Source: Betaproteobacteria bacterium UKL13-2 (GTDB lineage: Bacteria > Pseudomonadota > Gammaproteobacteria > Burkholderiales > Usitatibacteraceae). Taken from it: a DNA stretch of 64,000 nt. The notes beneath the pieces were generated by a model. It ran no database searches, was not told where the DNA came from, and worked only from the letters and a program-made list of their open reading frames with translations. The translations under genes were made by a program, and so were the position numbers. The DNA lies in assembly GCA_001602455.1 (NCBI GenBank), contig CP012157.1, forward strand, positions 987,733 through 1,051,732. The letters are read 5' to 3'. Every line of letters starts with the position of its first letter. Positions within the stretch are counted from its first letter, which is position 1. Positions 1-64,000 of the stretch are shown here, piece by piece.

Positions 1-685
1 CATCTGCACCCATGCACGCCTCTTCACCATGCATCAGATTGGCCGTCTGACTGACGTCACTCTCATGCGCGGCTGTACTCACCACCGTGTGCACCAAGCC
101 TGACTGCTCATCCGCGCCTATGTGTGCTTTCATCCCAAAGTGCCATTGGTTGCCTTTCTTGGCTTGATGCATTTCTGGGTCGCGCTTGCGTGACTTGTTC
201 TTGGTGGAACTGGGCGCGGCGATCAGGGTGGCGTCAATGAGTGTGCCTTGACTCATGAGCAACCCGCGCTCTTTGAGTAGTGCATTGACCTCCTTGAGCA
301 TGGCTTGCGGCAATGCGTTCTTTTCGAGCAGGTGACGAAAGTCCATGAGTGTGGTGCTGTCAGGCACACTGGATACGGCAAGATCAATGGCGCAGAAGTT
401 GCGTAGCGCTTGGCTGTCGTAAATCGCGTCTTCTACCGCAACATCGGCTAACCCGTACCACTGTTGAATAAAATACATGCGCAGCATGCGTTCAACGCCA
501 ATCGGCGGGCGGCCACGTCTGCCGCTCTTCGGGTAGTGCGGCTCCACCACGGCAATGAGTCTCTCCCACGGCACAACCTGTTCCATCTTGGCCAAAAAGA
601 TATCGCGCCGCGTGAGCTTCTTCTTGGCGCTGTATTCGACTTGGGCAAAACTCATTTGCTGTGGCTTCGTAGATTTGTTGTCCAT
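1..685 (-). CDS. IS5-family transposase, 3' end outside window
   Basis: This DDE transposase would catalyse cut-and-paste movement of its IS5 element. Reading inward from an ATG at 685 the protein begins MDNKSTKPQQMSF and continues without a stop to the window edge, 228 codons. Visible IS5-group signatures are the N-terminal DUF772-like part (YFIQQWYGLADVAVEDAIYD), the segment SVPDSTTLMDFRHLLE, and the first catalytic aspartate in GTLIDATLI followed by a Lys/Arg-rich stretch. The second Asp and the Glu would lie beyond the window, so integrity cannot be judged. An alternative start is the internal Met at residue 11. Confidence 0.85.
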   Translation of the reverse strand, partial: MDNKSTKPQQMSFAQVEYSAKKKLTRRDIFLAKMEQVVPWERLIAVVEPHYPKSGRRGRPPIGVERMLRMYFIQQWYGLADVAVEDAIYDSQALRNFCAIDLAVSSVPDSTTLMDFRHLLEKNALPQAMLKEVNALLKERGLLMSQGTLIDATLIAAPSSTKNKSRKRDPEMHQAKKGNQWHFGMKAHIGADEQSGLVHTVVSTAAHESDVSQTANLMHGEEACMGAD

Positions 686-760
686 GGCGCTGTCAGGTTG
701 TGTGGGCTTGCAGCAAAAACGTTTCTACTATGCTTGGCGTTGGCAGAGGTTGTGAATAAA

Positions 761-2399
761 CCTAAATCCGGCAGTTACCCTGCCGCTGTAAGTTGGGCTG
801 ACGGTAGCCAAGGTGGCAGTGGGCGCGTGATTTTGGCCACTACGTAGTCCAGAAATGTCTTCCATCGATCCGTAAAAGGCAACTGCTCCGCAATATCCCT
901 GACATGACCTAAAGCCGCACGAATGTTGGCAATGAGCGCGAGCAACTTGTCCTTGGCAGCATGCATGGGTGTCAGATACAGCGTTGTCTGTCCCGCATGT
1001 TTGACAGCGCGCCCCACACTGGCAAGCAATAACGCTCGGCTGGTGATGGCTTCCATGCGTGCACCCGGCTTGGCCGCCCGGCAATACCAGGACCACCAGT
1101 TGTACACCAGCGCTACAGCGCGAGCACTGGTCTGGCAGCGCTCAATGTCCTGGGTCGTGAAGCCACCCCATCCCCACTGATTTTTGAGCTCGTCAAATCC
1201 GTTCTCGCAGTCAGCCCGGTCCCGATAGAGTTGACCGAACGCGTCCAATGCGTAGGCGCTGTTTGTCACCAACACCGCGTATTCCCAAACCTGAACATCC
1301 TTGTCCGGCATCAGCAACTCAATCTGCTCGCCCGGCTCGTTCTTGGTCTTTCGACTCAGCGCCAAAGTGGCTTTGACGGCACGCCGCAAGATCACTACCC
1401 GACGTGATTTGTCCCAGCCCGAGAGTTTGAGGGTATCTTCGACTGCGCTCCAGCCTTGCTCGCTGGGGCCGGGTGTGCTCCAGTCATCACGCGCGAATTG
1501 GCGTGCCAATAATTTCTTGACACCCACAGTCTGACGCAGCTTGAACAGGTAGGGCTGGTCTCGCTCCTCCAGCTCGGCAATAAAGGGTTCGTTGCCAAAG
1601 CCGCAGTCGCCTCGGACCAAGGCCGGACGCTGCTGGGGCGTGAGCTTTTCCAGTACGCCGATCAGACCAGGCCGCGCTTTGGCCGCGCTGTGCTCTTTGC
1701 CGGGGCAGACGACAACGTCCAGCACCAGGCGCAGGTTGCCAACCCAGTATGTGTGCAGTGCGTGGCTCGGGCGCCCGGGTTTGTGTGGGTTGTAGCTGAC
1801 CTCAGCTCCGCTTTGTTTTCCGAACATCGGCTTGATGGTGGTGTCGATATCCAGGATCCAAGGGGTGCTCAGTGCCGCTTGCACACTACCCATGAGCTGG
1901 GGGGCAAGCCAGGCCTGGCTTTGCTCGGCGCTCATACGCGACAGTGCGCGTCGCAGCGCGTCTTCGCTGATGATTTTCTTCATCCCCAGAATCTGCGGGC
2001 TCACCGCGTCGCCGCGCAGCCCGGTGATGTGGGCGTAGCGGTTGTGCCCTGCCAGTATCGCCAGCAGCCATGTGCCCAAGATATCCTGTTTGCTGGGTGC
2101 ATTGGGGCTTGTGTAGCTCAATGGGCAGCTATCGACCCAGGAGCTGTACACACCCGTGGTGGCCAAGAACTCGGAGAAGAAGGTCAACTGTGCATTCGGT
2201 GTGGCGCTGGCACCATGGTCCCACTTCACATGAATTCGCCCGCCCGGCGTATCCACGACCATGGCCTCCAGTGCCTGCGTTTGGACAGCAAGTTGACGCC
2301 TTTTTGCTTCACCCATTTGGTGACTCCAATAAATCCATTGAAATTGGCGTCTAGTCTAGCTTGCAGCCGGTTTACGCAATGTCAACTGCCGGAAATAGG
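761..2399 (-). mobile_element. IS1380-like insertion sequence, copy A (1639 bp)
   Basis: The ends are imperfect inverted repeats: CCTAAATCCGGCAGTT at 761 and, reading in from 2399, CCTATTTCCGGCAGTT. A 5-bp target duplication ATAAA flanks it (756-760 and 2400-2404). One transposase gene fills the element. An almost identical full copy of the same length lies at 52519-54157 with a different 5-bp duplication, which confirms both boundaries. A truncated inverted copy lies at 54956-55839. Confidence 0.92.
775..2316 (-). CDS. DDE transposase, IS1380-like (copy A)
   Basis: This 513-residue DDE transposase moves element copy A. The first catalytic Asp is probably in LDIDTTIKPMFG (about residues 155-166), the second in VRGDCGFGNEPF (about 235), and the Glu in DRADCENGFDELKNQW (about 370-385), the pattern of the IS1380/IS4 superfamily. 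The protein begins MGEAKRRQ, about 80 bp inside the element, and stops 14 bp from the other end. It differs from copy B by four residues (T/D, V/A, G/S and Q/H), so both copies look intact and recently amplified. IS1380-like is a family judgement from motifs and the 5-bp duplication. Confidence 0.88.
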   Translation of the reverse strand: MGEAKRRQLAVQTQALEAMVVDTPGGRIHVKWDHGASATPNAQLTFFSEFLATTGVYSSWVDSCPLSYTSPNAPSKQDILGTWLLAILAGHNRYAHITGLRGDAVSPQILGMKKIISEDALRRALSRMSAEQSQAWLAPQLMGSVQAALSTPWILDIDTTIKPMFGKQSGAEVSYNPHKPGRPSHALHTYWVGNLRLVLDVVVCPGKEHSAAKARPGLIGVLEKLTPQQRPALVRGDCGFGNEPFIAELEERDQPYLFKLRQTVGVKKLLARQFARDDWSTPGPSEQGWSAVEDTLKLSGWDKSRRVVILRRAVKATLALSRKTKNEPGEQIELLMPDKDVQVWEYAVLVTNSAYALDAFGQLYRDRADCENGFDELKNQWGWGGFTTQDIERCQTSARAVALVYNWWSWYCRAAKPGARMEAITSRALLLASVGRAVKHAGQTTLYLTPMHAAKDKLLALIANIRAALGHVRDIAEQLPFTDRWKTFLDYVVAKITRPLPPWLPSAQLTAAG

Positions 2400-2415
2400 A
2401 TAAATCGGCGTTTCC

Positions 2416-2573
2416 CTAAATGTTGCACGAACCGGAACGTAGATGCGTTCACCCGCAATCTGAATCTCAAACCGCTCGCCATTTTCTATTGCATCCGCAA
2501 GTCTGCGGAGCTTTGCCACGAAATCTGCGCTTGGATACTCTTTCTCAACATCTCTCTCAGTTTTTGATTCCAT
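2416..2573 (-). pseudogene. amphi-Trp domain protein, C-terminus cut off by the IS
   Basis: Reading from an ATG at 2573, the protein starts MESKTERDVEKEYPS and contains KLRRLADAIENGERFEIQIAGERIYVPV, which matches the small amphi-Trp domain family of about 80-100 residues. The family normally continues with an acidic strand and ends in a Trp-containing strand. Here homology stops at VPVRATF and the frame runs into IS sequence, so the C-terminal half is missing. The gene probably made a small cytosolic protein of unknown role. A longer frame from 2750 exists, but its first 59 residues look like non-coding sequence. Confidence 0.65.
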
Positions 2574-2920
2574 TCGGCGTACCTTAAATTTTGACGACGT
2601 AATTATCCCACCTCGGCTAACGTAGGGGCGCGACACACCGCATCTCATGGTCGGCCGCACGCTAACACGGCGAAAAATTTCAAGTGAGGCTACTTTCCGA
2701 ATTTGCGAGATGCTGAGTTTGGTGACGAGTATTCCGTGCTTGGCCTTCAATAACCGTCTTCAATAACCGCCTTCAACAACGCGGCCTTCAACCGCCGCTT
2801 CGGCAATCGCGATGTCGGCGCCGGGGTAGTAATCACCCTTCCGGCGAGAAAAAGCCGTCATTGTGCGCATTCACCTGACTGCGGTTAGCATTCAGCATTC
2901 ACAACTTTACGGGGTGTGTC
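2574..2920. other. intergenic region with short CTTCAA direct repeats
   Basis: No recognisable gene was found in this 347-bp gap. Near 2747-2790 the motif CTTCAATAACCG occurs twice and variants with CTTCAAC follow, a small degenerate tandem array. A 33-codon minus-strand frame from 2861 (MTAFSRRKGDYYPG...) is open but has no supporting homology. The gap separates the mobile block from nnrU and should hold the nnrU promoter, which I could not pick out with confidence. Confidence 0.4.
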
Positions 2921-3499
2921 ATGTTGATGTTGATTGCCGGGCTGGTGATTTTCTTGGGGCTACATTCGTCGCGCATTTTTGCGGATGATTTTCGCGCGGG
3001 CATCATTGCGAGCCGTGGCGAGAATGTTTGGAAAGCCATTTACGCCGCTCTCTCCATCGGCGGTTTTGTGTTGATCGTGTATGGCTACGGTGAAACGCGT
3101 TTGGCACCCATCACGTTGTGGAATCCGCCCGTTTGGACCCGCCACATTGCCGCACTGCTGACACTGTTCGCATTTATCTTGCTGGCGGCGGCTTACATTC
3201 CCAAGAACCCGATCAAGGCAAAACTCGCGCACCCCATGCTGATCGGTACCAAGGTGTGGGCGGCGGCGCATTTGTTGGCAAACGGCAATGTCGGCGATGT
3301 GTTGCTGTTTGGCAGCTTTTTGGTTTGGGCAATTTTGTGTTTTCGCGCGGCAAAAAAGCGGGATCGTACTGCCGGCAAGACCTATCAATCTGGCCCTGCA
3401 CTAACGCTGTTTGCCACCGTTGGTTTGGGCATTTTGTTGTGGGCGGCGTTTGCGTTCTACCTGCACGCAGCATGGATTGGTGTGCGGCCGTTTGGTTAG
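2921..3499 (+). CDS. NnrU family membrane protein
   Basis: This 192-residue integral membrane protein belongs to the NnrU family, linked in some bacteria to nitrite/nitric oxide metabolism and related to plant 15-cis-zeta-carotene isomerase (family knowledge). The sequence shows the family start MLMLIAGLVIFLGLHSSRIF, with the conserved His at residue 15, then helices at about 40-58, 75-93, 125-143 and 165-185. Also visible are the pattern HPMLIGTKVWAAAHLLANG and the C-terminal WIGVRPFG. The length is normal for the family. It stands alone; no denitrification genes are nearby, so the substrate cannot be inferred. Confidence 0.85.
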   Translation: MLMLIAGLVIFLGLHSSRIFADDFRAGIIASRGENVWKAIYAALSIGGFVLIVYGYGETRLAPITLWNPPVWTRHIAALLTLFAFILLAAAYIPKNPIKAKLAHPMLIGTKVWAAAHLLANGNVGDVLLFGSFLVWAILCFRAAKKRDRTAGKTYQSGPALTLFATVGLGILLWAAFAFYLHAAWIGVRPFG

Positions 3500-4003
3500 C
3501 CTGAGTATTTCATGGGTCGCCCGCGGCGGCGAAGGACGTTGCTTAGAAGGGCGTTGCCGCTGGGCGATTGGCAAACCAATTTGGCTCGTTTCTGTTTTGC
3601 GATGGATGCGGGCTGCACGTTCGCTCTCGGGTGATTGGACGGCAAATCGAACGGCAAATCGGACGGCACCGTGTTTGCCATCGCGGTTGATAAAAACGCG
3701 CCCTCCTCCCGTACGTATTTGGCAAACACGGCTCACGATGCGGTGGTCGGTCAGGCAAAAAATCGCTCGCCCCTTCACCTACTGACCCGCTTTCGAAGCG
3801 CGCCCCCATGACATGTTCAGGTTCGAGAAGTTCCCAAAGCTAAAGAAGTGCCAATTGGCGGGCGTCTTCAGGCGTTTTCATCTGGAGATGACCGCCAATA
3901 ATCGCGTTAGCAATTCAAATCCCCTCAATGCGGCCTTTAGGCCCGGGGGAGACCCGTGGATAGGGCGCTTTTGAATCCCGTTTAGTGGTTTGGTGGCTTG
4001 GGG
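3498..4003. repeat. intergenic region holding pieces of a dispersed palindromic repeat
   Basis: No gene is supported in this 500-bp gap. The piece at 3498-3526 (GCCTGAGTATTTCATGGGTC...) and the piece at 3780-3830 (ACTGACCCGCTTTCGAAGCG...) are the two halves, in opposite order, of a repeat that is intact at 14925-15000 and partly present at 7651-7702. The sequence TTCGAGAAGTTCCC near 3829 is also found in the arms of the inverted repeat at 28736-28869. The rest (AACGGCAAATCGAACGGCAAATC direct repeats and similar) looks like decayed repeat DNA. Confidence 0.5.
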
Positions 4004-5404
4004 TTAGACCACTTTGCCCGGATTCATCAAGTTGTACGGGTCAAGGGCTTGCTTCAACTGACGCATCATCGCAATAGCAACAGGGGACTTGTGGTGCGTG
4101 AGTTCGATGCGTTTGAGTTGGCCGATGCCGTGTTCGGCTGAAATTGAACCCCCGAATTGATCAACATGGTCGTACACAATTTGGTTGATCGCCTCAGCGT
4201 TCGCCAAGCCTTGCGAAGGCAAGCCGCAGTTGTAGTGCAGGTTGCCGTCGCCCAAATGACCAAAACACACCAGCGAGATATTCGGAAATGTGTTCATGAG
4301 TGCAGCATCACATTTTTCGATAAATGCTGGGATGCGAGAAATTGGTATCGAGATATCGTGTTTAACGTTTTTGCCTTCGAGACGTTGGGCTTCGGAGATT
4401 TCTTCGCGTAGCTGCCAAAGCGCATTGATCTGCGCTTCTGAGGCCGCAATCACTGCATCCGTGGCTTCGCCCGATTCAAACGCTGCGCCGAGTTCGGCTT
4501 CGAGCCAATCACCGAGCGGGGCGTCGGCACGCGAGTCGTTGAGCTCGATAAGAACCTGCCAGGCGTGGTGTTCGGTGAAGGGCTCACGGGTATTCGGAAT
4601 GTGACGCAGCACGAGGTCAACGCAGACGCGCGCCATCAACTCAAGGCCCACCAGCCTATCGGCAAAGGCATACTTCATACGATTGAGAAGCTTCAACGCG
4701 TGCGCCGGAGACTCAACCGCGACTAATGCGACCGCGCGCTTTTGCGGTATCGGAAACAATTTGAGAACAGCAGCGGTAATGATGCCAAGCGTACCCTCTG
4801 CGCCGATAAACCAGTGTTTCAAATCGTAGCCAGTATTGTCTTTGCGCAGGCCCGAGAGTCCGTGCCAGATCTCGCCATTTGGCGTCACCACCTCAAGGCC
4901 CAACACCAAATCGCGGGTGTTGCCATAGCGGAGCACATTGGTGCCACCGGCGTTGGTTGAAAGATTGCCGCCGATGGTGCAGCTACCCTCGGCAGCGAGC
5001 GACAGAGGAAACAATCGTCCTGCCTGACCAGCCGCGGCTTGCAGGTTTTGCAATATCACTCCAGCTTCTACAATCGCGGTATCGTTGTCGGTATCGATGC
5101 TGCGGATATGATTCATTCGATTTAGGGACAATACGATCGCACGGCCAGTGGCGTCGGGAACGCTACCGCCGACCATGCTGGTGTTTCCACCCTGTGGAAC
5201 AATTGGCGTATTGGTCGCCACACAGCGCTTGACTACTTCCGCGACTTCATTAGTGTTCGCCGGCCGCACGACGGCAAGTGCCGTCCCGGTGTAGCTTCGG
5301 CGCCAGTCGGTGAGATATGGCGCAGTATCCGCGGGGGTGGTGAGAACTGCGTGTACACCAACAATCTTTTTGATGTCGTCGACAAGTGTGGCCGCTGTAC
5401 TCAT
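4004..5404 (-). CDS. FAD-linked oxidase (D-2-hydroxyacid dehydrogenase type)
   Basis: This 466-residue flavoprotein of the GlcD/D-lactate dehydrogenase family would oxidise a D-2-hydroxyacid such as D-lactate, D-2-hydroxyglutarate or glycolate. The N-terminal FAD-binding (PCMH) domain shows IVPQGGNTSMVGGSVP and AEGSCTIGGNLSTNAGGTNVLRYGN with FIGAEGTLGIIT. The C-terminal FAD-oxidase domain carries the metal/substrate residues in FGHLGDGNLHYN and ends SAEHGIGQLKR...LMNPGKVV. The frame is open upstream to 5533, but the ATG at 5404 is the start because it overlaps the rfaE2 stop as ATGA, indicating translational coupling. Substrate is undetermined. Confidence 0.88.
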   Translation of the reverse strand: MSTAATLVDDIKKIVGVHAVLTTPADTAPYLTDWRRSYTGTALAVVRPANTNEVAEVVKRCVATNTPIVPQGGNTSMVGGSVPDATGRAIVLSLNRMNHIRSIDTDNDTAIVEAGVILQNLQAAAGQAGRLFPLSLAAEGSCTIGGNLSTNAGGTNVLRYGNTRDLVLGLEVVTPNGEIWHGLSGLRKDNTGYDLKHWFIGAEGTLGIITAAVLKLFPIPQKRAVALVAVESPAHALKLLNRMKYAFADRLVGLELMARVCVDLVLRHIPNTREPFTEHHAWQVLIELNDSRADAPLGDWLEAELGAAFESGEATDAVIAASEAQINALWQLREEISEAQRLEGKNVKHDISIPISRIPAFIEKCDAALMNTFPNISLVCFGHLGDGNLHYNCGLPSQGLANAEAINQIVYDHVDQFGGSISAEHGIGQLKRIELTHHKSPVAIAMMRQLKQALDPYNLMNPGKVV

Positions 5405-5889
5405 GTGTTCGATTTGCCGCGAATCTTGGCGAGCATGGCCGTGGTTGAGCGTTCGTGCTGAAACGCGATCGAATGGACCTCGCCGCCCCAACCAATGACC
5501 TCCGGTGCGCCGATAACTTTGTCGACTGACCAATCGCCGCCTTTAACTAACACCTGCGGCCGCGCCTCAAGAATGCGGGCAATTGGCGTGTCCTCATCAA
5601 ACCATGTCACCAGGCAGACAGATGCGAGTGCGGCAATTACTGCCATGCGATCTTCGAGTAAGTTGATCGGGCGGTCATCGCCTTTGCCTAATCGTTTGAC
5701 GGATGCATCTGCGTTCAATGCCACGATCAGCGATCCGCCAAGCGCACGGGCCTCGGCAAGATATGTCACATGGCCACGATGTAGGACATCAAAGACGCCG
5801 TTGGTGAAGACCGTTTTTGTTGGTAGCGTTGCTGATCGAGCCGCGAGATCGGCGGGGGCGCAGATTTTTTGTTCGAAGTCAGGTTGCAT
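5401..5889 (-). CDS. rfaE2: D-glycero-beta-D-manno-heptose 1-phosphate adenylyltransferase
   Basis: This 162-residue cytidylyltransferase-fold enzyme would activate heptose-1-phosphate with ATP to give ADP-heptose for the lipopolysaccharide inner core. The sequence shows the nucleotidyltransferase signature TNGVFDVLHRGHVTYL, the downstream LIVALNADASVKRLGKG, and the ISSTR-equivalent region near the C-terminus (FQHERSTTAMLAKIRG). It is the free-standing RfaE2 form rather than the bifunctional HldE. The ATG at 5889 (MQPDFEQK) is preferred over an upstream TTG at 5925. The partner kinase RfaE1 is not in the window. The gene is co-directional and coupled with the FAD oxidase. Confidence 0.9.
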   Translation of the reverse strand: MQPDFEQKICAPADLAARSATLPTKTVFTNGVFDVLHRGHVTYLAEARALGGSLIVALNADASVKRLGKGDDRPINLLEDRMAVIAALASVCLVTWFDEDTPIARILEARPQVLVKGGDWSVDKVIGAPEVIGWGGEVHSIAFQHERSTTAMLAKIRGKSNT

Positions 5890-5928
5890 GATGATATTTT
5901 GACATGGCACCAACGCGGTCAGCAAAGG

Positions 5929-6801
5929 CTAGCTCGTGGGGGATGGCGATGGGACTACTGCTACTGCGCTAGCCATACTTGCGATCAATTCTTTACGGAA
6001 GCGATTCAAGTCTGCGGTGGATTCAAACGTGCGGTCAAACAACATCGATAACTGCTTCAATATGCCATTGACAACACGCGCTTCCCAAACCTTATCGAAC
6101 TGAATCTGGCTGTCTAGCCAGCGTTCGAGCCAAGACGGGTCAGGCAACTTCGACTGCACGGTATCGTTCGGGAACATCGATTGGTTCACATGCAGGTTGG
6201 TCGGGTGCAGCGGCTTGCCGGCTTTGCCGGCACTCGCCATGAGAAGTCCAATTTTGGCGTAAGCCAACTTGGCTTCGCCGCCAACTTTGTCCATCGCACG
6301 GCGCATGTAGCGCATGTATGCGCCCGCATGGCGCGCTTCATCTTTGGAAATCGTGTCGTAGATTTTTTTGATCACCGGCTCGGTATGCCATTCGGAAGCA
6401 CGCCGATACCACTGCGTTAAACGAATCTCGCCGCAAAAATGCAGCATCAGCGTATCGAGTGCAGGCGCAGGGTCGAATGGAAAACGTACCGCGTGCAGTT
6501 CTTCTTCGGTCGGGACGAGGTCGGGGCGAAAACGTCTCAAGTACTCCATTAAGACCAGTGAGTGCTTTTGTTCCTCGTAGAACCAGATTGACATGAACGC
6601 CGAAAAATCACTGTCATGCTGGTTGTCGCGAAGAAACATCTCGGTTGCGGGCAGGGCTGACCATTCAGTGATTGCATTCATCTTGATGGTAATGGCTTGC
6701 TCGTCCGTGAGCTTTGCGCTGTCAAATGCGCTCCAGGGAATATCGCTCGCCATGTTCCAGCGGGATTTTTCTAAATCGGAGAATAGGTCAGGATAAAGCA
6801 T
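5929..6801 (-). CDS. ferritin-like diiron protein (acyl-ACP desaturase-like)
   Basis: This 290-residue helical protein carries paired diiron ligands: E in TEMF (about residue 54), E-E-x-x-H in FYEEQKH (about 74-80), E in CGEIR and D-E-A-R-H in KDEARH. That is the arrangement of ferritin-like oxygenases and stearoyl-ACP-desaturase relatives. It could oxidise a fatty acyl or other hydrophobic substrate. Its neighbours suggest lipid work: directly upstream on the same strand is a TetR regulator, and the divergent operon makes modified fatty acids. The gap to the TetR gene contains a 10-mer also found in the divergent promoter region. The exact reaction is unknown. Confidence 0.75.
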   Translation of the reverse strand: MLYPDLFSDLEKSRWNMASDIPWSAFDSAKLTDEQAITIKMNAITEWSALPATEMFLRDNQHDSDFSAFMSIWFYEEQKHSLVLMEYLRRFRPDLVPTEEELHAVRFPFDPAPALDTLMLHFCGEIRLTQWYRRASEWHTEPVIKKIYDTISKDEARHAGAYMRYMRRAMDKVGGEAKLAYAKIGLLMASAGKAGKPLHPTNLHVNQSMFPNDTVQSKLPDPSWLERWLDSQIQFDKVWEARVVNGILKQLSMLFDRTFESTADLNRFRKELIASMASAVAVVPSPSPTS

Positions 6802-6860
6802 GGTGGCATTCTTAGGTTAGTCGCGATGGCGAGGAATATGTCTGATCCAAATTCGGATGT

Positions 6861-6870
6861 GTCACAAAAT
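6861..6870. promoter_or_regulatory. putative TetR-family operator half-site GTCACAAAAT
   Basis: The 10-mer GTCACAAAAT here, between the TetR gene and the diiron gene, recurs exactly at 7588-7597 in the divergent intergenic region and as GTGACAAAAT at 7605-7614. Shared motifs in both control regions suggest that the local TetR protein binds them. No full dyad is evident at this copy. Confidence 0.35.
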
Positions 6871-6903
6871 CAAGTGATTAGAACAGGTTGAGGTGTTAAT
6901 GCG

Positions 6904-7542
6904 TCAATTTGATGAATTTTCGTAAGATGTGGCGCGGGATCGTAGGCCGCCGAAAGTCGTCTGCACCATTGCTTCAACAATTTGATCATCTGTGAGACCC
7001 CCGGATTTTTGCAAGAACTCTAGCGTGGGATCGCACGACCTCGCATACAAGGTATAGACGACCACATTGTCGCTAATGCTATCGCTAATTTCGCCGCCAC
7101 GTCGCGCTTCTGCCGCGAGCGCATAAAAACGCTTGTTCACTTTGAGTGCAAGCGCGAGATATTCGAGGTTCAACATCAGTGCCCGCTGAAAAGCGCCGCG
7201 TGTCGAGGGAAGATGCGGTACGCCACCCCGTAACCGGTGCTGAAGTGTCCAGCGCAAGACTTCTTCGAGACGCTTTCCTGCGCGCCACTCAGCAGGAAAA
7301 TTGTTGAGAACCTCAAGGGTCTGGGAGAGCAGACGTGACATTGCCGCAGCGGCAAGCTTTTCTTTCGACGAAAAATGTTTGTAGAGACTACCTTTCGCCA
7401 CGCCGACCGCGTCAGCGACATCGTCCATGGTCATGAGGTCGAACCCTTTCTCGGATAGCAGACGGTTTACGGCATCAAGGATTGCTTCCTCACGCGCCTC
7501 AAACTGTTGTTTCTTAAAGGGACTTTTTATCGCAAGCATCAA
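6904..7542 (-). CDS. TetR/AcrR family transcriptional regulator
   Basis: This 212-residue repressor-type regulator has a helix-turn-helix at about residues 18-64 with the hallmark sequence MTMDDVADAVGVAKGSLYKHFSSKEKL. The C-terminal ligand-binding half is not diagnostic. It is transcribed away from the lipid-modification operon that starts at 7744 and lies upstream of the diiron gene on its own strand, so it is placed to control both. Dyad-like sequences at 7578-7614 are candidate operators. Two adjacent Met codons leave the start uncertain by one residue. The ligand is unknown; a fatty acyl derivative is a guess from context. Confidence 0.88.
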   Translation of the reverse strand: MMLAIKSPFKKQQFEAREEAILDAVNRLLSEKGFDLMTMDDVADAVGVAKGSLYKHFSSKEKLAAAAMSRLLSQTLEVLNNFPAEWRAGKRLEEVLRWTLQHRLRGGVPHLPSTRGAFQRALMLNLEYLALALKVNKRFYALAAEARRGGEISDSISDNVVVYTLYARSCDPTLEFLQKSGGLTDDQIVEAMVQTTFGGLRSRATSYENSSN

Positions 7543-7577
7543 AGATTGGTTAACGCAGAACTTTTAAGTTCACATTA

Positions 7578-7614
7578 TGACTAATTGGTCACAAAATGAC
7601 TATCGTGACAAAAT
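7578..7614. promoter_or_regulatory. candidate TetR operators between divergent transcription units
   Basis: TGACTAATTGGTCA (7578-7591) is a near-perfect dyad. It is followed 19 bp later by the related TGACTATCGTGACA (7597-7610). The copies overlap two instances of the GTSACAAAAT motif also present at 6861-6870. The position just upstream of the TetR start is typical of autoregulatory sites. Binding is an inference. Confidence 0.5.
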
Positions 7615-7743
7615 GGATTCTGAGACGCACCCAATCGCTTTCGCTTGAAAGTTTCACGGGGCGCATTCGAAAGCAGGCGATATTCAGGTTAGCCACCAAA
7701 CCTCTTTCCAGCGTGGCGGCAAGTAATGAATAGGAACGTTTGA

Positions 7744-9114
7744 ATGAAAATTGCCGTCATAGGCGCGGGTATTTCCGGATTGTCGTGTGCGTGGCTGTTG
7801 TCTGAGCATGCAGGCGGTCGCCACCAGGTGACACTGTTTGAAAAGAACGACTATCTTGGCGGACATACCAATACGGTAGATGTGCAGCTCGACGGCATCA
7901 ACTTTCCGGTCGATACTGGATTTCTGGTGTTCAACGAATGGACCTACCCAAACTTTATTCCGATGATGGCGCACCTTGGTGTTGAAACCGCTGCGTCCGA
8001 TATGTCGTTTGGCATCAAGCTAAGCGACGAATTCGGAAGGAGCCGTCTTGAGTGGTGCGGGTCTGACAATTTGTCGTCGGTGTTTGCGCAACCAAGCAAT
8101 TTGTTTCGTCCCAAGTTCCTCGGCATGTTGATTGACTTGCTTCGGTTTAACCGCGCCGCATCTGCGTTGGCCTCGACGCAGGCGACATTGACGGGAACGT
8201 TGGGCGAGTACTTGGATCAGCACGGCTACAGCCGCGCCTTCCGCGACTGGTATCTGGTACCAATGGCGGCGTGCATTTGGTCCACGCCAACCAAGCAAAT
8301 TGACGAGTTTCCACTCGCAACGTTCATCACTTTTTGTGCTAACCATGGGCTTATCTCGGTCAACAACCGACCAAGGTGGCGCACCATCAAGGGGGGGGCA
8401 AGAAATTATGTCGACAAGCTTCGCATGAGCCTAACTGATGTGAGGCTCAATGCGGATATTCGGTCTGTGACGCGCCATGCCGCGACTGTGCAAATCAACA
8501 CCGCAACTGGTGTTGAGACGTTTGATCATGTCATCATGGCCTGTCACTCTGACCAAAGCGTGTCCTTGCTTGCTGACGTTACGGATGAGGAAAGCATGGT
8601 TCTATCGGGCATACGTTACCTGCCGAACGTCGCCTTTTTGCATACTGATCTAACCTTGTTGCCAGACCGCAAACGGGCGTGGGCTTCATGGAACTACCAT
8701 GCCGCCTACACAACAGACGCCAGACGAAACGATTCGCCAGTCTCGCTCACCTACTTGTTGAATAAGTTGCAGCCGCTACCATTCACTTCACCGATCATGG
8801 TCACCTTGAATCCCCTGCAGCCCATCGATCCGGCCAAGGTGATTCGATCGATACCCTATGATCATCCGCTGTTCTTGCCTGAAAGTGTTCCCGCAAAAGT
8901 TGCACTGCGTAAATTGCAGGGTCGCCGCAATACATGGTTTGCCGGCGCGTGGACGCGTTATGGCTTTCATGAAGATGGACTGATGTCGGGTATCGCAGTG
9001 GCGCGTGCGTTTGGCGCGAACACGCCGTGGATGACGAATACGCCGGCTGCAAATGATCTCGCGGCGATCTATCCGGGGGTTGATGATGTTGCTGCACAGG
9101 CGGGGGTTGCATAG
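7744..9114 (+). CDS. FAD-dependent oxidoreductase (flavin amine oxidase-like)
   Basis: This 456-residue flavoprotein is of the kind found beside cyclopropane-fatty-acid-synthase genes. The N-terminal dinucleotide-binding fold is clear (IAVIGAGISGLSCAWLLSE, residues 3-21, then FEKNDYLGGHTNTV with the motif after the ADP-binding Glu). The C-terminus has the FAD-closing segment AGAWTRYGFHEDGLMSGIAVARAFG. It could oxidise or desaturate a fatty acyl chain modified by the downstream methyltransferase. It is the first gene of an eight-gene unit; the next gene starts 2 bp after its stop. Function is inferred from context, since the enzyme reaction of this subfamily is not established by sequence. Confidence 0.82.
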   Translation: MKIAVIGAGISGLSCAWLLSEHAGGRHQVTLFEKNDYLGGHTNTVDVQLDGINFPVDTGFLVFNEWTYPNFIPMMAHLGVETAASDMSFGIKLSDEFGRSRLEWCGSDNLSSVFAQPSNLFRPKFLGMLIDLLRFNRAASALASTQATLTGTLGEYLDQHGYSRAFRDWYLVPMAACIWSTPTKQIDEFPLATFITFCANHGLISVNNRPRWRTIKGGARNYVDKLRMSLTDVRLNADIRSVTRHAATVQINTATGVETFDHVIMACHSDQSVSLLADVTDEESMVLSGIRYLPNVAFLHTDLTLLPDRKRAWASWNYHAAYTTDARRNDSPVSLTYLLNKLQPLPFTSPIMVTLNPLQPIDPAKVIRSIPYDHPLFLPESVPAKVALRKLQGRRNTWFAGAWTRYGFHEDGLMSGIAVARAFGANTPWMTNTPAANDLAAIYPGVDDVAAQAGVA

Positions 9115-9116
9115 CG

Positions 9117-9905
9117 ATGTGGTCGCGTGCTGAAATTTGTTTCGGGAAGGTGATGCATCGTCGGCTGCGGCCTGCCGCGCATCAGTTCTCCTACGGCGTG
9201 TTTTTTCTGCGTATCCCGCTGTCGAACCTCGCGGCGACACAAAACCGCTGGTTTTCGATTAATCGATTCAATTTGTTGTCTCTTGATATGCGAGATTACG
9301 GTGGACGAGACGGTGGCGACCTACGACAGTGGGCGCGAAACTTGCTGGCTGAACACGACGTTGATACGGCTGACGGTGAAATTGTCTTGCAAACCTTTCC
9401 GCGATTACTCGGCTACGTCTTCAATCCCATTTCGATTTGGTACTGTTACGATATGGCGTCACAGCTACGCGCGGCGATCTGCGAAGTGAGCAATACGTTC
9501 GGCGAGCGGCATAACTACTTGGTATCGCATGAAGATGGTCGCATCATCGCGCCATCGGATTGGATTGTTGCACGTAAGGTATTTCATGTTTCTCCGTTTT
9601 GTGAGGTTCGCGGACACTATCGTTTCCGATTTGAGCAAGACGGTGCGCGCGCATTTGCGCAGATTGATCACTACGATGGGGCGGCAGACGAAGATAAGCT
9701 GATTGTCACCACAATTCATGGCACGCCGTTCGCATTGACCAGTCAGGCAGCGTGGCGCGCATTTTGGCGCTACCCGCTGATGACCATTGGCGTCGTGGCA
9801 CGCATCCACTGGCAGGCGTGGAAATTGTGGCGTAAACGCATCCCGTTTTTTGCCAAACCGACACCGCCAAAACTCACCACGACCCATAGCGCAGCGGCAC
9901 CCTAA
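9117..9905 (+). CDS. DUF1365 family protein
   Basis: This 262-residue protein of the DUF1365 family almost always lies between an FAD oxidoreductase and a cyclopropane-fatty-acyl-phospholipid synthase-like gene, as here. Family-type segments seen are GKVMHRRLRPAAHQFSYGVF near the N-terminus, TFPRLLGYVFNPISIWYCYD in the middle and KVFHVSPFCEVRGHYRFRF. The conserved His and Arg residues suggest an enzyme, but no biochemical role is assigned to the family. The start ATG follows the upstream stop by 2 bp, and the next gene follows after 50 bp. Confidence 0.85.
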   Translation: MWSRAEICFGKVMHRRLRPAAHQFSYGVFFLRIPLSNLAATQNRWFSINRFNLLSLDMRDYGGRDGGDLRQWARNLLAEHDVDTADGEIVLQTFPRLLGYVFNPISIWYCYDMASQLRAAICEVSNTFGERHNYLVSHEDGRIIAPSDWIVARKVFHVSPFCEVRGHYRFRFEQDGARAFAQIDHYDGAADEDKLIVTTIHGTPFALTSQAAWRAFWRYPLMTIGVVARIHWQAWKLWRKRIPFFAKPTPPKLTTTHSAAAP

Positions 9906-9955
9906 AAAGCGAAACAACACACTAATTTTCCGGCCGAATTTTTTTCGTACAAACT

Positions 9956-11206
9956 ATGTCCATACAAGACTTCTCCACCGCCGCCGATTTTTCGGTGCCC
10001 GAACATTTACCAGCATCGGCCAAACTACTTTACAAAATCCTGCGGAATATCGACAGCGGCGTGCTCGCGTTTACGTCGCCAGAGGGAAACACAACCGTTT
10101 TCAAAGGCGCCCACGATGGACCGCATGCGGACCTGCGCTTTGCCGACTGGGGGGTTGCCCGCGAGGTGCTGAAATCTGCCGACATTGGGTTGGCTGAGTG
10201 TTACCGCGATCACCGACTGTTCACGTCTAATTTGACGGGTTTTCTCAAGCTCTGTGCGATCAATGAGCGCGCATTGGAGAAAGTGTTCTACGGCAAACCA
10301 CTGGTCGCATTTTTTTTCCGGATCAAGCATATGCTCCGCGGTAACACCCGCAGTGGGTCGAAGAAAAATATTTCGGCGCACTACGACTTGTCGAACGATT
10401 TCTACAAGTTGTGGCTCGACCACACGATGACCTACTCATCGGCCGTGTTCGGCGGCAACCACGCGATATCACTCGATACTGCACAAACCGCAAAATACGA
10501 GCGCATCTTGAAGCAGATCAATCCACAGCCCGGCCAAACGATTTTGGAAATTGGTTGTGGTTGGGGCGGTTTTGCCGAACATGCGGCGAAAACACGCGAC
10601 GTAAAGGTCCATGGCATCACACTGTCTAAAGAGCAACTCGCGTTTGCAAAAAAGCGCATCGCCGATGCTCAGTTGCAGGACCTGGCGACCTTCGAATTTA
10701 TCGACTACCGCGATGTGAACGCACAGTTTGATCATGTGGTCTCGATCGAGATGTTTGAAGCCGTTGGCGAACGCTTCTGGCTCAATTACTTCAAGACCGT
10801 TCACGACCGCTTGAAGCCTGGTGGCCACGCGCTGATTCAAGCCATCACAATTGATGAGAAAGCCTTCCCGCGCTACCGTGCGACCAGCGACTTCATTCGA
10901 GAGTACATCTTCCCAGGGGGCATGCTCGCACCGGTAAATCGGTTTATCGAGGATGCAAAGCGTGCCGGGCTGGATGCTGACGAGCCATATATGTTTGGTC
11001 CCGACTATGCTGAGACATTGCGCCGCTGGTACGACAGCGTCAACCTAACAGCCGAGGAGATCAAATCATTGGGATTTGACGAGAAGTTCTTGCAGGTTTG
11101 GCGCTTTTATCTTTGTTACTGTGAGGCTGGATTTGATTCGGGCCGTACCGACGTGATGCAAATCCGTTTATCGCGCCCCGCGCAGCTAAATGGAGGTCGC
11201 ATATGA
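9956..11206 (+). CDS. cyclopropane-fatty-acyl-phospholipid synthase family methyltransferase
   Basis: This 416-residue SAM-dependent enzyme acts on unsaturated acyl chains of membrane phospholipids. The SAM-binding motif ILEIGCGWGGFAEHAAK lies at about residues 196-212. It is preceded by SAHYDLSNDFYKLWLDHTMTYSSAVF and followed by SIEMFEAVGERFWLNYF and FIREYIFPGG, all diagnostic of the CFA synthase family. The gene set around it recalls the Rhodobacter sphaeroides operon RSP_1087-1091 involved in furan/methylated fatty acid synthesis (recalled, not searched), so a methylating rather than a classical cyclopropane-forming role is possible. The stop overlaps the next start as ATGA. Confidence 0.9.
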   Translation: MSIQDFSTAADFSVPEHLPASAKLLYKILRNIDSGVLAFTSPEGNTTVFKGAHDGPHADLRFADWGVAREVLKSADIGLAECYRDHRLFTSNLTGFLKLCAINERALEKVFYGKPLVAFFFRIKHMLRGNTRSGSKKNISAHYDLSNDFYKLWLDHTMTYSSAVFGGNHAISLDTAQTAKYERILKQINPQPGQTILEIGCGWGGFAEHAAKTRDVKVHGITLSKEQLAFAKKRIADAQLQDLATFEFIDYRDVNAQFDHVVSIEMFEAVGERFWLNYFKTVHDRLKPGGHALIQAITIDEKAFPRYRATSDFIREYIFPGGMLAPVNRFIEDAKRAGLDADEPYMFGPDYAETLRRWYDSVNLTAEEIKSLGFDEKFLQVWRFYLCYCEAGFDSGRTDVMQIRLSRPAQLNGGRI

Positions 11207-11751
11207 TGCGCGCCGTGCTCATAAATGTGTTGTTCGCGCTGAGTATGTTGCTCGCGGTGGGGGGAGCTTATGCGCAGACGGCCAAGCTCCCCGGCGCGGT
11301 TGCCGATATTGCCGAGACCAAGACTCTTACCCAGCGCGGGCAAGCGGTGATGCGCTTCTTTGGTTTGAAGGTTTACGACATCCGGCTATGGACACCGGGT
11401 AAGCCGCATCGCGATGATGAGGTATTTGCGTTGGAGCTTGTTTACGATTTGGGGCTCAAAGGGGCAGAAATTGCCAAGCGGAGCGCCGACGAAATGCGCA
11501 AGATCGGTTACACCGATGAAGCAAAGCTAAAGCGTTGGGTCGAGGGAATGACCAACATTTTCCCAGACGTGAAGCCGGGTGATACCTTGGTCGGCGTGTC
11601 CATTCCGGGAAAGGAGGCGCGGTTTTATTCGAAAGATAAGTTCATCGCAGCCATTCCCGACGCGGAATTTGCCAGGGCATTTTTCGGCATTTGGCTGTCA
11701 GAAAAAACCAGTGAGCCAAAACTTCGTGATCGCCTGCTAGGCGAGAAGTAG
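11203..11751 (+). CDS. chalcone isomerase-like protein, secreted
   Basis: This 182-residue protein has an N-terminal signal peptide (MMRAVLINVLFALSMLLAVGGAYAQ, cleavage likely after AYA) and a chalcone isomerase-like fold region: the family pattern LTQRGQAVMRFFGLKVYDIRLWTP and, near the C-terminus, DAEFARAFFGIWLSEKTSEPKLRDRLLG. Bacterial members bind fatty acids in related families and are periplasmic. It starts inside the stop of the methyltransferase gene (ATGA), so the two are translationally coupled, and the MFS gene begins 2 bp after it. A lipid-handling role is inferred. Confidence 0.82.
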   Translation: MMRAVLINVLFALSMLLAVGGAYAQTAKLPGAVADIAETKTLTQRGQAVMRFFGLKVYDIRLWTPGKPHRDDEVFALELVYDLGLKGAEIAKRSADEMRKIGYTDEAKLKRWVEGMTNIFPDVKPGDTLVGVSIPGKEARFYSKDKFIAAIPDAEFARAFFGIWLSEKTSEPKLRDRLLGEK

Positions 11752-11753
11752 GC

Positions 11754-13115
11754 ATGAAGTTCATGTCGAGTAATGGCATGGATGACATGGCCTCAGCCAG
11801 GGTATCAACCTGGCGGTTGGTTGCCTATTCACTTGCGGCGATTCCGCTTGCGATGGCGGCATTGCCGATCTACGTGAACGTTCCCAAGTTCTACGCGGAT
11901 GTGATTGGCGTGAGTCTTAGCGCAATCGGCGGCTTACTACTCGCTGCGCGTGTCTTTGATGCTGTCCAAGACCCACTGCTTGGCTACTGGAGTGACCGTG
12001 CCCGAGACTCGCGATTCGGCCGATTCGTCTGGGTGTTGACGGGGGCACCGTTACTTGCCGCGGCCATGTTGGGTCTGTTCAATCCGCCGACGCTATCGCC
12101 AAATGCAATGTTGTGGTGGCTCGTTTCGATGCTGGTGGTGGTCTACACCGCATTTTCGATGCTACAAATCAGCTATCAGGCGTATGGCGCAGAAATTTCG
12201 GATGATCCAATTGAGCGTACACGCATCGTTTCGTTTCGTGAGGGCTTTGGGCTGATTGGCGTATTCGTCGCCGCCGCGTTGCCGCAAGTGTTGACCAGTA
12301 CATTTGGTGCGCGCGAAGGTTATGCATTATTTGCGATGATTTTTATCCCTTTCGTGTTGATTTTGGTGGGGATTACGGTTTGGCTCTCGCCCCCGCGCAA
12401 GACACGCGCAAGCGTCGAACGCCAAGGCGCGTGGGCAAACATGGTGCTACCGCTCAAGAATAAGTCGTTCAAATGGCTGCTGTGGGTATTTGTGTTCAAC
12501 GGTATCGCGGCATCGATTCCGGCGACCTTGGTGCTGTTTTTTATTGAAGACGTGATCAAAGCGCCTGCACAATCAGGTTTGTTTCTGATCGCCTACTTTG
12601 CGGCTGGTGCAGCGGGTATGCCACTTTGGATCTGGCTGTCAGCACGACTCGGCAAAGCGCGCGCCTGGCTCATCGGCATGCTGGTATCGATTGTGGCCTT
12701 TGTGTGGGCCTTCATGCTAGGGGCCGGGGATGTGCTTGCCTTCGGCGTCATCTGTGTCATGTCGGGTTTAGGGCTTGGCGCAGATCTCGCGCTGCCCCCA
12801 TCCATGCTCGCAGACGTGATTGACGAAGATGAGTCGGCGGGTCTCGGTCGCAATGAAGGTGCGTACTTTGGGCTTTGGAATCTTGTGACAAAAATGAATT
12901 TGGCACTTGCAGCCGGAATTGCACTGCCAGTGTTGGCGGCTCTTGGCTATGTACCGCAAGGTGCCAACTCGGACGCCTCGTTGACCTATCTTGCTGCGAC
13001 GTATGCATTGCTGCCCTGTGTTCTTAAAGCAGTCGCAGCGCTAGTGCTCGTGTTTTCGCCATTGATGCGTCGCCGCAGTTCCGACCACTTCGGTCGGGCA
13101 ACTCGCTTAATCTGA
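11754..13115 (+). CDS. MFS transporter, GPH sugar:cation symporter type
   Basis: This 453-residue inner-membrane transporter has about 12 predicted helices. The GPH-type signature lies in the first loop region, RVFDAVQDPLLGYWSDRARDSRFGR, with the conserved Asp and Arg residues. A second characteristic part is the helix pair around LGLGADLALPPSMLADVIDEDE and GRNEGAYFGLWNLVTKMNLALAAG. Family members carry sugars with cations, but in this lipid-modification context the substrate is unknown. The start may be ATG 11754, 11763 or 11775; the first is nearest to the upstream gene. Confidence 0.85.
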   Translation: MKFMSSNGMDDMASARVSTWRLVAYSLAAIPLAMAALPIYVNVPKFYADVIGVSLSAIGGLLLAARVFDAVQDPLLGYWSDRARDSRFGRFVWVLTGAPLLAAAMLGLFNPPTLSPNAMLWWLVSMLVVVYTAFSMLQISYQAYGAEISDDPIERTRIVSFREGFGLIGVFVAAALPQVLTSTFGAREGYALFAMIFIPFVLILVGITVWLSPPRKTRASVERQGAWANMVLPLKNKSFKWLLWVFVFNGIAASIPATLVLFFIEDVIKAPAQSGLFLIAYFAAGAAGMPLWIWLSARLGKARAWLIGMLVSIVAFVWAFMLGAGDVLAFGVICVMSGLGLGADLALPPSMLADVIDEDESAGLGRNEGAYFGLWNLVTKMNLALAAGIALPVLAALGYVPQGANSDASLTYLAATYALLPCVLKAVAALVLVFSPLMRRRSSDHFGRATRLI

Positions 13116-13125
13116 CCGAACAGGA

Positions 13126-13677
13126 ATGTTGATGAACCTTATTTTTCGCCACACGTTGGCAATGATGTCGTTAGTCGTGCTGGTGTTTGCCCTAGGCGGA
13201 TGTGCATCGGCACCGACGCCGGCGACCTATCGCCAAGAAACGCCGGTACTGGATTTGCGCCAGTATTTCAGTGGCACCGTTGACGGTTGGGGATATGTGA
13301 AGGACCGCTCGGGCAAAGTGGTCAGGCGTATGTACGTCGAAATCATTTGTACATGGAATGGTAACGAAGGTACGCTTGATGAATCGTTTAAGTGGTCGGA
13401 TGGTAAGACTGAAAAGCGCATCTGGAAAATTCGTAAGGACGGCGATCGCTATATTGGAACGGCGGGCGACGTCGTCGGCGACGCCAACGGTGTGGCCAGT
13501 GGTAACGCGCTGCAATGGAATTACGTACTACGCCTTCCGCCAGAACAGGGAAGCTACGAAGTCAATATGGATGACTGGATGTGGCTCATCGATGACAAAA
13601 CACTCTCCAACCAAACGGTGATGACCAAGTTCGGCATCAAGTTTGCCGAGATCAATATCTTCTTTCGCAAGCGCTAA
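13126..13677 (+). CDS. DUF3833 family lipoprotein
   Basis: This 183-residue protein has a lipoprotein signal peptide ending in the lipobox LGGC (Cys about residue 26), followed by the DUF3833 core: LRQYFSGTVDGWGYVKDRSGKVVRRMYVEI and the C-terminal half with WNYVLRLP and VNMDDWMWLIDDKTLSNQTVM. It is predicted to sit on a membrane facing the periplasm. The family co-occurs with cyclopropane-synthase-like operons, as here; its molecular role is unknown. It begins 10 bp after the transporter. Confidence 0.85.
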   Translation: MLMNLIFRHTLAMMSLVVLVFALGGCASAPTPATYRQETPVLDLRQYFSGTVDGWGYVKDRSGKVVRRMYVEIICTWNGNEGTLDESFKWSDGKTEKRIWKIRKDGDRYIGTAGDVVGDANGVASGNALQWNYVLRLPPEQGSYEVNMDDWMWLIDDKTLSNQTVMTKFGIKFAEINIFFRKR

Positions 13678-13690
13678 CCCGGTACACAAT

Positions 13691-14470
13691 ATGAGTTTGA
13701 ATAACAAGATTACGGATTGGTCGAATAAGCGCGTGTGGGTCATCGGTGCGTCCACCGGTATTGGCGCGGCGCTTGCAAGTTTATTGCACGCCCAACAGGC
13801 CAAGGTTGCGATTTCGGCACGGCGTGCCGACAAGCTGGACGAAATGGTGAAGGGCTTCGGTGCCGCACGCGCGCTGGCCTTACCGCTCGACATCACAAAA
13901 GTAGAGACCATCAAATCTGCCGAACAGGCGCTGATCGCCAAATGGGGTGGGTATGACTTAGTGGTTTTTATGGCGGGCGACTACACCGCGATGCGTGCGT
14001 GGGAACTTGATCTGAAAGTTGCCCAGCAGATGATCGATATCAACTGGGGTGGCTTCATGAATGGTCTGTCAGTCGTGATCCCGACGCTGATGAAACAAAA
14101 AGCTGGCGGCATTGCACTCGTGTCATCGGTCGCGGGCTACCGTGGATTGCCGAAGTCCTTGGTGTATGGGCCCACAAAAGCCGCGTTGATCAATCTGGCT
14201 GAAACGCTTTACCTAGACCTCAAGGATAAGGGGTTAGACATTTATGTGATCAACCCCGGCTTTGTGAAGACACCCATGACGGACAAGAACGATTTTGAAA
14301 TGCCCTCTATCATCACGCCTGAGGCAGCCGCGCTGGAAATTGAAAAGGGATTCGCCAAAGGCGAATTTGAAATACACTTCCCGAAACGCTTCACCAACAT
14401 GCTCAAAACCTTGCGTCTCCTGCCGTACTCCTTGTATTTTCCGGCAATCAAAAAATCGACCAAACTCTAA
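13691..14470 (+). CDS. short-chain dehydrogenase/reductase
   Basis: This 259-residue NAD(P)-dependent oxidoreductase shows the cofactor motif WVIGASTGIGAALASLL (TGxxxGxG type) near residues 13-29, the structural FMAGDY equivalent of NNAG, the catalytic Ser in ALVSSVAGYRG and the active-site YGPTK (YxxxK). The ATG at 13691 is chosen because homology starts there; an upstream in-frame ATG at 13643 would overlap the DUF3833 gene by 35 bp. In this operon it probably reduces or oxidises a carbonyl/hydroxyl on the lipid product or a precursor. Confidence 0.87.
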   Translation: MSLNNKITDWSNKRVWVIGASTGIGAALASLLHAQQAKVAISARRADKLDEMVKGFGAARALALPLDITKVETIKSAEQALIAKWGGYDLVVFMAGDYTAMRAWELDLKVAQQMIDINWGGFMNGLSVVIPTLMKQKAGGIALVSSVAGYRGLPKSLVYGPTKAALINLAETLYLDLKDKGLDIYVINPGFVKTPMTDKNDFEMPSIITPEAAALEIEKGFAKGEFEIHFPKRFTNMLKTLRLLPYSLYFPAIKKSTKL

Positions 14471-14478
14471 GTTCCCCC

Positions 14479-14904
14479 GTGCCCACGCCGCTGAAGCGAT
14501 TTATCTCGTACTGGAACAATCTCACCGCCGCCGATGTGGCGCGGCTGGGTGAGTTCTACACCGAAGACGCAGTGTTCCAAGACCCCTTCAACAAGGTGCA
14601 AGGGCACGCCGCGATCAAACACATTTTTGACGACATGTTTGTGCGGCTGCTCGAGCCTAGGTTTGTCATTACAGAAACCATCGAACAGGACAACCGTGTA
14701 CTGCTGGTGTGGGACTTTAGTTTTCGCATCAAGACACTCAAGCCGGCACTGAAACGCACCATTCACGGCACGTCGCTGATCCGTTTTGCGGCAGACGGTC
14801 GCGCTTTGTCACATCGCGATTATTGGGACGCGGCAGGCGAGTTATACGAGCAACTGCCCGTCATTGGGAGTCTCATGCGATGGCTGAAACGACGTATCGC
14901 TTAG
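14479..14904 (+). CDS. NTF2-like (SnoaL) family protein
   Basis: This 141-residue protein starts with GTG (VPTPLKRFISYWNNL). It shows the cone-shaped NTF2/SnoaL pattern: an N-terminal helix, ADVARLGEFYTEDAVFQDPFNKVQGHAAIKHIF, a run of beta strands, and SHRDYWDAAGELYEQLP near the end. Family members are small binding proteins, isomerases or cyclases; the catalytic role cannot be assigned here. It is the last gene of the lipid operon, 8 bp after the SDR gene. It is followed by a dispersed palindromic repeat that may act as the transcript end. Confidence 0.8.
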   Translation: MPTPLKRFISYWNNLTAADVARLGEFYTEDAVFQDPFNKVQGHAAIKHIFDDMFVRLLEPRFVITETIEQDNRVLLVWDFSFRIKTLKPALKRTIHGTSLIRFAADGRALSHRDYWDAAGELYEQLPVIGSLMRWLKRRIA

Positions 14905-14924
14905 AAAGATTGGGCGCTTCTCAC

Positions 14925-15000
14925 ACGAGCATTTCATGGCGGCGCGTTCGAAAGCGGGTCAGTCGTTGAACGGGCGACCCGTGAAACATTCAGGCTAGCG
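14925..15000. repeat. dispersed imperfect palindromic repeat, most complete copy
   Basis: About 75 bp with imperfect dyad symmetry (arms ATTTCATGGCGG... and ...GACCCGTGAAACATTC), containing GCGTTCGAAAGCGGGTCAGT and ending at GGCTAGC. Partial copies occur at 7651-7702 (GGCGCATTCGAAAGCAGGCG...) and, split into two pieces, at 3498-3526 and 3780-3830. It lies in the convergent gap between the lipid operon and dolP and may form the shared 3' hairpin. Confidence 0.6.
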
Positions 15001-15576
15001 TTTTGGCGCTTTATCGAGGTACTCAAACACCTTAACCACACGCGATACGCCAGAGGTTGTGCGCGCCACGTCGACCGCAGCATCCGCTTCTTCTTTGGTG
15101 ACCAAGCCCATCAAATAGACCACGCTGCTTTCTGTGACCACCTTGACGTGGTTCGACGAGAAACCCTTGGCACCGAGGAAGCGGGCTTTGACATTGGTTG
15201 TGATGAGTGCGTCGTTTGAACGTGCGGTCAGCGACGATTTGCCACCGATGGAGAGTTCGTTGGTGACATTTTTGACGTTCGCGATTTGTCGGATCGCCTC
15301 GCCCACATCGGTCTTTGTCTTTTCGTCCAGCACTTCGCCAGTCAGCAACACGCCGAGATTGAAACTGGTGACGTTAACGTGGGCGTTTTTGAATCGATCA
15401 AGCAGTACCGACCGCGCTTTCCACTCAATGTTTTCATCCTCGACATAAAAGCCAGTCGAGCGGCGATCATCCACGACGAGCGCAGTCGCGCCAACGCCAA
15501 CGGCGGCAATGGGGAAGCATCCCTGAAGCGTGGACGCGACGACCGCAAAGCTAGCAGCAAAAAAAAGTTTTTTCAT
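14995..15576 (-). CDS. dolP: BON-domain outer-membrane lipoprotein DolP
   Basis: This 193-residue lipoprotein of the DolP/YraP family is linked to outer-membrane integrity. The signal peptide MKKLFFAASFAVVASTLQGC ends in a lipobox with Cys 20. It is followed by AAVGVGATALVVDDRRSTG, a conserved DolP segment. Two BON domains follow (about 50-115, with HVNVTSFNLGVLLTGEV, and about 125-190, with HVKVVTESSVVYLMGLVTKEEADAA). It closes the lpoA-yraN-dolP run; the diaA gene that usually sits between yraN and dolP is absent here. Confidence 0.92.
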   Translation of the reverse strand: MKKLFFAASFAVVASTLQGCFPIAAVGVGATALVVDDRRSTGFYVEDENIEWKARSVLLDRFKNAHVNVTSFNLGVLLTGEVLDEKTKTDVGEAIRQIANVKNVTNELSIGGKSSLTARSNDALITTNVKARFLGAKGFSSNHVKVVTESSVVYLMGLVTKEEADAAVDVARTTSGVSRVVKVFEYLDKAPKR

Positions 15577-15645
15577 CTGGGCTCCAACAAAGTTATGGCA
15601 AGTATCTCGCGCCCACGCCAGCGGTGCATTGACTATTGGAATGAA

Positions 15646-16029
15646 CTACGCCGAGATGGCATCGCGAATCCATTCGACGCTTGATTCGTGCATTTCGTTC
15701 ATGAGTATGGCATCAAAGCGGCACGCCGGGCTGTTTTTGAGTCCCGCAAGATAGTGTTCAGCGGCCGCAATTAGCCTTCGCTGCTTGGCGACATGGATAC
15801 TGCCCGCTGCGCCGCCATGAGAATTCGATTTGCGCAGTCGTACTTCGACAAAAACCAATACGCCTCCATCGCGCATGATGAGGTCGATTTCACCGAATCG
15901 GCAACGATAGTTGCGTGCAACCGGCTGCATTTTTTGTCTGAGCAAAAACTGTTCGGCAATTCGCTCCGCGGCATCACCGGTGGCTTTGGTCGATGCTTCG
16001 GATACGGCGGCTTTGCGAAACAAACCCAA
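15646..16029 (-). CDS. yraN: YraN family endonuclease-like protein (UPF0102)
   Basis: This 127-residue protein has the YraN nuclease-fold core: GDAAERIAEQFLLRQKMQPVARNYRCRFGEIDLIMRDGGVLVFVEVRLR, where the Glu, Asp and ExR-like residues match the restriction-endonuclease-like active site, then KQRRLIAAAEHYL and CRFDAILM. The length is normal for the family. It starts 2 bp after the lpoA stop, so they share a transcript. The biological role is not established, although family members are conserved next to lpoA and rsmI. Confidence 0.9.
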   Translation of the reverse strand: MGLFRKAAVSEASTKATGDAAERIAEQFLLRQKMQPVARNYRCRFGEIDLIMRDGGVLVFVEVRLRKSNSHGGAAGSIHVAKQRRLIAAAEHYLAGLKNSPACRFDAILMNEMHESSVEWIRDAISA

Positions 16030-16031
16030 CG

Positions 16032-17348
16032 CTACTCCGCAGGCTTCGAAACTTTCGCCTTGCCATCGCGCATTTCGACGAGGGGCAAGGCGCGCATAAA
16101 GTGATTGCCATCGAGCGAGATGCGCCCCGTGACGCCGTCGATGGGTGCGAACGGTTGTTTGGCGTTGCTGCGTGGTGTGGGGAGTGGCTTACTCGAAACA
16201 ACCCCTTTTTCTGCGGCTGGTGCCGAGGGCGCACTACTGACTAACGCAAAGATAATGCGCCATGCATCGATCCCAAGGGCGTAGAGCCGCTCGTACTCAG
16301 TCGGCATCGCCTCTTGCGGACGCGGGTACACCATCACGGCAGAATGATCGCGTTCGACGAACCACGGAATTTCGGGATACTTGACGCTATCTAAATCTAG
16401 GTTTTCGACTGTGTTGGCGCGCGGGTCGAACGTTTGTGCCGTCGCAAAAACAGGTAGACCTTGCGGCAAGTAGGGGCGGGCAAACCTTGCGACTGGCATA
16501 TCGGCGGCAAGGAAAACTACATCTGCCTTCGCAGCGTCCGACTTCCCCATGGCCGCTTTCAGTTTAGGCCCATCACTGAGGTTGCCAGAAAAAACAATGC
16601 GCGCTGCAATTGTGCCACCCTGTTTGATCCATTCCTTTTCGAACGCGTCCTGAATGCGCTTTGCGAGCGCTGTATTGCTGTGGACAATCGCTGCGTTGCG
16701 AAAGCCTTCGCCTGCTGCGGCGCGCGCGGCGAGGCGTGCATCCCAATCGAGTGACAGCGAAATATAGAAAAAATTGTTTGCATGATCGCGGGCAGAATCT
16801 GACGGCATATTAAGCGCCAGCGTTGGCAGATAACTGGACTCTCGTGAGACCGTGGCGGCACCGTCGCGGGTGAGCCCGCCGACGATGGCTACAGCGCCAT
16901 CGGCTGCGGCCTTGCGGTACATCGCAGCGGTTGACGCCGCTTCATCTTCGGCCAGATAAACACGCGCTTCAAATTGCTCCTTACCGCTAAAGTCGGCTGC
17001 GGCCAAAAATCCGGCGCGTGCGGCTTCGGCGGCCTTGCCCAGTGCTTGCGAAGACAACGGCAAAATCAGCGCAATCGATTTGGGCTTAGTGACCGGCTTG
17101 TCTGGCGCTTTGGTCGCATCAGGTGTGGCATCTTTTTCGCCCAGTTTGCTGGGTACGCTGCCAACCGGCCCGGCGGGGAGCACCTGTGCGTCGGCAAGAG
17201 GCCGCGGCGCGAGCGGTTTTTCTTGCGATACTGCCGGTATGGCAGCGGTGACTGCCAGCACAGTGACCAGACGCATCGCGACCTGCGCCGCATCGCGAGC
17301 CGTGCGGCGCACACAACTTCCGACCCAATCATGCCACGAGTTCATCAA
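16032..17348 (-). CDS. lpoA: LpoA-like penicillin-binding protein activator
   Basis: This protein of up to 438 residues has the periplasmic-binding-protein fold of the LpoA C-terminal domain, which activates PBP1a in Gram-negatives. Visible are SIALILPLSSQALGKAAEAARAGFLAA, AIVGGLTRDGAATVSRES, the repeated Rossmann-like strands and the end GVTGRISLDGNHFMRALPLVEM. No lipobox is seen. A better signal peptide starts at the internal Met 25 (MRLVTVLAVTAAIPAVSQ, start at 17276), which would also widen the gap to the divergent rsmI from 12 to 84 bp. The N-terminal TPR domain of enterobacterial LpoA is absent, as is common outside Gammaproteobacteria. Confidence 0.85.
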   Translation of the reverse strand: MMNSWHDWVGSCVRRTARDAAQVAMRLVTVLAVTAAIPAVSQEKPLAPRPLADAQVLPAGPVGSVPSKLGEKDATPDATKAPDKPVTKPKSIALILPLSSQALGKAAEAARAGFLAAADFSGKEQFEARVYLAEDEAASTAAMYRKAAADGAVAIVGGLTRDGAATVSRESSYLPTLALNMPSDSARDHANNFFYISLSLDWDARLAARAAAGEGFRNAAIVHSNTALAKRIQDAFEKEWIKQGGTIAARIVFSGNLSDGPKLKAAMGKSDAAKADVVFLAADMPVARFARPYLPQGLPVFATAQTFDPRANTVENLDLDSVKYPEIPWFVERDHSAVMVYPRPQEAMPTEYERLYALGIDAWRIIFALVSSAPSAPAAEKGVVSSKPLPTPRSNAKQPFAPIDGVTGRISLDGNHFMRALPLVEMRDGKAKVSKPAE

Positions 17349-17360
17349 TAGTAGCCGCTT

Positions 17361-18254
17361 ATGCCAATCGACGGGGAAACAAACGCAAAACTTGAGCCTG
17401 CATTATATGTGGTCGCCACCCCCATCGGGAATCTGGCCGATATCAGTGAGCGGGCGCTGGATGTGTTGAAGCGCGTCGATGTTGTTGCGGCAGAAGACAC
17501 GCGCAACACGCAGTCGCTCCTGATGCAATACGGTGTTAAGGCACGCTTGATTGCGGTACACGACCACAATGAGACGCACGCGGCGGATGGTGTGGTTAAG
17601 CTAATCACCGAGGGCAAGAGTGTGGCGCTGGTGACCGACGCCGGCACGCCGGCCATCAGCGACCCCGGTGCGAGGGTGGTCGCAGCCGTCCACGCTGCGA
17701 GTTTGAAGGTTGTGCCAATACCGGGTGCCTCTGCAGTGGTCGCTGCGGTGTCAGCAAGCGGGGAAGGCGAGGGCGGCTTTCTCTTTCACGGTTTCCTACC
17801 GACCAAGACCGGTGATCGAAAGCGTGCGTTAGCGGCGCTTTATCCACTCGGCTATCCGATCGTGCTCTACGAGTCGCCGCATCGAATTGTGGAGTCGATG
17901 ACCGACATTGCAGCAGTGTTCGGCGCAAGCCGCGAGGTCGTCATCTGTAGAGAGATCACAAAGAAGTTTGAAACGATCAAACGGGTGCTGTTGGCAGACG
18001 CGGTTGCTTGGCTCGAAAGTGACAGCAATCAGCAGCGTGGCGAGTTTGTGTTGGTACTCACAAAGCCCAATCAGGATGCGGCGATTGAGGCAAAAACGGC
18101 TGAAGCGGCAACACTGGAGCGCACCTTGCGAATCCTGCTTGCCGAGTTACCGGTCAAACAAGCCGTGGCGATGGCGGTACAACTAACGAGTGAAAAGAAG
18201 AACACTGTTTACGAATTGGCGCTGAAAATCCGCGATGAATTGTCGGACGTCTAA
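17361..18254 (+). CDS. rsmI: 16S rRNA (cytidine1402-2'-O)-methyltransferase
   Basis: This 297-residue SAM-dependent enzyme of the tetrapyrrole-methylase fold modifies C1402 of 16S rRNA at the 2'-hydroxyl. Diagnostic segments are LYVVATPIGNLADISERAL, AEDTRNTQSLL, ALVTDAGTPAISDPGARVV, PIPGASAVVAAVSASG, FHGFLPTK and YESPHRIVESM. The C-terminal region is normal. It is divergent from lpoA, the usual arrangement, and its 3' end comes 22 bp before pyrC. Confidence 0.95.
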   Translation: MPIDGETNAKLEPALYVVATPIGNLADISERALDVLKRVDVVAAEDTRNTQSLLMQYGVKARLIAVHDHNETHAADGVVKLITEGKSVALVTDAGTPAISDPGARVVAAVHAASLKVVPIPGASAVVAAVSASGEGEGGFLFHGFLPTKTGDRKRALAALYPLGYPIVLYESPHRIVESMTDIAAVFGASREVVICREITKKFETIKRVLLADAVAWLESDSNQQRGEFVLVLTKPNQDAAIEAKTAEAATLERTLRILLAELPVKQAVAMAVQLTSEKKNTVYELALKIRDELSDV

Positions 18255-18264
18255 CGCACACTTT

Positions 18265-18270
18265 TATAAT
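18265..18270 (+). promoter_or_regulatory. TATAAT -10 element immediately before pyrC
   Basis: A consensus TATAAT lies only 6 bp upstream of the pyrC ATG (18277). If used, transcription would begin at or next to the start codon and give a leaderless mRNA. No good -35 is present at 17 bp (TTGTCG is 19 bp away), so this may be chance. Confidence 0.3.
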
Positions 18271-18276
18271 ATCGAC

Positions 18277-19320
18277 ATGCAAACTCATATCCAATCACTT
18301 ACCATCACCCGACCCGACGACTGGCATCTCCACGTTCGCGACGGTGTGGCGCTTCAAGCGGCTTTACCCCACACGGTTCGCCAATTTGCGCGTGCCATCA
18401 TCATGCCGAATCTAAAGCCGCCGGTTCGCTCCGTGGCCGATGCGGCCGCGTATCGCGAGCGCATTATTGCGGCAATTCCGCCGGGTATGAGCTTTGAGCC
18501 GCTGATGACGCTCTACCTTACCGACAATACAACCCCTGAAGAAATATTGGCGGCGAAGGCATCAGGATTTGTCAAGGCAGTGAAGTACTACCCGGCGGGT
18601 GCCACGACCAATTCTGATTCGGGCGTCACCGACATTCGTAAATGTGACGCAGTGTTTGAAGCAATGCAGCAGGTGGATCTGCCGCTGCTGCTGCACGGGG
18701 AGGTGACGGGTGATGATATCGACGTGTTTGACCGCGAGAAAGTTTTTCTTGAAAAACATCTGACCCCGCTTGTGCGACACTTTCCGAAACTGCGTATTGT
18801 TCTTGAACACATTACCACTGCAAATTCGGTGCAATTTGTGCTCGCAGCCAATGACAACGTTGCCGCCACCATCACGCCGCAACATCTACTGTTCAGTCGC
18901 AATGCGATTTTCAAAGGCGGCATACGCCCACACTTTTTTTGTTTGCCGATCTTGAAGCGCGAAGAACATCGCTTGGCGTTAATGCAGGCGGCCACATCTG
19001 GCAACCCGAAATTTTTCTTAGGCACTGATAGCGCACCGCATACCAAGAACAGCAAAGAGTCCTGCTGTGGCGCGGCTGGCTGTTTTTCGGGATTGCACGC
19101 ACTCGAGCTTTACGCCGAGGCGTTTGAAAGTGTTGGCGCGCTGGAAAAACTAGAAGCCTTTGCGAGTTTTTACGGGCCGGACTTTTACCAGTTGCCGCGC
19201 AATACTGGCACTGTCACGCTGAACAAAACCACATGGCGGATTCCAGATGAGCTGCCATTCACAGAATCCGGTCTGGTGCCATTGCGGGCAGGCGAAGAGC
19301 TGACATGGTTGATGGCCTAA
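18277..19320 (+). CDS. pyrC: dihydroorotase
   Basis: This 347-residue class II dihydroorotase closes carbamoyl-aspartate to dihydroorotate in pyrimidine synthesis. The binuclear zinc site is complete: DDWHLHVRD (HxH), the carbamylated Lys in FVKAVKYYPAGAT, LLLHGEVT, VLEHITT and LGTDSAPH. The ATG at 18277 (MQTHIQSL) matches the family start; an upstream in-frame ATG at 18235 would overlap rsmI. The last 16 bp overlap the DUF3025 gene. The length is normal. Confidence 0.95.
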   Translation: MQTHIQSLTITRPDDWHLHVRDGVALQAALPHTVRQFARAIIMPNLKPPVRSVADAAAYRERIIAAIPPGMSFEPLMTLYLTDNTTPEEILAAKASGFVKAVKYYPAGATTNSDSGVTDIRKCDAVFEAMQQVDLPLLLHGEVTGDDIDVFDREKVFLEKHLTPLVRHFPKLRIVLEHITTANSVQFVLAANDNVAATITPQHLLFSRNAIFKGGIRPHFFCLPILKREEHRLALMQAATSGNPKFFLGTDSAPHTKNSKESCCGAAGCFSGLHALELYAEAFESVGALEKLEAFASFYGPDFYQLPRNTGTVTLNKTTWRIPDELPFTESGLVPLRAGEELTWLMA

Positions 19321-20126
19321 TCGGTGATTGGATCGCGGTTCGCAAGCAACTTGAAGGTCCATGTTTTGCGAGTGTGCGTAATGTACTGTCGGCCTTAGAT
19401 TCACAACACTGGCCTAATCTGGATGCGCTGAATGCCATCAGCGACTCAAGCCGCATACGTCATGGCCACCATCAACGGTTGAGATTTGTACCGCCACTGC
19501 ACGGCGGTAGCGCGATGTCCTATGAGACACAGATTGCCGCCACTGGCGAGGTGCCGACACGCCAAAATATGCACGATCTTTTTAACGCGCTGCAGTGGCT
19601 TTCGTTTCCAAGATTAAAAAGCGCCATCAATACTGAACACGTTAAACGATTGCAGGTGGGCGGAACACATGAAGCGAAGTCGCGCTCCAAGGCTCGCGAT
19701 GTGTTAACCATGTTTGATGAGAGTGGTGTAATCATTAGTTCGACCGATGTTTCGCTGCTTGATCTTCTCCGCGAATTTCAATGGAAGAGACTTTTTATCG
19801 AACGCCGTGCGGACGTCATGGCGCATATGCACTTTGTCGTGGTAGGTCACGGCTTGATGGAGAAAGCGCTGCGACCGTTCATTGGAATCACGGGCAAAGC
19901 AATCTTGCTGAAGATGGATGTTTCGACATATTGCGATACCGCGAGACTCGACCAATGTGCTGCGGCATGGATAGAGAACGCATCAAATCTGCTGACGGCG
20001 ACGTCGCTATCGCCGATTCCGCTGCTCGGTATTCCGGGCTGGGATGCGCGTAATGAAGATGCCAACTTTTACGACAATACCGACTATTTTCGGCGAGGGC
20101 GCCAATGTCGGCGCACCGTAACCTGA
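19305..20126 (+). CDS. DUF3025 family protein
   Basis: This 273-residue protein starts within the pyrC 3' end (overlap 16 bp). Family features are FVPPLHGGSAMSYETQIAATGEVPTRQNMHDLFNALQWLSFPRLK near residues 60-105, KSRSKARDVLTMFDESGVII, and IPLLGIPGWDARNEDANFYDN at the C-terminus. The pyrC-DUF3025 pairing is common in Betaproteobacteria. No catalytic motif or biochemical role is known; the protein has no signal peptide and is probably cytosolic. Confidence 0.85.
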   Translation: MVDGLIGDWIAVRKQLEGPCFASVRNVLSALDSQHWPNLDALNAISDSSRIRHGHHQRLRFVPPLHGGSAMSYETQIAATGEVPTRQNMHDLFNALQWLSFPRLKSAINTEHVKRLQVGGTHEAKSRSKARDVLTMFDESGVIISSTDVSLLDLLREFQWKRLFIERRADVMAHMHFVVVGHGLMEKALRPFIGITGKAILLKMDVSTYCDTARLDQCAAAWIENASNLLTATSLSPIPLLGIPGWDARNEDANFYDNTDYFRRGRQCRRTVT

Positions 20127-20192
20127 ATAATTCACCGCTCGTCCGTAGCGAAGTAGGTAAGCCGAAAAATCCTGCGTGAGATAATCGACATG

Positions 20193-20537
20193 GAAGCTCA
20201 CCAGACAGTCGCTGTGTACTTGTTACATAGAGGAAGGTCCGGACTCCACAGGGCAGGGTAGTGGGTAACGCCCATCCACCGCGAGGTGAGGATTAGAGCA
20301 ACAGAGACGAGTCGTTCGCAGTGTTTCGCGAGCGGGTGAAACGGGCAATCTCTACTCGGAGCAAACCCAAATAGGCAGGCGCGAAGCATGCAGTGCGGTG
20401 CTTTGCCGGTGGTCCGCCGGATGCCTGCGGGTAGGGTGCTAGAGGCGTACGGTAACGTGCGTTCGAGATGAATGACTGTCATACCGCAGGGCGCAAGTTC
20501 TGCGGCGTAACAGAATCCGGCCTATCGGTGAGCTTCC
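20193..20537 (+). ncRNA. rnpB: RNase P RNA, bacterial type A
   Basis: This is the catalytic RNA of ribonuclease P, which trims tRNA 5' ends. The 5' end GAAGCTCACCAGACAGTCGC pairs with the 3' end GGTGAGCTTCC (helix P1), as in type A RNAs. The conserved core segments GAGGAAGGTCCGGACTCC, CAGGGCAG, the P4-region GAAACGGGCAATC, AGAGGCGTACGG-like sequence and ACAGAATCCGGCCTATCGG are all present in order. Ends are approximate to a few bases. It lies directly after the pyrC-DUF3025 pair and upstream of mraZ. Confidence 0.95.
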
Positions 20538-20563
20538 ACTTTCTTGTTCAGCGTGACGTGTAG

Positions 20564-20704
20564 ATGTCCCAACCAAAACGGCACATCAATGCCGATATCA
20601 CATACAAGAAAAACACGCGCAAGAAGGCGCTGCCGCGATTGATCGCAAGGTGCGCCCCGACCCATGCGTCCGCAACATTACATCGCGCCATCGGGGCCAT
20701 TTAA
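20564..20704 (+). CDS. possible small basic protein, 46 residues
   Basis: An ATG 27 bp after rnpB opens a 46-codon frame (MSQPKRHINADITYKKNTRK...) rich in Lys/Arg and ending at TAA. No Shine-Dalgarno stands out and no family is recognised. It may be chance; it is listed because the frame is the only one in an otherwise gene-free 575-bp gap and has a composition unlike the AT-rich stretch after it. Confidence 0.2.
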   Translation: MSQPKRHINADITYKKNTRKKALPRLIARCAPTHASATLHRAIGAI

Positions 20705-20923
20705 CACCCTTGCACGGGATGGTTATGCGGCGCGTAGGTGACAAGGCAGCGTATTTGTTTGTTTAATGTATAAAATTACAGTAATTGCCTGATTTTTCAG
20801 CGAAATTGTTGCGAAACTACTTTAGGTATTAGTGCTATATGCCTAATTATCAACGGAGTTTTCCACAGGCTATTTCGTATCAACAAAATACGCTAAGTCC
20901 CTGAACCATAAAGAAAAAATCTC
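20705..20923. other. AT-rich stretch between rnpB and the mra promoter
   Basis: No protein gene is seen. From about 20755 the sequence becomes markedly AT-rich (TTGTTTGTTTAATGTATAAA, TTACAGTAATTGCC, TTAGTGCTATATGCC) and it ends in an intrinsic terminator. This could be the body of an unannotated small RNA, the upstream activating region of the mra promoter, or both. I found no known RNA family in it. Confidence 0.35.
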
Positions 20924-20951
20924 AAAAACCCGCTTGACTGCGGGTTTTTTG
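20924..20951 (+). terminator. intrinsic terminator upstream of mraZ
   Basis: A stem AAACCCGC / GCGGGTTT with the 6-base loop TTGACT is followed by a run of T. It faces the dcw cluster and would stop transcripts coming from the rnpB side. Its loop doubles as the -35 hexamer of the mra promoter. Confidence 0.85.
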
Positions 20952-20962
20952 TTGCCTATAGT
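20934..20962 (+). promoter_or_regulatory. sigma-70 promoter of the dcw cluster (Pmra)
   Basis: TTGACT (20934-20939), a 17-bp spacer and TATAGT (20957-20962) differ from consensus by one base each. The expected start near 20969 precedes three MraZ boxes and a leader of about 145 nt before mraZ. The -35 lies in the loop, and part of the spacer in the right stem, of the intrinsic terminator. Confidence 0.75.
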
Positions 20963-20971
20963 GTCCACAAG

Positions 20972-20996
20972 TGGTGAAAAGTGGGAATAAAGGGTG
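20972..20996 (+). promoter_or_regulatory. MraZ operator: three 5-bp boxes at 10-bp spacing
   Basis: TGGTG (20972-20976), TGGGA (20982-20986) and GGGTG (20992-20996) are direct repeats with 5-bp spacers, the known TGGGN-N5 pattern bound by MraZ. The position just after the predicted transcription start fits autorepression of the dcw operon by its first product. Only the central box is a perfect match. Confidence 0.7.
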
Positions 20997-21113
20997 TTTT
21001 CCTGCTTTTTCGGCCGTTTGGTGTGCGACCGGTGTCTGGCTGAAGGTTGGAAGCTGGGTTTGCAGCGCCCATCGGTTTTGCAGTGTGGTCACTGTTTCTA
21101 AGGACTTGCAGAC

Positions 21114-21557
21114 GTGTTTCAGGGTGCATCACAAATCAATCTAGACGCTAAGGGCCGACTCGCCGTGCCGGTGAAACACCGTGAGGCCTTGGCGGCGCCA
21201 TCTGCCGGGCGATTGGTGATGACTGCACATCCGCATAAGTGTGTGTTGCTCTACCCGGAAGCCAATTGGGAGCCGATTCGTCAACGCGTAATGACCTTTC
21301 CATCTCTCGATGCGACCGCATCAGTTTGGAAGCGCATGCTGATTGGCTTCGCGGAGAACACCACGCTCGATAATGCTGGGCGCATTTTGCTCTCACCCGA
21401 GTTGCGTACGTTTGCGGGTATTGAAAAGCAACTCATGTTTGTCGGTCAAGGCACCCACTTTGAAGTGTGGTCGCTCAACGCTTGGAACGAACAAATCGCC
21501 GCCCTCACATCGGGCGCTGCCGGGCTACCGCCGGGCACCGAGAATTTCTCTCTCTAG
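21114..21557 (+). CDS. mraZ: division/cell wall cluster transcriptional repressor MraZ
   Basis: This 147-residue DNA-binding protein, built from two SpoVT/AbrB-like halves, represses its own operon. The start [24 protein letters not shown] is diagnostic, including the DxKGR motif; the second half repeats it as [15 protein letters not shown]. In this family an oligomeric ring contacts repeated TGGGN boxes, which are present at 20972-20996. It is first in the dcw cluster, 9 bp before rsmH. Confidence 0.95.
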
Positions 21558-21565
21558 AGGATCGA

Positions 21566-22519
21566 GTGAATGAGCATTTCCACACCACCGTTCTCCTCGA
21601 TGAAGCGGTGTCGGCTCTGTGTATTCGTGAATCCGAGAGTCGTGAAAACGGTACTTACGTCGATTGCACATTTGGTCGTGGTGGCCACTCGCGCCGCATT
21701 CTTGAATCGTTGGGAGGCAAAGGCAGGTTGATTGCAATTGATCGCGATGTTGCAGCGATAGAAGCGTGTGACATCAATGATCCAAGGTTTACGTTGCACC
21801 ACGCACCGATGAGTGAAATCTCGCAGGTGCTTGACGAATCAGGCGTTGAAAAAGTTGATGGTGTGTTGGCGGACTTAGGTGTGTCATCACCGCAGCTTGA
21901 TGATGGACAAAGGGGGTTCTCGTTTCGGTTTGATGCGCCGCTCGATATGCGGATGGATCAAACACAAGGCGAGACGGTGGCAGATTGGTTGGCGAGAGCG
22001 GACGAACAAGAAATAGGGGAGGTCATCTGGCGCTATGGTGAAGAACGGTTTGCTAAGGCCATTGCAAGAAAGGTTGTTGCGGCAAGGGGCGCCGGACGTT
22101 TACGGACGACGGGCGAGCTTGCCAAACTCGTGGGTGAAACCGTCCGCACACGCGAGCCGGGCTTCAACCCAGCGACCCGCACGTTTCAAGCTCTTCGGAT
22201 TTTCATCAATCAAGAGCTTGAAGAAGTAGAGACGATGTTGCCGCAGGCGGTATCTCGCCTAGCGGTCGGAGGTAGGTTGGTGGTGATTAGTTTTCATTCG
22301 TTGGAAGACCGGATCGTGAAGCGCTTCATGCAGTCTGCATCGCGCAAGGATTCGCTTCCCTCGGATTTCCCGATTCGTGCCAATGAAATCGATGAAGCGA
22401 CCCTGGTGCCAGTGGGCCGGGTGGTCAAAGCGAGCGACGCCGAAGTGGCAGCCAATCCGCGTGCGCGCTCTGCGGTAATGCGTGTCGCCGAACGCACGAC
22501 GGTCGAGGCGCGTCAATGA
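21566..22519 (+). CDS. rsmH: 16S rRNA (cytosine1402-N4)-methyltransferase
   Basis: This 317-residue SAM-dependent enzyme methylates N4 of C1402, the same nucleotide that RsmI modifies at the 2'-O. Diagnostic segments are [92 protein letters not shown] and [16 protein letters not shown]. The GTG at 21566 is chosen: it is preceded by AGAGG at proper spacing and begins VNEHFHTTV. The 3' end overlaps ftsL as ATGA. Confidence 0.95.
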
Positions 22520-22824
22520 CACGTCTGAACATACTGTTGCTGGTGATACTAATTTTCTGCGCACTCTCGGTCGTGACCTCGCAGCATCAGGCGCGCAAGG
22601 CGTTCATTGAGTTGCAATCGGAAAAAGAGCGTGAATCGAAGCTAGATCAGGAATGGCGCGAACTCCAGATTGAAAGCCAAACACTTGGCACGCATAAACG
22701 TATTGAACAAAAGGCATCCAAGGAATTGGGGATGACCTTACCTGACCCCAAAAAAACGGTGATGGTCAATCTTGACCGCTCCACGAATGCGGCGCCCTCT
22801 CAGCCCGCTGGAGCGGCGAAATGA
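22516..22824 (+). CDS. ftsL: cell division protein FtsL
   Basis: This 102-residue bitopic protein of the divisome FtsQLB subcomplex has one N-terminal membrane helix ([22 protein letters not shown]), then a periplasmic coiled coil ([28 protein letters not shown]) and the conserved [12 protein letters not shown] end. The start overlaps rsmH by 4 bases and the stop overlaps ftsI by 4, so translation is coupled. The length and position leave little doubt despite low sequence conservation. Confidence 0.92.
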
Positions 22825-24602
22825 ACCACGCGAGTAAGAAAATTCAGGCGCATCAACTCCGCTTAAAGCTGGAAGGGTGGCGTTCTCGTTTGACCCTGCT
22901 TGCCTGCCTCACCTTGTTTTTAGTGTTGTTCGGTCGTGCGTTTTACTTGCAAGGCATGAACAACGACTTTCTACAGGCAAAGGGCGAATCACGCTTTGTT
23001 CGTGTGGTCGATATGCCCGCCTCTCGGGGGGCCGTATTGGATCGTAACGGCAAACCACTCGCCATCTCAACCCCGGTCGAATCGATTTGGGCAAGCCCTG
23101 CCGATATGGATACAGACGACAAACTAGTCGTCAAATTGGCGTTCGCGCTTGGTGTAGAAAAACGATTTGTCGCCGAAAAGCTCGCTGACAAAGAAAAGAA
23201 CTTTGTTTGGTTGCGTCGGCAGTTGTCGCCCGAACAAGCGGCGCGGGTGATGGCGCTCAAGGTTCCGGGCGTGTTCCAACAGCGCGAATACCGGCGTTTT
23301 TATCCGGCTGGTGATGTCACCGCGCATGTCATTGGCTTCACTGGCATGGACGACCAGGGCCAAGAGGGGATCGAACTCGCGCAACAGGAGGCGCTCGCAG
23401 GCGCACCCGGCCAGCGACGTGTCATCAAGGACCGCAAGGGACGCATTGTTGAAGACCTCGAAAGCCTCAAGGTTCCGCGCGATGGCAAACCCTTGAAACT
23501 GTCTATCGACGAACGCTATCAGTACCTAGCGCATCGCGAGTTGAAGGCAGCCGTCGAAGCCAACCGTGCGAAAGGTGGTGCGCTGGTCATGCTTGACGCC
23601 AAGACGGGCGAAGTCTTGGCGCTGGTGAATATGCCTGACTTCAACCCCAATAACCGCGCCAACTTCAAAGCCGCGCAAATGCGCAACCGCAGTGTGACCG
23701 ATACGTTTGAACCAGGCTCGACGTTCAAGCCATTCGCTGTTGCAGCCGCGCTCGAAGCCGGTATCGTAAAACCAAATACGGTGATCCAAATCGGCAGCGG
23801 CCTCATGATCGGCGGTCACAACATCACTGATACGCACCCGCAGGCGCAATTGTCAGTCGCCGAAATTATCCAGAAGTCGTCAAACATTGGCACCGCCAAG
23901 ATGGCATTGCAACTTCCATCCGAGACACTTTGGAATTTGTACAACGAACTCGGTTTTGGATCGATGCCCCGCACCGGGTTCCCAGGCGAGGCAAGTGGGC
24001 GTCTTCGCCCGGTCAAGACTTGGAAGCCAATTGAACAAGCGACGATGTCGTACGGCTATGGTGTATCAGTCTCGGCCTTGCAGATGGCGCGTGCTTATAC
24101 GCTGTTTACGAATGATGGTGTGCTACTTCCCGTGACATTCAGCAAACGCGAGGCGGATGTCATTGGCAAGCAAGTCCTTTCCGCAGCCACCGCAAGAACC
24201 ATGGCCGCGATGCTCGAAACCGTGACGCAGCAAGGCGGCACCGCCACCAAGGGGCAGGTGCCAGGTTATCGAGTGGCCGGTAAGACCGGGACGGCGCGTA
24301 AGTTGATAAATGGTCAATATTCAAAATCGCAATACCTTTCGTCTTTTGTGGGCTACGGGCCAGCGTCGAATCCGCGCTTCATTTTGGCGGTGACAGTTGA
24401 TGAGCCTTCAGCCGGCAAGATTTATGGCGGCGAGGTATCCGCGCCGGTGTTCTCAAATGTGATGGCGCAATCGCTACGGATGGCGGGGGTTCCACCCGAC
24501 GTGCCAAATTTCGCCGATGCGACCAAACCAACACCCATCAAGGCGGCCACTGCGGTTGGCAACCCGGTAGCGAGCGTAGTCAATTTAAAGGAACGCGGAT
24601 GA
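22821..24602 (+). CDS. ftsI: peptidoglycan D,D-transpeptidase FtsI (PBP3)
   Basis: This 593-residue class B penicillin-binding protein cross-links septal peptidoglycan together with FtsW. It has a single N-terminal membrane anchor (LTLLACLTLFLVLFGRAFYL), a pedestal domain beginning SRFVRVVDMPASRGAVLDRNGKPLA, and a transpeptidase domain with all three active-site motifs: EPGSTFKPF (SxxK), SSN in IIQKSSNIG, and AGKTGTAR (KTG). It is coupled to ftsL and murE by 4-base overlaps. The length is usual for the family. Confidence 0.95.
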   Translation: MNHASKKIQAHQLRLKLEGWRSRLTLLACLTLFLVLFGRAFYLQGMNNDFLQAKGESRFVRVVDMPASRGAVLDRNGKPLAISTPVESIWASPADMDTDDKLVVKLAFALGVEKRFVAEKLADKEKNFVWLRRQLSPEQAARVMALKVPGVFQQREYRRFYPAGDVTAHVIGFTGMDDQGQEGIELAQQEALAGAPGQRRVIKDRKGRIVEDLESLKVPRDGKPLKLSIDERYQYLAHRELKAAVEANRAKGGALVMLDAKTGEVLALVNMPDFNPNNRANFKAAQMRNRSVTDTFEPGSTFKPFAVAAALEAGIVKPNTVIQIGSGLMIGGHNITDTHPQAQLSVAEIIQKSSNIGTAKMALQLPSETLWNLYNELGFGSMPRTGFPGEASGRLRPVKTWKPIEQATMSYGYGVSVSALQMARAYTLFTNDGVLLPVTFSKREADVIGKQVLSAATARTMAAMLETVTQQGGTATKGQVPGYRVAGKTGTARKLINGQYSKSQYLSSFVGYGPASNPRFILAVTVDEPSAGKIYGGEVSAPVFSNVMAQSLRMAGVPPDVPNFADATKPTPIKAATAVGNPVASVVNLKERG

Positions 24603-26137
24603 TGGTGACTGACGCGCCGCCCGCGATTGAAAATCTGCGTGACTTGATTCCCGCCATCGACCACCTGTCTGTGCGGGTCGAGCACGCCACGGCGTCATCT
24701 CGAGAGGCGCGTGCTGGATCATTGTTCCTTGCCTATCCCGGTGCAGCGCACGACGGTCGGCTGTTCATTGCGGATGCACTCACTCGCGGGGCTTCTGCTG
24801 TGATGTATGAAGCCGACGACGACTTCGTATGGGACGATGCTTGGCGTGTGCCGCACATTGCAGTCCGTGGCCTTAAGTCGTTTGCCAGTGCGATCGGGGG
24901 ACACCTGTATGGTCACCCATCAAACGATCTCTGGATGGTCGGGGTGACGGGCACCAACGGAAAGACTTCGGTTTCTCAGTGGATTGCGCACGCCTTACAG
25001 ATATCTGGGCAGACAAGTGCTGTGCTCGGCACCATTGGCAATGGCATCGTCGGCAACCTGACGGCATCGGACAACACGACGCCTGATGCACTGGTCTTGC
25101 AGCGTTACCTGCACAAGTTTGTCAGTGCCGGTGCGCAATGCTGTGCGATGGAGGTATCGAGCCACGGTCTGGATCAAGGGCGTGTGGCGGATGTGAAATA
25201 CGATGTAGCGGTTTTTACCAACCTAACCCGTGATCACCTCGACTATCACGGCACAATGGAGAAGTACGGTGAGGCGAAAGCGCGCCTATTCACCCTGCGC
25301 GGCTTAAAGGCGGCGGTGGTCAATGTCGATGATGTGTTTGGTCGTGAAATCGCCGCACGCGCAGAACGACGTGGCGTCGATGTGATCCGCTACGCCAGCC
25401 ACAATGGGGTTAAGTTTGCAAACTTGGTCGCGACCAACATCGCCGTGACACCGGCTGGGCTCTCATTCAATGTGCAAAGCCTTGACACTAATGGCTTAGT
25501 GCGCGAGGAAGCATTCGTCGAGACCGATGTACTCGGCGCATTCAATGCGAGCAATCTGCTTGCCGTGTTGGGCTGCCTTAAGGCGAGCGGCCTGTCGATT
25601 CCTCGCGCGGCCGCAATTGTTGCACGGCTGAAGCCTGTCCCTGGGCGAATGCAAACCGTTCGCGCGGCAGCGGGTCGCGCCAACAAGCCGCTGGTGGTTG
25701 TTGACTACGCCCATACACCGGATGCGCTCGAGAAAGCACTCTCGACCGTGTCCGCAATTGTGCCGGATAAAGGACGTTTGATTTCCGTATTCGGGTGCGG
25801 TGGCGACCGTGATCACGGCAAGCGACCACTGATGGGCGCGATCTCCGCTCGCTATGCAGACTTCACCATCATCACGTCAGACAACCCCAGAACGGAAGAC
25901 CCGGTTGCCATTGTCAGTGATATCGCCGGGGGAATTGGTAACGCACCGCATCACGTCGCAGTGGATCGCCAACAGGCCATCTTTGAAGCGCTGGATCGTG
26001 CCACAGGCGCAGACGTCGTTGTCATCGCGGGTAAAGGACACGAGGACTACCAAATCATCGGCGAAATCAAACAACATTTCAGTGATGTTGAAGTCGCAAC
26101 CGATGCCCTCGCCGTCTGGAAAGGAAGAAGCGAGTGA
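24599..26137 (+). CDS. murE: UDP-MurNAc-tripeptide ligase (meso-DAP adding) MurE
   Basis: This 512-residue ATP-dependent cytosolic ligase adds meso-diaminopimelate to UDP-MurNAc-L-Ala-D-Glu. The P-loop is VGVTGTNGKTSVSQW; TTPDALVLQRYL, MEVSSHGLDQGRV and NLTRDHLDYHGTMEKYGEAK follow, the last containing the Lys normally carbamylated. The C-terminal domain carries SDNPRTEDP, the DNPR motif that specifies DAP rather than lysine. The start ATG is at 24599 or 24602, and the 3' end overlaps murF. Confidence 0.95.
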   Translation: MMVTDAPPAIENLRDLIPAIDHLSVRVEHATASSREARAGSLFLAYPGAAHDGRLFIADALTRGASAVMYEADDDFVWDDAWRVPHIAVRGLKSFASAIGGHLYGHPSNDLWMVGVTGTNGKTSVSQWIAHALQISGQTSAVLGTIGNGIVGNLTASDNTTPDALVLQRYLHKFVSAGAQCCAMEVSSHGLDQGRVADVKYDVAVFTNLTRDHLDYHGTMEKYGEAKARLFTLRGLKAAVVNVDDVFGREIAARAERRGVDVIRYASHNGVKFANLVATNIAVTPAGLSFNVQSLDTNGLVREEAFVETDVLGAFNASNLLAVLGCLKASGLSIPRAAAIVARLKPVPGRMQTVRAAAGRANKPLVVVDYAHTPDALEKALSTVSAIVPDKGRLISVFGCGGDRDHGKRPLMGAISARYADFTIITSDNPRTEDPVAIVSDIAGGIGNAPHHVAVDRQQAIFEALDRATGADVVVIAGKGHEDYQIIGEIKQHFSDVEVATDALAVWKGRSE

Positions 26138-27519
26138 GCGGCGCCAACATGACTTTAGGGCAATGCGCCCGGCAGCTTGGTGCCAAGCTTGTCGCCGCGA
26201 ACCCGCTCGCAAGATTTGTCGGCGTCTCAACAGATAGTCGCAAGATTGTGCCCGGCCAGTTATTCGTCGCACTTAAAGGGCCGAGCTTCGATGGGCATGA
26301 CTATATCGGGCAGGTACATGCCAACGGCGCGGCGGCGGCGCTGGTAAGTCAGCCAGTCGATCCGTCGGTACCGCAGTTGATTGTTGGGGACACCATGTGG
26401 GCCTATGGGCTGCTTGCGCAATTCTGGCGCAGCCAGTTTCGACTACCCGTGCTGGCGTTAACGGGCAGCAACGGCAAGACAACCGTCAAGGAAATGTTGC
26501 GTGCAGTGATGGTGAAAGCGGTGGGCGGCACCGACAAGGTGCTGGCGACCGAGGGCAATCTGAACAACAACATCGGACTGCCACAGATGTTGTTGCGTTT
26601 GGATGATCATCATCGTGTGGCCGTGCTTGAGATGGGGATGAACCACCTCTTCGAAATTGACTATCTCACACGGTTGGCCGTGCCCGACGTGGCGCTGGTG
26701 ATCATGGCTGGCACAGCGCACATTGGTGAGCTTGGTTCGCGGCAGGCAATTGCGCAAGCCAAGGGGGAAATCTACGCCGGACTGCGTGACGACGGTGTGG
26801 CATGTATCAATATCGACGACCAATACGCCGACTACTGGCGACGCCTGGTCGGTAAAAATAGACGCATCGTGACCTTCGGGACGGCGCTGTCAGCCGAAGT
26901 GCGTGGCGAACTTACACAAGCTGGCTTGACGCTGCACGCAGCGGGGGGCACGGTCGAAGTCCGCTTGCAGGTGATGGGTGAACACAATCAACGTAATGCC
27001 ATCGCCGCGGCGGCTGGAGCCTTTGCGATGGGTGTTTCGTTGCCAGCGATTGCTGCCGGACTCGCAGAGTTTTCGGGGGTTGACGGCCGATTGCGGCGCT
27101 ACGTTGGCCACAATTCCGCCACCATCATCGACGACACTTATAACGCCAATCCGGATTCGATGCGTGCGGCCATCAGTGTGCTTGAGAACCAACCGGGTAA
27201 ACGGCTACTCGTGTTGGGCGACATGGGTGAACTCGGGGTAGACGCCGCTGCGATGCATGCGGAAATCGGTAAGCAAGCAAAGGCGGCACAGGTCGATGGA
27301 CTGTTCGTGCTCGGTGAGCTGGCGAGTGAGTACGCCTCAAGCTTTGGCGCTGGTGCCGTGCATGCGCCGAGCGTTGACGCGCTCGTTGCCGCACTGAAGC
27401 CAACACTCGACGCCAGCACAACGGTGCTCATCAAGGGGTCGCGCTTTATGCGAATGGAGCGGGTCGTTCATGCGCTGGTGGACCCCGCACAAATCAAGCC
27501 TGCGAAAGGGATTCACTGA
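26134..27519 (+). CDS. murF: UDP-MurNAc-tripeptide--D-Ala-D-Ala ligase MurF
   Basis: This 461-residue ligase adds D-Ala-D-Ala to the UDP-MurNAc tripeptide. The P-loop [56 protein letters not shown] and [15 protein letters not shown] are family signatures. A GTG at 26134 overlaps the murE stop; an ATG at 26149 is an alternative start. The stop shares a base with the mraY start (TGATG), so translation is coupled on both sides. Confidence 0.95.
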
Positions 27520-28604
27520 TGTTGCTCGAACTCTTCGAGTGGTTGGGTAAAGACGTGCGGGCATTCAACGTGTTCAGTTACATCACGCTGCGTACCGTGC
27601 TGGCAGCCATGACTGCGCTAGTGATCTCGTTTGTCATCGGGCCGTGGATGATTCGCAAACTCACCGTCCTAAAAATTGGCCAATCCGTTCGTTCCGACGG
27701 ACCACAAACCCACTTGGTGAAAGCGGGCACGCCGACGATGGGTGGTGCGCTGATCTTGACGGCCGTTGCCGTCACCACACTGCTATGGGGAGACCTGAGC
27801 AATCGTTACGTGTGGGCATGTTTGGTCACCACCGTTGGGTTTGGTGCGATCGGTTGGATTGACGATTACCGCAAGGTCGTGCACAAGAATTCCAAGGGGC
27901 TATCCGCCAAATCAAAGTTCTTCTGGCAGACCGTCATTGCCGCCACCGCCCTTTCGTATCTCGCCTTCCGCGCTAATTTGCCGCAACAAACTGATTTGAT
28001 CGTGCCATTCTTCAAGACGGTGGCGATTCCACTCGGTGCCATCGGCTTTATTGTCTTGGGTTGGTTCATGGTGGTGGGCTTTTCCAATGCGGTAAATCTA
28101 ACCGATGGTCTCGATGGTCTCGCCATCATGCCCACAGTGATGGTCGCATCTGCGCTCGCCATCTTTGCCTACGTTGCGGGTAACAAAGTATTTGCCACTT
28201 ACCTCGGCGTACCCCATATCGCGGGGGCGGGTGAGCTCGCGATTTTTTGTGGCGCGATTGCTGGCGCAGGGCTTGCCTTTCTGTGGTTCAACGCCTATCC
28301 CGCCGAAGTGTTCATGGGCGACGTTGGCGCATTAGCACTCGGCGGCGCGCTCGGGCTGGTCGCCGTGATCTGCCGTCAGGAAATTGTGCTGATCATCATG
28401 GGCGGCGTGTTTGTCGTCGAAACACTTTCCGTGATGATTCAAGTGGCGTCATTCAAGCTGACGGGCAAACGCGTATTCCGCATGGCACCGTTACATCACC
28501 ACTATGAATTGAAGGGATGGAAAGAAAACCAGGTCGTTGTTAGGTTTTGGATTATCACGATGATGCTGGTGTTGTTTGGGCTATCGACACTGAAGCTGCG
28601 GTGA
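27519..28604 (+). CDS. mraY: phospho-MurNAc-pentapeptide transferase MraY
   Basis: This 361-residue integral membrane enzyme transfers phospho-MurNAc-pentapeptide to undecaprenyl phosphate, making lipid I. It has about ten helices. Catalytic loop motifs are [19 protein letters not shown] (aspartate pair), [13 protein letters not shown] and [14 protein letters not shown], followed by [16 protein letters not shown] with the HHH motif. The length is exact for the family. A gap of 387 bp with repeats separates it from murD, the largest break in the cluster. Confidence 0.95.
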
Positions 28605-28672
28605 AGGGTGAAGGGTGAAGGTTGGAGGTTGGAGGGTGAAGGTTGAAGGGGCTGGAGAATTGAAAGTGCCCG
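28605..28672. repeat. degenerate 7-bp tandem repeat after mraY
   Basis: The unit GGGTGAA/GGTTGGA recurs about seven times directly after the mraY stop (GAAGGGTGAAGGGTGAAGG then TTGGAGGTTGGAGGG). It is G-rich on the coding strand and could vary in copy number. No coding capacity is apparent. Confidence 0.6.
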
Positions 28673-28735
28673 ATTGGCGGGCGATTTGAAGCAAAAGTGG
28701 CTGGAAAGTGTCGCTGATTGGTGAGTTTGTGAACT

Positions 28736-28869
28736 GGGAACTTCTCGAAACCTGCTGCGTGGGCGAATTTCGCGCCTGCGGTGCTCGCCGTACACTGGGT
28801 ACGTGCCCCGTGTTTGCCAAACCCGTCGACACGAACTTCGCCCGCTCGCGACGGTTTCGAGAAGTTCCC
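28736..28869. repeat. 134-bp inverted-repeat element (MITE-like) between mraY and murD
   Basis: Perfect 17-bp arms GGGAACTTCTCGAAACC (28736) and GGTTTCGAGAAGTTCCC (28853) bound a GC-rich interior that is itself partly complementary (GCGTGGGCGAA with TTCGCCCGC). The arm tip TTCGAGAAGTTCCC also occurs alone near 3829. Together with the tandem repeat it fills the gap that breaks the usual tight spacing of the dcw genes. No transposase is inside. Confidence 0.65.
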
Positions 28870-28991
28870 ACCTGTAGAGCAAAGGATACATCGATGAAGG
28901 ACGGCTGAGGAAATGATTGTTGGGGCGCCTATCGCAATTCGCAGCGTTGAGCCCTTCTTTGTTTTCCCTTCCCCCTTCTCCTTATTGAAAC

Positions 28992-30386
28992 ATGGAGCGC
29001 TTCAATGGCAAAAACGTACTTGTTCTTGGCGCGGGTGACACCGGCGTTTCCGTCGTCCGCTACCTCAGAGGACTGGGTGCTCGTGTGCGAGTCGCCGATA
29101 GCAGAGACCGACCTCCAAGCATCGATGAGATCAGAAGATTGGGTTGCGATGTCATCACAGGCAAATGGACTGACGGCCTCTTTAGCGACGCCGAACTCGT
29201 TGTCGCAAGCCCGGGCGTGGCCGTTGCGGGGCCCGCGTGTGACCCGGCCATCAAGAGGGCCATCGCGACGGGGAAAAAGTGTGTCGGGGACATTGAGCTT
29301 TTTGCGTGGAAGCAAAACGAAATAACAGGATCGAGACCAAAAGTGATTGGCATTACCGGCTCAAACGGAAAATCAACCGTGACCGCAATGACGGGCGCGA
29401 TGTGTGCTGCTGCCGGTTTCAACACCGTGGTCGCCGGCAATATCGGTCTGCCGGTATTGGACGCGCTCGCGGCAGCCGAGTCTTCCGGGCAGCCGGATGT
29501 GTATGTGATCGAGCTGTCGTCGTTTCAATTAGAAACAACATCTTCCTTACATCTTGATGCTGCGACCATGCTGAACCTTTCGCAGGATCACTTAGACCGT
29601 TACGATTCAATGCAAAGTTATGCCGCTGCCAAGCAGCGAATCTTTTCGCATGCGACACACCAAATCGTCAATCGTGATGATGCGGTTTCCATGTCGATGA
29701 AAGAAACACGTTGTGAGTGTGTGAGTTTTGGCTTGGATCAGCCAACCAAAGAAAAAAATTTCGGATTAGTCGATGGCTGGCTGGTTCGTGGTTCAGCGCG
29801 GTTGATGCCACTCGCAGATTTGCCTGTTGCTGGCTTGCATAACGCCGCCAATGCGTTAGCGGCTTTTGCGCTCTGCGATGCTGTTGGCGTCGATTTGATA
29901 AAGGCCGCATACGGTGTGAAGTCCTTCGCCGGGTTGCCGCATCGAAGCGCGCTGGTATCGGTAATCAAAGGTGTCACGTTCTTGGATGATTCCAAAGGAA
30001 CCAACGTTGGCTCGACCGTTGCTGCACTGAATGGCATGACATCACCAACGATTCTGATCGCCGGGGGCGAAGGGAAAGAACAAGATTTCGCACCGCTACT
30101 GGAGCCGATTAGGGAGCGGGCAAAGGCTGTGGTGTTGATCGGTAAAGCGGCACAACAAATCCGGTCGGCAACTGCCGCGTCTCAAGTGCCTTGTTTTCAC
30201 GCTGCTGATATGGATGCGGCTGTACGTATGGCATATGCCCGTGCAGTCGCGGGTGATACGGTTTTGTTGTCGCCGGCGTGTGCGAGTTTCGATATGTTCA
30301 AGAACTACAAACACCGTGGTGAGATGTTCGCCGCATGCGTTGCGTCGCTTCAGCAATCAGTAAACCGCGAGGCGGTGAATGCTTAG
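28992..30386 (+). CDS. murD: UDP-MurNAc-L-alanine--D-glutamate ligase MurD
   Basis: This 464-residue ligase adds D-glutamate to UDP-MurNAc-L-Ala. The N-terminal Rossmann motif [17 protein letters not shown], the ASPGV element, the P-loop [48 protein letters not shown] and [25 protein letters not shown] are all diagnostic. The C-terminal [22 protein letters not shown] is intact. It is separated from mraY by repeat DNA, so it may have its own promoter there; it overlaps ftsW by 8 bp. Confidence 0.95.
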
Positions 30387-31584
30387 CGAAATCCGATCTG
30401 GTCTGTTTCAACGTGATGCCCGTCCGGGTCAGGCGGCGACACATGCGCCAATTGACTTGTTGCTGTTCTGGAGTGTGGTGTTGCTGATTTCCATTGGCTT
30501 TGTGATGGTGTATTCAGCGTCCATCGCAACGTCGGAGGCCGAGAAGATGACAGGCTACCGCGCAACCTATTTCATGACACGGCACGGCATTTATTTGCTA
30601 GTGGGGATTACGGCGGCCATCGTGGTGTTTCAAATACCCATGACATTGTGGCAGCGCACAGCGCCGTTTCTGTTTATGACGGGAGGGCTTTTGTTGGTGC
30701 TGGTGTTAATCCCCGGCATCGGCAAGCAAGTCAACGGTTCGTGGCGCTGGATCAACCTTGGTTTTATGACCATGCAGCCGTCCGAATTGATGAAGTTGTT
30801 TACCGTGGTCTACGCCGCCGACTACACCGTGCGCAAGGCGGCGTTTATGGATGACTTCAAAAAAGGCTTCTTACCGATGTTTTCGGTGATGGTCTTTATG
30901 GCGGCGCTTTTATTACGGCAACCCGATTTTGGCGCATTGGTGGTTGTCACCTCGATTGCGATGGGCATCTTGTTTCTCGGCGGCCTCAACTGGCGGGTAT
31001 TCGCAGCATTGATCGTTTTGCTCGCGGTTGCGTTTGTAGTTCTCATTATTTCGTCGCCGTATCGCCTTCAGCGCATCCTTGGTTTTATGGACCCGTGGGC
31101 GGACCCATTTGGCAAGGGATATCAACTTTCGCACTCATTGATTGCATTCGGGCGGGGAGAGTGGCTGGGCGTCGGCTTAGGCGCATCCGTCGAGAAACTC
31201 TTCTACCTGCCCGAGGCGCATACCGACTTTCTGCTGGCCGTGATTGCCGAAGAGCTTGGCTTTGTCGGCATCACCGTGGTGATCGCACTGTTCGTCACGT
31301 TTATCTATCGCACGTTTATGGTCGGACGCGAGGCCATGATTCGCGAGCGCTATTTTGCTGCATTGGTTGCCCAAGGCATTGGCGTATGGCTTTCGGTGCA
31401 AGCCTTTATCAACATGGGTGTGAACATGGGCTTGTTGCCGACCAAAGGATTGACGCTACCGTTCCTGTCGTTCGGCGGCACGGGCGTGTTGATGAATTGT
31501 GTCGCCGTTGCCGTGCTGCTCAGAATTGATTTTGAGAATCGTGCGACGTCGGCTTCCGCGCGCAAAGGAGTGCTAAAAGTATGA
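30379..31584 (+). CDS. ftsW: peptidoglycan glycosyltransferase FtsW
   Basis: This 401-residue SEDS-family membrane polymerase makes septal glycan strands from lipid II with FtsI. About ten helices are visible. Family segments are [79 protein letters not shown] and [22 protein letters not shown] with the catalytic Asp, then [18 protein letters not shown]. It overlaps murD by 8 bp and murG by 4 bp. Confidence 0.95.
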
Positions 31585-32681
31585 AGACAGCACTCATCAT
31601 GGCAGCGGGCACCGGCGGCCATATCTATCCTGGAATTGCGATTGCGCAGGTGCTGGAAACACGCGGCTTTCATATCGTGTGGCTCGCGACGCCGAACGGC
31701 ATGGAACACAAACTCGTGGGCAAGGTTGGCTACCCAATTGAGACCGTCGCGATGTCGGGTGTGAGAGGTAAAGGCAAGCTCGCGTGGCTAACACTACCGT
31801 TTGTATTATTGCGAGCATTTTGGCAATCACTTGCCGTGCTGCGCCGCGTGAAGCCAGATGTGGTTATCTCGATGGGCGGGTACATCGCCTTCCCTGGCGG
31901 CATGATGGCCGTGCTGTTGGGCAAGCCGTTGGTGGTACACGAGCCGGGCGCTCACGCTGGGCTCACCAATCGGGTGCTCGCGCTGATTGCCGATCGAGTG
32001 TTGGTGGGCTTTCCCAAGTCGTTCGAGCAAGTGCCGCATAACCGCATTGCGAAGCTGTTGCCGAAACCGAGTCGTGTCGAATGGATCGGTACGCCGGTGC
32101 GCGCAGACATTACCAAGTTATCGATACCGAGCGAGCGGTCTGCGGGTCGCAGCGGCGCGTTGCGACTACTAGTCGTCGGTGGCAGTCTCGGCGCGAAAAC
32201 GATGAATGACTTGATTGTCGCCGCCTTTGCGACCATCCCGCCGGAACAACGGCCTGAGATCGTTCACCAATCGGGCGAGAAAAATTATGCAGAGTTGGTG
32301 GAAGCCTATCAACGCGCAAAAGTAAATGCCGAGGTGAAACCCTTTATCGACGACATGGCGGCGATGTACGCGTGGTGTGACGTCATCATCTGCCGGGCGG
32401 GCGCCATCACGGTTGCCGAGCTTGCTGCCGCTGGGGTGGCCAGCATATTGATTCCGCTGCCGTGGTTTGTTGCAGAGGAGCAACTTGCTAATGCCAAGTT
32501 TTTGGCCGACGCTGGTGCGGGTCTGTTGGTCAATCAGAAAACCGAAACCGTACAAGGGTTGGCGGAAAAGATACGTTCGTTCACACGAGAGAAAGCCATT
32601 GTGATGGCGAATGTGGCACGCTCACTCGGCAAACCTGAGGCAACACGCGCCTGCGCGGATGTGTGTGGGGCTTTGGCATGA
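31581..32681 (+). CDS. murG: lipid II-forming GlcNAc transferase MurG
   Basis: This 366-residue GT28 glycosyltransferase on the inner face of the membrane adds GlcNAc to lipid I. The G-loops [16 protein letters not shown] and [15 protein letters not shown], the linker [15 protein letters not shown], the [12 protein letters not shown] loop and [26 protein letters not shown] are all present. The stop TGA overlaps the ATG of a 47-codon ORF at 32678, not murC directly, because of a local duplication. Confidence 0.95.
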
Positions 32682-32821
32682 AACATAAAGTCAAACATCT
32701 TCACTTCATTGCAGGTTTACGCCGCAATCGCAAGGCGATTGCCGGGGTTGAAAAATGCGGCGGCTCCGCGCGCAATTCGCACGCCGCCGCCAATGCCGCA
32801 GCGGAGACTTTTTTGCGATGA
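32678..32821 (+). CDS. 47-codon ORF created by duplication of the murC start
   Basis: The ORF begins with the same 34 bases as murC ([11 protein letters not shown]) and then continues into unrelated Ala/Arg-rich sequence ([18 protein letters not shown]...), ending in a TGA that overlaps the real murC ATG as ATGA. Its own ATG overlaps the murG stop as ATGA. It is almost certainly a by-product of a duplication or insertion, but ribosomes leaving murG would translate it and so reach murC. Function as a protein is doubtful; function as a coupling relay is plausible. Confidence 0.5.
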
Positions 32822-32851
32822 AACATAAAGTCAAACATCTTCACTTCATTG
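32678..32851 (+). repeat. 34-bp direct repeat at the murC start (32678-32711 and 32818-32851)
   Basis: The first 34 bases of murC occur twice, 140 bp apart, with no mismatch. The 106 bp in between are GC-rich and contain complementary stretches (GGCGGC...GCCGCC). The most economical reading is that murG and murC once overlapped at the first ATGA and that an insertion copied the murC start. Confidence 0.85.
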
Positions 32852-34236
32852 GCATTGGCGGCTCTGGTATGTCGGGCATCGCTGAGGTGCTGCTCAATCT
32901 GGGTTATTCCGTGAGTGGTTCGGATTTGGCCAGCAGCGCGACCATTGCACGCCTCAAGTTGTTGGGGGCGAAAGTGGTGACAGGGCATGCTGCCAGCAAT
33001 ATCGCTGGCGCGGATGTTGTTGTGACATCCAGTGCGGTGAAGCCAGACAATCCCGAAGTGGTTGCCGCCAAAGCCGCGCAGGTACCGGTGGTGCCGCGCG
33101 CCATGATGTTGGCCGAGTTGATGCGATTCAAACAGGGCATTGCCATCGCAGGTACCCACGGCAAAACGACGACCACGTCACTCATCTCGCATGTGTTAGC
33201 CGAAGCCGGACTTGATCCGACGGTCGTGATCGGTGGGCGGCTGAACTCCATTGGCACAAACGCCAAACTCGGTACTGGCGAATATTTGGTTGCTGAAGCA
33301 GACGAATCCGACGCGTCGTTTTTGTATCTGCAACCCATCATGGCGGTAGTCACCAATATCGACCAAGACCACATGGACACTTATGAGCACGACTTTGCAA
33401 AATTGAAGTCGGCGTTTGTTGAGTTCTTGGAGCACTTGCCGTTTTATGGGCTTGCGGTGGTCTGTGCTGATGACCCGAATATCCGTGAGATTGTGCCGCG
33501 GTTGACAAAGCCTGTTCGCACCTATGGCTTCAAGGAGGGCGCGGATCTGCGGGCGGTCAACGTGCGTGCAGCCAATGGCCGGATGCACTTCACGGCGATA
33601 TCTGCGTTTGGCAAACCCGGCGACAAGAAGGTGCTCGACTGCGAGCTGAACTTGGCTGGCACTCACAATGTACTGAACGCGCTCTCAGCAATTGCGATTG
33701 CAAGCGAGATTGGCATTGACGACGCCGTCATCGTAGGCGCACTTGCAAGTTTTGGCGGTGTCGGCAGACGATTCCAGCGCTACGGTGAAATCGCCTGTGG
33801 CAGTGAACAGAATGCTGGCACGTTTACCTTAATCGATGACTACGGTCACCATCCAGCCGAAATGGCAGCGGTGCTTGCGGCAGCGCGTGGTGCCTTTCCC
33901 GGTCGTCGGTTGTTGCTTGCGTTTCAGCCGCATCGCTACACACGAACCCGCGATCTGTTTGAAGATTTCGTCAAGGTGATGTCGACCGCCGACGAAGTGG
34001 TGCTTGCGGATGTGTATCCAGCCGGTGAAGCACCGATTGTCGCGGCTGATGGTCGTGCACTCATGCGTGCCATGCGTGTGGCGGGCAAAGTTGAGCCGCA
34101 CTTTGTTGCAACACCTGCCGAGATTCCCGACGCTATCCGTGCCCGGGTGAAAGCGGGCGACGTGGTGATCACGATGGGCGCCGGCTCGGTCGGTGGCGTG
34201 GCGCCGGCAATTGCTAGTGTGGGCGGGGGCGAATGA
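32818..34236 (+). CDS. murC: UDP-MurNAc--L-alanine ligase MurC
   Basis: This 472-residue ATP-dependent ligase adds L-Ala to UDP-MurNAc. Signatures are [34 protein letters not shown], the P-loop [78 protein letters not shown] and [17 protein letters not shown]. The start at 32818 ([15 protein letters not shown]) is set by homology; a longer frame from 32755 is out of family. Coupled to murB by overlap. Confidence 0.95.
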
Positions 34237-35162
34237 TGGCAACGGCGACACAGATGCCCGACGTGAATATTGCGCTCAGAGGCGAAGTTCGTGATCACGA
34301 ACCCATGGCAAAGCACGTGTCGTGGCGCGCTGGCGGCACGGCCAAAACATTTTTCAAGCCAGCCGATCTCGACGATCTGCGCGCATTTTTGCCAACAGTT
34401 CCGAAGGGCGAAAAAATTCTGATGATCGGATTAGGGAGTAACTTGCTGGTGCGTGGTGGTGGTTACCACGGCACGGTCATCCTCACGACACCACTGCTCG
34501 GCGGCATTGCACTGGACGAAAGTGACAAACATATCGTCGTGGCAGGTGCGGGTGCAGCTTCACCCCACGTCGCGAAGTTTGCGGCGAAGAATCACCTTGC
34601 AGGCGCTGAATGGTTGGCCGGTGTGCCGGGCACTATCGGTGGCGCACTCGCGATGAATGCCGGTTGTTACGGCACACAGACTTGGGACCAAGTGGTGGAT
34701 TGCCAGACACTTGATCGACAAGGCGATGTACACACGCGCACCGCAGCAGACTTTGACATTGGGTATCGGCACGTTGAGACACTTGTGGCAGATCGTGACG
34801 AATTTTTTGTTGCGGCGCGGTTTCGTTTTGAAGCAGGGGATGCAGAAACAGCACAGGCTCGCATCAAGGAACTGCTGGCAAAACGGATGGCATCACAGCC
34901 GCTAGACAAACCGAATGCTGGTTCAACCTTCCGCAATCCTCCGGGGGATCACGCGGCGCGGCTGATCGAATCGTGTGGACTGAAGGGTTACACCATTGGC
35001 GGAGCGCAGGTGTCGCTGAAACACGCCAACTTCATTATCAATCTTGGTGATGCAAGCGCGAGCGACATTGAGGACCTGATTCGCCACATGCAAGACACGG
35101 TGCGTCGACAGACCGGCGTCGAACTCATTCAGGAAGTACGAATTGTTGGAGAGATGGCGTGA
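34233..35162 (+). CDS. murB: UDP-N-acetylenolpyruvoylglucosamine reductase MurB
   Basis: This 309-residue FAD enzyme reduces UDP-GlcNAc-enolpyruvate to UDP-MurNAc. The type I pattern is seen: [107 protein letters not shown] (catalytic Ser in AGSTFRNP) and a final Glu-containing [12 protein letters not shown]. It overlaps murC by 4 bp, and a gap of about 290 bp follows. Confidence 0.95.
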
Positions 35163-35292
35163 GCGCGTTATTGCCGAGAAGCGAAACACTAGTGTTGGCG
35201 GCCTGTTTCAGCCATTCCCGTTCCCGCGTACAACCACAAGGGTTGCGCCGGGCGGGAACCCAATTTTTTAACGCGGCAGATTCCGATATTAG

Positions 35293-35322
35293 GCTCCCGC
35301 CTTCGCGGGAGCGGGGTTTTCT
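35293..35322 (+). terminator. hairpin with T-rich tail between murB and ddl
   Basis: GCTCCCGC (35293-35300), loop CTTC, GCGGGAGC (35305-35312), then GGGGTTTTCTT. The UUCG-like tight stem could terminate transcription in part, but the sequence also resembles the common CCCGCNNNGCGGG interspersed repeats, and the surrounding DNA (CATTCCCGTTCCCGC... CGGGCGGGAACCC) looks like repeat material. Genes ddl to ftsZ follow on the same strand. Confidence 0.5.
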
Positions 35323-35456
35323 TAATTATTCATTTTTAGTTGCCGGATCAATACAAGCAAGGCGCTCACCAATAGCGTGTCGTGCGTTCGACACGATGAG
35401 ACCACTCACTGATGAGGTTTTGCTCGGGATGACAACTTGTTGTGTGGGGAATCAAC

Positions 35457-36383
35457 GTGGGTATTGACGTGAAATCGTTAGGCAAGGTTGCGGTGCTGAT
35501 GGGCGGTCCGAGTAGCGAGCGAGAAATTTCGCTACTCTCAGGGGCTGGTGTACTCGCTGCTTTGCGCGAGAAAGGGGTCGATGCGCATGGTTTTGACCCC
35601 GCTGTGTATTCCATCTTTGATCTGCCAAAGGAAAAATTTGATCGCGTGTTTATCGCACTCCATGGACGTTTTGGCGAAGATGGAACGGTGCAGGGCGTTT
35701 TAGAAACGCTCTCTATCCCCTACACCGGATCGGGCGTGCTGGCGAGCGCACTCGCCATGGACAAGTGGCGTACCAAGCTCGTCTGGCAAGCGGCGGGAAT
35801 CCCAACACCGCGTTATCAGGTGCTGGGTGCAGACAGCGACCTGACGCGTGTGCTTGATGATCTTGGCCTGCCATTGATTGTCAAACCGGCACGTGAAGGC
35901 TCTTCCATTGGTGTGACCAAGGTCAACATGGCGAGTGAGCTTCCCTTAGCCTTCACATTGGCGCACAAACTCGATCCGCTGGTCCTCGCTGAGGAGTTCA
36001 TCGCCGGGCAGGAGTTGACCGCAACTATTGTCGGCGATGACGCGCTACCTTTAGTTCGCATCGAAGCCCCGGAAGGCAAGTATGACTACGCCAACAAATA
36101 CTTCACGGACAACGTGCATTACCACTGTCCGGCAGGTGTGCGTGCCGCGTTGGAGGATGAAATTCGTCACATGGCGCTGCGTGCATTTCGAATACTGGGC
36201 TGCTCCGGTTGGGGGCGTGCCGACTTGATGCTGCGGCCGGATGGCAGCTACGCATTTTTAGAAATGAATACTTCGCCGGGCATGACCGGACACTCGCTGG
36301 TGCCGATGGCCGCGCGTGCGGTGGGGCTGAGTTATCCGGACTTATGTGTTCGTATTCTGGCGCTGGCGAGGTGCCGTCAATAA
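35457..36383 (+). CDS. ddl: D-alanine--D-alanine ligase
   Basis: This ATP-grasp ligase of about 308 residues makes D-Ala-D-Ala for the MurF step. Signatures are KVAVLMGGPSSEREISLLSG, HGRFGEDGTVQGVLETLSIPYTGSGVLASALAMDK, IVKPAREGSSIGVTKV, EEFIAGQELTATIVG and GRADLMLRPDGSYAFLEMNTSPGMTGHSLVPMAARAVG. GTG 35457 is chosen because GGGGA precedes it at good spacing; GTGs at 35442 and 35469 are alternatives. The stop overlaps the ftsQ start. Confidence 0.93.
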   Translation: MGIDVKSLGKVAVLMGGPSSEREISLLSGAGVLAALREKGVDAHGFDPAVYSIFDLPKEKFDRVFIALHGRFGEDGTVQGVLETLSIPYTGSGVLASALAMDKWRTKLVWQAAGIPTPRYQVLGADSDLTRVLDDLGLPLIVKPAREGSSIGVTKVNMASELPLAFTLAHKLDPLVLAEEFIAGQELTATIVGDDALPLVRIEAPEGKYDYANKYFTDNVHYHCPAGVRAALEDEIRHMALRAFRILGCSGWGRADLMLRPDGSYAFLEMNTSPGMTGHSLVPMAARAVGLSYPDLCVRILALARCRQ

Positions 36384-37303
36384 TGGTCTCTCCTCGTCCT
36401 ATGAACCGACAGCAAGCAGGCGTGAACGTCCGCTCGAGCCGAGTTGCGCGACCGAGCAACGAATCGGATACGGCAGCGCTCATCCCGCTTCATCGCCAGC
36501 GTTTAGTGGTGATTGGTGCGACGCTGGCGGCGATGCTGATCGCGGGTCTCGCGGTTTGGCTCGCACTCGGTGCCATGCCAGATATTGGCAAGAACTTGCC
36601 CATCGAGCGCGTGGTATTCGTGAGTGCAACGACTGCACCGCTGGCCGAAGTTGATGGCGAAGAGTTAAAGCGCTTTGCGGCTGCCTTGCGGACGCGTGGT
36701 GCCACGATGCTGCAAGTTGACCTCGTTTCACTCGCGAGCTTAGTTAAGCAAGTGCACTGGGTGCGCGAGGTCACGATTCGGCGTCAGTTTCCATCAACCA
36801 TTGTGATTGCCATTGAAGAGCATAAGCCGGCTGCGCGGTGGCTCGCAACGCTGAACCCGGAGGGGGAAGATGCCGAGGTGTCAACGCTGGTGAATAGTTA
36901 CGGCGACATCTTCAAGGCCGCCATCGCCGATGAACGCCGTGCGCTGTTGCCGCAGCTTTCCGGACCGGACGGTTCGTCAATCGACGTACTCACGCGGTAT
37001 GCGTCGCTCGTTGCCCCGCTGAAGACGATTGATCGCCTGCCGCGTACGCTCGTCATGACGCCACGTCGCGCCTGGCAGTTGACGCTCGATAACGGCACGT
37101 CGATTGAACTTGGTCGTACCGATGTTGATGAGCGCATCGCCCGATTTATCCGCACCTATCACGACTTGCCCCCACTGCAACTGGCCGGTGCAGCCGTTGA
37201 TATGCGGTACCAATCCGGGCTCACGATTCGAAATCGTGCATTAGTGATGTCATCCCCGGCGAAATCTGTCAAGACACCACCGTCTCGCAAAAGAACAGCC
37301 TAA
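36383..37303 (+). CDS. ftsQ: cell division protein FtsQ
   Basis: This 306-residue bitopic divisome protein has a short Arg-rich cytoplasmic tail, a membrane helix (LVVIGATLAAMLIAGLAVWLAL, about residues 45-66), a POTRA domain ([29 protein letters not shown]...) and a beta domain ending in DMRYQSGLTIR. The pattern VREVTIRRQFPSTIVIAIEEHKPAARW is the typical FtsQ core. ATG 36383 shares its A with the ddl stop (TAATG); a longer open frame upstream lies inside ddl. Confidence 0.92.
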   Translation: MVSPRPMNRQQAGVNVRSSRVARPSNESDTAALIPLHRQRLVVIGATLAAMLIAGLAVWLALGAMPDIGKNLPIERVVFVSATTAPLAEVDGEELKRFAAALRTRGATMLQVDLVSLASLVKQVHWVREVTIRRQFPSTIVIAIEEHKPAARWLATLNPEGEDAEVSTLVNSYGDIFKAAIADERRALLPQLSGPDGSSIDVLTRYASLVAPLKTIDRLPRTLVMTPRRAWQLTLDNGTSIELGRTDVDERIARFIRTYHDLPPLQLAGAAVDMRYQSGLTIRNRALVMSSPAKSVKTPPSRKRTA

Positions 37304-37327
37304 GTTAGTGAAGACCTGAATCGAAAG

Positions 37328-38572
37328 ATGGGAAAAAACATGAACCGCGATACCAAGAATCTGATTGTGGCGCTCGATATTGGCACATCGAAGATCGTTG
37401 CGATTGTTGCTGAGGTAACAGCCGAAGGCACGCTCGAAGTGCTAGGTATTGGTCAGCATTCGTCGCATGGATTGAAAAAGGGCGTGGTGGTGAACATCGA
37501 AGCCACTGTCGCTGGTATTCAGCGCGCGCTGGAAGAAGCCGAGTTGATGGCGGATGTGAAGATCAAGGATGTGATTACTGGTATCGCCGGTTCTCACATC
37601 AAGAGTTTTAACTCGCACGGCATGGTGGCGATTAAAGACCGCGAAGTTTCGCAGTTTGATGTTGACCGCGTGATAGAGACCGCACGCGCCGTCAATATCC
37701 CGATGGATCAGCAGATTTTGCACATCCTCACGCAGGAATTCATCATCGATGGCCAAGAAGATGTGCGTGAACCCGTTGGTATGAGTGGTGTACGCCTCGA
37801 AGTGAAAGTACATATCGTTACCGGTGCGGTAAGTGCGGCGCAAAACATCATGAAGTGTGTGCGGCGTTGTGGTTTGGAGCCGCGTGATCTTGTGTTGCAG
37901 CCGCTGGCTTCTGCCATTGCCGTGTTGTCGCCGGATGAAAAAGATCTGGGTGTGTGTCTGGTCGATATTGGTGGCGGCACCACCGATATCGCGGTGTTCA
38001 CCGGCGGGGCGATTCGCCACACTGCGGTCATCCCAATTGCGGGTGACCAAATCACCAATGACATCGCCATGGCGCTCCGTACGCCGACGAAGGACGCCGA
38101 GGACATCAAGATGGCACACGGCTGTGCGTTACGCCAAATTGCAAGCGTCAACGATGTCATCGAAGTGCCTGGTGTGGGTGATCGCGGCCCACGCCAAATG
38201 TCGCGCCAGACACTTGCCGAAGTCATCGAGCCGCGCGTCGAAGAACTCTATGCGCTGATTCAACGTGAGCTACGCAGTAGTGGGTTCGAAGAGTTGCTAT
38301 CCAGCGGCATCGTATTGACTGGTGGCAGCGCCGGCATGGCGGGCATGGTCGAGCTCGGCGAAGAAGTCTTCCATATGCCGGTGCGCCTCGGTGTGCCGAG
38401 TTACTCAGGCGGGCTCGCCGAAGTGGTGCGTAACCCTAGATTTTCGACAGCGGTCGGTTTATTGCTGACGGGCGTCGAGCAGCGCAAACGTGATGACCAC
38501 GTACGGCTGCACGGCAGTAATTTCAAATCGGTTTTTGAGCGTATGGCAAGTTGGTTTAAGGGGAATTTTTGA
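37328..38572 (+). CDS. ftsA: cell division protein FtsA
   Basis: This 414-residue actin-like ATPase tethers FtsZ to the membrane. Signatures are LIVALDIGTSKIVAIVAE (phosphate 1), GIGQHSSHGLKKGVVVNIE, GIAGSHIKSFNSHGMVAI (1C domain), VDIGGGTTDIAVFTGG (phosphate 2) and GIVLTGGSAGMAGM (adenosine). The C-terminus ends in the amphipathic helix FERMASWFKGNF, which binds the membrane. The ATG at 37340 is an alternative start. ftsZ follows after a repeat-filled gap of 130 bp. Confidence 0.95.
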   Translation: MGKNMNRDTKNLIVALDIGTSKIVAIVAEVTAEGTLEVLGIGQHSSHGLKKGVVVNIEATVAGIQRALEEAELMADVKIKDVITGIAGSHIKSFNSHGMVAIKDREVSQFDVDRVIETARAVNIPMDQQILHILTQEFIIDGQEDVREPVGMSGVRLEVKVHIVTGAVSAAQNIMKCVRRCGLEPRDLVLQPLASAIAVLSPDEKDLGVCLVDIGGGTTDIAVFTGGAIRHTAVIPIAGDQITNDIAMALRTPTKDAEDIKMAHGCALRQIASVNDVIEVPGVGDRGPRQMSRQTLAEVIEPRVEELYALIQRELRSSGFEELLSSGIVLTGGSAGMAGMVELGEEVFHMPVRLGVPSYSGGLAEVVRNPRFSTAVGLLLTGVEQRKRDDHVRLHGSNFKSVFERMASWFKGNF

Positions 38573-38579
38573 AGGACGT

Positions 38580-38656
38580 GAACGAGTGAATGCGTGAATG
38601 TGTGAGCAAAAGCGCCATTCACCCATTCACCCATTCACCTATTCACCTATTCAACC
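38580..38656 (+). repeat. 8-bp tandem repeat and complementary arm between ftsA and ftsZ
   Basis: CCATTCAC-type units occur about five times in a row (38614-38655), preceded by GTGAATGCGTGAATG, which is their complement. The transcript could therefore fold a long hairpin before the ftsZ ribosome binding site. Such an arrangement could vary by slippage and could influence mRNA processing or the level of FtsZ. The effect is inference; the repeats are plain in the sequence. Confidence 0.7.
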
Positions 38657-38702
38657 AGATGTTTTTTTTGAGTTGTTCCACCAAGCAGAGGAGAGTACTA
38701 CC

Positions 38703-39887
38703 ATGATAGAAATTTTAGATAACACAGAACCAGAAGCGATCATCAAAGTGATCGGCGTGGGCGGCTGCGGCGGTAACGCGGTTGACCACATGATCTCAAA
38801 CGGTGTCGCGGGCGTTGAATTTATTTGTGCCAACACCGACGCGCAAGCGTTAAAGCGCAACCAGTCGCGCACCGTCCTGCAGTTGGGCGGCGCGGTCACT
38901 CGTGGTCTTGGTGCAGGGGCAAACCCTGAAATCGGTCGTGCAGCAGCCGTTGAAGATCGTGACCGTATCGCGGAGATGATCCAAGGTGCCGACATGCTTT
39001 TTATCACTGCCGGTATGGGTGGTGGAACGGGCACCGGTGCCGCTCCAATCGTCGCGGAAGTGGCGCGCGAAATGGGTGTGCTCACCGTCGCCGTTGTGAC
39101 CAAGCCATTTGCATTTGAAGGCAAACGCATGAAGGCGGCGCAGCTCGGTATTGAAGCGCTCAAACAAAACGTCGATTCGCTCATCATCATCCCGAATGAT
39201 CGGCTGATGGAAGTGCTGGGCGAAGATGCGACCTTTGAAGATGGCTTCCGCGCCGCGAACGAAGTGTTGCACGGTGCAGTCGCCGGTATTGCGGAGATCA
39301 TCAACTGCCCGGGGTTGGTCAACGTTGACTTCGCTGACGTTCGCACGGTGATGTCGGAGAACGGTGTGGCAATGATGGGCTCGGCCACAGCAACGGGCGC
39401 AGACCGCGCACAGGTTGCAGCGGAGCGTGCGGCGGCGTCACCATTGCTCGAAGACGTCAACCTCACTGGCGCGCGCGGTGTGCTGGTCAACATCACCGCA
39501 TCCAAATCCTTGAAGCTGAAGGAAGTGCATGAAGTGATGAACACCATCCGCAGCTTTACGGCAGAAGATGCCACCGTGATCTTTGGTCAGGTGTTTGATG
39601 AGACGTTGGGTGATGCATTACGTGTGACGATTGTGGCAACCGGTTTGGGTGGGCGTATCGCCAAGCCGCAGCCACAGGTGGTTTATTCGGCACCGGTGAT
39701 GGCACGCACGGGAACGGATGACGCTGTTGGAGCGCCTCAATCCACACCGGCTGGTGCCATCAACTACGCGGATCTCGACACACCCGCAGTGACGCGTCGG
39801 CGTCGTGATGTGACCGTCTCTGCGCTTGCATCGTCAGGTATGGATACGTATGACATACCCGCCTTCCTGCGTAAGCAGGCGGACTAG
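38703..39887 (+). CDS. ftsZ: cell division protein FtsZ
   Basis: This 394-residue tubulin-like GTPase forms the division ring. Signatures are IKVIGVGGCGGNAVDHMI, the tubulin motif GMGGGTGTGAAPIVAE, IIPNDRLMEVLGEDATFEDGFRAANEVL and NVDFADVRTVM (T7-loop Asp). The conserved C-terminal peptide is YDIPAFLRKQAD, which binds FtsA. ATG 38703 follows GAGGAGAG. It is the last gene of the cluster here; lpxC, often next, is absent and replaced by repeat-rich DNA. Confidence 0.96.
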   Translation: MIEILDNTEPEAIIKVIGVGGCGGNAVDHMISNGVAGVEFICANTDAQALKRNQSRTVLQLGGAVTRGLGAGANPEIGRAAAVEDRDRIAEMIQGADMLFITAGMGGGTGTGAAPIVAEVAREMGVLTVAVVTKPFAFEGKRMKAAQLGIEALKQNVDSLIIIPNDRLMEVLGEDATFEDGFRAANEVLHGAVAGIAEIINCPGLVNVDFADVRTVMSENGVAMMGSATATGADRAQVAAERAAASPLLEDVNLTGARGVLVNITASKSLKLKEVHEVMNTIRSFTAEDATVIFGQVFDETLGDALRVTIVATGLGGRIAKPQPQVVYSAPVMARTGTDDAVGAPQSTPAGAINYADLDTPAVTRRRRDVTVSALASSGMDTYDIPAFLRKQAD

Positions 39888-40331
39888 GGGCGTAAATTTG
39901 CTGCGCAACTCACGCACGTTGTTGCCCCTTGCTCCGAGTCCTCATGGACTTTATGTCCATTCCGGCTCGTTGCTTCGGGGCACCTAGTGCGAGAGCTGCT
40001 CGCGACAATTTCCGCCGCCTAGTCTTTGCGGTAGAGCTAGCGTCTGCGCCCGGTAGTCGCCATGCTTGGTGGCGTGGTGTGGGTTGGCAGATGAATGCGA
40101 TAGAAACATCCTGACGGGAACCTCTGCCCCGTCGGGATGTTTGCCCGACTGCAACTGAATTGAATTTGAAAGTCGTTTATCCACGGGTCTTTCCAAGCAA
40201 AAAGGCCTCAAGATGTCCGTGGATAAATGAGTTTCGGAATTGACAAAGTAAACTCGATGAAAACAATGTGACTTCGACCCCCTAGTGTTGCGACCCCCTA
40301 TTGTTAGAATCGTTGAAACCGGCCAGAAGAT
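39888..40331. other. gap after ftsZ with hairpins
   Basis: No gene is supported. Two dyads stand out. At 40107-40139 CATCC-T-GACGGG pairs with CCCGTC-G-GGATG, a possible terminator for ftsZ, although no T run longer than TTT follows. At 40176-40227 arms TTTATCCACGG and CCGTGGATAAA (11 bp, perfect) enclose 30 bp. Direct near-repeats GACCCCCTAGTGTTGC and GACCCCCTATTGTTAG near 40277-40310 precede the REP-like repeat. Confidence 0.5.
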
Positions 40332-40361
40332 CATGAGAAAATGGTGTCTGACCCCATTTTT
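40332..40361 (+). repeat. REP-like repeat, CATGAGAAAATGGTGTCTGACCCC type
   Basis: A 30-bp block beginning CATGAGAAAATGGTGTCTG and ending ACCCCATTTTT is repeated exactly at 45723-45752. Its core also occurs, in either orientation, near 41107, 44172, 45514, 45622, 55871, 55909, 57440, 61045 and 61086. It lies at the 5' edge of the toxin-like remnant that follows. Confidence 0.85.
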
Positions 40362-40772
40362 AGTTGTGGCGGTGCTAGCGCATGTTCAACAGGTTTTGGA
40401 TGTGTACTCGGTGCGCCAACGGTCGCTTTGTCTTCCGCCAATGTTGGCGAGTCAATTAACTGGGTGTTGCGGGGGGACGAGAAGGTTGATGGATATAATG
40501 TAGTGAAGGACGGTATGTCAAAGTTCATTCCCTCAGCGACGCAGCAACAAATTGATAGCGCGTACTCATTGTCGGAGGTTGCGTCAGCCGGCCTTTTGCT
40601 AAAGGCACCTGTTAAAGTGTATGAATCTATCTACGCTCCGGGCTTCGGTTTCGTACAAAACAGTAATTTCATTGTGACGCCCTATTTCCGGACGCCCGCA
40701 GCCTACGGCGAGGCTCTCGGGGCGAATTGGGATGCTTGGAATGCCGCATATGACGGAGCGAAAAAACGCTAG
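40341..40772 (+). pseudogene. 5'-truncated C-terminal fragment, possible polymorphic toxin domain
   Basis: The open frame of 143 codons starts inside the repeat, so its first residues (MVSDPIFS) are repeat-derived. From about residue 10 it looks like real protein: CGGASACSTGFGCVLGAPTVALSS, then INWVLRGDEKVDGYNVVKDGMSKF and a Tyr/Phe-rich end YEALGANWDAWNAAYDGAKKR-like. The small residues followed by a unique tail, with a small membrane protein right behind, suggest the C-terminal end of a secreted polymorphic (Rhs-type) toxin. No family is recognised with certainty. Confidence 0.4.
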
Positions 40773-40967
40773 ATGCGAGTATTCATCTACACGATACTTC
40801 TCGCGTTTGTTTATGCGATCCTAATGGGGGCCTTTGTCGGTCTGCTAGCAGAAGTTTTGCCGTTCAATATTGATTTTTCCGAGTATGGGTTGCGCCTTCT
40901 TTTCTCCTTGTTCGCGTTGTTGTTATTCCCTTCATATTTTGTTGCGCGCCGTATGAATCACCGATAA
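40773..40967 (+). CDS. small membrane protein, possible immunity protein
   Basis: This 64-residue protein has two hydrophobic helices (about residues 3-27 and 41-58: TILLAFVYAILMGAFVGLLAEVL and LRLLFSLFALLLFPSYFVA). It begins directly at the stop of the preceding fragment with no gap. The tight placement behind a toxin-like C-terminus suggests an immunity role, but no sequence family is recognised. Its stop is followed 9 bp later by the first of three direct repeats. Confidence 0.4.
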   Translation: MRVFIYTILLAFVYAILMGAFVGLLAEVLPFNIDFSEYGLRLLFSLFALLLFPSYFVARRMNHR

Positions 40968-40975
40968 ATGGGGTC

Positions 40976-41095
40976 ACCCATTAGCTGGCCCGTGTCAAGC
41001 GGAATAATAGGGGACACCCATTAGCTGGCCCGTGTCAAGTAAGCGAACGAATTTCTCGAATTAAAGGGGCCACCCATTAGCTGGCCCGTGTCAAG
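40976..41095. repeat. three 24-bp direct repeats (ACCCATTAGCTGGCCCGTGT...)
   Basis: Identical 24-bp units at 40976-40999, 41016-41039 and 41072-41095, each ending in TCAAG and each preceded by a GGGG-rich block (GGGGTC, GGGGAC, GGGGCC). Start-to-start spacing is 40 and 56 bp and the spacers are unrelated. The unit contains the dyad-like TGGCCCGTG. The array lies between the toxin/immunity remnant and an IS4 copy. Confidence 0.9.
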
Positions 41096-42105
41096 GACAG
41101 TAAATTGGGGTCAGACACTCATGGCACTACCTTAAGCGATTTTTGCCATGAAAGCGCACGGAAAGAAAGCTGGCTGAGAGCCTTCACTTGTTAAGATGCT
41201 GGTGTCTAACATCAACGTCAAAACAGAAAGGATCAGCCATGTGTGACGATACCAAAAAAACGCCTACAGTCGAGCATTTTTCGTTTCAAGCAGTTTGTCG
41301 CCGAAGCCCCCGGCGCGGCAATGAGCGAGGCAATACCACTGGCGCGGCTGCAATCGATTGTTAATCTTGAGGTCGGCAGCTACCGTGACCGGCTCTACCC
41401 ACCGTTGACGACACTGGGGCTATTCATTGAGCAGAGTCTGTCTGCGGATGGCGCGTGCCAAGATGCCGTCGCCCGATACCTGAGCGCACGCCATGCGCGG
41501 GATCAAGCCCCTTGCAGCCTCAACACCGGCCCTTACTGCAAAGCGCGCCAGCGGTTACCGATTTCGCTGGTAGAACAGCTGAGCGCGACCATTGGAGAGC
41601 GTCTGGAGCAATCCGCACCGAGTCAATGGCGCTGGCGAGGGCGGCGCGTCAAGCTCTTGGATGGCACCACCGTCTCGATGCCGGATACACCGGCCAATCA
41701 AGCGGCATATCCACAAAGCGGCGAACAAGCACCAGGACTAGGATTCCCGTTCGCACAACTCGTCGGCCTCCTTTCCTTGGCCACCGGTGCGGTGCTCGGT
41801 GTCGCGATGGGGTCCACCAAGGGCAAGGGTAGTGGCGAGCAAGCGCTATTTCGTGAACTGATGCTACAGCTCGACAGTGGAGACGTGATTTTGGTGGATC
41901 GCTATCACTGCACTTACTTCACCATTGCCATGCTGTTGGCGCGTGGCATCGATATCTTGACCCGACAACACCAGAAGCGCTTAACCTCTCCGGAGGCGAT
42001 CATCGAGACCTTCGGCGGCGGCGACCGCTTGGTACGATGGGTGCGACCGCAGCGCCCGAAGTGGATGGACGCCAAGCAGTACGCCACGATGCCCGAAGAA
42101 CTCAT

Positions 42106-43634
42106 CCCAAATTTCCCATTAGCCCCAATCTCTAATGGAAGCCATTAGCGCAAGTTATTGATTCGTATTGAGAATTTGGCGATTCTTGGGTAAAGTTGGG
42201 GATCGCGATTTCAGTGCAGGGCTGCCATGGACTTTGAGCTTCGTTTTACGGACAAAGAAATCACCGCTTGGGGCGGCATGAGCCTCATGAAACGCATGCT
42301 CGATCACATGCGCTTTGATACAGCATTGTCTTGCGCTGGCTTGCCCCAGCCCGGCTCCAACCGTGGCTACGCACCCGAGCAACTCATCACCCAATTCATG
42401 CTCTCGGTATGGTGCGGGGCCAACCGCTTTGAACATGGTGAAGTCACCCGCCACGATCCGGTACTGAAACGCATCTTCGGCATCAAGCGTATGGCCAACT
42501 ACAAGGCCGTCATGCGACTGTTTCGCCGCTTTACACAAAACTCCAACGAAGCCGTCATGGACAAGCTCTACGGCTGGATGTTTGAGCAAATCGCCATAGA
42601 CGGCATCACCCTGGATGTGGACTCCACCGTCATGACCCGCTACGGACAGCAAGAAGGCGCTGCACGGGGCTACAACCCGGCCAAACGGGGGCGAGCAAGT
42701 CACCACCCGCTCATGGCCTTTGTCTCAGAGACCCGCATGGTGGCCAACTTGTGGCTTCGCCCAGGCAACACCAGTTCAGCCAACAACATCCAAGGCTTCT
42801 TGGCCAACACCCGACAGCGCCTGGGCAACAAACACATTTGCCTATTACGCGGAGACAGTGGCTTTAGTGACAACGCATTTTTGACCCACTTGGAAGAAGA
42901 GAAATTGCACTACGTCATAGCCCTGCGCCAGACACCGCCACTGCAAAGAGCACTGGTCGATGCCAGCCTTGAGGGCAAGGGATGGTGGGGTCTTGAGGAT
43001 GATAAGGGTAAGGCGGTACCGGGCATTGAGCTCACCCGATTTCGCTACCAGGCCGATAGCTGGTCCAAGCCCCGTTGGGTGACAGGTATTCGCCAGCAGA
43101 TTGACCAACGCGTCAACCCTAAGGGCAAGACCTTGAATCTGTTTGCTGATGACCCGGTGATTGGACGCTACCGCTTCAGCGCACTGGTCAGCGATATGGA
43201 CTTGCCCGCTGAAACCATTTGGCGCACTTACCGGGGGAGAGCCAATTGTGAGAACAGAATCAAGGAGCTCAAGTACGACTTTGCCGCTGACAGCTTCAAC
43301 ATGAAAGATTTCTGGGCCACCGAGGCGGCACTGAACACGGTGATGCTGGCGTACAACCTGATGAGTCTGTTCAGGCAGGTTCTGCTCAAGACGGTCGTGC
43401 GCAAAGGTGGCGTAAATACTCCGATTGAGCACACGCTGCAAACGCTGCGCTACAAGCTATTTGCCAAGCCTGCTTACATCACTACTGAGAGCCGAAGGCC
43501 GCTACTGAATCTGGCGATGGCCATGCAGCACAGGCCGTGGATGAAGGGGCTATGGGATCAGGCCACGCAGTTTGACTTACCGGTCAAATTCGCCACCCAT
43601 CACCCGCCGGGCACGGGCTAATGGAAAATTTGGG
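42106..43634 (+). mobile_element. IS1380-family element inside IS4 copy D (1529 bp)
   Basis: The ends are CCCAAATTTCCCATTAGCCC and, from the right, CCCAAATTTTCCATTAGCCC. A 5-bp duplication CTCAT flanks it (42101-42105 and 43635-43639). It carries one transposase and is distinct from the IS1380-like element at 761 and 52519. The boundary is confirmed because removal restores the IS4 transposase exactly. Confidence 0.95.
42227..43621 (+). CDS. IS1380-family transposase
   Basis: This 464-residue DDE transposase has an N-terminal part typical of the family (ELRFTDKEITAWGGMSLMKRMLDHM, GSNRGYAPEQLITQFMLSVWCGANRFEH). Catalytic Asp residues lie in ITLDVDSTVMTRYGQQEGAARGYNPAKRGRASHHP and LLRGDSGFSDNAF, and the Glu in YRGRANCENRIKELKYDF. 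The gene is complete, with a start 121 bp inside the element. The only copy in the window. Confidence 0.95.
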   Translation: MDFELRFTDKEITAWGGMSLMKRMLDHMRFDTALSCAGLPQPGSNRGYAPEQLITQFMLSVWCGANRFEHGEVTRHDPVLKRIFGIKRMANYKAVMRLFRRFTQNSNEAVMDKLYGWMFEQIAIDGITLDVDSTVMTRYGQQEGAARGYNPAKRGRASHHPLMAFVSETRMVANLWLRPGNTSSANNIQGFLANTRQRLGNKHICLLRGDSGFSDNAFLTHLEEEKLHYVIALRQTPPLQRALVDASLEGKGWWGLEDDKGKAVPGIELTRFRYQADSWSKPRWVTGIRQQIDQRVNPKGKTLNLFADDPVIGRYRFSALVSDMDLPAETIWRTYRGRANCENRIKELKYDFAADSFNMKDFWATEAALNTVMLAYNLMSLFRQVLLKTVVRKGGVNTPIEHTLQTLRYKLFAKPAYITTESRRPLLNLAMAMQHRPWMKGLWDQATQFDLPVKFATHHPPGTG

Positions 43635-44238
43635 CTCATCGTTCGTCAGACCGAGGTAGGTGGTCGCGAGCTGGTGACCACACTCGTCGACGCCAAGCGT
43701 GTCTCAACGAGTGATCTCGATGCGCTCTATCGCAAGCGCTGGATGATCGAGGTTGACTTCCGCAGCATCAAATCCGAGATCGGCATGGATATCCTGCGCA
43801 GCAAGTCGCCGGAGATGGCCAGAAAGGAAGTTGCTGTCCACCTGCTGGCCTATAACCTGATCCGCTCACTCATGGTGCGTGCCGCCGTGCTGGCTCACGT
43901 CCTGCCGCGTGCCTTGAGCTTCAAGGCCACACTTCAGCTTTGGCACGCCTTTAGCCAGCAATGGCGATGGCATCTAGGTGAGGCCACAGAATCCGTCGTG
44001 ACGGCAATGCTTCGTGCAATTTCAACGAGGATCATTCCGCATCGACCAGACCGAATAGAGCCTCATGCCGTCAAGCGACGACCAACAACGCATGCCTACT
44101 TGACAGTCCCACGTGATCAAGCCCGAGCCGCTATCCTCGAAGCGCGAAAATCGCTTAAGGTAGTGCCATGAGTGTCTGACCCCATTTTTAATTTTTATTT
44201 GAGTTGCTGCACTTTCATTGGTTGCAGGCCGTTCACTT

Positions 44239-44263
44239 CCTTACTATAATTTACTTCGTAAGG
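44239..44263 (+). promoter_or_regulatory. vapBC promoter with overlapping dyad operator
   Basis: CCTTAC (44239-44244) and GTAAGG (44258-44263) are inverted arms that enclose TATAAT (44245-44250), a consensus -10. Toxin-antitoxin operons are typically autorepressed through such a dyad. A GGAG ribosome site lies at 44269-44273 before the antitoxin ATG. Confidence 0.65.
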
Positions 44264-44279
44264 ACACTTGGAGTTAATC

Positions 44280-44498
44280 ATGACAACGGACGCTACGCTG
44301 ACCAGTAAAGGACAGACGACTATTCCCAAAGAGATTAGGGCTAGTTTGGGAATGAAAGCGGGAGACCGGATGACCTTCACACTGATGCCAGATGCAACCG
44401 TGGTAATGCGTGTGAAACGCAAGAGTATTTCTGAGGTCGCTGGCAGTCTTCATAAGAAGGGACGCAAACCGATTCCTATTGAGCAGCTTTCGCGGTGA
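44280..44498 (+). CDS. AbrB/MazE-type antitoxin (VapB-like)
   Basis: This 72-residue antitoxin has a SpoVT-AbrB swapped-hairpin DNA-binding domain: ATLTSKGQTTIPKEIRASLGMKAGDRMTFTLMPDATVVMRV. Its C-terminal tail (SEVAGSLHKKGRKPIPIEQLSR) would bind and inhibit the toxin. The ATG at 44280 is preferred over a TTG four codons upstream because GGAG lies before it. The stop shares a base with the toxin ATG (TGATG), so the two are translated together. Confidence 0.9.
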   Translation: MTTDATLTSKGQTTIPKEIRASLGMKAGDRMTFTLMPDATVVMRVKRKSISEVAGSLHKKGRKPIPIEQLSR

Positions 44499-44893
44499 TG
44501 CTTGGCATTGACACCAATGTGCTCGTCCGCTTCCTTGTGCGAGACGACGAAGCGCAATTTGAGAAGGCGCGCAAACTTATCAAGCGAGAGGTATCAGCGA
44601 GCGGTTTTGTTTTTGTGAATCAGTTGGTTTTGATGGAAACAGAATGGGTGCTTCGTAGTCGATATGAAGTGACGAAGGAAGAAACTATTGAAGTGCTCTC
44701 ACGACTACTGGATGCAGGCGACATCCAGATTGAAGATGAGCCTACGCTTGAAGAGGCGCTGTTTATTTGGAGAGATAGCAATGCGGAATTCGCCGACTGC
44801 CTCATTAGCGCGAGAAACCGCAGACTCGGATGTAGAGCAACGGCAACTTTCGATCAAAGGGCGCTGAAATTGCCCGATTTTGTTCCAGTGTGA
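44498..44893 (+). CDS. PIN-domain ribonuclease toxin (VapC-like)
   Basis: This 131-residue PIN-domain toxin has acidic residues in place: GIDTNVLVRFLVRDD (first Asp), LMETEWVLRSRY (Glu), NAEFADCLISARNRRLGC (Asp) and ATFDQRALKL (last Asp). VapC enzymes cut tRNA or rRNA in a Mg-dependent way; the target of this one is unknown. The ATG at 44498 overlaps the antitoxin stop; a GTG one codon upstream is possible. The pair looks intact and sits just outside IS4 copy D. Confidence 0.92.
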   Translation: MLGIDTNVLVRFLVRDDEAQFEKARKLIKREVSASGFVFVNQLVLMETEWVLRSRYEVTKEETIEVLSRLLDAGDIQIEDEPTLEEALFIWRDSNAEFADCLISARNRRLGCRATATFDQRALKLPDFVPV

Positions 44894-45068
44894 GACGCTA
44901 GAAAGCGCGTGTATTTCGGCCAGAGGCGGTCCTACGCGGTCGTGGTCCGATTAAGTATCTAATTGATCAGGTCGGTAGGCATTACTGTTTTTTGACGAAG
45001 AATTTAGATGCGGTGCGATCCCATACTTGGCGATCCAGCGCTTAAGATGACAATGAGATAGTCGCTAA

Positions 45069-45491
45069 ATGTCGATCGATCAAGCCTTAGTAGATGCAGC
45101 CATCCAACAAGCCCTCACTCGTTTTCCAGACGGCTATGCGGGCGCGGCTGCGGTTCGCACGGACAACGGGCAAATCATCACGAGCGTTTGCTTCGACACC
45201 CCCAACGCCGGTGCGAATTTATGCCACGAGACCGGAGCCTACTGTGAGGCGAACCGACTTGGCGCGCGTGTGGTCGCGACGGTTTGTGTGTCGCGCAGTG
45301 AGCCTGGAAAACCATTTCTCATTCTCGCGCCTTGCGGTATCTGCCAAGAGCGCCTTGCAATTTGGGGACCAGACGTTGAAGTGGCCGTCGCCGTTCCTGG
45401 CCGGCCAAGCGAATGGCAATCTAAGCGCTTATTCGAGTTGCAACCGCACTACTGGAGAAATGCGGTCAGGGACGCGAATGAGCTTGAGTGA
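45069..45491 (+). CDS. cytidine deaminase-like protein
   Basis: This 140-residue zinc hydrolase has the cytidine deaminase fold motifs: GANLCHETGAYCEANRLG (HxE, with His and Glu for zinc and proton transfer) and LAPCGICQERLAIWGPDVEV (PCxxC). The length is near that of blasticidin-S-deaminase and tetrameric cytidine deaminases. It could deaminate cytidine or a nucleoside antibiotic; substrate residues are not diagnostic by eye. It stands alone, between vapBC and repeat DNA, which suggests a horizontally acquired cargo gene. Confidence 0.82.
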   Translation: MSIDQALVDAAIQQALTRFPDGYAGAAAVRTDNGQIITSVCFDTPNAGANLCHETGAYCEANRLGARVVATVCVSRSEPGKPFLILAPCGICQERLAIWGPDVEVAVAVPGRPSEWQSKRLFELQPHYWRNAVRDANELE

Positions 45492-45513
45492 TCGGTGCTG
45501 GCATAGATAAGTT

Positions 45514-45598
45514 GGGGTCAGACACTCATGGCACTACCTTAAGCGAACATCTACTCTCAACTTAAAGACATCGGCTTGCCTAAACCGACTCCGAAAAC
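45514..45598 (+). repeat. 85-bp repeat bearing an IS4-type terminal sequence, copy 1
   Basis: GGGGTCAGACAC is followed by the IS4 terminal sequence TCATGGCACTACCTTAAGCG (45526-45545) and then by 53 bp that are unlike the IS4 interior (AACATCTACTCTCAAC... to CCGAAAAC). The whole block occurs again in inverted orientation at 61266-61350 with one mismatch noticed. It appears to be the end of another transposon that shares the 20-bp terminus. Confidence 0.85.
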
Positions 45599-45621
45599 AA
45601 GTAAATTGGGGTCAGTAAATT

Positions 45622-45752
45622 GGGGTCAGACACCATTTAAAATGGTAGAGTAGTGATCTCCAACTCGTCAAAATCCTCATGACACGCCTTCCCCGCTACG
45701 TGATCCCCGGCCAGCCGCAGCACATGAGAAAATGGTGTCTGACCCCATTTTT
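45622..45752 (+). pseudogene. internally deleted RAYT (REP-associated transposase) unit
   Basis: ATG 45679 begins MTRLPRYVIPGQPQH, the unmistakable N-terminus of Y1 REP-associated tyrosine transposases. After 15 codons it runs into the repeat CATGAGAAAATGGTGTCTG. The fragment is bracketed by inverted repeats GGGGTCAGACACCATTT (45622-45638) and AAATGGTGTCTGACCCC (45730-45746). The catalytic HUH and Tyr region is gone, so this is a non-autonomous remnant that identifies the repeats as products of a RAYT system. Confidence 0.8.
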
Positions 45753-46115
45753 CATTCTCCAATTGACATCTTTCAAGCCGCACATTTAGTGGGAATTTTC
45801 TGTGGCGGCACACACTGGCAGTTTGCATTCGCCAAGCCTGCCTCGTGACGAGTTGACGAATCTGTGCCGCCCTGGCGCCGAAGAAAGAATACGCTGGAAA
45901 AAAATGCCATATATGCTGGACTAAACGCCGCGACCAGACGCGGGCCTTGGCATGGGCCTGCATGCACTGCTGGGCGCGTTGCTGTTGCCTTGGGTTGCAC
46001 GCTGGTTCATGTTGCGCGTCTAGCGACAAGCAAAAGTCCAGCATTGGCGAGTGTTTTCAGGCATTTATGTCTGAAACATGCCGTCTCTCTCAGTGTTTTC
46101 CTTGTCTAAACGTGA
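45753..46115. other. gap with no recognised gene
   Basis: A 363-bp stretch between the RAYT remnant and the copper chaperone gene. A minus-strand frame (45637-46044) is open but runs through the repeat and lacks any family likeness. The stretch may be the decayed 3' part of the copper operon. An inverted repeat GTTTTCAGGCATTTATGTCTGAAAC near 46050 could act as a terminator for the operon transcribed from the right, but it lacks a T tail. Confidence 0.4.
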
Positions 46116-46580
46116 TCACTTTGGCATCGAGCGCGACAACTCACGCACGTCAGCATCGATGTTTACTTTTGTCTCGACGTTGTTTTTGTCCTTGAAGGTC
46201 AATGTCAGCGGCACTTTTGATCCGGCGACCAAAGGCGCCTCCAAGCCCATCAACATGATGTGATAGCCGCCGGGCTTGAGTTCGGTGACCTTACCAGGCA
46301 CGACGTCGATCGCCTTAACTTCTCGCATCTTCATCACGCCGGCTTCCATTTTCATTTCGTGCACTTCGACATTCTTGATTTGCGTTGAAGATGCCTTAAC
46401 CAGCGCAAGCGGCTTCTCACTCGCGATGGTCATAAATGCGCCGGTTGCCTTTTGGCCTGGCACCGTACTCCGGGTCCAGGCGTTATCGATCGATATTTGA
46501 GCATTGGCGCTGCAAACAAATACGGCGGCAATTGCACAGGCGGCAAAACCGAACTTACTGGTGATGGAAAAGAACTTCAT
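46116..46580 (-). CDS. PCu(A)C-type periplasmic copper chaperone
   Basis: This 154-residue secreted protein has a signal peptide (MKFFSITSKFGFAACAIAAVFVCSANA). The PCu(A)C domain contains the copper-binding pattern H-x-M-x(n)-M...H-x-M: VEVHEMKMEAGVMKMREV followed by GGYHIMLMGLEAPL. Members carry Cu(I) in the periplasm, often to cytochrome oxidase. ATG 46580 is preferred over an upstream in-frame ATG at 46631 because the signal peptide begins there. It is last in a minus-strand operon with a PepSY protein and a TonB receptor. Confidence 0.92.
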   Translation of the reverse strand: MKFFSITSKFGFAACAIAAVFVCSANAQISIDNAWTRSTVPGQKATGAFMTIASEKPLALVKASSTQIKNVEVHEMKMEAGVMKMREVKAIDVVPGKVTELKPGGYHIMLMGLEAPLVAGSKVPLTLTFKDKNNVETKVNIDADVRELSRSMPK

Positions 46581-46642
46581 GGGTAGCTCCTTGGTTGGAA
46601 ATGAAAAAAAATGAATGAATCGCTTTGGCACTGACTTGATGG

Positions 46643-46894
46643 TTATGCGTTCCTCTGCGGATGCGCCGAACTATTGGTCAATGTGGTTGGCGCATTGCGT
46701 GGAGGCATACGTTCGCATTGGCAAAGGTCTTTCGCGTCTTGGGCAGTGGGATATCCGCCAGACGCATGCGCGGCGGCGTTAACTTCGCTTGCCAAATAGT
46801 TGGCTGTAGAAAAATAAAAGGCGTACGCAGCCGACAATGCGATGATCAGACTCCAAAGGACACGACGAATGATTCGATGAGTTTGGACAGACAT
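46643..46894 (-). CDS. small single-pass membrane protein of the copper operon
   Basis: This 83-residue protein (start MSVQTHRIIRR) has one membrane helix (VLWSLIIALSAAYAFYFSTANYLA, about 12-35) and a periplasmic tail with DLCQCERMPP, in which a C-x-C pair could bind metal. No family is recognised. It lies between the PepSY protein and the PCu(A)C chaperone on the same strand, 32 bp after the former, so a role in copper handling is likely but unproven. An upstream ATG at 46915 adds seven residues. Confidence 0.6.
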   Translation of the reverse strand: MSVQTHRIIRRVLWSLIIALSAAYAFYFSTANYLASEVNAAAHASGGYPTAQDAKDLCQCERMPPRNAPTTLTNSSAHPQRNA

Positions 46895-46926
46895 GTTGGT
46901 TCCTTTCTCTTTCATAAAACGTCTTC

Positions 46927-48402
46927 TTAGGCCGATGGTGACTCAAGGTGGAACTTGCGCGAAACCCAACACAAACGACATATCTCTACGGCAAGTAAGG
47001 CGGCGAGGCTGACGCCGAACACCGGCATCACGTAACCTAGCCCTAAGGCAAGCACAACCATCCACCAAGGCACCGCCCGAACATGCCCCCAGCCGATCGC
47101 TGGCGCGGCGATTTTTCCAGCGGGTCGACGCTTCCACCACATCACAAAACCGGACACGACCGAGGCGATCACGGCGAGCGCGGTAAATATGAGCAGTGCT
47201 TGATTCCACCAGCCGAATTCACCCCGGTGGAAAGGGATACCGACACCAGTCGCTTTTGCACCAATCGGCAACTCATCCCAACCTGAGCGATACAGAATCG
47301 CGCCGCTGTACTGTTCGACAATCAATTGCACGCGAGCGGTAGGCTGTCTGCGGTCTGAATTGGCGATACGCCACACGCCTGTCCCACCGCGCGGTGGCGT
47401 AAGCGCAAGCCGAATATCCGGTGCGACCCTGCGGCCGATCTCTAGCACCTGGGCGGCGTTCAGGGCAATTTGGTCTGAAGATGAACGTATTGATTGGAGT
47501 TTCTCCGGCGGCTTTGGTGAAGACTGCCCAGCGGCGTTCAACGTGGCGCGGAAATTTTCACCGGTGTATTTCGACCATGTCAGCCCTGTCACCAAAATGA
47601 TCAACAGCATTGCACTCGCGGCAATGCCGATGACAGCGTGCCAGTCTCGCCAAGCGATCCGCGAAGCTCGTGCTCCGCTTTCGTTCATGCGCGGAACGAG
47701 CGCACGAACGCCCTGGCCACCCGCCGCTTGCGGCTTTGGCCACCACAAGTAGAGCCCGGTTGCCAACATCACCAACAACCAGCTCGCACCGAGTTCAATG
47801 ATCCAGCGCCAGTTGTCGCCCTGCAACGCGGTTGAATGCAATTTCTCGGACCAATTACGGAAGCGATCCATTTCCGCTTGTACACCGAGCACTTCAGCCG
47901 TGTACGGATTGACGTACACAATGGGATTCACGGTGGGTGCGGCAGCGCTACTCACCGCTGGTGCTGGGTTGTGATGGGCATGTTCGCCGCCGCTAGCAGC
48001 CACAGCCGTCGCCGGTTTAGCGGCATCCGCGCCGCGTCGTTTGCGCTCGCCAAACAAGACCTGCGTGCTTTGCTCTGGCTGACTGCCGACTATGACACTT
48101 CGAATCGGCAAATCAGGAACAGCATTGCGCGCTGCCGCAATCTGCGCGTCGAGCGGCTTGGCTCCGCCGCTGGGCACCACAGTATCGAGTTGGCGATACA
48201 GTACCCCCTCGATTTGCGGTGACAGCACATAGATCAAGCCCGTCACCGCCGCAAACAACACAATCGGCGCGGTGATCAACCCGGACCAAAAATGCAGGCG
48301 CCAGAAAAAGCGATAACGCGACGCGGCAGGCGCGTCTTGTAGAGGCACAGTTTTTTGTGCGCCTGCCGAATCGTTACTCGCAACCACGCTTAGAACGTCC
48401 AT
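46927..48402 (-). CDS. PepSY-associated TM domain protein (iron/copper uptake-linked reductase type)
   Basis: This 491-residue inner-membrane protein begins RYRFFWRLHFWSGLITAPIVLFAAVTGLIYVL, the PepSY_TM signature, and has further helices at about 205-222, 255-277, 405-428 and 450-480. A periplasmic loop carries a His-rich piece GEHAHHNP. Paired histidines in the helices (LHFWSG, WHAVIG, and FHRGEF) are likely heme ligands, as in related periplasmic metal reductases. It overlaps the TonB receptor gene by 13 bp, so both act in one uptake route. Confidence 0.87.
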   Translation of the reverse strand: MDVLSVVASNDSAGAQKTVPLQDAPAASRYRFFWRLHFWSGLITAPIVLFAAVTGLIYVLSPQIEGVLYRQLDTVVPSGGAKPLDAQIAAARNAVPDLPIRSVIVGSQPEQSTQVLFGERKRRGADAAKPATAVAASGGEHAHHNPAPAVSSAAAPTVNPIVYVNPYTAEVLGVQAEMDRFRNWSEKLHSTALQGDNWRWIIELGASWLLVMLATGLYLWWPKPQAAGGQGVRALVPRMNESGARASRIAWRDWHAVIGIAASAMLLIILVTGLTWSKYTGENFRATLNAAGQSSPKPPEKLQSIRSSSDQIALNAAQVLEIGRRVAPDIRLALTPPRGGTGVWRIANSDRRQPTARVQLIVEQYSGAILYRSGWDELPIGAKATGVGIPFHRGEFGWWNQALLIFTALAVIASVVSGFVMWWKRRPAGKIAAPAIGWGHVRAVPWWMVVLALGLGYVMPVFGVSLAALLAVEICRLCWVSRKFHLESPSA

Positions 48403-50738
48403 TTCACATCACCAAACAGGGTGCGTTGTGGGTACGGATGGAAGTTCCAGTACTGGTAGTTCGTTAGATTGTCGATGCCGGCGCTGAAGGTCCATTGTTT
48501 GTCGAGTTTGTATACGGCACGCAAATCGAGCACGGTGTATGGGCTCACGCCGGTGTAGGCCTGACCGTTCGGGTCACCGTTGTCGAGCGCGTTGAACTGC
48601 TTGCTTGCCGAGCGCACGCCAAACGTTGTTGAAAACTTCTCGTTCACACGCCACGTCGCCAACAACGTGGCGCGGTGGCGCGGCACACGAAGCTGCCAAT
48701 TGCCCACGCTCGCTGGGAACTTATCGTTCTTCACGATCCGCGAGTCAGCGAAGGTATAGCTCGCCTGAAGATCGACACTGCGCCAGATGAGGTCATTCAA
48801 TTGCAGCGATACCTCAACACCCTTGGTGCGAATTTTGTCGACGTTTTGAATGTTGGTGATGTTTGGGAACACCGATACGTTGGTTTGCGAATAAAGCGCA
48901 TCCCGTGTGGACTCAAAAAAAGCCGTCGTGCGCCAGCTGCCGCTCGTAGCAATGCCGCGCAGGTCAGCGAGGTCCCGTTCAGCGGTCAACTCTGTCGTCC
49001 ACGATTTCTCCGGCTTCAAATTCGGATCATTATTGACGATGGTGTTGGTCGAGATGGTCCCCTGATACAGCTCTGAGACGGTTGGGTATCGCACCGCATG
49101 CCCGATGGAGGCCTTTAGAATCCACTCGGGAGACACCAAGTAGGCCAGCGCAAATTTGGGCGACACGTTGGACTCGGAGCGGTTACCAAACGTTTGTGTT
49201 GTGGTGGCGTTGGATAGCGCGCCGTTACTTGCCTTCCAAGACTCAGCACGCAAACCAAGCGTGGTGCGCCAGTCCTCAGCGAAGCGCCACGTGTCTTGCA
49301 GATAAAAGCTCTGCAAGCTCGCGTCGCCTCGGAACGCAGAAAAACGTGCTGCCGCGCTGCCGCCAATCCAATCAGGCGTCTCAGAGACCAATGTGCGCAG
49401 TTCGTAGGCCTCGCGCTGGAAGCCGAAATCGACCAGATGCGCGCCGACCCGTGCTGCGTCCTGCGGGCCTGTCGTTCCCGGCCGCCAAATACCCTTCAGC
49501 GAAAGCGTTGACCAGCCAGTGTCTTGGCCGTTGGTGATTCGCCCCGCGCCACCCGAAAGAGAAACGGGTGCCGCAATTGTTGGGGCACGGGAGATATCAC
49601 GGTTGTAATCATAGACCGAGCCTGCGACTTCCCAATCAAACTCACCACGAGTGTTCGATTTAACCGAGACGCCGTGCATCACATGTTGCAGGTCTTGGCG
49701 AGTTGGGGCGATTTCAGTGGCGGCAATGTTGTACTGTCGCCCGGCGATGTTGACGTTGCCGCTGTAAACCGGCTGTCCTTGTGTATTGAACAAATAAGGC
49801 TGTACGTCTCGAACCGTGTCGTTGGTCCACATGCCGAATAAGTAGCTTGCGCGGATGGTTGGCGAAAAGTCATATGCCAGTTTCAGCTTCGAGTTATCTT
49901 GAATCGTATTGGCGATGTTGGTTGCACCGCTAAGGAATTGATCGAGATTGCGGGGATTCTGACCGAATACCGCGCCGGTGACCGGTGTGCCTGCGGCACT
50001 GGTGGTGCCGGTCGACAACAATTTGGTGGAAAACACCAACGGCTGACCCTTGTTGTCTAGTCGATTGAGCGATACCCACCAAGAGAAATCGCCGTGGCGG
50101 TTGCCAAAGGTTGCACTCACCTGATTTCCGCGATAGGTGTCGTCCGTGTTGTACAACTTAAAACTCTGCGAGAAAGTGCTAAGTTTCACGCTACCTTCAA
50201 ACTTGTTCGGCATGCGCGTGACGTAGTCAACCACCGCTCCCACCGAGTTTCCGGAATACGCAGCCGAGAACGGACCATAGAGCACGTCAACGCGCTCAAT
50301 TTCCTCTGCTGCCACCAACCCCCAACGCGGAGTGAAGGACGCACCGTTGCCCAGAAGGTTGGACAGCAATATGCCGTCGGCAAACACCAGCGAGCGGGCG
50401 GAGTTTCCGGTGCCCGATGCACGAGTGGATAACACCGCGTGGTCGAAGTCGCCGATGTAGCGCTTGCGAACCAGCAAGCTCGGGAAGTACTTGAGCGCAT
50501 CCTGCGCGTCCGTCGCATTTATCTTTTCGGCGATTTCTTCAGCCGTAACGCCTTCCATGGTAGTCGGGATATAACCTGGGAGCGACGATGGTCGTCCTGC
50601 CGTCACGGTTATACCGGCTAGCGATTTTGTTTGACTGCCAGCACTGGCAACGTCTGCCGATTGTGCGTGCAAGAGCGGCACGTACGCGACGCTAACTAAG
50701 CCGACAGCGAATGCCGCGGCACTGGGTTTCAGATTCAT
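48390..50738 (-). CDS. TonB-dependent outer membrane receptor (probable copper)
   Basis: This 782-residue receptor has a signal peptide MNLKPSAAAFAVGLVSVAYVPLLHAQ, a plug domain (about 60-170, with DAQDALKYFPSLLVRKR and RSLVFADGILLSNLLGNGASF, EEIERVDVLYGPFSAAYSGNSVGAVVDYVTRMP) and a 22-strand barrel ending in the aromatic WTF. ATG 50738 is chosen since the signal peptide starts there; an upstream in-frame ATG at 50801 is unlikely. The neighbours (PCu(A)C, DUF2946, PepSY) point to copper rather than a siderophore. Confidence 0.9.
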   Translation of the reverse strand: MNLKPSAAAFAVGLVSVAYVPLLHAQSADVASAGSQTKSLAGITVTAGRPSSLPGYIPTTMEGVTAEEIAEKINATDAQDALKYFPSLLVRKRYIGDFDHAVLSTRASGTGNSARSLVFADGILLSNLLGNGASFTPRWGLVAAEEIERVDVLYGPFSAAYSGNSVGAVVDYVTRMPNKFEGSVKLSTFSQSFKLYNTDDTYRGNQVSATFGNRHGDFSWWVSLNRLDNKGQPLVFSTKLLSTGTTSAAGTPVTGAVFGQNPRNLDQFLSGATNIANTIQDNSKLKLAYDFSPTIRASYLFGMWTNDTVRDVQPYLFNTQGQPVYSGNVNIAGRQYNIAATEIAPTRQDLQHVMHGVSVKSNTRGEFDWEVAGSVYDYNRDISRAPTIAAPVSLSGGAGRITNGQDTGWSTLSLKGIWRPGTTGPQDAARVGAHLVDFGFQREAYELRTLVSETPDWIGGSAAARFSAFRGDASLQSFYLQDTWRFAEDWRTTLGLRAESWKASNGALSNATTTQTFGNRSESNVSPKFALAYLVSPEWILKASIGHAVRYPTVSELYQGTISTNTIVNNDPNLKPEKSWTTELTAERDLADLRGIATSGSWRTTAFFESTRDALYSQTNVSVFPNITNIQNVDKIRTKGVEVSLQLNDLIWRSVDLQASYTFADSRIVKNDKFPASVGNWQLRVPRHRATLLATWRVNEKFSTTFGVRSASKQFNALDNGDPNGQAYTGVSPYTVLDLRAVYKLDKQWTFSAGIDNLTNYQYWNFHPYPQRTLFGDVKWTF

Positions 50739-50831
50739 TTTTGTTCCTAGCAAAGAGGATTGACGCGCAGCATCTTTGAGACGCACGCGCAGTGCAGCCA
50801 CTTGAGACGCGGTGGCGACTAAATCAAACTG

Positions 50832-51218
50832 CTAGAGAACTGGGGGGCCGGTAGGCGGCGGAAAGAGATGTAGCGCGTCCGCAAAGACGAACGTGGAGGA
50901 AACAGCAATAAGCCCGGCATTCAGCGCAGGTATATCAAGGAGTATTGCCTGAGACGGCGGTGACGGCGGCGCGCTTGCTGCGGCACACACCGCACAGTCA
51001 TGGCTGACTTTGACTCCTGGTGTGGATTTGCCGAAATTACCACCGGCGCCGACATCCACTTCAACGAGCTTAAAGCCTTGAGAAGTGCAAATCTCCACAA
51101 ACGACTTGCCGGACTTCGCCATCATCGCGTGTGACACCGCTGGTGCGAAGGCGTGCAACACCACGGCAATCATAGCAAGGTGCGCGGCGAGCTTTCGAAA
51201 TGCGTGCAAGCGGAACAT
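50832..51218 (-). CDS. DUF2946 family protein
   Basis: This protein of about 128 residues starts with MFRLHAFRKLAAHLAMIAVVLHAFAPAVSHA (signal peptide or anchor). It has the DUF2946 metal-like motif HDCAVCAA near residue 78 and a C-terminal hydrophobic end with PPPTGPPV, typical of the family. It is first in the copper operon, about 90 bp before the TonB receptor. DUF2946 genes are regularly found with copper-responsive TonB receptors; the CxxC and His suggest metal sensing or binding. An upstream start at 51251 is possible. Confidence 0.8.
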   Translation of the reverse strand: MFRLHAFRKLAAHLAMIAVVLHAFAPAVSHAMMAKSGKSFVEICTSQGFKLVEVDVGAGGNFGKSTPGVKVSHDCAVCAAASAPPSPPSQAILLDIPALNAGLIAVSSTFVFADALHLFPPPTGPPVL

Positions 51219-51384
51219 GAACCGAATTATATACTCACAACGCGACACCACAAGTAACTGTAGAGATCACGCGTCGTGCTTCGCGCGCGCGGATATCAGT
51301 TGCAGCCATGGCGAGCGGCAATTCGCCAGCCAGCGCAATATCGAGCAGTTGGCATCGGAGCCATATTGTTCTTCAGTTGATTCG

Positions 51385-51486
51385 CTGGATCAATGTATGA
51401 AATCAGACAGCCCTCGGGAAGGTCCGCTATTGGCCGTTATTACCAATTCTTTCGAGCGTCTATTTTGGAGAAAGGTGTCCACTTGA
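51385..51486 (+). other. short frame with N-terminal likeness to 54436-54500
   Basis: The frame reads DSLDQCMKSDSPREGPLLA; at 54436 a matching frame reads DTVNQVMKSESTCEEPILA. Changes are conservative (D/E, L/I, L/V), which hints that both are remnants or paralogues of a small coding sequence rather than a non-coding repeat. Neither has a clear ribosome site. Around it the 286-bp gap holds nothing else I recognise. Confidence 0.3.
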
Positions 51487-51504
51487 GGGAAGAGTCTTGC
51501 CTCA

Positions 51505-51996
51505 TTAGGGTGCAGGGTCGAGATTGACGTTCCATACGCGAAGCCCTTCGCTCCTTGCTGCTTGAGCAAGAGAATTGTCGGCGGTAACCAAAACGGTGGC
51601 CGAATCATTGGTGAGCGAAGAAAAGTAGCCTCGCTTGACGCTCATGATTTGAAACGCGTCGGAAAGATCCAAGCCAGTACGTTGTGCAAGGGCACGCGTT
51701 TCTGAGAAGGTCAAAGGGTCCGTGAAATCGAGGTCCGCAATCTTGCTTGAAGAGGCGCCGTACCAGGCCGTGAGCTGAAATGCTGCATCAAGATAGTCTG
51801 GGAGCATAAGTTGGCCTTTGTGCTTCCACTTGCCCTTAAGTACGTTCATCGCCTCGTAGAAGCAGAAGGGCGTCGTGTATTTCGTTGCGCGCGCGTGCCA
51901 ATACTCCCGAAGAATCGTCGACCCCGGCTCGTCGGCGAAGACCTTCGCTAACGTCGATGCATCAAAGAAGTCCGCTCGTGCAGCAAAAATACTCAT
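51505..51996 (-). CDS. PIN-domain protein (VapC-like), no antitoxin visible
   Basis: This 163-residue PIN-like ribonuclease has acidic residues in FFDASTLAKVFADEPG, FCFYEAMNVLKGKW, GLDLSDAFQIMSVKRG and VLVTADNSLAQAARSEGL. That is the Asp-Glu-Asp-Asp set of the PIN active site. No AbrB-, Phd- or CopG-like antitoxin precedes it; the gene upstream (IS-disrupted, 52054-54342) has no antitoxin features. It may be an orphan toxin or part of a decayed module. Confidence 0.75.
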   Translation of the reverse strand: MSIFAARADFFDASTLAKVFADEPGSTILREYWHARATKYTTPFCFYEAMNVLKGKWKHKGQLMLPDYLDAAFQLTAWYGASSSKIADLDFTDPLTFSETRALAQRTGLDLSDAFQIMSVKRGYFSSLTNDSATVLVTADNSLAQAARSEGLRVWNVNLDPAP

Positions 51997-52518
51997 GTGC
52001 GGGGGCTCAGGTAGCTTTGCCCGGCAAGAGAAACAAGCGAATTGACTGAACCGCTATGCACCTGGCTTCTTCAGCAAGGCGATAAGCTTTGCCGCCATGG
52101 GGGTAAACCGCAGCAGACCACTGTCGTCCCACGTAGGTTCTGCTGTGGTTAGGACTCCTAGAGTTAGCAACCCCAGCGTTATTTGGCCATCGTGCGTGTT
52201 TGGCTTGACTGCGAGTGTCGGACGGTCACGTTCAGCAGGCTCGGTCTCATTGAACCAGATTCGTTCATATCTGAAGTTCGCAATCAGGAACTGCGCTTCA
52301 TCGGCAGAGATATCACGAATCACACGACTCAAGAAAACGGCCTCTTGGTCCGGCATCTCCGGTGTAGATAGGCCGTTGTGTACTGCGTTTCTCAAGAAGC
52401 CCATCTTGCTTTCGTTTGTTGTGTGCAACAAAGCGAGCACTGCTTCGTTGATGAACTTGTACTGCTGGTCGGTCAGCGCAGCCAAATTAGACTCATGCTT
52501 TAGCAGCAGGTCATTCAT

Positions 52519-54157
52519 CCTAAATCCGGCAGTTACCCTGCCGCTGTAAGGTGGGCTGACGGTAGCCAAGGTGGCAGTGGGCGCGTGATTTTGGCCACTA
52601 CGTAGTCCAGAAATGTCTTCCATCGATCCGTAAAAGGCAACTGCTCCGCAATATCCCTGACATGACTTAAAGCCGCACGAATGTTGGCAATGAGCGCGAG
52701 CAACTTGTCCTTGGCAGCATGCATGGGTGTCAGATACAGCGTTGTCTGTCCCGCATGTTTGACAGCGCGCCCCACACTGGCAAGCAATAACGCTCGGCTG
52801 GTTATGGCTTCCATGCGTGCACCCGGCTTGGCCGCCCGGCAATACCAGGACCACCAGTTGTACACCAGCGCTACAGCGCGAGCACTGGTCTGGCAGCGCT
52901 CAATGTCCTGGGTCGTGAAGCCACCCCATCCCCACTGATTTTTGAGCTCGTCAAATCCGTTCTCGCAGTCAGCCCGGTCCCGATAGAGTTGACCGAACGC
53001 GTCCAATGCGTAGGCGCTGTTTGTCACCAGCACCGCGTATTCCCAAGCCTGAACATCCTTGTCCGGCATCAGCAACTCAATCTGCTCGCCCGGCTCGTTC
53101 TTGGTCTTTCGACTCAGCGCCAAATCGGCTTTGACGGCACGCCGCAAGATCACTACCCGACGTGATTTGTCCCAGCCCGAGAGTTTGAGGGTATCTTCGA
53201 CTGCGCTCCAGCCTTGCTCGCTGGGGCCGGGTGTACTCCAGTCATCACGCGCGAATTGGCGTGCCAATAATTTCTTGACACCCACAGTCTGACGCAGCTT
53301 GAACAGGTAGGGCTGGTCTCGCTCCTCCAGCTCGGCGATAAAGGGTTCGTTGCCAAAGCCGCAATCGCCTCGGACCAAGGCCGGACGCTGCTGGGGCGTG
53401 AGCTTTTCCAGTACGCCGATCAGACCAGGCCGCGCTTTGGCCGCGCTGTGCTCTTTGCCGGGGCAGACGACAACGTCCAGCACCAGGCGCAGGTTGCCAA
53501 CCCAGTATGTGTGCAGTGCGTGGCTCGGGCGACCGGGTTTGTGTGGGTTGTAGCTGACCTCAGCTCCGCTTTGTTTTCCGAACATCGGCTTGATGGTGGT
53601 GTCGATATCCAGGATCCAAGGGGTGCTCAGTGCCGCTTGCACACTACCCATGAGCTGGGGGGCAAGCCAGGCCTGGCTTTGCTCGGCGCTCATACGCGAC
53701 AGTGCGCGGCGCAGCGCGTCTTCGCTGATGATTTTCTTCATCCCCAGAATCTGCGGGCTCACCGCGTCGCCGCGCAGCCCGGTGATATGGGCGTAGCGGT
53801 TGTGCCCTGCCAGTATCGCCAGCAGCCATGTGCCCAAGATATCCTGTTTGCTGGGTGCATTGGGGCTTGTGTAGCTCAATGGGCAGCTATCGACCCAGGA
53901 GCTGTACACACCCGTGGTGGCCAAGAACTCGGAGAAGAAGGTCAACTGTGCATTCGGTGTGGCGCTGGCACCATGGTCCCACTTCACATGAATTCGCCCG
54001 CCCGGCGTATCCACCACCATGGCCTCCAGTGCCTGCGTTTGGACAGCAAGTTGACGCCTTTTTGCTTCACCCATTTGGTGACTCCAATAAATCCATTGAA
54101 ATTGGCGTCTAGTCTAGCTTGCAGCCGGTTTACGCAATGTCAACTGCCGGAAATAGG
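52519..54157 (-). mobile_element. IS1380-like insertion sequence, copy B (1639 bp)
   Basis: Same length and ends as copy A (CCTAAATCCGGCAGTT / CCTATTTCCGGCAGTT). The target duplication is TTCAT at 52514-52518 and 54158-54162. It interrupts a hypothetical gene without other loss, so the insertion is recent. Confidence 0.95.
52533..54074 (-). CDS. DDE transposase, IS1380-like (copy B)
   Basis: A 513-residue transposase with the same DDE motifs as copy A (LDIDTTIKPMFG, VRGDCGFGNEPF, DRADCENGFDELKNQW), differing at four positions. The frame is intact and the element ends are perfect, so it is probably the active form. A joined frame reading from 52854 through the IS left end into the disrupted gene is an artefact of the insertion. 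Confidence 0.9.
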   Translation of the reverse strand: MGEAKRRQLAVQTQALEAMVVDTPGGRIHVKWDHGASATPNAQLTFFSEFLATTGVYSSWVDSCPLSYTSPNAPSKQDILGTWLLAILAGHNRYAHITGLRGDAVSPQILGMKKIISEDALRRALSRMSAEQSQAWLAPQLMGSVQAALSTPWILDIDTTIKPMFGKQSGAEVSYNPHKPGRPSHALHTYWVGNLRLVLDVVVCPGKEHSAAKARPGLIGVLEKLTPQQRPALVRGDCGFGNEPFIAELEERDQPYLFKLRQTVGVKKLLARQFARDDWSTPGPSEQGWSAVEDTLKLSGWDKSRRVVILRRAVKADLALSRKTKNEPGEQIELLMPDKDVQAWEYAVLVTNSAYALDAFGQLYRDRADCENGFDELKNQWGWGGFTTQDIERCQTSARAVALVYNWWSWYCRAAKPGARMEAITSRALLLASVGRAVKHAGQTTLYLTPMHAAKDKLLALIANIRAALSHVRDIAEQLPFTDRWKTFLDYVVAKITRPLPPWLPSAHLTAAG

Positions 54158-54676
54158 TTCATTTCTCGAAGGGTAGCCTCGACCCTCAGCTTCTGACGCT
54201 CCGAAGCGAGCGACTTCCCAAGCACAGGAAGCAAGGCCGCCAAGGGGGTACCGGCCGCCGCTGCGATCGCGGTTAACGCCGCTTCAACCGCAAGATTGCC
54301 GGCAATTTTCTCCATTGTGGATGGTTGCTTGATCAACGACATGGCACTCGTCTAAACAATTCAAAAGAAATCTTGAAATTCAACTATTCGGAGCCGCCCG
54401 AATGGGTCAGTGTCGCTCTGTTTTTCATCTGACACGGTGAATCAAGTTATGAAATCAGAAAGCACTTGTGAAGAGCCGATATTGGCCGATTGTGCCGAAC
54501 TCGCCGACTTTCCGCAAATTTGGTTACCGCTCGTTTCCACGCGATTTTCCAGATGGCCGAGGGAAAATCCTCGGCTTACTGCCGCGAATTCAGGCCCAAG
54601 AGCACCAAACTTCCCACCTCTGGCAACACTAGTGGACCGTTGGCTTCATTAGCTCGAAAGCTCGCAGCTCAAACGC

Positions 54677-54693
54677 TGTCCCAACTTGGGACA
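54677..54693. promoter_or_regulatory. 17-bp odd palindrome 1: TGTCCCAACTTGGGACA
   Basis: Perfect dyad with one unpaired central base. It shares its outer TGTCCCAA/TTGGGACA with the site at 54768. It looks like a dimeric repressor operator, and no gene next to it is known to use it. Confidence 0.6.
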
Positions 54694-54745
54694 GTCTTCG
54701 GGAAACAATTTTTGTGCGTTTCAGATTAAATTTTTAATGACATTC

Positions 54746-54762
54746 TGTTCCTAGTAGGAACA
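54746..54762. promoter_or_regulatory. 17-bp odd palindrome 2: TGTTCCTAGTAGGAACA
   Basis: Perfect dyad with an unpaired central G. Its centre is 22 bp, about two helical turns, from that of palindrome 3, so two dimers could bind the same face of the DNA. Confidence 0.6.
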
Positions 54763-54767
54763 AAACT

Positions 54768-54784
54768 TGTCCCAAGTTGGGACA
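54768..54784. promoter_or_regulatory. 17-bp odd palindrome 3: TGTCCCAAGTTGGGACA
   Basis: Perfect dyad, identical to palindrome 1 except for the central base (read on either strand it is the same site). Separated by 5 bp from palindrome 2. Confidence 0.6.
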
Positions 54785-54878
54785 TCGATAGGTCGGTGCC
54801 AAATTGGCCCGCTTGATCCAAGCTTAGCGGTGGGGCCGGTTGGCGCCGCAAACCAAGAAAGTCGACCCTTCGTCCGAT

Positions 54879-54897
54879 GTGTATCTAATAGATACAC
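54879..54897. promoter_or_regulatory. 19-bp odd palindrome 4: GTGTATCTAATAGATACAC
   Basis: Perfect dyad with an unpaired central A; the 17-bp core again starts TGT and ends ACA. The inner half-site ATCTA differs from the CCCAA class, suggesting a related but distinct repressor. Confidence 0.6.
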
Positions 54898-54932
54898 CAC
54901 AGATCTTCTATTGCTGGGTTATTGGATGGCTC

Positions 54933-54949
54933 TGTCCCGACTCGGGACA
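54933..54949. promoter_or_regulatory. 17-bp odd palindrome 5: TGTCCCGACTCGGGACA
   Basis: Perfect dyad, a paired A-to-G/T-to-C change from palindrome 1, meaning the symmetry was kept while the sequence changed. It ends 6 bp before IS copy C. Confidence 0.6.
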
Positions 54950-54955
54950 AATAAA

Positions 54956-55839
54956 CCTATTTCCGGCAGTTGACATTGCGTAAACCGGCTGCAAGCTAGA
55001 CTAGACGCCAATTTCAATGGATTTATTGGAGTCACCAAATGGGTGAAGCAAAAAGGCGTCAACTTGCTGTCCAAACGCAGGCACTGGAGGCCATGGTGGT
55101 GGATACGCCGGGCGGGCGAATTCATGTGAAGTGGGACCATGGTGCCAGCGCCACACCGAATGCACAGTTGACCTTCTTCTCCGAGTTCTTGGCCACCACG
55201 GGTGTGTACAGCTCCTGGGTCGATAGCTGCCCATTGAGCTACACAAGCCCCAATGCACCCAGCAAACAGGATATCTTGGGCACATGGCTGCTGGCGATAC
55301 TGGCAGGGCACAACCGCTACGCCCATATCACCGGGCTGCGCGGCGACGCGGTGAGCCCGCAGATTCTGGGGATGAAGAAAATCATCAGCGAAGACGCGCT
55401 GCGCCGCGCACTGTCGCGTATGAGCGCCGAGCAAAGCCAGGCCTGGCTTGCCCCCCAGCTCATGGGTAGTGTGCAAGCGGCACTGAGCACCCCTTGGATC
55501 CTGGATATCGACACCACCATCAAGCCGATGTTCGGAAAACAAAGCGGAGCTGAGGTCAGCTACAACCCACACAAACCCGGGCGCCCGAGCCACGCACTGC
55601 ACACATACTGGGTTGGCAACCTGCGCCTGGTGCTGGACGTTGTCGTCTGCCCCGGCAAAGAGCACAGCGCGGCCAAAGCGCGGCCTGGTCTGATCAGCGT
55701 ACTGGAAAAGCTCACGCCCCAGCAGCGTCCGGCCTTGGTCCGAGGCGACTGCGGCTTTGGCAACGAACCCTTTATTGCCGAGCTGGAGGAGCGAGACCAG
55801 CCCTACCTGTTCAAGCTGCGTCAGACTGTGGGTGTCAAG
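54956..55839 (+). mobile_element. truncated IS1380-like copy C
   Basis: Begins with the terminal repeat CCTATTTCCGGCAGTT and matches copies A and B up to GGTGTCAAG (55831-55839), then stops abruptly; the distal half and other end are missing. It is in opposite orientation to copy B, 800 bp away, so the two form an inverted pair able to recombine. The base pairs before it (ATAAA) equal the copy A target but no second copy can be checked. Confidence 0.92.
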
Positions 55840-55851
55840 GATCCTCGTTGA
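55039..55851 (+). pseudogene. truncated DDE transposase (copy C)
   Basis: The first 266 residues equal those of copies A and B (one Gly-to-Ser change in LISVLEKL); the frame then runs into four foreign codons (DPR, stop). It retains two of the catalytic Asp residues and lacks the Glu region, so it is inactive. Confidence 0.92.
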
Positions 55852-55862
55852 GGTAAATGGTG

Positions 55863-55920
55863 AGGTAAATGGGGTCAGACACCATTTAAAATGGTAGAGT
55901 AGTAAATTGGGGTCAGACAC
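55863..55920 (+). repeat. two REP-like repeats in tandem
   Basis: GGGGTCAGACACCATTT at 55871-55887 is followed by AAAATGGTAGAGTAGT, exactly as before the RAYT remnant at 45622. A second GGGGTCAGACAC follows (55909-55920), of which the last 11 bases are the target duplication of IS4 copy E. Confidence 0.85.
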
Positions 55921-57439
55921 TCATGGCACTACCTTAAGCGATTTTTGCCATGAAAGCGCACGGAAAGAAAGCTGGCTGAGAGCCTTCACTTGTTAAGATG
56001 CTGGTGTCTAACATCAACGTCAAAACAGAAAGGATCAGCCATGTGTGACGATACCAAAAAAACGCCTACAGTCGAGCGTTTTTCGTTTCAAGCAGTTTGT
56101 CGCCGAAGCCCCCGGCGCGGCAATGAGCGAGGCAATACCACTGGCGCGGCTGCAATCGATTGTTAATCTTGAGGTCGGCAGCTACCGTGACCGGCTCTAC
56201 CCACCGTTGACGACACTGGGGCTATTCATTGAGCAGAGTCTGTCTGCGGATGGCGCGTGCCAAGATGCCGTCGCCCGATACCTGAGCGCACGCCATGCGC
56301 GGGATCAAGCCCCTTGCAGCCTCAACACCGGCCCTTACTGCAAAGCGCGCCAGCGGTTACCGATTTCGCTGGTAGAACAGCTGAGCGCGACCATTGGAGA
56401 GCGTCTGGAGCAATCCGCACCGAGTCAATGGCGCTGGCGAGGGCGGCGCGTCAAGCTCTTGGATGGCACCACCGTCTCGATGCCGGATACACCGGCCAAT
56501 CAAGCGGCATATCCACAAAGCGGCGAACAAGCACCAGGACTAGGATTCCCGTTCGCACAACTCGTCGGCCTCCTTTCCTTGGCCACCGGTGCGGTGCTCG
56601 GTGTCGCGATGGGGTCCACCAAGGGCAAGGGTAGTGGCGAGCAAGCGCTATTTCGTGAACTGATGCCACAGCTCGACAGTGGAGACGTGATTTTGGTGGA
56701 TCGCTATCACTGCACTTACTTCACCATTGCCATGCTGTTGGCGCGTGGCATCGATATCTTGACCCGACAACACCAGAAGCGCTTAACCTCTCCGGAGGCG
56801 ATCATCGAGACCTTCGGCGGCGGCGACCGCTTGGTACGATGGGTGCGACCGCAGCGCCCGAAGTGGATGGACGCCAAGCAGTACGCCACGATGCCCGAAG
56901 AACTCATCGTTCGTCAGACCGAGGTAGGTGGTCGCGAGCTGGTGACCACACTCGTCGACGCCAAGCGTGTCTCAACGAGTGATCTCGATGCGCTCTATCG
57001 CAAGCGCTGGATGATCGAGGTTGACTTCCGCAGCATCAAATCCGAGATCGGCATGGATATCCTGCGCAGCAAGTCGCCGGAGATGGCCAGAAAGGAAGTT
57101 GCTGTCCACCTGCTGGCCTATAACCTGATCCGCTCACTCATGGTGCGTGCCGCCGTGCTGGCTCACGTCCTGCCGCGTGCCTTGAGCTTCAAGGCCACAC
57201 TTCAGCTTTGGCACGCCTTTAGCCAGCAATGGCGATGGCATCTAGGTGAGGCCACAGAATCCGTCGTGACGGCAATGCTTCGTGCAATTTCAACGAGGAT
57301 CATTCCGCATCGACCAGACCGAATAGAGCCTCATGCCGTCAAGCGACGACCAACAACGCATGCCTACTTGACAGTCCCACGTGATCAAGCCCGAGCCGCT
57401 ATCCTCGAAGCGCGAAAATCGCTTAAGGTAGTGCCATGA
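55921..57439 (+). mobile_element. IS4-family element copy E, intact (1519 bp)
   Basis: Ends TCATGGCACTACCTTAAGCG on both sides (inverted, 24 bp identical or nearly so). The 11-bp target duplication GGGTCAGACAC is perfect (55910-55920 and 57440-57450), the length typical of IS4. It split a REP-like repeat. Confidence 0.95.
56045..57439 (+). CDS. IS4-family transposase (copy E)
   Basis: This 464-residue DDE transposase has an N-terminal domain with LARLQSIVNLEVGSYRDRLYPPLTTLGLFIEQSL, the first Asp in VKLLDGTTVSMPDTPANQAAYPQ, the second in LVDRYHCTYF, and the IS4 signature YRKRWMIEVDFRSIKSEIGMDILRSKSPEMARKEVAVHLLAYNLIR. The stop TGA is formed by the last three bases of the element, so the reading frame ends exactly at the IS boundary. 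The next codon begins the open Rhs frame. Confidence 0.95.
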   Translation: MTIPKKRLQSSVFRFKQFVAEAPGAAMSEAIPLARLQSIVNLEVGSYRDRLYPPLTTLGLFIEQSLSADGACQDAVARYLSARHARDQAPCSLNTGPYCKARQRLPISLVEQLSATIGERLEQSAPSQWRWRGRRVKLLDGTTVSMPDTPANQAAYPQSGEQAPGLGFPFAQLVGLLSLATGAVLGVAMGSTKGKGSGEQALFRELMPQLDSGDVILVDRYHCTYFTIAMLLARGIDILTRQHQKRLTSPEAIIETFGGGDRLVRWVRPQRPKWMDAKQYATMPEELIVRQTEVGGRELVTTLVDAKRVSTSDLDALYRKRWMIEVDFRSIKSEIGMDILRSKSPEMARKEVAVHLLAYNLIRSLMVRAAVLAHVLPRALSFKATLQLWHAFSQQWRWHLGEATESVVTAMLRAISTRIIPHRPDRIEPHAVKRRPTTHAYLTVPRDQARAAILEARKSLKVVP

Positions 57440-59122
57440 GGGTCAGACACCATTTATGATGGCCGCAGAAGCTACACCTACACCCCGTTTCACATTCCGG
57501 ACAGCATCACCCAGACCATCAGCGGTGGCAGCAACCCCGGCATCTATCAAAGCGGATGGGGATTCGGGCCGGACAAACAACGCACCTTTGAACTGATGCG
57601 TCGTGCACCGATCGGCTCCAGCACCTTTGCCCCGATTGGCATGACCTGGTTTGCCGGGGCTGGGCACTTTGAGCTCGATGAAGAGATCGATGCCAACGGC
57701 AACTGGGTGGTCAAAGAGTTCCGTCACACCATCAGCAGCCCGGAAGGCGCGATTGGTGTGGTCGCGGTCGCCGTCAACAGCGGCGGCAGCAGCATCACGG
57801 ATCGGTATTTTCTGAAAGACCACTTGGGTTCAAACGCGGGCACCTTCACAGCGAATGGTCTGGAAAGCCGCGCCACGTATGATGTTTGGGGGAATCGCAT
57901 CAGCAGCGGCACACCCGCCCTAAGCGGCTTTGACACCAGCCAACGCGGCTACACCGGGCATGAACATCTCGCCACCTACGGGCTGATCCACATGAACGGG
58001 CGCATCTACGACCCGTTGTGGGGGCGCTTCTTGCAGGCCGACCCGATTATTCAGAGTCCATATGATTTGCAGAGTTACAATCGTTATGCGTACGTGATGA
58101 ATAACCCGTTGGCCTATACGGATCCGACGGGGTATAGCAGGTGGACGAATTTTAGGGATCGGTATGGGAAGACGATTCTGGCGATTGGGGTATCAGTGGT
58201 GCTTGGCCCAGGTGGGTACTACGGTGCGTGGGTTGGCGGCAGCAAAGTTGCAACTGCCGCGGCTGCTGGTTTTGCTGCGGGCGGGATCATGGGAGGAAAC
58301 CTCAATAGCGCGCTGGCTGGTGCGGTCAGCGGCGCCTTGTTCGGCGCGGCGGGTGCGCTGACCACACCGGGGAGTTTTGCAAGTTATGCTGCGCATGCGG
58401 CGGCAGGCTGCGCGAGTGCAGCGGCCAGCGGTGGCAGTTGTGGCTCGGGCGCGGCGGGTGCGGTTGCGGGTAAGCTCTTTACCAACCTGACCGTTGCTAC
58501 GCTAGGACAATCATCACCGGGTGCGCATTTTGCGGGTGCGGTGATTGGGGGAGGGATGGGGTCATTGGCGGCGGGTGGCAGTTTCGAGTCGGGTGCGTTT
58601 AGCGCGGCGATGGGGTATGCGCTGAATTATTGTTCTGGCGGGAAATGCGATTTTGGTTGGGAGCAATCGCTATACGATTGGCTGCCTGGCTATAAGGCAG
58701 GTACGCTAATTAGTAACAAGCTGCTTGGGGGCGGCGGCGATACGACCGTTTGGGAGGTAGTAGATCTGGCGAGCGTCGGTATCGGAGCGGCCGCGAAGGG
58801 GCTATCGGCGGGATTGAACGGAGGATCAAATACGGTACTCTGGACAGCGTCATGGGGAAATGATGCGAAGGACGTTGCTGCCGCGCTGGGCACTACGATC
58901 TCAAAAACTCCGATCGGCTGGGCTCTGAATAAAGCAGGAAATTGGGTTCCGAGGGTCGTGTGGGACGAAGCCTCTCGAATTTTTGTGTCCAATGCGCGGG
59001 GTGTGGTTAATGTCGTCGCGGGTGGGCCGCTCAGAGGTAATACGACCTTTCTTAGGGTTGAACTCGGCGCGGCAGCCGCAAATCCGAATGTGTCTCGGAT
59101 CGTCGTTATGGGGTTGAAATGA
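57440..59122 (+). pseudogene. Rhs family C-terminal part with toxin domain, 5' end missing
   Basis: The frame is open from the codon after the IS4 stop; the first ATG is 57596 and gives 508 residues. It holds the last part of an Rhs repeat shell (YDGRRSYTYTPF, DHLGSNAGTFTANGLESRATYDVWGNR, YDPLWGRFLQADPIIQSPYDLQSYNRYAYVMNNPLAYTDPTG, the last being the core end at residues 176-179). A glycine/alanine-rich stretch (200-345) and a unique C-terminal tail ending WDEASRIFVSNARGVVNVV... follow. The tail should be a toxin, perhaps an RNase; no family is recognised. The N-terminal shell is lost. Confidence 0.85.
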
Positions 59123-59499
59123 TCTTGGCGATTGCTAGACGAGTAAGGCACCTTTTCGGTTGGCGCAACCCGCCAGATACTAGTTTCAAGGTCGAAGTGT
59201 GGTCTCGCGATTCGCTCGTGCTGCGCACTTCCATGGGGCTGATTCCTGTTTCATTTTCGTTTGTGCCCAGAGCTTGGCTCGCATCAGATGTGGAAATCGC
59301 AGGTTGGAGTCTTTGTACCGCATTTGTTGGCGATGAGCAGAATGCACTGCCACCTGAAATGCTGAGTGAGGTCGAAGCAGCATTGATCAAGTTTTTTCAC
59401 TACAACGGCTACAAGGCGACCTGTACCCTAGACCGAGGAACATGGGGCAGGAATCCGTTAAAGGGAATTAGAAAAACCAAGGGGGTCAAGTCTAGCTAG
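59119..59499 (+). CDS. putative immunity protein of the Rhs toxin
   Basis: This 126-residue protein starts within the stop of the Rhs frame (ATGA overlap), the usual arrangement of a toxin/immunity pair. It has no signal peptide or membrane helix, so it should act in the cytosol. Composition is ordinary with a basic C-terminus (GRNPLKGIRKTKGVKSS). No family is recognised; the function is inferred from position only. Confidence 0.65.
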   Translation: MILAIARRVRHLFGWRNPPDTSFKVEVWSRDSLVLRTSMGLIPVSFSFVPRAWLASDVEIAGWSLCTAFVGDEQNALPPEMLSEVEAALIKFFHYNGYKATCTLDRGTWGRNPLKGIRKTKGVKSS

Positions 59500-59525
59500 G
59501 TAGAGAAACAATAGGGGACAGACCA

Positions 59526-60920
59526 TCATGGCACTACCTTAAGCGATTTTCGCGCTTCGAGGATAGCGGCTCGGGCTTGATCACGTGGGACTGTCAAGTA
59601 GGCATGCGTTGTTGGTCGTCGCTTGACGGCATGAGGCTCTATTCGGTCTGGTCGATGCGGAATGATCCTCGTTGAAATTGCACGAAGCATTGCCGTCACG
59701 ACGGATTCTGTGGCCTCACCTAGATGCCATCGCCATTGCTGGCTAAAGGCGTGCCAAAGCTGAAGTGTGGCCTTGAAGCTCAAGGCACGCGGCAGGACGT
59801 GAGCCAGCACGGCGGCACGCACCATGAGTGAGCGGATCAGGTTATAGGCCAGCAGGTGGACAGCAACTTCCTTTCTGGCCATCTCCGGCGACTTGCTGCG
59901 CAGGATATCCATGCCGATCTCGGATTTGATGCTGCGGAAGTCAACCTCGATCATCCAGCGCTTGCGATAGAGCGCATCGAGATCACTCGTTGAGACACGC
60001 TTGGCGTCGACGAGTGTGGTCACCAGCTCGCGACCACCTACCTCGGTCTGACGAACGATGAGTTCTTCGGGCATCGTGGCGTACTGCTTGGCGTCCATCC
60101 ACTTCGGGCGCTGCGGTCGCACCCATCGTACCAAGCGGTCGCCGCCGCCGAAGGTCTCGATGATCGCCTCCGGAGAGGTTAAGCGCTTCTGGTGTTGTCG
60201 GGTCAAGATATCGACGCCACGCGCCAACAGCATGGCAATGGTGAAGTAAGTGCAGTGATAGCGATCCACCAAAATCACGTCTCCACTGTCGAGCTGTGGC
60301 ATCAGTTCACGAAATAGCGCTTGCTCGCCACTACCCTTGCCCTTGGTGGACCCCATCGCGACACCGAGCACCGCACCGGTGGCCAAGGAAAGGAGGCCGA
60401 CGAGTTGTGCGAACGGGAATCCTAGTCCTGGTGCTTGTTCGCCGCTTTGTGGATATGCCGCTTGATTGGCCGGTGTATCCGGCATCGAGACGGTGGTGCC
60501 ATCCAAGAGCTTGACGCGCCGCCCTCGCCAGCGCCATTGACTCGGTGCGGATTGCTCCAGACGCTCTCCAATGGTCGCGCTCAGCTGTTCTACCAGCGAA
60601 ATCGGTAACCGCTGGCGCGCTTTGCAGTAAGGGCCGGTGTTGAGGCTGCAAGGGGCTTGATCCCGCGCATGGCGTGCGCTCAGGTATCGGGCGACGGCAT
60701 CTTGGCACGCGCCATCCGCAGACAGACTCTGCTCAATGAATAGCCCCAGTGTCGTCAACGGTGGGTAGAGCCGGTCACGGTAGCTGCCGACCTCAAGATT
60801 AACAATCGATTGTAGCCGCGCCAGTGGTATTGCCTCGCTCATTGCCGCGCCGGGGGCTTCGGCGACAAACTGCTTGAAACGAAAAATGCTCGACTGTAGG
60901 CGTTTTTTTGGTATCGTCAC
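59526..60920 (-). CDS. IS4-family transposase (copy F)
   Basis: This 464-residue transposase is nearly identical to copy E (I/V at residue 11 as in copy D, and V for I in ARGVDILTRQ). It has the same DDE motifs and the YRKRWMIEVDFRSIK signature. The gene is intact and its stop again coincides with the element end. Confidence 0.95.
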   Translation of the reverse strand: MTIPKKRLQSSIFRFKQFVAEAPGAAMSEAIPLARLQSIVNLEVGSYRDRLYPPLTTLGLFIEQSLSADGACQDAVARYLSARHARDQAPCSLNTGPYCKARQRLPISLVEQLSATIGERLEQSAPSQWRWRGRRVKLLDGTTVSMPDTPANQAAYPQSGEQAPGLGFPFAQLVGLLSLATGAVLGVAMGSTKGKGSGEQALFRELMPQLDSGDVILVDRYHCTYFTIAMLLARGVDILTRQHQKRLTSPEAIIETFGGGDRLVRWVRPQRPKWMDAKQYATMPEELIVRQTEVGGRELVTTLVDAKRVSTSDLDALYRKRWMIEVDFRSIKSEIGMDILRSKSPEMARKEVAVHLLAYNLIRSLMVRAAVLAHVLPRALSFKATLQLWHAFSQQWRWHLGEATESVVTAMLRAISTRIIPHRPDRIEPHAVKRRPTTHAYLTVPRDQARAAILEARKSLKVVP

Positions 60921-61044
60921 ACATGGCTGATCCTTTCTGTTTTGACGTTGATGTTAGACACCAGCATCTTAACAAGTGAAGGCTCTCAGCCAGCTTTCTT
61001 TCCGTGCGCTTTCATGGCAAAAATCGCTTAAGGTAGTGCCATGA
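59526..61044 (-). mobile_element. IS4-family element copy F, inverted, flanks mismatched (1519 bp)
   Basis: Same ends and length as copy E. The left flank is GGGACAGACCA (59515-59525) and the right flank GGGTCAGACAC (61045-61055), so there is no direct duplication. A matching copy of the left flank lies in inverted form at 61132-61142 beside an 18-bp fragment of an IS4 end. This implies recombination after insertion. Confidence 0.92.
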
Positions 61045-61103
61045 GGGTCAGACACCATTTATTACTAATTTACTTAAAGGATTTCATAAATGGTGTCTGA
61101 CCC
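61045..61103. repeat. inverted pair of REP-like repeats, 59 bp
   Basis: GGGTCAGACACCATTTAT (61045-61062) and ATAAATGGTGTCTGACCC (61086-61103) are perfect 18-bp arms around a 23-bp AT-rich loop. This is the compact form of the REP pair and would fold into a strong hairpin. A second unit (CTGACCCCAATTTACTGA) follows. Confidence 0.9.
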
Positions 61104-61131
61104 CAATTTACTGACCCCAATTTACTGATTG

Positions 61132-61160
61132 TGGTCTGTCCCTCATGGCACTACCTTAAG
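61132..61160. repeat. solo 18-bp IS4 end with half of a target duplication
   Basis: TGGTCTGTCCC (61132-61142), the reverse complement of the left flank of copy F, is followed by TCATGGCACTACCTTAAG, the outer 18 bp of the IS4 terminus. The rest of the element is absent. It marks one breakpoint of a deletion or inversion. Confidence 0.85.
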
Positions 61161-61162
61161 TC

Positions 61163-61188
61163 TGTCGTCCCGGCGAAGGCCGGGATCC
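61163..61188. repeat. short palindromic repeat CGTCCCGGCGAAGGCCGGGATCC
   Basis: A GTCCCGGC-GAAG-GCCGGGATCC-type hairpin followed by CAAGTTGCATTTTT, like the common proteobacterial REP of the form TCCCGGC...GCCGGGA. A single copy in this window. Confidence 0.5.
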
Positions 61189-61265
61189 AAGTTGCATTTT
61201 TAGATAACCTAACGAACTTGAACCCCGGCTCGGCACAACACCTGTGGTTGTTCGCCGGAGAGACA

Positions 61266-61350
61266 GTTTTCGGAGTCGGTTTAGGCAAGCCGATGTCTTT
61301 AAGTTGAGAGTAGATGTTCGCTTAAGGTAGTGCCATGAGTGTCTGACCTC
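61266..61350 (-). repeat. 85-bp repeat bearing an IS4-type terminal sequence, copy 2
   Basis: Reverse complement of 45514-45598, with one mismatch noticed (GACCTC for GACCCC). The IS4-like terminus is again followed by the same 53 bp, so the two form an inverted pair 16 kb apart around the copper operon, Rhs gene and several IS copies. Confidence 0.85.
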
Positions 61351-61429
61351 AATTTACCTACGTTTGAACGGGGCCCGTTTTTCTGGACGGACAAGTTGAT
61401 GTTACTTTATCAACTTATCAGGAGTCCTC

Positions 61430-61729
61430 ATGAAACGTATCCCCCGTCGCACATTCACGGCTGAATTCAAAGCTGAAGCCATCAAACTTGTAACTGAACA
61501 AAAGCTTACCCATGCCGAGGTCAGCAAAAAGCTCGACATCGGCACGAAATCAATACGCACATGGATCGAGCAACAGTCGCGCGGTGAGCTTAAAGCTAGT
61601 TTAGGCGCTGATAAACTCACCGCCGACCAACTGCGTATCCGCGAGCTTGAACGCGAACTCGCTATTGCCAAGATGGAGCGAGACATATTAAAAAAAGCGA
61701 CGGCATACTTCGCGAAAGAGTCGAAGTGA
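61430..61729 (+). CDS. IS3-family OrfA (helix-turn-helix)
   Basis: This 99-residue OrfA has a helix-turn-helix (RRTFTAEFKAEAIKLVTEQKLTHAEVSKKLDIGTKSIRTWI) and a leucine-zipper-like end (ADQLRIRELERELAIAKMERDILKKATAYFAKESK). The end, ILKKATAYFA, is the classic place where OrfA passes into OrfB by -1 frameshift. Confidence 0.93.
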   Translation: MKRIPRRTFTAEFKAEAIKLVTEQKLTHAEVSKKLDIGTKSIRTWIEQQSRGELKASLGADKLTADQLRIRELERELAIAKMERDILKKATAYFAKESK

Positions 61730-62610
61730 GGTATGCCATGATCGATAAACTCCGTCACACACACCCTGTGGACAAGCTATGTCAGTTAGTGGATGTCGCC
61801 AAAAGCGGCTATCAAGCGTGGCGTCGGGGCAACGTCATTCCTGCCAAGAGGCTTGAAGATAAAAGGCTACTAGCGGCCATCAAAGCCGCACACGAACGTA
61901 GTCGCGGCACTTATGGGCCAGCGAAGATTCGAACTGAATTGGCAAGCCAAGGCATCAGTGCTGGACTCAACCGAATCAAACGGTTACGCAAACTCAACGG
62001 CATCCGCTGCACGCATAAAAAGAAATTCCGTGTCACGACGGATTCAAAGCATCAACTTCCGGTCGCTGAGAATTTGCTTAATCGTCAATTTAGGCCAACT
62101 GCACCGAATCGAGTGTGGGTGGCTGACATCACCTACATTCCGACCGATGAGGGTTGGCTATTTCTGGCCGCGATCAAGGATTTATATACCTGTGAGATCG
62201 TTGGTTGGGCGATGGATAAGCAAATGACCAAGCAGTTAGTCATTGATGCGTTACGCGCGGCGTATTGGCGCAAGAAGCCAAAAGCAGGTTTGATGCACCA
62301 TTCAGATCGCGGTAGCCAGTATTGCAGCGCCGCTTACCGCGCCTTACAGGTTAGCTACGGGATGACAACGTCAATGAGTCGCCGAGGTAATTGCTGGGAT
62401 AACGCGCCAATGGAAAGTTTCTTTGGCACACTCAAGACAGAGAGTCTGCATCATTACCGGTTTGCCACGCGTGAAGAGGCCAGACGGGTTGTGTTTGAAT
62501 ATATTGAGGTCTTCTACAATCAAATCAGACGTCATGCAAAAATCAACAATCAGTCACCGGCTGATTGTGCAAAGCAATTCAACGAAGCACAAATGCAATT
62601 GGCCGCATAA
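61726..62610 (+). CDS. IS3-family OrfB transposase (DDE, rve)
   Basis: This catalytic frame (294 codons from a GTG at 61726; ATG at 61738) overlaps orfA and is normally made as an OrfAB fusion. The HTH_21 region (RGTYGPAKIRTELASQGI) precedes the integrase core: the first Asp in VWVADITYIPTDEGWLFLA, the second in MHHSDRGSQYCS, and the Glu in GNCWDNAPMESFFGTLKTE. The tail YIEVFYNQIRRHAKINNQSPADC is normal. The element looks complete. Confidence 0.93.
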   Translation: MRYAMIDKLRHTHPVDKLCQLVDVAKSGYQAWRRGNVIPAKRLEDKRLLAAIKAAHERSRGTYGPAKIRTELASQGISAGLNRIKRLRKLNGIRCTHKKKFRVTTDSKHQLPVAENLLNRQFRPTAPNRVWVADITYIPTDEGWLFLAAIKDLYTCEIVGWAMDKQMTKQLVIDALRAAYWRKKPKAGLMHHSDRGSQYCSAAYRALQVSYGMTTSMSRRGNCWDNAPMESFFGTLKTESLHHYRFATREEARRVVFEYIEVFYNQIRRHAKINNQSPADCAKQFNEAQMQLAA

Positions 62611-62644
62611 TCTATCAACTTATCCGTCCACTAAATCGGATCCC

Positions 62645-62791
62645 GCTCAATTTGGTGGTGGGGTTAACGCCTTTTCCCGCTATGAGAATGGCAAGACCAA
62701 GCCGCCGCTGGCCTTGGTCAAATTGCTCAAGGTGCTGGATCGGCATCCCGATTTGCTGAACGAAATCAACAAACAGACTGAGAAAGGGTAG
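62645..62791 (+). pseudogene. 3' fragment of an MqsA-like (YgiT/HigA-type) antitoxin
   Basis: 48 codons remain: AQFGGGVNAFSRYENGKTKPP, then LALVKLLKVLDRHPDLLNEI. This is the recognition-helix and C-terminal end of the MqsA/YgiT HTH antitoxin family. The zinc-binding N-terminal half and the toxin gene that should precede it were removed by the IS3 element or an associated deletion. Confidence 0.8.
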
Positions 62792-62807
62792 GGCTTTACT
62801 GGCAGAC

Positions 62808-62990
62808 ATGGAAATCCGACTGATCGAAGGCGTGGACGTGAATCGGGGTTGAGGCAACGTGTTTGCTGACCTTGGCCTTGCTGATGCTGAAAAGCTCAAG
62901 ATCAAAACCGGCTTGGTGATCGAAATCAGGAAAACCATGAAAGCTCGCAGCTTGCCCCAGAAGAACGTTGGTGCCGTGTCATGTCCATGG
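62808..62990 (+). pseudogene. XRE-family HTH antitoxin remnant with internal stop
   Basis: MEIRLIEGVDVNRG, a TGA stop, then GNVFADLGLADAEKLKIKTGLVIEI. The GNVFADLGLxDAEE pattern is the start of the XRE HTH_37 antitoxin family, normally preceded by a serine where the stop occurs. The following helix-turn-helix (expected LTQxxAAxxLGI) is not found; the frame decays after SLPQKNVGAV. Two degraded antitoxin genes side by side suggest a former toxin-antitoxin cluster. Confidence 0.6.
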
Positions 62991-63168
62991 ATTGTTTCGT
63001 TCAGTATTGTGGCTACCCTTTGGTGCCAAACCGCAGTGGGCTCATTTCACAGGCGAATCGGAAACGGGTCAGGTGGAAAGGAGGCGTGTCCATTCAGACT
63101 GGTGGTTACCGGGTGATGTTCGCCTCGGCACCAGACCCCATTTCTGGCTCAACACCCCCTTGCCAAAC

Positions 63169-63345
63169 TTAAACACGGGCAAAACAGCGTTGCATCTCGA
63201 ATGACTTGCCGGTCTTGAGCACATGGTAACTCGCCCTCGCCAGCTTGTGCGCCAGGGCCTTGGTCGCCACCGCCCCATTGGTCGTGGCCAACTTCTTTTG
63301 GTAGAAGCGCTTAGCCTCAGGGTAGAAGCGTATCTGCTCAGTTGC
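63169..63345 (-). pseudogene. C-terminal remnant of an IS110-family transposase
   Basis: The minus-strand frame reads EQIRFYPEAKRFYQKKLATTNGAVATKALAHKLARASYHVLKTGKSF and ends CFARV. The run of residues around KALAHKLARA is characteristic of the C-terminus of IS110/Transposase_20 proteins. The DEDD catalytic part is missing. Confidence 0.7.
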
Positions 63346-63379
63346 GCATATGCGTAACACCACTACTGCGTTGTACGAC

Positions 63380-63475
63380 GCCGTTCCGGTATCGTGACCG
63401 GCGATTCCGGAAGTAGTCCGAAATCGGTCACGTTCGCCCGGAATCGTCGGTCACGATGCTCCGGAATGCCCACTG
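63380..63475. repeat. multiple terminal repeats, IS21-like end remnant
   Basis: Alternating TTCCGGA/CCGGAAT and CGGTCACG motifs (GTATCGTGACCGGCGATTCC, AATCGGTCACGTTCG, AATCGTCGGTCACGATGCTC) recur four times. Such stacked repeats are typical of the ends of IS21-family elements. No istA/istB is present in the window. Confidence 0.45.
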
Positions 63476-63619
63476 GGGGATGTTAATAGCGGCGCGGCGT
63501 CCGCAGAATGATTTTTTATCTTACATGCTACTGTAACATTCAGTTTATAGACTCGGCGAAGCGATCGGTTGCATCTCGGAAGCACCTCTAGATAATTTCC
63601 CTCACCGCCTAGGATCATC

Positions 63620-64000
63620 ATGTCTCTTACACCACTGCGTTCGCTCATGGTCTCGCAAACCGTCGCGCTCGGCATTGCCGTTTTCTCGACTGTTAGTTTC
63701 GTTCAGAATGCGGCAGCGCACGACGCATGGGTTGCCCCGGTCGCCGGCTCGGTCTATCCGGTTCACTTCGGGCATAAAGAGCCACAGAGCTATGCCGCCG
63801 CCAAAGTCAAAGCCGTCAGCGTGTTTGACGCTAAACGGGCCACACTGACCAATGAGATTTCACGCGATGACAAAGGTGCCAGTGTCAAAGTGAGCGGCAC
63901 ACCAGCGATGTTTCTCGTTGAGTTTGATAACGGCTCGTATTCCACGGTAGATGGTAAGACTGTCAATGTTGGCAAACGCGAGGCGCCAAGCGCGACTTCT
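63620..64000 (+). CDS. DUF4198-like secreted protein, 3' end outside window
   Basis: 127 codons lie in the window. A signal peptide (about MSLTPLRSLMVSQTVALGIA...NAAA, cleavage before HDAWV) is followed by HDAWVAPVAGSVYPVHFGHKEPQSYAAAKVKAV. A mature N-terminal His followed by xxW is typical of DUF4198/NikM-like periplasmic proteins, where that His binds a metal. These often sit near TonB-dependent nickel, cobalt or copper receptors. A promoter-like TTTATAGACT precedes the leader. Its operon continues beyond the window. Confidence 0.65.
   Translation, partial: MSLTPLRSLMVSQTVALGIAVFSTVSFVQNAAAHDAWVAPVAGSVYPVHFGHKEPQSYAAAKVKAVSVFDAKRATLTNEISRDDKGASVKVSGTPAMFLVEFDNGSYSTVDGKTVNVGKREAPSATS

Follow-up and report, generated by a model that had tools for sequence, protein, structure and literature searches.

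Putative orphan plasmid-type parS sites of more than one class in a chromosomal array of 17-bp palindromes

Five perfect palindromes of 17 bp lie within 273 bp of the window, the 64,000-nucleotide stretch of DNA that was analysed here. The reading that we favour, with confidence a little above even, is that these are orphan plasmid-type parS sites of more than one specificity, which were stranded in, or recruited by, a chromosome at a place that has no parA or parB. The palindromes of the array have an odd number of bases and use four half-sites: CCCAA, CCCGA, TCCTA and ATCTA. Sites identical to the first three are found at plasmid parAB loci, and none was seen there for ATCTA. If the reading is correct, the array is a case of the centromeres of different plasmids being combined outside a plasmid. 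The features are collected in Table 1.

Table 1. Palindromes of the array and the features that surround it (positions are those of the window).
Feature	Position	Strand	Remarks
parS-like palindrome, CCCAA class	54677..54693	.	TGTCCCAACTTGGGACA; identical sites adjoin parB on pBcn842-1 (L333)
parS-like palindrome, TCCTA class	54746..54762	.	TGTTCCTAGTAGGAACA; half-site repeated 5' of parA on pQBR55 (L336) and a P. frederiksbergensis plasmid (L338)
parS-like palindrome, CCCAA class	54768..54784	.	TGTCCCAAGTTGGGACA
Palindrome, ATCTA class	54880..54896	.	TGTATCTAATAGATACA; no known owner
parS-like palindrome, CCCGA class	54933..54949	.	TGTCCCGACTCGGGACA; half-site also in phage-plasmid parB (L161/L177) and near parB in Cupriavidus (L059)
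Segment carrying the array, between inverted IS copies	54158..54955	.	798 bp
IS-A, complete DDE_Tnp_1_4 (IS1380-like) element	52519..54157	-	target duplication TTCAT (5 bp)
IS-B, second copy of the IS-A element	54956..55851	+	inverted relative to IS-A; truncated near 55851
5' part of a gene split by IS-A	54158..54342	-	function unknown; 3' part 52054-52518; no specific link to the array

An earlier note on this DNA had described the five palindromes, and all of them were found where it had placed them, each perfectly symmetric. They make up five of the six perfect 17-bp odd palindromes in the window. First-order Markov simulation with the dinucleotide composition of the window gives a mean of 1.17 such palindromes per 64 kb, and in 60 simulated runs no 273-bp stretch held more than one. 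Five in this space is far beyond chance, as the note had argued from a simpler calculation. Its proposal that symmetry is under selection is likewise supported. A scan of the genome for these dyads, which the note had put forward as a check, showed that they are not spread through the chromosome: matches to TGTNCCNANTNGGNACA and to the ATCTA pattern in the whole 3.39-Mb genome are confined to the array block. In pattern searches, sampled members of the genus had no such site and the family gave a single imperfect match. A mixed TCCTA-CCCRA pair was sought in viral contigs and none was found.

The array is flanked by inverted IS copies. The truncated copy begins 6 bp past the last palindrome, in agreement with the note, and the DNA that originally lay to the right of 54955 is gone. 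The statement that no gene adjoins the array has to be corrected, as a minus-strand ORF is present on its left. This ORF starts at 54342, is interrupted by IS-A and resumes at 52518-52054, making up a gene of about 214 aa that has no match in Pfam or PADLOC. Intact homologues occur in three genomes (G009, G105 and G226; one of the same genus and two others of the order) that lack the palindromes, and the gene was therefore rejected as their owner. When the 798-bp segment was used in a DNA homology search, only an interspersed repeat in the same genome and genus was matched, with nothing in plasmids, and an Rfam search gave no match. ORF reading and limited domain searches recognised no plasmid backbone genes around the array and no integrase, rep or relaxase near it.

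A connection to plasmid partition is seen for the CCCAA/CCCGA class. When GTDB contigs were scanned for the pattern TGTCCCAASTTGGGACA, at least 118 loci were returned, and parB genes of Burkholderiales plasmids, Firmicute elements and a phage-plasmid were found to contain or adjoin TGTCCC(A/G)A-n-T(C/T)GGGACA. Among the at least 118 matches listed, about 41 loci have TGTCCCAA-n-TTGGGACA within a ParB ORF, and a further 26 sites are near parB. The first of these numbers comes from an automatic count of 43, less the seed at L053, which proved to be an antisense ORF, and the weak hit L121. The sites adjoin parA-parB pairs in Methylococcaceae and on Burkholderiales replicons (ORF reading; Pfam ParB_N and AAA_31), and the annotated plasmid pBcn842-1 has two CCCAA sites shortly 3' of parB. 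In many Firmicute elements, where parB is 3' of the ParA gene, the site inside parB is mostly at about nt 463 of some 930 and encodes the linker 'SQVGT'. A 42-kb phage-plasmid of another lineage (L161/L177) has two TGTCCCGAGTCGGGACA sites 36 bp apart inside parB, here with the linker 'SRVGT'. The same DNA is thus present at two unrelated parB positions and linkers, which indicates that the DNA and not the peptide is conserved, and this argues for a parS element.

The TCCTA class was found on other plasmids, where GTTCCTA-n-TAGGAAC is present three times 5' of parA on pQBR55 and five times 5' of parA on a P. frederiksbergensis plasmid. The pQBR55 genome paper reported that no parS was found (PMC4989453), and we predict that GTTCCTA-n-TAGGAAC is the parS of this plasmid. 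Further plasmids have the same odd geometry with the half-sites AGCAA, CTCAT, CCCAG, CCAAA and CCATA, each uniform within its plasmid, and some others have even palindromes or iterons instead. These comparisons, the pQBR55 prediction included, would connect a group of plasmid ParB lineages with odd centromeres of 15-17 bp. Separately, candidate centromeres were noted on plasmids of P. aeruginosa and A. pittii (L337, L351). In this pair they comprise four copies of TGGTGCTC-n-GAGCACCA that lie between parA and parB at intervals of 33-39 bp, and about 15 TTATCAG-n-CTGATAA iterons 5' of parA, most of them spaced by 47 bp.

For the ATCTA class, no ParB with such sites was found in viral contigs, in 399 genomes of the order or by short-query plasmid BLAST, which is insensitive for 17-mers. 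The 399 genomes include the one under study and the ATCTA palindrome is absent from the other 398. Viral matches to it look like chance or coding sequence and were rejected as owners.

The genome encodes a single ParB_N protein, which is chromosomal and lies at 391 kb. Canonical parS sites (GTTTCACGTGAAAC) are found near its gene at 385-386 kb, about 650 kb from the array. As the chromosomal type of parS (TGTTTCACGTGAAACA, near oriC and parAB) is located there, it does not account for the array. The window contains no parAB, and this chromosomal ParB is the only one on the replicon that carries the array. The assembly contains no non-chromosomal ParB; it consists of one contig and a plasmid could be missing from it.

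The closest rival explanation differs from the favoured one only in the number of ParBs that read the array. Here, the five sites would be what is left of a single lost plasmid's centromere, read by one tolerant ParB, with parAB removed by IS activity. All five sites fit TGT-N-Y-C-D-A, their number in 273 bp is like that of the ordinary plasmid parS clusters sampled, which have 3-8 sites, and a truncated locus would agree with the IS copies and the loss of the right flank. In addition, CCCAA and CCCGA occur together with one ParB in Cupriavidus (L059) and CCCAA occurs with CGCAA at L052 and L087. These milder mixtures within single systems, in which CCCAA is accompanied by CCCGA, CCCTA or CGCAA, are symmetric one-position variants and suggest that a single ParB of relaxed specificity might recognise two or more classes. 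However, the sampled plasmid clusters are nearly homogeneous: where at least two dyads cluster at the fetched loci, they almost always share one half-site, a rule to which the window with its four is the extreme exception. Identity between the CCCAA-class and TCCTA-class ParBs is, moreover, only about 32%, compared to 88% between those of the two TCCTA plasmids, and no remnant of rep, ParA or ParB was seen nearby. We consider a single lost plasmid to be unlikely.

The earlier note had proposed a control region bound by several related small repressors, perhaps of the HigA/XRE type. In this explanation, the sites are operators of one or more XRE/CI/HipB-type repressors, and the gene under their control was on the right and has been lost. 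Phage CI and XRE operators are also 17-bp odd dyads and some are related in sequence to the array: a prophage CI gene at L167 carries TGCCCCAATTTGGGACA at its 5' end, with TGTTCCTAGTAGGAACA directly 3' of the gene. XRE genes in two Nocardiopsis (L042, L088) adjoin a CCCAA site, and at L080 a small HTH gene and HipA are preceded, at a distance of 99 bp, by a CCCTA and CCCAA pair. The two central sites of the window (54768 of the CCCAA class and its TCCTA neighbour) are 22 bp apart, two helical turns, which is a common spacing for adjacent operators. Against this, the array has no linked repressor gene, no cognate HTH gene lies between the IS copies, and it is rare for one repressor to have several half-sites that differ and are perfectly symmetric. 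A control region is further disfavoured by the segment having no match to a sigma-70-like promoter, the one type sought. HipBA was rejected as a general owner, as 19 of 19 HipA homologues of the L080 example are without sites, and so was a phage CI repressor, as no PF07022 protein is present in the genome. The neighbours of matching dyads elsewhere, which the note had wanted listed, do include the XRE and CI genes above; identical sites are placed at the parB/parA loci of plasmids from many lineages. What survives of the proposal is that differing symmetric half-sites suggest several related homodimeric DNA-binding proteins, while the HigA/XRE identity and the control region are not supported. 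The repressor reading is weakened by the placement of identical sites at plasmid loci and by the site-free HipA homologues, and we consider it improbable.

That the array consists of hairpins, terminator-like elements or phage regulatory repeats with no connection to ParB is very unlikely, because, although Firmicute copies at L111, L124 and L125 are terminator-like (AAAGTGTCCC...GGGACACTTTTT) and marine phages use the motif 5' of genes, the window sites are without flanking stems or T-runs and one weak terminator-like match falls at a palindrome, with a total no higher than in shuffles. The three Firmicute loci are from Clostridia and their palindromes resemble terminator hairpins (AAAGTGTCCC..GGGACACTTT), which at L111 and L124 flank genes reading as hicA/hicB. 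Four marine phage contigs (L184, L249, L259 and L231) carry TGTCCCAASTTGGGACA 4-10 times each, often shortly upstream of genes. This suggests that the phage copies may be a phage-wide regulatory site, and that proteins of more than one kind have probably made use of the motif.

The interpretation as orphan parS sites can be compared to three known types of centromere. SGI1 carries the IncC parS on a chromosomal island, where it stabilises the island and expels the IncC plasmid by centromere-based incompatibility, an effect that is dose-dependent and weak at single copy (PMC10954446). At the level of sequence, the array resembles SGI1 in having sites of plasmid parS type on a chromosomal element without a Par system of its own. 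The two differ in that the SGI1 sites have an even core of 14 bp (TTTCACATGTGAAA) and a single specificity, whereas the array has odd 17-bp sites of mixed classes. Furthermore, SGI1 is excisable, replicates and has the helper protein Sci, whereas no mobile island was recognised at the array. The Bsr centromeres of Burkholderiales secondary replicons are also short perfect palindromes, with plasmid-type ParBs and narrow specificity, but they are 16 bp long and even, with a central CG (PMC5450999). The parS of plasmid ParABS systems (pBcn842-1, pQBR55 and relatives) is identical in CCCAA and TCCTA sequence and in its odd 15-17-bp symmetry, but has one half-site class and lies beside parAB, whereas the array is mixed and lacks parAB. 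To our knowledge, there is no precedent for a parS array of mixed specificity.

If the sites are orphan parS, their identity to plasmid sites suggests that ParB dimers from visiting plasmids would bind the array in trans. Each palindrome would be bound by the ParB of its own class, which would be CCCAA/CCCGA, TCCTA (pQBR55-like) and possibly ATCTA. The array may then be an inert relic of integrated plasmid pieces. Alternatively, as in SGI1, it may hijack partition or titrate ParB and thereby destabilise the plasmid. A bolder version, in which the array collects the parS of several unrelated plasmids as a centromere decoy of multiple specificity and acts against entrants or hitch-hikes on them, appears to us quite doubtful. 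For any such interference, the dose dependence of SGI1, with its weak effect at single copy, calls for caution with a single chromosomal array. Were the array active, SGI1-style partition hijacking would extend from one plasmid to several, and a centromere-based anti-plasmid function would become directly testable.

Two minor observations concern the surrounding DNA. An interspersed repeat, about 90 bp long and with the core TCACATTGTTTTTCATTTGATTCGCTGGATCAATNTATGAAATCAGAAAGC, has window copies at 54404-54494 and 51367-51436 and is present at loci L002, L003, L005-L009 and L013, with about nine copies in this genome and six in a genome of the same genus. It is often directly 3' of small genes, which include a RelE/HigBA-like pair, another HTH gene and the PIN gene at 51505-51996. 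In addition, the ORF list points to a nested insertion at 41243-44171 of the window, where another transposase-like ORF (42227-43621) breaks up an IS4-like transposase gene.
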